A stretch of DNA of 14,550 nucleotides. It comes from Treponema sp. Lineage in GTDB: Bacteria; Spirochaetota; Spirochaetia; Treponematales; Treponemataceae. Below are positions 1 through 14,550 of this stretch, piece after piece (the stretch's first letter is position 1; each line of letters opens with the position of its first letter). Below the pieces are notes generated by a model. That model was not told where the DNA came from. It did no database searches and worked only from the letters and a program-made list of their open reading frames with translations. The stretch is from NCBI GenBank assembly GCA_003447785.1, contig DLYJ01000213.1, forward strand, positions 5,259 through 19,808, read 5' to 3'. Both the position numbers and the translations under genes were made by a program.

Positions 1-95
1 TTCACGACAGGAAAGATTCCCAAAAATCCGCCGATAAAAGCAACGATGTAATGAATGTGCGCCTCACGATTCTGCGCAGATAAATCCGAATCCAT
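1..95 (-). CDS. N-terminus of a putative membrane protein (partial)
   Basis: Reading leftward from an ATG at 95, the frame stays open to the window edge and encodes about 31 residues. A short polar start (MDSDLSAQNREAHIHY) is followed by a hydrophobic stretch, IVAFIGGFLGIFPVV, that looks like a first membrane helix. The helix with its GGFLG motif recalls the start of DUF1275/YoaK-type membrane proteins, but too little is present to assign a family. There is no clear SD site before the ATG. A -10-like TACAAT ends 6 bases upstream of the ATG, so the message could be leaderless, although no good -35 box is visible. Confidence 0.45.
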   Translation of the reverse strand, partial: MDSDLSAQNREAHIHYIVAFIGGFLGIFPVV

Positions 96-175
96 AAAAA
101 GATTGTATCAAAAAGCAAAAAAAGGCGCCATAAAGACAGATTAGCCGCTTAAGGGGGAAGTTTTAACATCCGTGA

Positions 176-204
176 TTGTCGCCCCCGCTCTTTTTTACTA
201 TACT
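176..204 (+). promoter_or_regulatory. Sigma-70-like promoter for the lipoprotein gene
   Basis: TTGTCG at 176-181 and TATACT at 199-204 are separated by exactly 17 bases. The expected start of transcription falls at about 211-212, on the ATG of the lipoprotein gene. No SD site lies between the -10 box and the ATG, so the message would be leaderless. The TTG at 176 is better explained as part of the -35 box than as a start codon. Confidence 0.6.
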
Positions 205-211
205 TTACAGC

Positions 212-748
212 ATGTTGAGATTTTGTAAATCACTTTTTATTTCGTTTGCTCTTTGTTTTGTGCTTTTTTCGTGTTATGTAGATAAGGATCCCTATCTTGT
301 TTTTGACCGCGGCGCATACGAAAACAATCTCAAAAAATGGACCAAACTTGAATGCGACAATTATTCGTTTTCATATACAGTTCAGGATGGATCCACAGGG
401 CCTTTAACAGACGAATTTACAGTAACTGTTACCGACGGTGTTTCCAAAGTCACAGACGCTGATGGTACTGAACTTGACCCTTCCAGTGTTGAATGCGTGT
501 TTACGACTGTTGAATCTTTATTTGACAAAATTGAAAAAATCCGCGCAGATGACCAGGCATTTTTAGACACAAATCCGTCCGGTATTGTCTGCTACGAACT
601 TGAATGCGAATACGATAAAAAAACCGGCATACCAGAAAGCATTTCAAACTGCCTGTGGCACACCGGTTTGTATACAATGGGAAGCTACAAAGTAACCATC
701 ACCAATATTTTCGTACCAGACGAATATCTGGAAAATACTGACAATTAG
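212..748 (+). CDS. Putative lipoprotein with DUF6174-like domain
   Basis: A 178-residue exported protein. The ATG at 212 gives a typical signal peptide: basic start (MLRFCKS), hydrophobic core, and a lipobox-like VLFSC ending at Cys21, so it is probably lipid-anchored at an envelope membrane. The mature part matches the pattern of DUF6174 proteins: an early [14 protein letters not shown] segment, a beta strand with VTVTDG, a [13 protein letters not shown] helix, and a late [14 protein letters not shown] strand followed by ISNC. Function is unknown. An in-frame TTG at 176 would extend the start, but it lies in the -35 box of a well-formed promoter and would spoil the signal peptide. The gene ends tail-to-tail with metK, the two stop codons overlapping by three bases. 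Confidence 0.75.
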
Positions 749-1929
749 CGGACAGCCTTTTTAAGTTCTTCTACCTTGTCTGTACGTTCCCAGCTAAAGC
801 CTTCCCTTCCAAAGTGACCGTAAGTTGCTGTTGCGCGGTAAATAGGTCTGCGCAAATCAAGCGTTTTTTCGATTCCTGACGGAGTGCAGTCAAATACCTT
901 TTTAACGGCTTCAACAATCTTATCGTTTGCAACTTTTTCTGTTCCAAAAGTTTCTACCATGATAGAAACCGGGTGCGGAACGCCGATTGCGTAGGAAAGC
1001 TGAATTTCTGCGCGGTCTGCAAGTTCTGCGGCCACGATGTTTTTGGCAATGTAGCGTGCCATGTATGCAGCAGAACGGTCAACCTTTGAAGGGTCCTTTC
1101 CGCTGAATGCACCGCCACCGTGACGGCCCATTCCACCGTATGTATCAACGATGATTTTGCGTCCTGTAAGACCGGCATCACCGTTTGGACCACCTACAAC
1201 AAAGCGTCCTGTCGGGTTGATGTAGTATTTGGTATTTGAATCCAGAAGGCCTGTCGGTTCAAGAACAGGTTTTATAATCTGTTCAATAATTGTCTTTTTG
1301 ATTGTATCGTAATCAACATTGTCATCGTGCTGATGGCTTACAACAACTGCGTCAATTCTTACAGGTTTTTGAGCTTCATCGTATTCGATGGTAACCTGAG
1401 ATTTTGAATCCGGACGGAGCCATGCAATTTTTCCGCTCTTGCGAAGTTCTGCAGCCTTTTTGAGAATTTTATGAGCGTAAATCAAAGTTGCAGGCATGTA
1501 TTCGGGAGTTTCGTTTGTAGCAAAACCAAACATAATTCCCTGGTCGCCTGCACCCTGCTGACCTTCATATTCTTTAAGACCGGTTCCCACAACACCCTGG
1601 TTGATATCAGGCGACTGCTGGTGAATTGTATTCAATACAGCCATGGAATCAGCGGAAATTCCGTATTCTTCCTTTGTGTAACCAATGTCACGGACTACAT
1701 CGCGGACAATTTTCTGAACATCAAGATGAGCCTTTGTTGTGATTTCTCCGCCGACAAGAACCATTCCTGTTGTAGCAAAGGTTTCGCAGGCAACATGAGA
1801 AGAAGGATCTTCTGCAAGACATGCGTCCAGAATAGCATCAGAAACCTGGTCACAGAGTTTGTCCGGGTGACCTTCGCTTACAGATTCCGATGTAAACAAG
1901 TAGTGATTGTTAGATAAGATAGTGCTCAT
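745..1929 (-). CDS. metK: S-adenosylmethionine synthetase
   Basis: A 394-residue, full-length MetK (methionine adenosyltransferase), the cytoplasmic enzyme that makes S-adenosylmethionine from methionine and ATP. Visible signatures are [14 protein letters not shown] near residues 15-28, the ATP-binding [12 protein letters not shown] from about residue 126, and the phosphate-binding [16 protein letters not shown] from about residue 271. The start is supported by an AGGAGG SD site 8 bases upstream. A sigma-70-like promoter at 2028-2056 implies a leader of about 90 bases containing a 7-bp hairpin. The stop overlaps the stop of the converging lipoprotein gene, leaving no intergenic terminator. 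Confidence 0.97.
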
Positions 1930-1957
1930 AACCGAGCCTCCTATTTAGCAAGAGTTA

Positions 1958-1975
1958 GCATTTCATACGAAATGC
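1958..1975 (-). promoter_or_regulatory. Hairpin in the metK leader
   Basis: A perfect 7-bp inverted repeat (GCATTTC/GAAATGC) with a 4-base loop sits in the predicted metK leader, between the promoter and the SD site. A weaker 5-bp pairing (CCAGT/ACTGG, 1978-2006) lies just upstream in the RNA. I see no match to a known SAM riboswitch consensus. A role in control is inference. Confidence 0.35.
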
Positions 1976-2027
1976 CTCCAGTCTGCAATTTGGATAAATC
2001 AACTGGATGTTAAACAAGTTCCCATAG

Positions 2028-2056
2028 AATATAACCTATTTTATGCAAAACAACAA
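2028..2056 (-). promoter_or_regulatory. Sigma-70-like promoter for metK
   Basis: On the minus strand TTGTTG (2056-2051) is followed after exactly 17 bases by TATATT (2033-2028). This predicts transcription from about 2021 and a leader of roughly 90 bases. Confidence 0.55.
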
Positions 2057-2086
2057 TACTAACTAAATACCTGGCAGATAAGAAAA

Positions 2087-2104
2087 TAAATTAATATTAA
2101 TTTA
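2087..2104. repeat. 18-bp perfect AT palindrome between divergent promoters
   Basis: TAAATTAATATTAATTTA is its own reverse complement. It lies between the divergent metK and CBM48 promoters, about 30 bp from one -35 box and 42 bp from the other. It could be a regulator site or an AT-rich upstream element. It could also be chance in AT-rich DNA, since only A and T are used. Confidence 0.35.
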
Positions 2105-2146
2105 ATTTTTTTTTGAAAATTCAATAACATTGCGTTAAACTTAAAT

Positions 2147-2175
2147 TTGTGCAATTAGAAATCTAGTTGTATAAT
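2147..2175 (+). promoter_or_regulatory. Sigma-70-like promoter for the CBM48 protein
   Basis: TTGTGC (2147-2152), a 17-base spacer, and a consensus TATAAT (2170-2175). Transcription would start near 2182, giving a leader of about 37 bases with AAGGAG ahead of the ATG at 2219. Confidence 0.7.
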
Positions 2176-2218
2176 TATTTCGGGAGAACAAAAAATTTAT
2201 ATATAAAGGAGAACTAAA

Positions 2219-2611
2219 ATGGCATTGAAAAAAGCGTTTTCTGCAGATAAAAAAAGCTGCAAAGTCACTTTTATCGTTGAAAAAGAAGCTTCTCAGGGAG
2301 CTAAAACAGTAACTATCGCCGGCGATTTTAACAGCTGGAGCAGTACAGAAACTCCTCTCAAGAAAGCAAAAGACGGTTCTTTCTCAGTAACCCTCGAACT
2401 TGAAGCAGGAAAAGAATATCAGTACCGCTATCTTCTGGATGGCAACAAGTGGGAAAACGACTGGAAAGCCGACAAATATATTCCTGCACCATTCTCTAAC
2501 ACAGATAACTCAGTAGTTGTTTGTATTGCTTCTGAAAAAGAAACAAAAAAAGCTGACAAACCAGCAAAACCAGCTGCAAAAAAAGCCCCTGCAAAGAAGG
2601 CTAAGAAATAA
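2219..2611 (+). CDS. Stand-alone glycogen-binding (CBM48/isoamylase N-terminal-like) protein
   Basis: A 130-residue soluble protein. Residues about 14-102 form one early-set beta-sandwich of the CBM48/AMPK-beta type: KVTFIVE, then TVTIAGDFNSWS, a middle PLKKAKDGSFSVTLEL, and YQYRYLLDGNKWENDW, with the aromatic residues (W of FNSW, Y of YRYLLDG, W of KWEND) expected to touch glucan. No catalytic domain follows, so it is probably a binding or adaptor protein for glycogen-like polysaccharide. The last 25 or so residues are a Lys/Ala/Pro tail (KADKPAKPAAKKAPAKKAKK) like histone-H1-type or nucleic-acid-binding tails. The start has a strong AAGGAG site, and the gene has its own promoter and terminator, so it is probably monocistronic and well expressed. 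Confidence 0.85.
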   Translation: MALKKAFSADKKSCKVTFIVEKEASQGAKTVTIAGDFNSWSSTETPLKKAKDGSFSVTLELEAGKEYQYRYLLDGNKWENDWKADKYIPAPFSNTDNSVVVCIASEKETKKADKPAKPAAKKAPAKKAKK

Positions 2612-2637
2612 GTTTTTTAAGTCCTGACTAAAAAACT

Positions 2638-2674
2638 AAAACCCGGTTGTGTGTGTTACAGCCGGGTTTTTTTT
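2638..2674. terminator. Strong intrinsic terminator, probably bidirectional
   Basis: AAAACCCGGTTGT (2638-2650) pairs with ACAGCCGGGTTTT (2658-2670): 13 bp with one G-T wobble and a 7-base loop, followed by a T tract to 2674. It ends the CBM48 transcript. The leftward gene at 2677-3012 stops only 2 bases away and an A-rich flank gives a T-rich tract on the other strand, so it can serve both genes. Confidence 0.85.
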
Positions 2675-2676
2675 GT

Positions 2677-3012
2677 TTATATAACATATTTCGTCAGGAC
2701 ATTTTTCTCTCTGTTATAAACAGTGAATTCACATTTTGTTTTTAAATTCAGAATCTCATCCTTAATATTATCTTCCATTTTTTGAATTTCAACTACAGAA
2801 TTATTTGATTTAAATTGATTGTAAAGATTACGTAAACGAAGATTTTCCTGTAATATCTGTAAGGGACTATCATATTCCTTAAATAATACAAGGAAATCTT
2901 TTTTATTCTCTTCATCAAAATCAAGAATTGATTTATCAAGCATATCTGCCCAGATACCTACAAAACGCCATTCGTATTCATTTCCTCGATGGAATAAAAC
3001 TGTACTATTCAT
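2677..3012 (-). CDS. Unrecognised 111-residue protein, inverted-repeat promoter
   Basis: I do not recognise the family. The N-terminus is aromatic and globular-looking (EYEWRFVGIWADMLD). From about residue 50 to 95 the sequence is charged and helical, with a probable coiled coil (QENLRLRNLYNQFK, EIQKMEDNIKDEILNL), and it ends in a beta-like TKCEFTVYNREKNVLTKYVI. No signal peptide or membrane span is seen. There is no SD site. The ATG lies exactly where transcription should begin downstream of an inverted-repeat promoter at 3019-3052, so the message is probably leaderless. The same promoter type precedes the flagellar-like mini-genes at 5091-6778, so it may belong to their regulon. Confidence 0.6.
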   Translation of the reverse strand: MNSTVLFHRGNEYEWRFVGIWADMLDKSILDFDEENKKDFLVLFKEYDSPLQILQENLRLRNLYNQFKSNNSVVEIQKMEDNIKDEILNLKTKCEFTVYNREKNVLTKYVI

Positions 3013-3018
3013 AATTAC

Positions 3019-3052
3019 ATTATGAATTCACTGACTCTCAAAAAATGAGTGT
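3019..3052 (-). promoter_or_regulatory. Inverted-repeat promoter element A
   Basis: Read leftward: ACACTCA-N5-TGAGAGT (3052-3034), then 9 bases, then CATAAT (3024-3019), then 6 bases to the ATG at 3012. The repeat covers the usual -35 region (here CATTTT, unlike TTGACA). It shares its arms and the 9-bp spacing with the elements at 3069, 5628, 6231 and 6805. Confidence 0.65.
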
Positions 3053-3068
3053 GTAAATTTATTTTTAT

Positions 3069-3102
3069 ACTTGCGTTATATGAGAGGATTATCTATTAGT
3101 AT
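3069..3102 (+). promoter_or_regulatory. Inverted-repeat promoter element F (rightward)
   Basis: ACTTGCG-N5-TGAGAGG (3069-3087), a 9-base gap, then the -10-like TAGTAT (3097-3102). Transcription would start near 3109, just before the AAGGAG site of the gene at 3125. It is the most diverged copy of the element family and the only rightward one. With element A it forms a divergent pair. Confidence 0.5.
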
Positions 3103-3124
3103 TTTACTATAAGGAGAATTTAAA

Positions 3125-3316
3125 ATGATGCCGTATGGAAGTATTATAAGGTACACAGGAAGAGACTATATTAATGGATTTAAAAATGATTATACACCTC
3201 CTGTGTTTGGGGTTAATAAAATTGGTATTTATGATGAACGAGCTAAGTGTTATATAAAACCAACCCAAAAGGTCAGTTTTGCTGAGTTATTGCAACAAGA
3301 GGTTGAAAAGGATTAA
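3125..3316 (+). CDS. Small unrecognised protein (63 residues)
   Basis: An AAGGAG site at 3111-3116 lies 8 bases before the ATG at 3125 (a second ATG follows at once), so translation is well supported. The product has no signal peptide or membrane span. The first 45 residues are rich in Tyr, Gly and Lys (YGSIIRYTGRDYINGF) and look like a small beta fold. The end, SFAELLQQEVEKD, is an acidic amphipathic helix. No family is recognised. It is transcribed away from the 111-residue gene at 2677-3012 from a divergent pair of inverted-repeat promoters, and a hairpin terminator follows. Confidence 0.6.
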   Translation: MMPYGSIIRYTGRDYINGFKNDYTPPVFGVNKIGIYDERAKCYIKPTQKVSFAELLQQEVEKD

Positions 3317-3333
3317 TAAATAGTCATTTTTTA

Positions 3334-3396
3334 CACTCCCTGCAAGTGATTTTAAAAATGGACTCTTGCAAGGAGTGAGAGAATATTTTTATTTTT
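3334..3396. terminator. Hairpin terminator between converging genes
   Basis: CACTCCCTGCAAG (3334-3346) pairs with CTTGCAAGGAGTG (3365-3377), 12 of 13 positions, with an 18-base loop. A T-rich run (ATATTTTTATTTTT) follows on the plus strand. It ends the 63-residue gene and lies 11 bases beyond the stop of the leftward HNH gene. Confidence 0.65.
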
Positions 3397-4024
3397 CAAT
3401 ATTTCTGTTTTTATCAGAAAATACAAAGAACCCATGCGCTTTTGAGTGCTCTCTTGGTTCAAGAAGAATTAAATTATCAGGCCTGCAATCATAACCATTA
3501 TTATTAATATGATGTATGTCTAATTTTTTGTCCAACAAAGCAGGAAAGAATCCATAAACTATAAAGTAATAAGAACATTTATTTACTTTATCACCTTTAA
3601 ATTCAAACTCAGGTTCATTCAAATAATGTTTCATTTTAAGATAACCTTTATACAAATCTTTTGGATCTTCATCTTGGAAAACTAGACGATATTTTTCTTT
3701 TTTGTTAGGGCGATGTTTTATGCGGCCATAATTGCTTACCAAATAGTTTTTATCTTTATATCCAGCTACTTCTGCCCAAATTTCTTTTGTTTCACTACCA
3801 TAAACTTCTTTTATAAGTTCTACAGGAATTTCTTCTTCAGGATAATTATAAATTTTTGCATATTTATCTTTAATAAACTTACGAACCTCTTCTGGAGTTT
3901 TCGATGAATAATTATTCGCTGAAGTCCGTAATTCATAAAGCGTATAAATTCTTTCTTGATAACCTTTGTATTTTGTTTGTTCTAGTAAACCTTCATTTAA
4001 CAAATCTTTGATTTTATCGTCCAT
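3389..4024 (-). CDS. HNH endonuclease with NUMOD4-like motif
   Basis: A 211-residue protein of the phage/homing HNH type. Residues about 81-103 (EIWAEVAGYKDKNYLVSNYG then RIK) match NUMOD4, the short DNA-contact motif beside many HNH nucleases. Residues about 168-199 carry the nuclease core: LDIHHINNNGYDCRPDNLILL, with His171/His172, Asn184 of the RPDNL motif, and His193/His197 for metal binding. The first 75 residues are charged, helical and unassigned. The ATG has a GAGGAG site, and the gene starts 19 bases after the WYL regulator gene, so the two are probably co-transcribed. It could be a mobile homing endonuclease or a domesticated nuclease. No intron or intein is seen nearby. Confidence 0.8.
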   Translation of the reverse strand: MDDKIKDLLNEGLLEQTKYKGYQERIYTLYELRTSANNYSSKTPEEVRKFIKDKYAKIYNYPEEEIPVELIKEVYGSETKEIWAEVAGYKDKNYLVSNYGRIKHRPNKKEKYRLVFQDEDPKDLYKGYLKMKHYLNEPEFEFKGDKVNKCSYYFIVYGFFPALLDKKLDIHHINNNGYDCRPDNLILLEPREHSKAHGFFVFSDKNRNIEK

Positions 4025-4043
4025 ATTCTTTTTCTCCTCTAAA

Positions 4044-5063
4044 TTACAAATTGGCGTTTTTCATCATACACAAAACATTCTCTTTCCATTCTTCAACAAG
4101 TTGCGGCGGTTCGAGCGGGGTAATCCACTGGCCCTGGCTCATTATCCAGTTTAGTACCGGATAATATTGGTTGCTTGAGAAAGTCATTATAACTATGCCG
4201 TCTGGCTGCGTTTCAAACTTCTGGTCATCAGTCCATTTGTAGGTTTTGATGTAATTAACTGTTACATCTCTGTTGATCCTGATTTTGAAATTGAAAGTTT
4301 CACTGCCGATATAACGGCCGAAATTTCCTTTTGCCCTTTTCAGGTATGCACTTTCTTCCGGCGGTTCAAAGGTTTCTTTTCTTACTTCCACGTTACTTAT
4401 TAATGGAAGATTAAAAAACTTTTCTTTTTTTTCTTTTGGAACATTTCCATACAATGACCACATACCCTGATAATAAAGAAGCTGCCATGGCGCAATGGTA
4501 TATTTTTTAGTCTGTTCGTTCCCATCATAAAAACTGTAATCAAAAGTTATATATTGATTTTTTGCAAGGGCAGTTTCTATATTGTCCCAGACTTCATTGG
4601 ATATCTGAACAGGTTCCATACCGATAAACGAAATCTTTTTTGAAAACTCTTTACCGAGTGAAATTTGCGGATCAGGTTCGATATTATCAGAAAAGTTTGC
4701 AAATACTTCGATGGCCTGATTGTACAAAGGAGTGCCGTGAAGAGACTCTATAAGATTCTGCATTAAGCGTGCTGCAATAATCTGCTTGCCTGTTGAAAGA
4801 TGCCCGGGAACCCGAAATGTTGGTCTTGTATAATAATATCCTTTATGGAAGCGGTCATATTCAAGAACAAACTCGGCTCCAAAGTCCATACGGAGAGCAT
4901 CTAAATCGCGGTGAACTGTTGCTTCTGAAACCTTGAATTCTCTTTTAAAATCTTCAACATTAGGATAAGTACCACTTGCAATCATTTCATCATATCTTAC
5001 GATACGTTTGAATGTTGCAAAGCTCTCATGTTCTTTATTTAAGTTAGATTTTTTTTGTTTCAT
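4044..5063 (-). CDS. WYL-domain transcriptional regulator
   Basis: A 339-residue DNA-binding regulator. Residues about 15-75 are a winged helix (RYDEMIASGTYPNVEDFKRE, then VSEATVHRDLDALR, typical of the DeoR-like/HTH_11 heads of this family). Residues about 165-240 are the ligand-sensing WYL domain, seen in ITFDYSFYDG and YTIAPWQLLYYQGMWSLYG. Residues about 255-335 fit the WCX extension. WYL regulators often bind palindromes and frequently control defence or accessory genes; the ligand here is unknown. The ATG has a CTGGAGA site. The gene starts 27 bases after the MotA-like gene and is followed 19 bases later by the HNH gene, suggesting one operon. It is a candidate reader of the inverted-repeat promoters in this block (inference). 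Confidence 0.88.
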   Translation of the reverse strand: MKQKKSNLNKEHESFATFKRIVRYDEMIASGTYPNVEDFKREFKVSEATVHRDLDALRMDFGAEFVLEYDRFHKGYYYTRPTFRVPGHLSTGKQIIAARLMQNLIESLHGTPLYNQAIEVFANFSDNIEPDPQISLGKEFSKKISFIGMEPVQISNEVWDNIETALAKNQYITFDYSFYDGNEQTKKYTIAPWQLLYYQGMWSLYGNVPKEKKEKFFNLPLISNVEVRKETFEPPEESAYLKRAKGNFGRYIGSETFNFKIRINRDVTVNYIKTYKWTDDQKFETQPDGIVIMTFSSNQYYPVLNWIMSQGQWITPLEPPQLVEEWKENVLCMMKNANL

Positions 5064-5090
5064 TTTGAATCTCCAGAAACAAATATAAAT

Positions 5091-5573
5091 TTAATTATTA
5101 TAGCATCTATTTTGCTGAAAATGTTCAATAATACTTTGACAAGAAGATACAGCATCTATTCCAATAAATGATGCAGCATATTCTGTCGTAAGCTTTGGTG
5201 ATTCACCCCTTTGAATATTTATAATTCCACTAGAAAAAATTCTCATGAATAATTTAGTCTTTTTATTTACAGAACTATATTCAATAATATTATCTGCTAA
5301 ATTTCTTATAGTGTCATTTTCAATTCCATTGGTTAATAACAGAAGAAAATATATTGCAAATTTTTCTTCAATGCCTCTTAAAGGTCTCCTATTATTTGGG
5401 AGTATAAAAGATGTTTTTTTTGTTTTTTCATCTGTTTTGATATATTCCTCAAACTCTAATATACCTTTTGTTCTGGCGATTTCAAACAATTCATAAACAA
5501 GACTTACAGTATTAAATAGATGCTGCTTTGTAGAAATAGGCAGAAAACATGATTTTGTTTTAGATAAATTCAT
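5091..5573 (-). CDS. MotA-like cytoplasmic domain protein lacking membrane segments
   Basis: A 160-residue soluble protein whose motifs follow the order of the MotA stator cytoplasmic parts. Residues 28-43 (ELFEIARTKGILEFEE) match the MotA loop pattern 'xxARxxGLLALEE'. Residues 76-97 (FLLLLTNGIENDTIRNLADN and on) match 'xxxLxVDGxDPExIRxIL'. Residues 113-136 (FSSGIINIQRGESPKLTTEY) match the MotA C-terminal 'xxEGILxIQxGxNPRxLxExL'. In MotA the latter two are separated by TM3 and TM4, which are absent here, as are TM1 and TM2. An inserted basic segment at about 47-66 is unusual. It has an AGAGAGG SD site and an inverted-repeat promoter. The homology is read by eye; without membrane helices it cannot conduct ions, so it might bind a FliG-like partner. 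Confidence 0.5.
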   Translation of the reverse strand: MNLSKTKSCFLPISTKQHLFNTVSLVYELFEIARTKGILEFEEYIKTDEKTKKTSFILPNNRRPLRGIEEKFAIYFLLLLTNGIENDTIRNLADNIIEYSSVNKKTKLFMRIFSSGIINIQRGESPKLTTEYAASFIGIDAVSSCQSIIEHFQQNRCYNN

Positions 5574-5627
5574 AATAGTTTACCTCTCTTTATAAGTTGT
5601 GTTTATATCTTTTTCAAAGATAAGGAT

Positions 5628-5661
5628 AATATAATACTTCAAACTCTCAAATAATGAGAGC
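5628..5661 (-). promoter_or_regulatory. Inverted-repeat promoter element B
   Basis: Leftward: GCTCTCA-N5-TGAGAGT (5661-5643; the inner 6 bp pair perfectly), a 9-base gap, then TATATT (5633-5628). Transcription would start near 5621, giving a 48-base leader to the MotA-like gene. The 9-base gap (TTGAAGTAT) is almost identical to that of element C (TTGAAATAT). Confidence 0.65.
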
Positions 5662-5669
5662 CTAAAAAA

Positions 5670-6224
5670 TTATTTTAAAATAAATCCTCTGGAAAGATTT
5701 GAGGAATTATTTAATCCAATAATGCAAGCATTTTGTTTTTTAAGGTAAAATTCAAAATCATTTATCCTGGTTTTAGAAACATAATCACAAAATGTCAGTA
5801 GAATCTTTGGTTTAGTTATAAAACTAAATTGAGATAATACAGACTCTGCTATAGAGAAATCCATAAAAGCTGGAATTGTTAATATTGGATTAAAATTGAA
5901 GATTCCGGAATTGAAAAATTCAAAGATATATTTCTGGTCTTTTAGAGAAGAACCGAAATCTATGAAATAGGTTGTATCAGATTCATAATTAAAACCTGTA
6001 AGATTTTCTTGGAATTCCGATTCAAAAGGAATTTTTGTTATTTCGCAAAACTTTTCACAAATATTATTTTGACCCAAAGTACAATAGTTTGCAGAAATTA
6101 AAACTATTTTGTTTCCAGAATCTTTTTCTTTAAGTTTGTTAAAACATAACTTAAACAAGACATTAGTCTTTCCGCTTCCATACTGGCCATAAATCATATA
6201 AATAGTTGGTTTTAATATTTTCAT
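5670..6224 (-). CDS. FlhF-like SRP-family GTPase domain with degenerate switch motifs
   Basis: A 184-residue protein equivalent to the G domain of FlhF, the SRP-type GTPase that places flagella. Motifs in order are a P-loop GQYGSGKT at 13-20, KIVLISANYCTLGQNNICEK from 39 (FlhF: VALxTxDTYRIxAxEQL), IPFE at 65-68 (FlhF: VPLxV), TYFIDFGSSLKDQKYIFEFF from 85 (FlhF: VFIDTAGRxxxDxxxVxEL), FITKPKILLTFCDY from 135 (FlhF: PVxKFIFTKLDE) and a final CIIGLNNSSNL (FlhF: ISYITNGQNV). The P-loop is intact, but DTYR, DTAGR and TKLDE are replaced, so GTP hydrolysis and base specificity are doubtful. The N and B domains are absent. No SD site is present; the ATG coincides with the predicted transcription start of element C, so the message is probably leaderless. 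Confidence 0.6.
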   Translation of the reverse strand: MKILKPTIYMIYGQYGSGKTNVLFKLCFNKLKEKDSGNKIVLISANYCTLGQNNICEKFCEITKIPFESEFQENLTGFNYESDTTYFIDFGSSLKDQKYIFEFFNSGIFNFNPILTIPAFMDFSIAESVLSQFSFITKPKILLTFCDYVSKTRINDFEFYLKKQNACIIGLNNSSNLSRGFILK

Positions 6225-6230
6225 AAGAAT

Positions 6231-6264
6231 ACTTTAATATTTCAAACTCTCATGAAATGAGTGA
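6231..6264 (-). promoter_or_regulatory. Inverted-repeat promoter element C
   Basis: Leftward: TCACTCA-N5-TGAGAGT (6264-6246), a 9-base gap, then TAAAGT (6236-6231), then 6 bases to the ATG at 6224. The spacing from repeat to ATG is identical to element A, supporting leaderless transcription for both. Confidence 0.6.
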
Positions 6265-6298
6265 GGTGGGCGGATATAAATTTCCTGACACTCCTAAC

Positions 6299-6778
6299 CT
6301 ATCTGATTGTAATCTTACCGTCTCTATGTAAATTCATTACTTCTTTTACAACTTCCGCCTGTGCATCCTCAACTTCTTCCAAAGTCAGGGGACCTGCAAA
6401 TTCCATATCTTCTTTAAGCATATCCGCTGCCCTTTCAGATAAGTTGCAAAAAATCCTGTCCAATAGATCTACTGATGCCCTTTTTAAAGCTTTTGTAAGT
6501 ACTGTTGTATCAGTTTTGCCAAGTAATAATTTTATTGAGTTATCATCCAGCAGTTTAATGTCTTCAAATTCAAAAAGACATTTATCAAGCCTTTGCTGGA
6601 AAACAGGAGTTTCCCTTATTTTTTTTAATAAAGTTTCAAAATCCAGATTAAAAGTTAAAAGAATATTTTCTATTTCTTCGATTACTTTCCAGTCAGCCTT
6701 ATTTAACCCCAGAGCAAATCTCTCAATTCTTGCACTTCTGTTTTCGTCAATAATTTCAATAGCAGATTTATTTATCAT
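6299..6778 (-). CDS. Free-standing FliG C-terminal (torque) domain protein
   Basis: A 159-residue protein. Residues 70-157 match the C-terminal domain of the flagellar switch protein FliG: FEFEDIKLLDDNSIKLLL, TKALKRASVDLLDRIFCNLS, ERAADMLKEDMEFAGPLTLE and EVEDAQAEVV, ending in DGKITI. By spacing, the charged torque residues of E. coli FliG (K264, R281, D288, D289, R297) correspond to K99, R116, E123, D124 and T132, so four keep their charge and one is lost. The FliF-binding N domain and the EHPQ motif of the middle domain are absent. Residues 1-65 are helical and unassigned. A GAGGAGG SD site precedes the ATG. This is not a broken gene: it has its own start, SD site and promoter element D. 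It cannot join the rotor through FliF by itself. Confidence 0.75.
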   Translation of the reverse strand: MINKSAIEIIDENRSARIERFALGLNKADWKVIEEIENILLTFNLDFETLLKKIRETPVFQQRLDKCLFEFEDIKLLDDNSIKLLLGKTDTTVLTKALKRASVDLLDRIFCNLSERAADMLKEDMEFAGPLTLEEVEDAQAEVVKEVMNLHRDGKITIR

Positions 6779-6804
6779 ATGCGCTGCCTCCTCAAACTGA
6801 TATG

Positions 6805-6838
6805 AATATACACAGGCAGACTTGCATAAAATGAGAGT
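6805..6838 (-). promoter_or_regulatory. Inverted-repeat promoter element D
   Basis: Leftward: ACTCTCA-N5-TGCAAGT (6838-6820), a 9-base gap, then TATATT (6810-6805), followed by a short leader with GAGGAGG before the ATG at 6778. The right arm is diverged (TGCAAGT instead of TGAGAGT), but the spacing is identical to the other copies. The rest of 6779-6898 is AT-rich and shows no GC-stem terminator. Confidence 0.55.
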
Positions 6839-6898
6839 GTGAAAAAAATTTATGATTTTTTTTTTAATTAAACTAATGAGTATTTCTGGGGCTTGTTT

Positions 6899-7255
6899 TT
6901 ACTTATCGTCCTTGAGCCACTGACCAAGAACTTTAGCAAGTGCTTCAGGATCAGCCATGGCCATTTCCCTTGCATTATGCTGAGCGCTTGATTCGCCGGT
7001 CTTGATGAACGAAGCGTGCGGAACTTCCTTATAAATGCCGCGGAGTTCGCCATAAGCCTTGTATTCTTCCAGAACAAGATTTTCGCGGGCAACCTGGGTT
7101 TCATTCCACGGGTCATACTTTCCGCCAAGGTTTTTCATGGATTTTCTGATTTTAGTCAGTTCATCATTGTTAAGATTAAGACGCGCAAGAATCGGAGCGC
7201 TCGCCTCAGAGCCAAGTTCTCCCAGCAAAATCGCAATTTTATCGTACCCGGTCAT
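6899..7255 (-). CDS. FliG N-domain joined to a FliF-type C-terminal tail
   Basis: A 118-residue protein. Residues 1-75 (MTGYDKIAILLGELGSEASA, then LARLNLNNDELTKIRKSMKNL and VARENLVLEEYKAYG) match the FliG N domain pattern 'KAAILLxxLGxExSAxIxxxL...LxxEIxxLGxV...VLEEF'. Residues 95-117 (AREMAMADPEALAKVLGQWL then KDD) match the C-terminal tail of the MS-ring protein FliF ('xREMxxxNPExVAQVIRxWLxxD'), the peptide that folds into FliG-N to dock the switch. This would be a self-contained FliF-tail/FliG-N unit. Start: an ATG 21 codons further upstream (7318) is open, but ATG 7255 has GGGAGG 4 bases upstream and begins exactly at the FliG-N fold. The gene has a TTGCCG-N17-TATAAT promoter just past ftsK, and its base composition resembles ftsK rather than the AT-rich block. 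Confidence 0.72.
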   Translation of the reverse strand: MTGYDKIAILLGELGSEASAPILARLNLNNDELTKIRKSMKNLGGKYDPWNETQVARENLVLEEYKAYGELRGIYKEVPHASFIKTGESSAQHNAREMAMADPEALAKVLGQWLKDDK

Positions 7256-7274
7256 AAAACCTCCCACTGCCGTT

Positions 7275-7303
7275 ATTATAAAACAAGTTTTTATAGCCGG
7301 CAA
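7275..7303 (-). promoter_or_regulatory. Sigma-70-like promoter for the FliG-N/FliF-tail gene
   Basis: Leftward: TTGCCG (7303-7298), a 17-base spacer, and a consensus TATAAT (7280-7275), placed between the ftsK stop and the next start codon. The gene can therefore be expressed independently of ftsK. Confidence 0.65.
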
Positions 7304-7321
7304 GGGGCGGTCAGGCAAATA

Positions 7322-10300
7322 CTAAGGTACGTAAATTACTTCCCGGGGTTTGGAACCGTTGGCAGGTCCTACAATTCCCCGCTCTTCCATCTCTTCTACC
7401 AGGCGCGCAGCGCGGTTGTAACCAATCTTCAGGCGACGCTGAATATACGACGCACTTGCCTTTCCTGCCTGAACGACAATCTGAAGTGCCTGGTCGTAAA
7501 GCGGGTCTTCTCCATCACTGAACAGGCCCGGTCCGCTGCCTTCGCCTTCATCTTCGTCATCAACAAAGATTTCGTCGTCGATGTAGTCAGGTTCGCCGTA
7601 TTGTTTAACGTAATCTACAACTTTTTCAACTTCGTCATCGCTTACGAGGGTACCCTGAATTCGGGTCGGGTAAGGGTCGGTTGCACTTGCATAAAGCATG
7701 TCACCCTTTCCAAGAAGCTTTTCGGCACCAACGGAGTCGATAATGATATTTGAATCCGTACGGCTTGCAACCATGAATGCAATTCGGCTCGGAATATTTG
7801 CCTTAATCAAACCGGTGATTACGTTTACAGACGGACGCTGTGTAGCAAGTACCAGGTGAATTCCAACTGCACGGCTCATTGCGGCAAGTCGGGCAACATT
7901 GGATTCAAGTTCCTTTCCTGTTGTCGCCATCAGGTCCGCAAATTCATCAATGATAATAACGATGTACGGAAGTTTTTCCTGCATTACCTTGCGTTCCGTG
8001 ATACGGCGGTTGTAACTTGTAATGTCACGAACTCCCATTCCGTCCAGCAAAGCATAGCGGCGTTCCATTTCGCAAAGACAGTACTGAAGTGCCTGGAGAG
8101 CACGTTTTGGCTCGGTAATTACCGGAGTCAACAGATGCGGAATATCGTTATAAAGTTTTAATTCAACGATTTTAGGGTCAATCAGAATCAGTTTTACCTG
8201 GTTTGGACTTCTCTTGTACAAAATCGAAAGAATCATACTGTTTACACAAACCGATTTACCGGCACCAGTTGAACCCGCAATGAGAATGTGCGGAGTTTTT
8301 GCAAGGTCGATAATCTGCGGTTCACCCGAAATGTCTTTTCCAAGAATTACAGGAATTGCCATCTTGTCGAATGCAGGATTTGCTTCTTCAACAATTTCCT
8401 TAAAGCTTACAACCGCTCGGTCTGCGTTTGGAACTTCGATACCAACCGCATGCTTTCCAGGAATCGGCGCAACGATACGAACCGAACTTGCAGCCAGGCG
8501 GAGTGCAATATTGTCCTGGAGGGCTACAATTTTGCTCAGTTTAACGCCCGGAGCCGGAAGAATTTCAAACATTGTAACTACAGGTCCTTTGCGGATGCCT
8601 GTAACTTCTGCTTCAATATTGAATTCTTTAAGAGTTTCCTTTAAGTCTTCTGCAGCGGCTCTGGTTGCCTCGTCCACAACCCAATATTCACCGTTTTCAT
8701 AGGTTGTCAAAATGTCTGTCGGAATTTTGTAATCGCTCATCTTAAGGCGCGGCTTTGCTTTTTCCACAGGCTTTTCAACCGGTTTTTCAACATGGTTTTC
8801 AACCAGCATTTCTTCTTCGGCGAGCTGTTCTACAGGTGCAAGTTTTTCTGCAATGTCAGTGCTGTCATTCAAAACGGCGCCCCTATTTGCATTTTTAACG
8901 GAATTAATATTCTTTCTTGCTTTTGCAACATCTTCAAAACTGATATCTTCCGTGTTGAATGGAACACTTGTTCCGTACGCAACTCCGTTGGCATCAACTA
9001 CAGGTTCGGCTGTCGGATCGAACTGGCGTTCTTCTCCCGGCACCTCGCTGAGTTCTTCATCCGAATTATCGTCGTCAAAAAGGCTGTCAATTTCATCGTC
9101 AAAACTTTCTTCACTGCTTACAACCGGGTTTTGTGCGGCATCTTCGCTCATCTGACTGAAAATTTTGTCAAAACTTGAATTGCGTTTTTCTACAAAGTCA
9201 GAAAGGTCGTCACCGTCCTGGCCTTCAATTTCTGTGCTGATTGTAGCGTCGCCGAACTCGTCGTTCGCATCGGCGGCAGATTCTTCGTTCGCAATACTGC
9301 TCACTTCCCCATCTGCTGTGGCTGGCCGTCCGTGGTCAGGGCTTTCTTCGGTCGCGTCATCCAATAATTCATCGTCAGATGGCTCGATTTCTTCCGGAAT
9401 TAATTCGTCGTCTGAGAAAAAGTCTTTTACTGACTGAGTTTCGTCTTCATCCAATTCATTATATTGAATATCTGTGCCGTCTGTAATTCCAACGCTGTCG
9501 TCGTATTTGTAATCTTCGTTCGCAAAACCTCCTGTTTTGCTCACTACGACGGAAGCGTTGCTTCCGTCACATGGAGGTGTAGCTGGCCGTCCGTGGCCAG
9601 ATATTTCTTCGCCATCAATACTTCCTGTTTTGCTCTCTTCGACGGAAGTTTCACTTCCGTCACATGGAGGTGTGGCTGACACCTCGCTGTCAGTTTCCGC
9701 GGTTTCATATTCAACAAATTCTTCCTCAGGAACTTCTTCGTTCGCAATACTTCCTGTTTTGCTCTCTTCACCATCATCTGTGGCTGACCAGTCGTGGTCA
9801 GGGACATTTTCCCTCGGGTCCGGAGTTTCGTATGTTTCTTCTTCGTAGCGGCGTTCCTGAGCGTCAAAAATATGGTCAAAGGGTGACGGTTCTTCGTTCG
9901 CTGTTGTTTCATTCACGCTTTCAACCGGGGCTTCTGCTGAATCAGACACTTCTTCGTTCGCAAAACCTTCTGTTTTGCTCGCTGCGGTTTCAGTCACGCT
10001 TTCATCGGCAGGAGTTTCTCCGTTCGCAATACCTCCTGTATTGCTCACTTCGACGGAAGCGTTGCTTCCGTCATCATCAGTTGTGGCTGGCCGTCCGTGG
10101 TCAGGGCTTTCTTCAGTGATGATGGTTGGGTCTTCTGCCTGGAGTGTTTTGACAGGGTTTTCTACCTGTTCCGCATACTGGCTTACATCTGCACCAGAAG
10201 ACACTTCGTCATGCGCAATTGTTTCGTCTGTAAATTCAACATCGTTCTTTTCTTCGTATTCAACCGGAACTTCCAGGTCCTTGATGTTAAAGCGTTTGAG

Positions 10301-10888
10301 CGGTGTGTATTTTACAGGATTTACGGGAATTTCTGTTTTCTCTTCCGTTAAGAATGGTTCATTTACTTCGTCAGAAACGTCATATTCATCTGCTGCCTCT
10401 TCCTCGTCTTCAATTGATTCATCAGATTCTTCTTCTGAACCGCCCTGATGGTTTTCAATTGCTTCTCCGATGATTGCAAGAAGTAAATATTCAACTGCGA
10501 CAATGATTGCACCGGTCAAAACTGCGGCAACGAGTTTCATGATAAAAATATCGCCGTCATTTTCTTTTGCAAGCATGCGGCAGATATGTTCAAGAGCATC
10601 CAGAGTAAAGAATGGAATAACTGAACCGAGCAGAATTACGCCGGTACGTGTGCGCCACTTTGTTGTAAAGCACATTACGGCGCTTACAAACAGAAACACG
10701 GGAATCAGGGCAGAACAAATGCCGTAAACTCCGGCAAACATCTTTCCGACCTGATAAAGATATGTGTTGTGGGCAGGGCTCATCCCGCCAAAATCAAATA
10801 AAACTAAAAGCAGCGAAATCGAAAACACTGCGGCAAGCCCAAAAAGAATTACGCCTGCAACTGTGTTTATCTTAACATTGTTTTTCAT
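7322..10888 (-). CDS. ftsK: DNA translocase FtsK with an unusually repeat-rich acidic linker
   Basis: A 1188-residue septal DNA pump that clears and aligns chromosome ends at division. The N-terminal 140 residues hold four membrane helices (about 10-32, 50-74, 81-100, 117-140). A very acidic linker runs from about 146 to 700 and contains repeated phrases such as DHGRPAT and SIANEE. The motor follows: KIPTDILTTYENGEYWVVDE, Walker A GSTGAGKS near 870, Walker B IIIDEFADL near 979, and LATQRPSVNVITGLIKANIP. The C-terminal gamma winged helix (KASASYIQRRLKIGYNRAAR then LVEEMEERGIVGP) reads DNA orientation signals. The start has a TGGAGAA site. A perfect sigma-28 promoter lies upstream, which is unexpected for a cell-division gene. 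The linker bears in-frame palindromic insertions at 9284-10114. Confidence 0.97.
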   Translation of the reverse strand: MKNNVKINTVAGVILFGLAAVFSISLLLVLFDFGGMSPAHNTYLYQVGKMFAGVYGICSALIPVFLFVSAVMCFTTKWRTRTGVILLGSVIPFFTLDALEHICRMLAKENDGDIFIMKLVAAVLTGAIIVAVEYLLLAIIGEAIENHQGGSEEESDESIEDEEEAADEYDVSDEVNEPFLTEEKTEIPVNPVKYTPLKRFNIKDLEVPVEYEEKNDVEFTDETIAHDEVSSGADVSQYAEQVENPVKTLQAEDPTIITEESPDHGRPATTDDDGSNASVEVSNTGGIANGETPADESVTETAASKTEGFANEEVSDSAEAPVESVNETTANEEPSPFDHIFDAQERRYEEETYETPDPRENVPDHDWSATDDGEESKTGSIANEEVPEEEFVEYETAETDSEVSATPPCDGSETSVEESKTGSIDGEEISGHGRPATPPCDGSNASVVVSKTGGFANEDYKYDDSVGITDGTDIQYNELDEDETQSVKDFFSDDELIPEEIEPSDDELLDDATEESPDHGRPATADGEVSSIANEESAADANDEFGDATISTEIEGQDGDDLSDFVEKRNSSFDKIFSQMSEDAAQNPVVSSEESFDDEIDSLFDDDNSDEELSEVPGEERQFDPTAEPVVDANGVAYGTSVPFNTEDISFEDVAKARKNINSVKNANRGAVLNDSTDIAEKLAPVEQLAEEEMLVENHVEKPVEKPVEKAKPRLKMSDYKIPTDILTTYENGEYWVVDEATRAAAEDLKETLKEFNIEAEVTGIRKGPVVTMFEILPAPGVKLSKIVALQDNIALRLAASSVRIVAPIPGKHAVGIEVPNADRAVVSFKEIVEEANPAFDKMAIPVILGKDISGEPQIIDLAKTPHILIAGSTGAGKSVCVNSMILSILYKRSPNQVKLILIDPKIVELKLYNDIPHLLTPVITEPKRALQALQYCLCEMERRYALLDGMGVRDITSYNRRITERKVMQEKLPYIVIIIDEFADLMATTGKELESNVARLAAMSRAVGIHLVLATQRPSVNVITGLIKANIPSRIAFMVASRTDSNIIIDSVGAEKLLGKGDMLYASATDPYPTRIQGTLVSDDEVEKVVDYVKQYGEPDYIDDEIFVDDEDEGEGSGPGLFSDGEDPLYDQALQIVVQAGKASASYIQRRLKIGYNRAARLVEEMEERGIVGPANGSKPREVIYVP
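9284..9349. repeat. Palindromic unit 1 in the ftsK linker (shortened)
   Basis: Begins TTCGTTCGCAATACTGCTCAC with the first palindrome deleted and the middle GACGGAAG palindrome missing, and ends with the CTGGCC-GTCCGT-GGTCAG arm. Positions 9317-9349 are identical over 33 bp to 10082-10114 in unit 6. Confidence 0.75.
9514..9610. repeat. Palindromic unit 2 in the ftsK linker (complete)
   Basis: Three perfect palindromes in a row: GCAAAAC-CTCCT-GTTTTGC (9522-9540), GACGGAAGC-GTT-GCTTCCGTC (9548-9568) and CTGGCC-GTCCGT-GGCCAG (9583-9600). It stays in the ftsK reading frame and serves as the reference copy. Confidence 0.85.
9608..9693. repeat. Palindromic unit 3 in the ftsK linker
   Basis: Abuts unit 2. 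Middle palindrome GACGGAAGT-TTC-ACTTCCGTC (9641-9661) and last palindrome CTGACA-CCTCGC-TGTCAG (9676-9693) differ from unit 2 in both arms while pairing is kept. The first palindrome is imperfect. Confidence 0.8.
9737..9803. repeat. Palindromic unit 4 in the ftsK linker
   Basis: The first palindrome has one mismatch (GCAATAC/GTTTTGC, 9744-9762), the middle one is missing, and the last is CTGACCA-GTCG-TGGTCAG (9784-9801), again perfectly paired but with different bases from units 2 and 3. Confidence 0.75.
9953..9980. repeat. Palindromic unit 5 in the ftsK linker (fragment)
   Basis: Only the first palindrome remains: GCAAAAC-CTTCT-GTTTTGC at 9960-9978, preceded by the shared TTCGTTC. Confidence 0.65.
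10019..10114. repeat. Palindromic unit 6 in the ftsK linker (complete)
   Basis: GCAATAC-CTCCT-GTATTGC (10026-10044) differs from unit 2 by one change in each arm that restores pairing. GACGGAAGC-GTT-GCTTCCGTC (10052-10072) is identical to unit 2. The final CTGGCC/GGTCAG arm has one G-T wobble, as in unit 1. Confidence 0.85.
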
Positions 10889-10930
10889 CAGTTCTCCAAA
10901 ATTGAAATTTCAATCAATTCTACCTATACA

Positions 10931-10957
10931 TTATCGGCGCGCAAATTTTTAAGTTTA
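10931..10957 (-). promoter_or_regulatory. Perfect sigma-28 (FliA) flagellar promoter upstream of ftsK
   Basis: Read leftward: TAAA (10957-10954), exactly 15 bases, then GCCGATAA (10938-10931). This is a full match to the TAAA-N15-GCCGATAA consensus of the flagellar sigma factor FliA. Transcription would start near 10924, about 35 bases before the ftsK ATG. No competing sigma-70-like promoter for ftsK stood out in the same stretch. Confidence 0.75.
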
Positions 10958-10967
10958 GGAAGTTTTC

Positions 10968-10996
10968 TTGTAAACATCTGTGCGCCCGGATATAAT
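10968..10996 (+). promoter_or_regulatory. Sigma-70-like promoter for the alpha-hydroxy-acid dehydrogenase gene
   Basis: TTGTAA (10968-10973), a 17-base spacer, and a consensus TATAAT (10991-10996). Transcription would start near 11003, just before AAGGAA and the GTG at 11016, so the leader is very short. It is divergent from the sigma-28 promoter of ftsK. Confidence 0.7.
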
Positions 10997-11015
10997 ATTT
11001 TTAAGGAATTTGAAC

Positions 11016-11948
11016 GTGGCTCTCAACAATTTTAAATGCCATTTTTGCACTACCTGCAACGGAACCGGCTGTATCGGCCAGATGCCCGGAATGGGTGGCG
11101 TTAACCGTAACATAAATTTTCGACTCAATTGCGACGGCTGGGAAGTTTTACGAAAAGAAAACCCTCTTGTTTTTGTAAATTTTCTGGAACGCCCTGTTGC
11201 TGAACGAATTCCAAAAATCAGTATCGCACCAATTACAGGCGCCCAGGAAAACATCGGTTTTTCAGACGAACACGATTATTACACCCAGATGTTTGGGGCA
11301 GCGCATAAAGTTGGCCTTGATATCTGCGTCGGCGACGGCTTTCCGGACGAAAAAATCAAGTTTGGTATAGAAGCGGTTAAAAAAATTCAGAAAGGCGACC
11401 GTGAATTTAAAGCGTCCTTCTTTATAAAGCCCTTTGAAAATTCAAAAATTCTCGAGCATATTGAATTTGCATCTCCTTACGCAAAGGTCATCGGGATAGA
11501 TATCGATTCATTCAATATTTCAACAATGAAAAATCTTATTCCACTGGAAAAAAAGACTGCCGGACAACTGATTCAAATTAAAGAAGCCCTGCAAAAAAAA
11601 GGCATCCGCTTTGCAATCAAGGGCATTTTTAATGCAGAAGACATCCAGCTCGTAAAAGAAGTGCAGCCTGATATCGCATACATCTCGAATCACGGCGGCC
11701 GCGTAGAAACACGTATCGGAAGTACCGCTGAATTTTTACAGAATTATGGGGATGAATTAAGACCTTATTGTAAAGAAATCTGGGTGGACGGCGGAATCAG
11801 AAGTGCCCTGGACATTGCCACCGCCATGGCTTTTGGAGCGGACCGCGTTTTAATCGGCCGCCCCTTCGTCAGCGCCTTTTGCAAGGGCGGCGAAGAGCTT
11901 TTGTGTAAAAAACTCCTCGACTTTACCCTCATGCAATATGCCAAATAA
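11016..11948 (+). CDS. FMN-dependent alpha-hydroxy-acid dehydrogenase family protein
   Basis: A 310-residue cytoplasmic protein of the lactate/glycolate oxidase TIM-barrel family. The GTG at 11016 is chosen because AAGGAA lies 7 bases upstream and a consensus promoter ends at 10996. A longer frame opens at 10980 but starts inside that promoter. The C-terminal half carries the family's active site: YISNHGGRVETR with the catalytic-type His near 226, WVDGGIRSALDIATA near 257, and GADRVLIGRPFV near 280 for FMN phosphate. Unusual is the N-terminus, with four cysteines in C-x2-C-x2-C-x4-C (Cys8, 11, 14, 19) before GQMPGMGG. This resembles a subgroup of short anaerobe members rather than classical LldD, and the substrate is unknown. 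It converges on pheS with no gap. Confidence 0.82.
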   Translation: MALNNFKCHFCTTCNGTGCIGQMPGMGGVNRNINFRLNCDGWEVLRKENPLVFVNFLERPVAERIPKISIAPITGAQENIGFSDEHDYYTQMFGAAHKVGLDICVGDGFPDEKIKFGIEAVKKIQKGDREFKASFFIKPFENSKILEHIEFASPYAKVIGIDIDSFNISTMKNLIPLEKKTAGQLIQIKEALQKKGIRFAIKGIFNAEDIQLVKEVQPDIAYISNHGGRVETRIGSTAEFLQNYGDELRPYCKEIWVDGGIRSALDIATAMAFGADRVLIGRPFVSAFCKGGEELLCKKLLDFTLMQYAK

Positions 11949-13505
11949 TTAGAATCTTGCTTTTCTCAAACGAACTTCTTCAATGTTTTCACTGAACAGT
12001 TCGCGCAAATCGTTAAGGCCGAGAGCCATCAGAGCCATACGGTCAATACCGATACCCCATGCTGCTACAGGAACATCAACGCCCATTGCCTTAGTTACTT
12101 CTGGACGGAAGATTCCGGAACCACCAAGTTCAAACCAGCCCAGAACAGGGTGCTTGATATGAACTTCTACTGATGGTTCTGTGAACGGGAAGTATCCCGG
12201 AACATATTTTACTTCAGTTGCTCCTGCTACTTCCTTAGCAAACATTTCAAGGAAGCCGAGTAGTGTGCGGAGGTTTACATCTTCACCAAGTACGATTCCT
12301 TCTGTCTGATAGAAGTCTGACAGGTGTGTTGCATCTACTTTGTCGTAGCGGAAACAGCGTGCGATACCAAAGTATTTGCCCGGAATTTCTGCCTTGTGAA
12401 GCTGGTGAGCTGACAAAACTGTACCCTGAGAACGCAAAACAAGGCGGCGTGTAAATTCGTGGTCAAAAGTGTAGTTCCAGCCGCGGCTGCCTGATTTGCC
12501 GCCATTCTGATGAACAGCTGCAACGTTTGACAGATATGGTTCTTCAATTTCTTTTGCGTGTGTCGGGTTTTTAATTCGATAAACGTCGTGAATGTCCCGG
12601 GCTGCGTGGAACTGCGGCATGAACAAAGCGTCGCCGTTCCAGAATTCAGTTTCTACCAGCGGGCCGTCAAATTCCTTGAATCCAAGTGAACAAAGCTTGT
12701 CCTTAACGTGTTCAAGGAACTGTACGTATGGGTTTGTGCGTCCCGGAATAATACGTGCCGGCGGAATTGCAATGTTGTATCCGCGGAATGTACCGTTTTT
12801 CCATTCGCCTGATTCAAGCATTTTTGGTGTAAGTTCACCGATTTCGTTACCGGTAATTCCGGCCTTTTTAAGTCCTTCTGCAACTGCCTTAGCGTCAGAA
12901 GTCAATTTATAGATTACAGTTTCCCGTTCGATGATTTTGAATGCGCTGTCCTGTGCTCCGCGTTTTTTTGCAAATACAGAAATTACATTCTGTTCGTCTG
13001 CTGAAAGGCTTGTGCTTTCAATCATTCCGTCAGCGGCTGCGGCAACTTTTGCAAGGAGAGCCTTTGCTGTTGCAACGCGTGCAGGAATCTGAGCACCTGT
13101 GTATTCGGCCTTTTTTTCTGCATTCATTTTAAGAACGCCGTCTTTAGAAAGCGGACCGAATGCAGAACCAACGTCCTTCTGTTCAAGACCCAGGCCTGCT
13201 GCGATTTCAGGGAGTGTTTTTGCTCCGTTTTCCTTAACGTAGTTTATGATTCTTTCTTCCGGAGTGCCGTCTTTTGCAAAAGCACGTCCAAGTTCAGTAA
13301 TTTCGTAGTAAGTGTGCGGGGTGCGGCTTTCTACAGCGATGAGTCCCTTTCCGCCAAGCCATGAAAACGCCTGGTTTGCGTGTCCTTCTTTATAATCAAG
13401 TTCTTTTTGAAGTTTTTCTGATGATAATTCATCTTTTGATGTGTAGTTTAAAAGTACCTTTGTCTCAAGTGGGTGAAGGTTTTTGATGATGTTCTGAACG
13501 TCCAT
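11949..13505 (-). CDS. pheS: Phenylalanine-tRNA ligase alpha subunit (archaeal/spirochaete type)
   Basis: A 518-residue class II synthetase subunit that, with PheT, charges tRNA-Phe. The first 150 residues are tandem winged-helix segments (ETKVLLNYTSKDELSSEKLQ; EERIINYVKENGAKTLPEIA), as in archaeal and eukaryotic PheS and unlike the coiled coil of the roughly 330-residue bacterial form. The catalytic core shows FDGPLVETEFWNGDALFMPQ with HAARD, FTRRLVLRSQGTVLS, YFGIARCFRYDKVDATHLSD with FYQTEG, and motif 3 WGIGIDRMALMALGLNDLRE near the end. The archaeal type is known in spirochaetes. No pheT lies in the window, so the subunit genes are separated. No convincing SD site precedes ATG 13505. An 11-bp inverted repeat and other hairpins lie upstream. 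Confidence 0.95.
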   Translation of the reverse strand: MDVQNIIKNLHPLETKVLLNYTSKDELSSEKLQKELDYKEGHANQAFSWLGGKGLIAVESRTPHTYYEITELGRAFAKDGTPEERIINYVKENGAKTLPEIAAGLGLEQKDVGSAFGPLSKDGVLKMNAEKKAEYTGAQIPARVATAKALLAKVAAAADGMIESTSLSADEQNVISVFAKKRGAQDSAFKIIERETVIYKLTSDAKAVAEGLKKAGITGNEIGELTPKMLESGEWKNGTFRGYNIAIPPARIIPGRTNPYVQFLEHVKDKLCSLGFKEFDGPLVETEFWNGDALFMPQFHAARDIHDVYRIKNPTHAKEIEEPYLSNVAAVHQNGGKSGSRGWNYTFDHEFTRRLVLRSQGTVLSAHQLHKAEIPGKYFGIARCFRYDKVDATHLSDFYQTEGIVLGEDVNLRTLLGFLEMFAKEVAGATEVKYVPGYFPFTEPSVEVHIKHPVLGWFELGGSGIFRPEVTKAMGVDVPVAAWGIGIDRMALMALGLNDLRELFSENIEEVRLRKARF

Positions 13506-13525
13506 TTTTTATAACTCATTAGTTC

Positions 13526-13576
13526 TTAAGCGGGGCCGAAAGAACGGTAAATTTGCAGTCAAAACGCCCCGCTTAA
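13526..13576 (-). promoter_or_regulatory. 11-bp perfect inverted repeat in the pheS leader
   Basis: TTAAGCGGGGC (13526-13536) and GCCCCGCTTAA (13566-13576) pair perfectly around a 29-base loop, starting 21 bases upstream of the pheS ATG. No T tract follows in either direction, so it is not a simple terminator. It may be a leader element or operator. No T-box signature is seen. Confidence 0.45.
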
Positions 13577-13609
13577 AGTGTGTGACTGTGATTTTTTAGA
13601 GTTGCCTCT

Positions 13610-13695
13610 ATATAAAAGTTGAGCCGGAACCTTTAAGGAGCCAGCTCAAAACCGGTCGAGAATACACGGTCTTTTGAGGGTTTGTAAAAACCCTC
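13610..13695 (-). terminator. Chain of overlapping hairpins after the small exported protein gene
   Basis: Three hairpins overlap by sharing bases. The first, GAGGGTTT/AAACCCTC with a 4-base loop, is at 13676-13695. The second, CTCAAAA plus CCG pairing with CGG plus TTTTGAG and a 2-base bulge, is at 13645-13678. The third, GAGCTGG/CCGGCTC, is at 13621-13647 and is followed leftward by AACTTTTATAT, a weak T tract. The last is probably the terminator of the 13703-14095 gene. The mutually exclusive geometry resembles an attenuator, but this is only structural reading. Confidence 0.45.
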
Positions 13696-13702
13696 AGTTA
13701 AA

Positions 13703-14095
13703 CTATCTCTGGAATCTTACGTAAGAGAAGTACTGGGCCCATTTGAATCCAGTCTTTTCGTCCTTGTAATATTTTACTGAATCACGACGCATATATTTGT
13801 AGCTGTAGTACTGATTCTTTTCCTGGAAGTCTTTGAGAACAGCCAAAGCTGTATTCATTGCTTCGCCCTGATCAAACTGAACGGCTGCACATGTGTAATA
13901 CAAACGAACTTCATCTGTAAGTGGTGTGTATTCAAGACGAACTTTTGCAGTCTTGTTTGTTACGTGCTGATCTTCCGGAATAATTGTCTGAATTTCGTTG
14001 CTAACAGGTTCTTTCAAAAGATCTTCAACTTCATCTGCAAAAACTGCACCAGTAAGACAAAGCATAGCTGTAATTACAGCGAAAAATTTTTTCAT
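13703..14095 (-). CDS. Small exported (periplasmic) protein of unknown function
   Basis: A 130-residue protein with a clear signal peptide (MKKFFAVITAMLCLTGAVFA, cleavage expected before DEVEDLL), so it should reach the periplasm. The mature part is about 110 residues: an acidic lead (VEDLLKEPVSNEIQTIIPED), beta strands (KVRLEYTPLTDEVRLYYTCA), a helix (EAMNTALAVLKDFQEKN), and a tyrosine-rich end (YYSYKYMRRDSVKYYKDEKT, WAQYFSYVRFQR). I recognise no named family; it looks like a conserved hypothetical protein of treponemes. A GGAGG site lies 8 bases before the ATG and a -10-like TATACT is at 14138-14143 with only a poor -35 box. A chain of hairpins follows the stop. Confidence 0.75.
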   Translation of the reverse strand: MKKFFAVITAMLCLTGAVFADEVEDLLKEPVSNEIQTIIPEDQHVTNKTAKVRLEYTPLTDEVRLYYTCAAVQFDQGEAMNTALAVLKDFQEKNQYYSYKYMRRDSVKYYKDEKTGFKWAQYFSYVRFQR

Positions 14096-14160
14096 ATTAT
14101 TACCTCCAAAATCGGTAAGATATTTTCTTTCTCATAAAGTATAATCCGCCAATGCAGATT

Positions 14161-14550
14161 TTAAAACTTTTCGTACTCTAATATTCTATCTGTTTCCATA
14201 AAAAAATCAAGCGTAACCTTATAGCGGCCGCTGTCTACCGCAACTACAGGCGGAGCACTGAGCATTATTCTGCCCGAAATTTCGCGAGGTTTATTCTTGA
14301 TTTTGGTACGCCAGTAATCACGGACTGCCATTTTTATGGCGTCCTGACAGGCCAGACGAATTCCATCAAAACCTTTTTGAAGCGGAGCAAACCCTGTTCC
14401 GCGGATTTTAGGATTGGTAATTGACTGCCAGGAGCGGTAAAGATTTTTCTGTTCTTCACTTCTGTCGTATTCAACACGGCAGTAAAGGCGGTCATCTTTT
14501 AAGGCAGTATTTTTGTATCTGATTGAATTTAATTCACCTGCCGTAAGCTC
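14161..14550 (-). CDS. C-terminal part of an unrecognised protein (partial)
   Basis: The minus-strand frame is open from the window edge to a TAA at 14161-14163, giving 129 residues with no start in view. Coding is supported by the uninterrupted frame and ordinary composition. It reads ELTAGELNSIRYKNTALKDD at the entry, then YRSWQSITNPKIRGTGFAPL, LACQDAIKMAVRDYWRTKIK and a beta-rich end (RIMLSAPPVVAVDSGRYKVT) closing in DFFMETDRILEYEKF. No membrane span is visible in this part. The stop lies 65 bases upstream of the small exported protein gene, in the same direction, so the two may be functionally linked. I cannot assign a family. Confidence 0.65.
   Translation of the reverse strand, partial: ELTAGELNSIRYKNTALKDDRLYCRVEYDRSEEQKNLYRSWQSITNPKIRGTGFAPLQKGFDGIRLACQDAIKMAVRDYWRTKIKNKPREISGRIMLSAPPVVAVDSGRYKVTLDFFMETDRILEYEKF

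Follow-up and report, generated by a model that had tools for sequence, protein, structure and literature searches.

Single-domain pieces of the flagellar proteins FliG, FlhF, and MotA in a WYL-associated genomic island of Treponema

Introduction

Two kinds of described systems resemble the locus that we report here. WYL regulators occur in defence, according to the available parts of two papers (PMC9122601, PMC9122588), and clutch or brake proteins such as EpsE and YcgR stop the flagellar motor by way of FliG or MotA (PMC3000366 and PMC12713396, also available in part). Within the motor, R90 and E98 of MotA meet D289 and R281 of FliG (available part of PMC7564593).

We analyzed a stretch of 14,550 nucleotides from Treponema sp. 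(the window). The original prediction was that four adjacent genes, P1 to P4, form a cluster in which each gene resembles one cytoplasmic piece of the motor or of its placement GTPase, and that no described system of this form was known. The genes were thought to make up a cytosolic complex derived from the flagellum, or to act on the motor as a decoy, brake, or clutch. Our literature search, which most subscription papers and preprints fall outside of, likewise found no description of such islands.

Results

An AT-rich insert with three flagellar pieces

All four ORFs are intact where the prediction placed them. The features of the locus are:

2612..6898, no strand: inserted island of about 4.3 kb, between the CBM48 gene and P1, recognized by the empty site in relatives and by low GC
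2677..3012, minus: 111-aa ORF with no function assigned; clusters with L067_12892
3035..3051, no strand: operator-like palindrome between the divergent 111-aa and 63-aa ORFs, 1 mismatch
3125..3316, plus: small ORF of 63 aa, divergent from the 111-aa ORF
3365..3381, no strand: weak palindrome between converging genes, 2 mismatches, may be chance
3389..4024, minus: NUMOD4 + HNH_3 endonuclease-like protein, 211 aa (Pfam NUMOD4 8.1e-8, HNH_3 1.2e-6)
4044..5063, minus: WYL regulator (HTH-WYL-WCX), 339 aa (Pfam WYL 2e-8; PADLOC WYL 3.4e-20)
5091..5573, minus: P4, MotA cytoplasmic domain missing the TM3-4 hairpin, 160 aa (A2 profile to MotA 6ysf, 1.5e-19)
5644..5660, no strand: operator-like palindrome before P4, exact
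5670..6224, minus: P3, FlhF NG-like P-loop protein, 184 aa (A1 profile to FlhF 2px0, 2.8e-5)
6247..6263, no strand: operator-like palindrome before P3, 1 mismatch
6299..6778, minus: P2, FliG C-terminal domain protein without FliG-N, 159 aa (Pfam FliG_C 4.7e-27)
6821..6837, no strand: operator-like palindrome before P2, 2 mismatches
6899..7255, minus: P1, FliG-N + FliF-tail protein, 118 aa; resident gene, outside the island

P2 (FliG), P3 (FlhF), and P4 (MotA) are each an intact gene of its own that encodes one domain of the flagellar protein named. They are part of an AT-rich insert, along with the WYL regulator, the HNH/NUMOD4 gene, and two small ORFs. In G059 (L079/L052) and G052 (L053), the CBM48 gene and P1 adjoin directly, without the island. 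GC content is 26-38% across 1-kb steps between 2501 and 6500, and 39-48% in the flanking steps.

P1 was correctly predicted to join FliG-N to a FliF tail: it matches Pfam FliG_N (4.8e-6), and its family profile matches FliG-N (96%) and the FliF C-tail (80%, 1.5e-5, 27 columns, with one unrelated row excluded from the FliF set). The prediction erred in placing P1 in the same unit as the other three genes. We rejected P1 as an island member because it adjoins CBM48 in the two genomes that lack the island and, in G114 and G109, has fliF on one side and fliG on the other. Also, a scan of the window that allowed up to 2 mismatches found no copy of the palindrome ahead of P1.

Among the other genes of the island, the NUMOD4/HNH_3 protein belongs to a cluster with 12 members from 11 genomes (in the fetched loci). 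The cluster mate of the 111-aa ORF, L067_12892, adjoins a FliG piece in G108, and another relative, in the viral contig L190, is 56% identical (dN/dS of 0.21 at dS of 1.67). The 63-aa ORF has a possible counterpart in L190 (2682-2957, likeness judged by eye) and had no match in a PHROGs search.

The three flagellar pieces

P2 is the C-terminal torque domain of FliG, as predicted, and also matches FliG structures from the PDB (3e-20). It aligns to the profile of Treponema FliG only at positions 241-343 of 353. The N-terminal (FliF-ring) and middle domains are absent from P2; P1 has FliG-N, but it is another gene.

P3 is ambiguous by itself, with matches to RadA (0.013), FlhF (0.014), DEAD (0.021), and SRP54 (0.033). 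When we compared the profile of its six-member family (A1) to the PDB, the top match was FlhF 2px0 (2.8e-5), and FlhF 8r9r (0.0056) and SRP54 (0.35) scored lower. Among the scored candidates, 142 relatives of P3 had E<=0.001, and just 1 of the 120 that were listed is named FlhF by its source. The TKxD-type motif for GTP specificity reads T-F-C-D in P3, and the K is present in 0 of 41 rows, which differs from the FlhF motif. P3's P-loop is kept, so P3 may act as an NTPase. From these comparisons, P3 is a relative of the NG domain of FlhF with a changed GTP motif, which agrees with the prediction that it is FlhF-like.

P4 alone has no match in Pfam (including MotA_ExbB), and it matches MotA1 at 0.0068. 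The profile of its six-member family (A2) matches MotA 6ysf in two stretches, residues 78-136 and 216-250, and has no match between residues 137 and 215. In other words, P4 is the cytoplasmic domain of MotA, as predicted, and the membrane helices, including TM3-4, are absent. The family's R34 and E42, which are spaced like R90 and E98 of MotA, are kept in 6 of 6 members; in a broader set, with real MotA sequences included, the R is present in 23 of 24 sequences and the E in 21 of 24. TM3-4 is absent in several MotA-like loci. For example, the MotA-like proteins of G084 (L065) have the cytoplasmic domain without TM3-4, as in P4. Unlike P4's island, the fetched stretch of G084 has no WYL gene; by eye, it has EIDALL-type peptides and a DnaN-like part.

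Conservation of the pieces

In the FliG tree, canonical FliG forms one tight group (support of 67/89), and the pieces fall into many deep lineages, so the tree does not show a single origin for the pieces. P2 groups with a fragment from T. porcinum, L111_11871 (87/82). Across 34 FliG pieces, the equivalent of R281 is kept in 28 and the equivalent of D289 in 27. (The 34 rows are not independent: they include near-copies, and one region is present twice.) These columns rank 17th and 21st of 93, so they are no better conserved than the core of the domain. R297 is changed in 19 of the 34 pieces, and P2 has T at that position. P2 itself (L075) is outside the survey of pieces by locus, the 24 of 30 loci described below, and these residue counts, because the gene caller chose an antisense ORF over P2 in L075; we added P2 to the tree and to the profile match by hand.

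Pairwise dN/dS for flagellar pieces was 0.06-0.41 in 16 of 17 pairs, none of which includes P2 or P4, and several of the dS values are near saturation. The remaining pair, for FlhA-N, had a ratio of 0.79. Along with the intact ORFs, these ratios bear out the prediction that the pieces are not decaying, and we disfavor decay. Catalytic or processing motifs in the pieces are often changed: in addition to the TKxD motif of FlhF, NPTH is missing from 3 of 3 aligned FlhB-C pieces, and Walker A is changed in 1 of 2 FliI pieces (L066, by eye).

The WYL regulator and a shared palindrome

The WYL regulator combines HTH, WYL, and C-terminal WCX regions, which is the architecture of BrxR and CapW. The Pfam match to WYL is above its cut-off, and the matches to HTH_11 (0.0058) and WCX (0.001) are below theirs. 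Its relatives include proteins from T. porcinum (91%) and from the metagenome-assembled genome RUI344 (88%).

The predicted promoter element common to three genes proved to be a palindrome, with consensus CTCTCAN5TGAGAG, ahead of P2, P3, and P4. Scanning the window with up to 2 mismatches found 5 copies instead of the 0.41 expected, and 0 of 200 shuffles reached 5. The 2.03 Mb genome has 4 near matches, of which 3 are inside the island. In relatives, the palindrome lies at most 150 bp ahead of 18 of 41 genes for flagellar pieces (including a MotB-like match in L186) and of 23 of 33 WYL genes; among distant genes, the count is 9 of 86 (p = 3.6e-5). Seven of those nine distant genes are from L176 and L177, where the FliG pieces are equally far from the WYL gene. 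At least some of the 23 piece genes without an operator within 150 bp are later genes in operons. The half-site of the palindrome varies with the type of WYL protein.

Recurrence in other spirochaetes

In other Treponema, too, members of this WYL family lie near pieces of FliG, FlhA, FlhB, FliI, MotA, or FlhF. A profile search for WYL relatives identified 31 loci, and we excluded L188 (29% identical). The other 30 are all in spirochaetes, and in 24 of them the fetched DNA contains a flagellar piece (FliG-C, FlhA-N, FlhA-C, FlhB-C, the FliI core, MotA, or FlhF; whole-protein E of 1e-4, not counting the MotB-like match in L186). This search was not wholly blind, because the WYL profile (A3) includes loci that were first noticed via FliG or MotA matches (L061, L068, L072). 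Of the 6 loci without a piece, three are on contigs of under 8 kb, two have cut or broken WYL genes, and L167 has neither excuse. No piece was found near more distant WYL genes at six loci (L122, L123, L127-L130). Pieces also turn up in stretches that, as fetched, contain no WYL gene (L062-L067, L071, L073, L074, L143, L153). G073 and G115 have the P2/P3 layout with broken WYL genes. As to co-occurrence, then, flagellar pieces do recur in related spirochaetes, but among the loci that we examined, the exact set of P1-P4 is found only in this window.

We also classified the neighbors of the WYL genes. Of 222 ORFs within 4 kb, we took the nearest 148 and dropped 20 by hand, among which were some short ORFs and the neighbors of the broken WYL gene in L186. 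Among the 25 of 69 families that were listed, the remaining 128 ORFs include DUF6946 (12), HNH_3 (12), FliG_C (9), FlhA (6), AAA (6), NUMOD4 (5), REase-ARP (4), DUF6994 (4), and FlhB (2). In a separate count of FlhA, made by hand among the matches listed, we excluded about 20 partial matches that appeared to be full-length FlhA with a frameshift or at a contig end. Genes that resemble DnaB and RNase III, and by eye also DnaN, lie within or close to islands of this kind, which means that flagellar pieces are not their only cargo. A PADLOC scan of ten proteins for a known defence system beside the WYL gene recognized WYL itself, a homing endonuclease, and an AAA protein resembling IetA/TRIP13, and nothing else.

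That AAA protein is a member of a family whose genes lie within about 4 kb of FlhA-N at eight loci (L120, L143, L144, L145, L146, L148, L166, L168) and adjoin FliG pieces at three (L115, L180, L184). Fusions of MotA-like and FliG-C domains exist as well (L064, P0051). Among named species, islands are found in T. bryantii (with MoxR and vWA genes upstream of FlhA-C and FlhB-C), T. porcinum (with transposase-like ORFs beside it, by eye), and T. ruminis. One IMG/VR contig has a WYL-FlhF-HNH set, and an island on an IMG/VR contig is about 4 kb from a phage-type primase.

We used tblastn to compare P2 to phage and plasmid records. There were 4 matches in Listeria phages, at 33.8% and without annotation, and 59 records from the plasmid collection; among the 20 of these that were listed, those with names were FliG. 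These results were uninformative as to whether the pieces are phage or plasmid cargo in general.

Discussion

We tentatively favor the view that the pieces, under WYL control, are inhibitors that compete with the host's own parts and so disable its flagellar motor and export gate; this might serve defence. The WYL protein would bind the palindrome and repress the island, and DNA damage, phage infection, or a similar signal would lift the silencing. The pieces would then compete with the full-length flagellar parts: FliG-C pieces would engage stators while not anchored in the rotor, MotA pieces would occupy the torque helix of FliG, pieces of FlhA-C, FlhB-C, and FliI would poison the export gate, and FlhF pieces would interfere with flagellar placement. 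Motility and export would halt while the nuclease-type products act on DNA, and shutting down the motor would save energy or hold the infected cell in place. Speaking for this view are the recurrence of pieces near WYL genes, the placement of the palindrome, the kept residues of the MotA-FliG contact, the changed catalytic or processing motifs, the dN/dS ratios, and the occurrence of WYL regulators in defence. Speaking against it are the merely core-level conservation of the FliG residues, the change at R297, the P-loop of P3, the FlhA-N pair with a ratio of 0.79, the loci that have a WYL gene or pieces but not both, the broken WYL genes, the piece genes that lack an operator, the nonflagellar cargo, and the PADLOC result. 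It is a more doubtful proposition that this is a module of gut Treponema, spread by mobile DNA and turned on by a WYL switch, that disables the cell's flagella from within: competing one-domain versions of rotor, stator, export-gate, and placement proteins would be made along with nucleases, and a cell under stress or phage infection would stop swimming.

Alternatively, the pieces might be decoys or sensors that mimic flagellar targets or binding sites of phages or rival toxins. Capturing such a factor would protect the real motor or trigger the nuclease-type genes. The nuclease-like and AAA families near the WYL gene, the variety of pieces among islands (as in an arms race), and the primase near the IMG/VR island would fit, but a non-systematic look through the loci turned up no protein that joins a piece to a nuclease, and we know of no phage protein that targets such parts in spirochaetes, whose flagella are periplasmic. 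Overall, we think that decoys are rather unlikely. Or the domains might have left the flagellum to become scaffolds, adaptors, or ring-formers elsewhere, for instance by guiding AAA or MoxR/vWA remodeling ATPases. The AAA genes near FlhA-N and FliG pieces, the MoxR and vWA genes in T. bryantii, and the MotA-like/FliG-C fusions are consistent with this, yet the residues of the native MotA-FliG contact are kept, and the pieces that we found belong to one machine, on its cytoplasmic or inner-membrane side (as judged with profiles that did not include hook or filament), so such repurposing seems rather unlikely to us.

The same AAA and MoxR/vWA neighborhoods could mean that the pieces bring an ATPase or a nuclease to the host's flagellar complex, which would be dismantled and not merely blocked. 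This would need a physical link, and we saw none; also, the window's island has no AAA gene of that family, so we consider active remodeling quite unlikely. Finally, the pieces could be debris, that is, fragments of flagellar genes that were captured by mobile DNA and are not yet lost. There are broken WYL genes in G073, G115, L184, and L186, the FliG piece of L184 is split, and transposase-like ORFs (by eye) lie beside the T. porcinum island. Nevertheless, the intact ORFs, the common operator, the absence of TM3-4 from several MotA-like loci, and the low dN/dS in 16 of 17 pairs make debris very unlikely.

If the pieces do inhibit the motor, then the cell, or mobile DNA within it, would have a regulated off-switch for motility by self-mimicry, and regulators of the defence type would be tied to motility. 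The pieces would also be natural single-domain reagents for the MotA-FliG contact and for the export contacts of FlhA and FlhB. If they are decoys instead, they would point to undiscovered factors from phages or rivals that act on the flagellar base. The islands occur in T. bryantii, T. porcinum, and T. ruminis, so their function is open to testing.

The island resembles the described BrxR/CapW systems in the architecture of its regulator, in its nuclease-like neighbors, and in having a palindrome before the regulator and its putative targets (as those systems are presented in the available parts of PMC9122601 and PMC9122588), but here the palindrome also precedes genes for pieces of the host's flagellum, and the PADLOC scan recognized no known defence system. 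The proposed outcome, a motor that is stopped via FliG or MotA, would be like that of EpsE and YcgR. However, in what is available of PMC3000366 and PMC12713396, EpsE is glycosyltransferase-like and YcgR is an effector of c-di-GMP, while the candidates here are copies of the motor's own domains. Compared to canonical FliG, MotA, FlhF, FlhA, FlhB, and FliI, the pieces are homologous to single domains, but they stand alone outside of flagellar operons, and they lack the membrane or ring anchors, except in the FlhA-N pieces.

Identity of the four ORFs

All four leftward ORFs of the window are present and intact, and they match flagellar domains:

P1, 6899-7255, leftward: FliG-N, then an end like the FliF C-tail
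P2, 6299-6778, leftward: FliG C-terminal domain
P3, 5670-6224, leftward: FlhF-like
P4, 5091-5573, leftward: MotA-like

The identities in the original prediction hold up. P2 is clear (Pfam, 4.7e-27; FliG in the PDB, 3e-20), as is FliG-N in the N-terminal part of P1 (Pfam, 4.8e-6; family profile comparison, 96%). The end of P1 resembles the FliF C-tail (family profile comparison, 80%, 1.5e-5, 27 columns). Single-sequence matches for P3 and P4 were weak, and for P3, FlhF did not outscore RadA or DEAD, so these identities come from family profiles, each of six proteins. The best PDB match of the P3 profile is FlhF (2.8e-5), and the P4 profile matches MotA (1.5e-19) in two stretches that flank the TM3-4 hairpin.

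P2, P3 and P4 belong to an insert

The four genes had been described as one cluster. P2, P3 and P4 do lie together in an insert, but P1 is outside it. The CBM48 gene directly adjoins P1 in the related genomes G059 and G052, while about 4.3 kb separates them in the window, so P1 is resident. The GC content of the insert is 26-38% (1-kb steps, 2501-6500), versus 39-48% in the flanks. Leftward from P2, the insert contains:

P2
P3
P4
WYL regulator
NUMOD4/HNH protein
63-aa ORF
111-aa ORF

P1 relatives form a family of FliG-N + FliF-tail hybrids of roughly 115-140 aa (for example, window 6899-7255, L078:9965-10354 and L080:8959-9372), with matches in 31 of 118 family genomes and 14 clusters in a large protein database. 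In G114 and G109, a P1 relative lies between fliF and fliG. The family is possibly an extra part at the MS-ring/C-ring joint.

The islands recur in spirochaetes

Searching GTDB representative genomes with a profile for the WYL regulator gave 31 loci, all in spirochaetes (Treponema where the genus is named, otherwise Spirochaetaceae or Spirochaetia), including T. porcinum, T. ruminis, and T. bryantii XBD1002 and NK4A124. After we dropped one distant match, 24 of 30 loci had at least one flagellar piece (a stand-alone domain of a flagellar protein) in the fetched stretch. FliG pieces occur at 17 loci; others have FlhA-N, FlhA-C, FlhB-C, the FliI core, MotA or FlhF. Of the six fetched stretches with no piece, three (L161, L164, L187) come from contigs shorter than 8 kb, L185 has a cut and L186 a broken WYL gene, and the sixth is L167. 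Pieces were likewise absent from six loci around WYL genes of more distant kinship (L122, L123, L127-L130). Other loci (L062-L067, L071, L073, L074, L143, L153) have pieces and no WYL gene in the fetched stretch. Profiles for FliF, FliH, FliJ, FliL, MotB, FliP/Q/R, FliE, FlgB and FlgC found no pieces in the one batch of fetched loci scanned with them.

We also searched 118 genus genomes for the FlhA family and compared positions with the listed WYL genes. Among the matches listed, 11 of 16 FlhA-N-only matches and 7 of 9 FlhA-C-only matches had one of these WYL genes no more than 5 kb away; of the 16, three are below the Pfam cut-off and some contain stops.

We assigned Pfam families to 128 ORFs in the surroundings of 28 WYL genes. 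DUF6946 and HNH_3 were the most frequent (12 each), followed by FliG_C (9), FlhA (6), AAA (6), NUMOD4 (5), REase-ARP (4) and DUF6994 (4), with MatE (3) and FlhB (2) also present. DnaB-like and RNase III-like genes occur as well. The DnaB-like proteins form one cluster, in or near islands at L061, L068, L118, L145 and L146 (DnaB_C, 1.4e-43 for the single member scanned). Among ten proteins, PADLOC recognized WYL, a homing endonuclease and an IetA/TRIP13-like AAA protein, and found no complete defence system.

An IMG/VR contig called viral (L190, IMGVR_UViG_3300010282_000350) carries an FlhF piece together with WYL and HNH, as well as an ORF that weakly resembles FlhB-C (custom profile against four sequences, 1.7e-7; canonical profile, 0.0017). 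A phage-type primase (phrog_1829, 4e-125) lies about 4 kb from the WYL-FlhF-HNH set.

Other proteins turned up. An unassigned family of 479-568 aa lies beside FliG pieces in two genomes (L062:3330-5036, L073:9842-11281). A 380-aa FliM relative with an extra FliN-like C-terminal stretch is near a more distant WYL gene (L119:759-1901, L125:6351-7493). By eye, MotA-like proteins of L065 (G084:C12; 8585-11411, 12604-13434, 15327-16166) contain FliM/FliN-like EIDALL peptides, and one has a DnaN-like N-terminus; the proteins around them are LRR proteins that show no evident signal peptide.

A shared palindrome

The promoter element that the original prediction noticed is the palindrome CTCTCAN5TGAGAG. 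With up to 2 mismatches, it has 5 matches in the window versus 0.41 expected (five were reached in 0 of 200 shuffles). With up to 1 mismatch, it occurs at four places in its own 2.03-Mb genome (75% complete): one precedes P3, one precedes P4, one separates the two small ORFs, and one is elsewhere.

In the relatives, we scanned 150 bp upstream of genes for TNTCAN5TGANA. The window shares the half-site TCTCA with L159, L160 and L190; most other loci with a match have TATCA.

Genes with TNTCAN5TGANA upstream
Flagellar pieces: 18/41 with up to 1 mismatch; 9/41 exact
WYL genes: 23/33; 12/33
Other nearby genes: 21/218; 7/218
Genes over 6 kb away: 9/86; 7/86

Pieces differ from distant genes with up to 1 mismatch (P = 3.6e-5, Fisher exact test) and for exact matches (P = 0.03); all 7 exact distant matches are in L176 and L177, where FliG pieces stand at similar distances.

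Constraint and possible function

The pieces compared are under constraint: dN/dS was 0.06-0.41 in 16 of 17 comparisons (pairs without P2 or P4), and the other (0.79) is a nearly identical FlhA-N pair with dS of 0.01. R34 and E42 are kept in all 6 members of the P4 family; in a wider set that includes real MotA, the arginine is kept in 23 of 24 and the glutamate in 21 of 24 (aspartate in the other 3). In FliG pieces (E. coli numbering), the equivalents of R281, D289 and R297 are kept in 28, 27 and 15 of 34 rows, which include near-copies, and the first two are kept no better than the domain core. The P-loop (Walker A) lysine is present in all 33 FlhF-family rows that cover it, the lysine of TKxD is in 0 of 41 rows, and NPTH is absent from all 3 aligned FlhB-C pieces.

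The pieces detected with our profile set, which has no hook or filament profiles, all belong to a single machine, on its cytoplasmic or inner-membrane side. They often lack anchoring or catalytic features and keep contact residues. Because of these features, we favour, tentatively and from sequence, the idea that the pieces are competitive inhibitors of native flagellar parts, although we would not call it probable. Decoys or repurposed adaptors would fit nearly as well. In the inhibitor reading, the WYL protein would bind the palindrome, some signal would trigger the switch, and the pieces would then compete with native parts. Both the WYL gene and the nuclease-like genes next to the pieces speak for a role in defence. 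In titles and the starts of abstracts, with few subscription papers covered, we found no description of such islands; as far as this limited search goes, they appear to be new to the literature.
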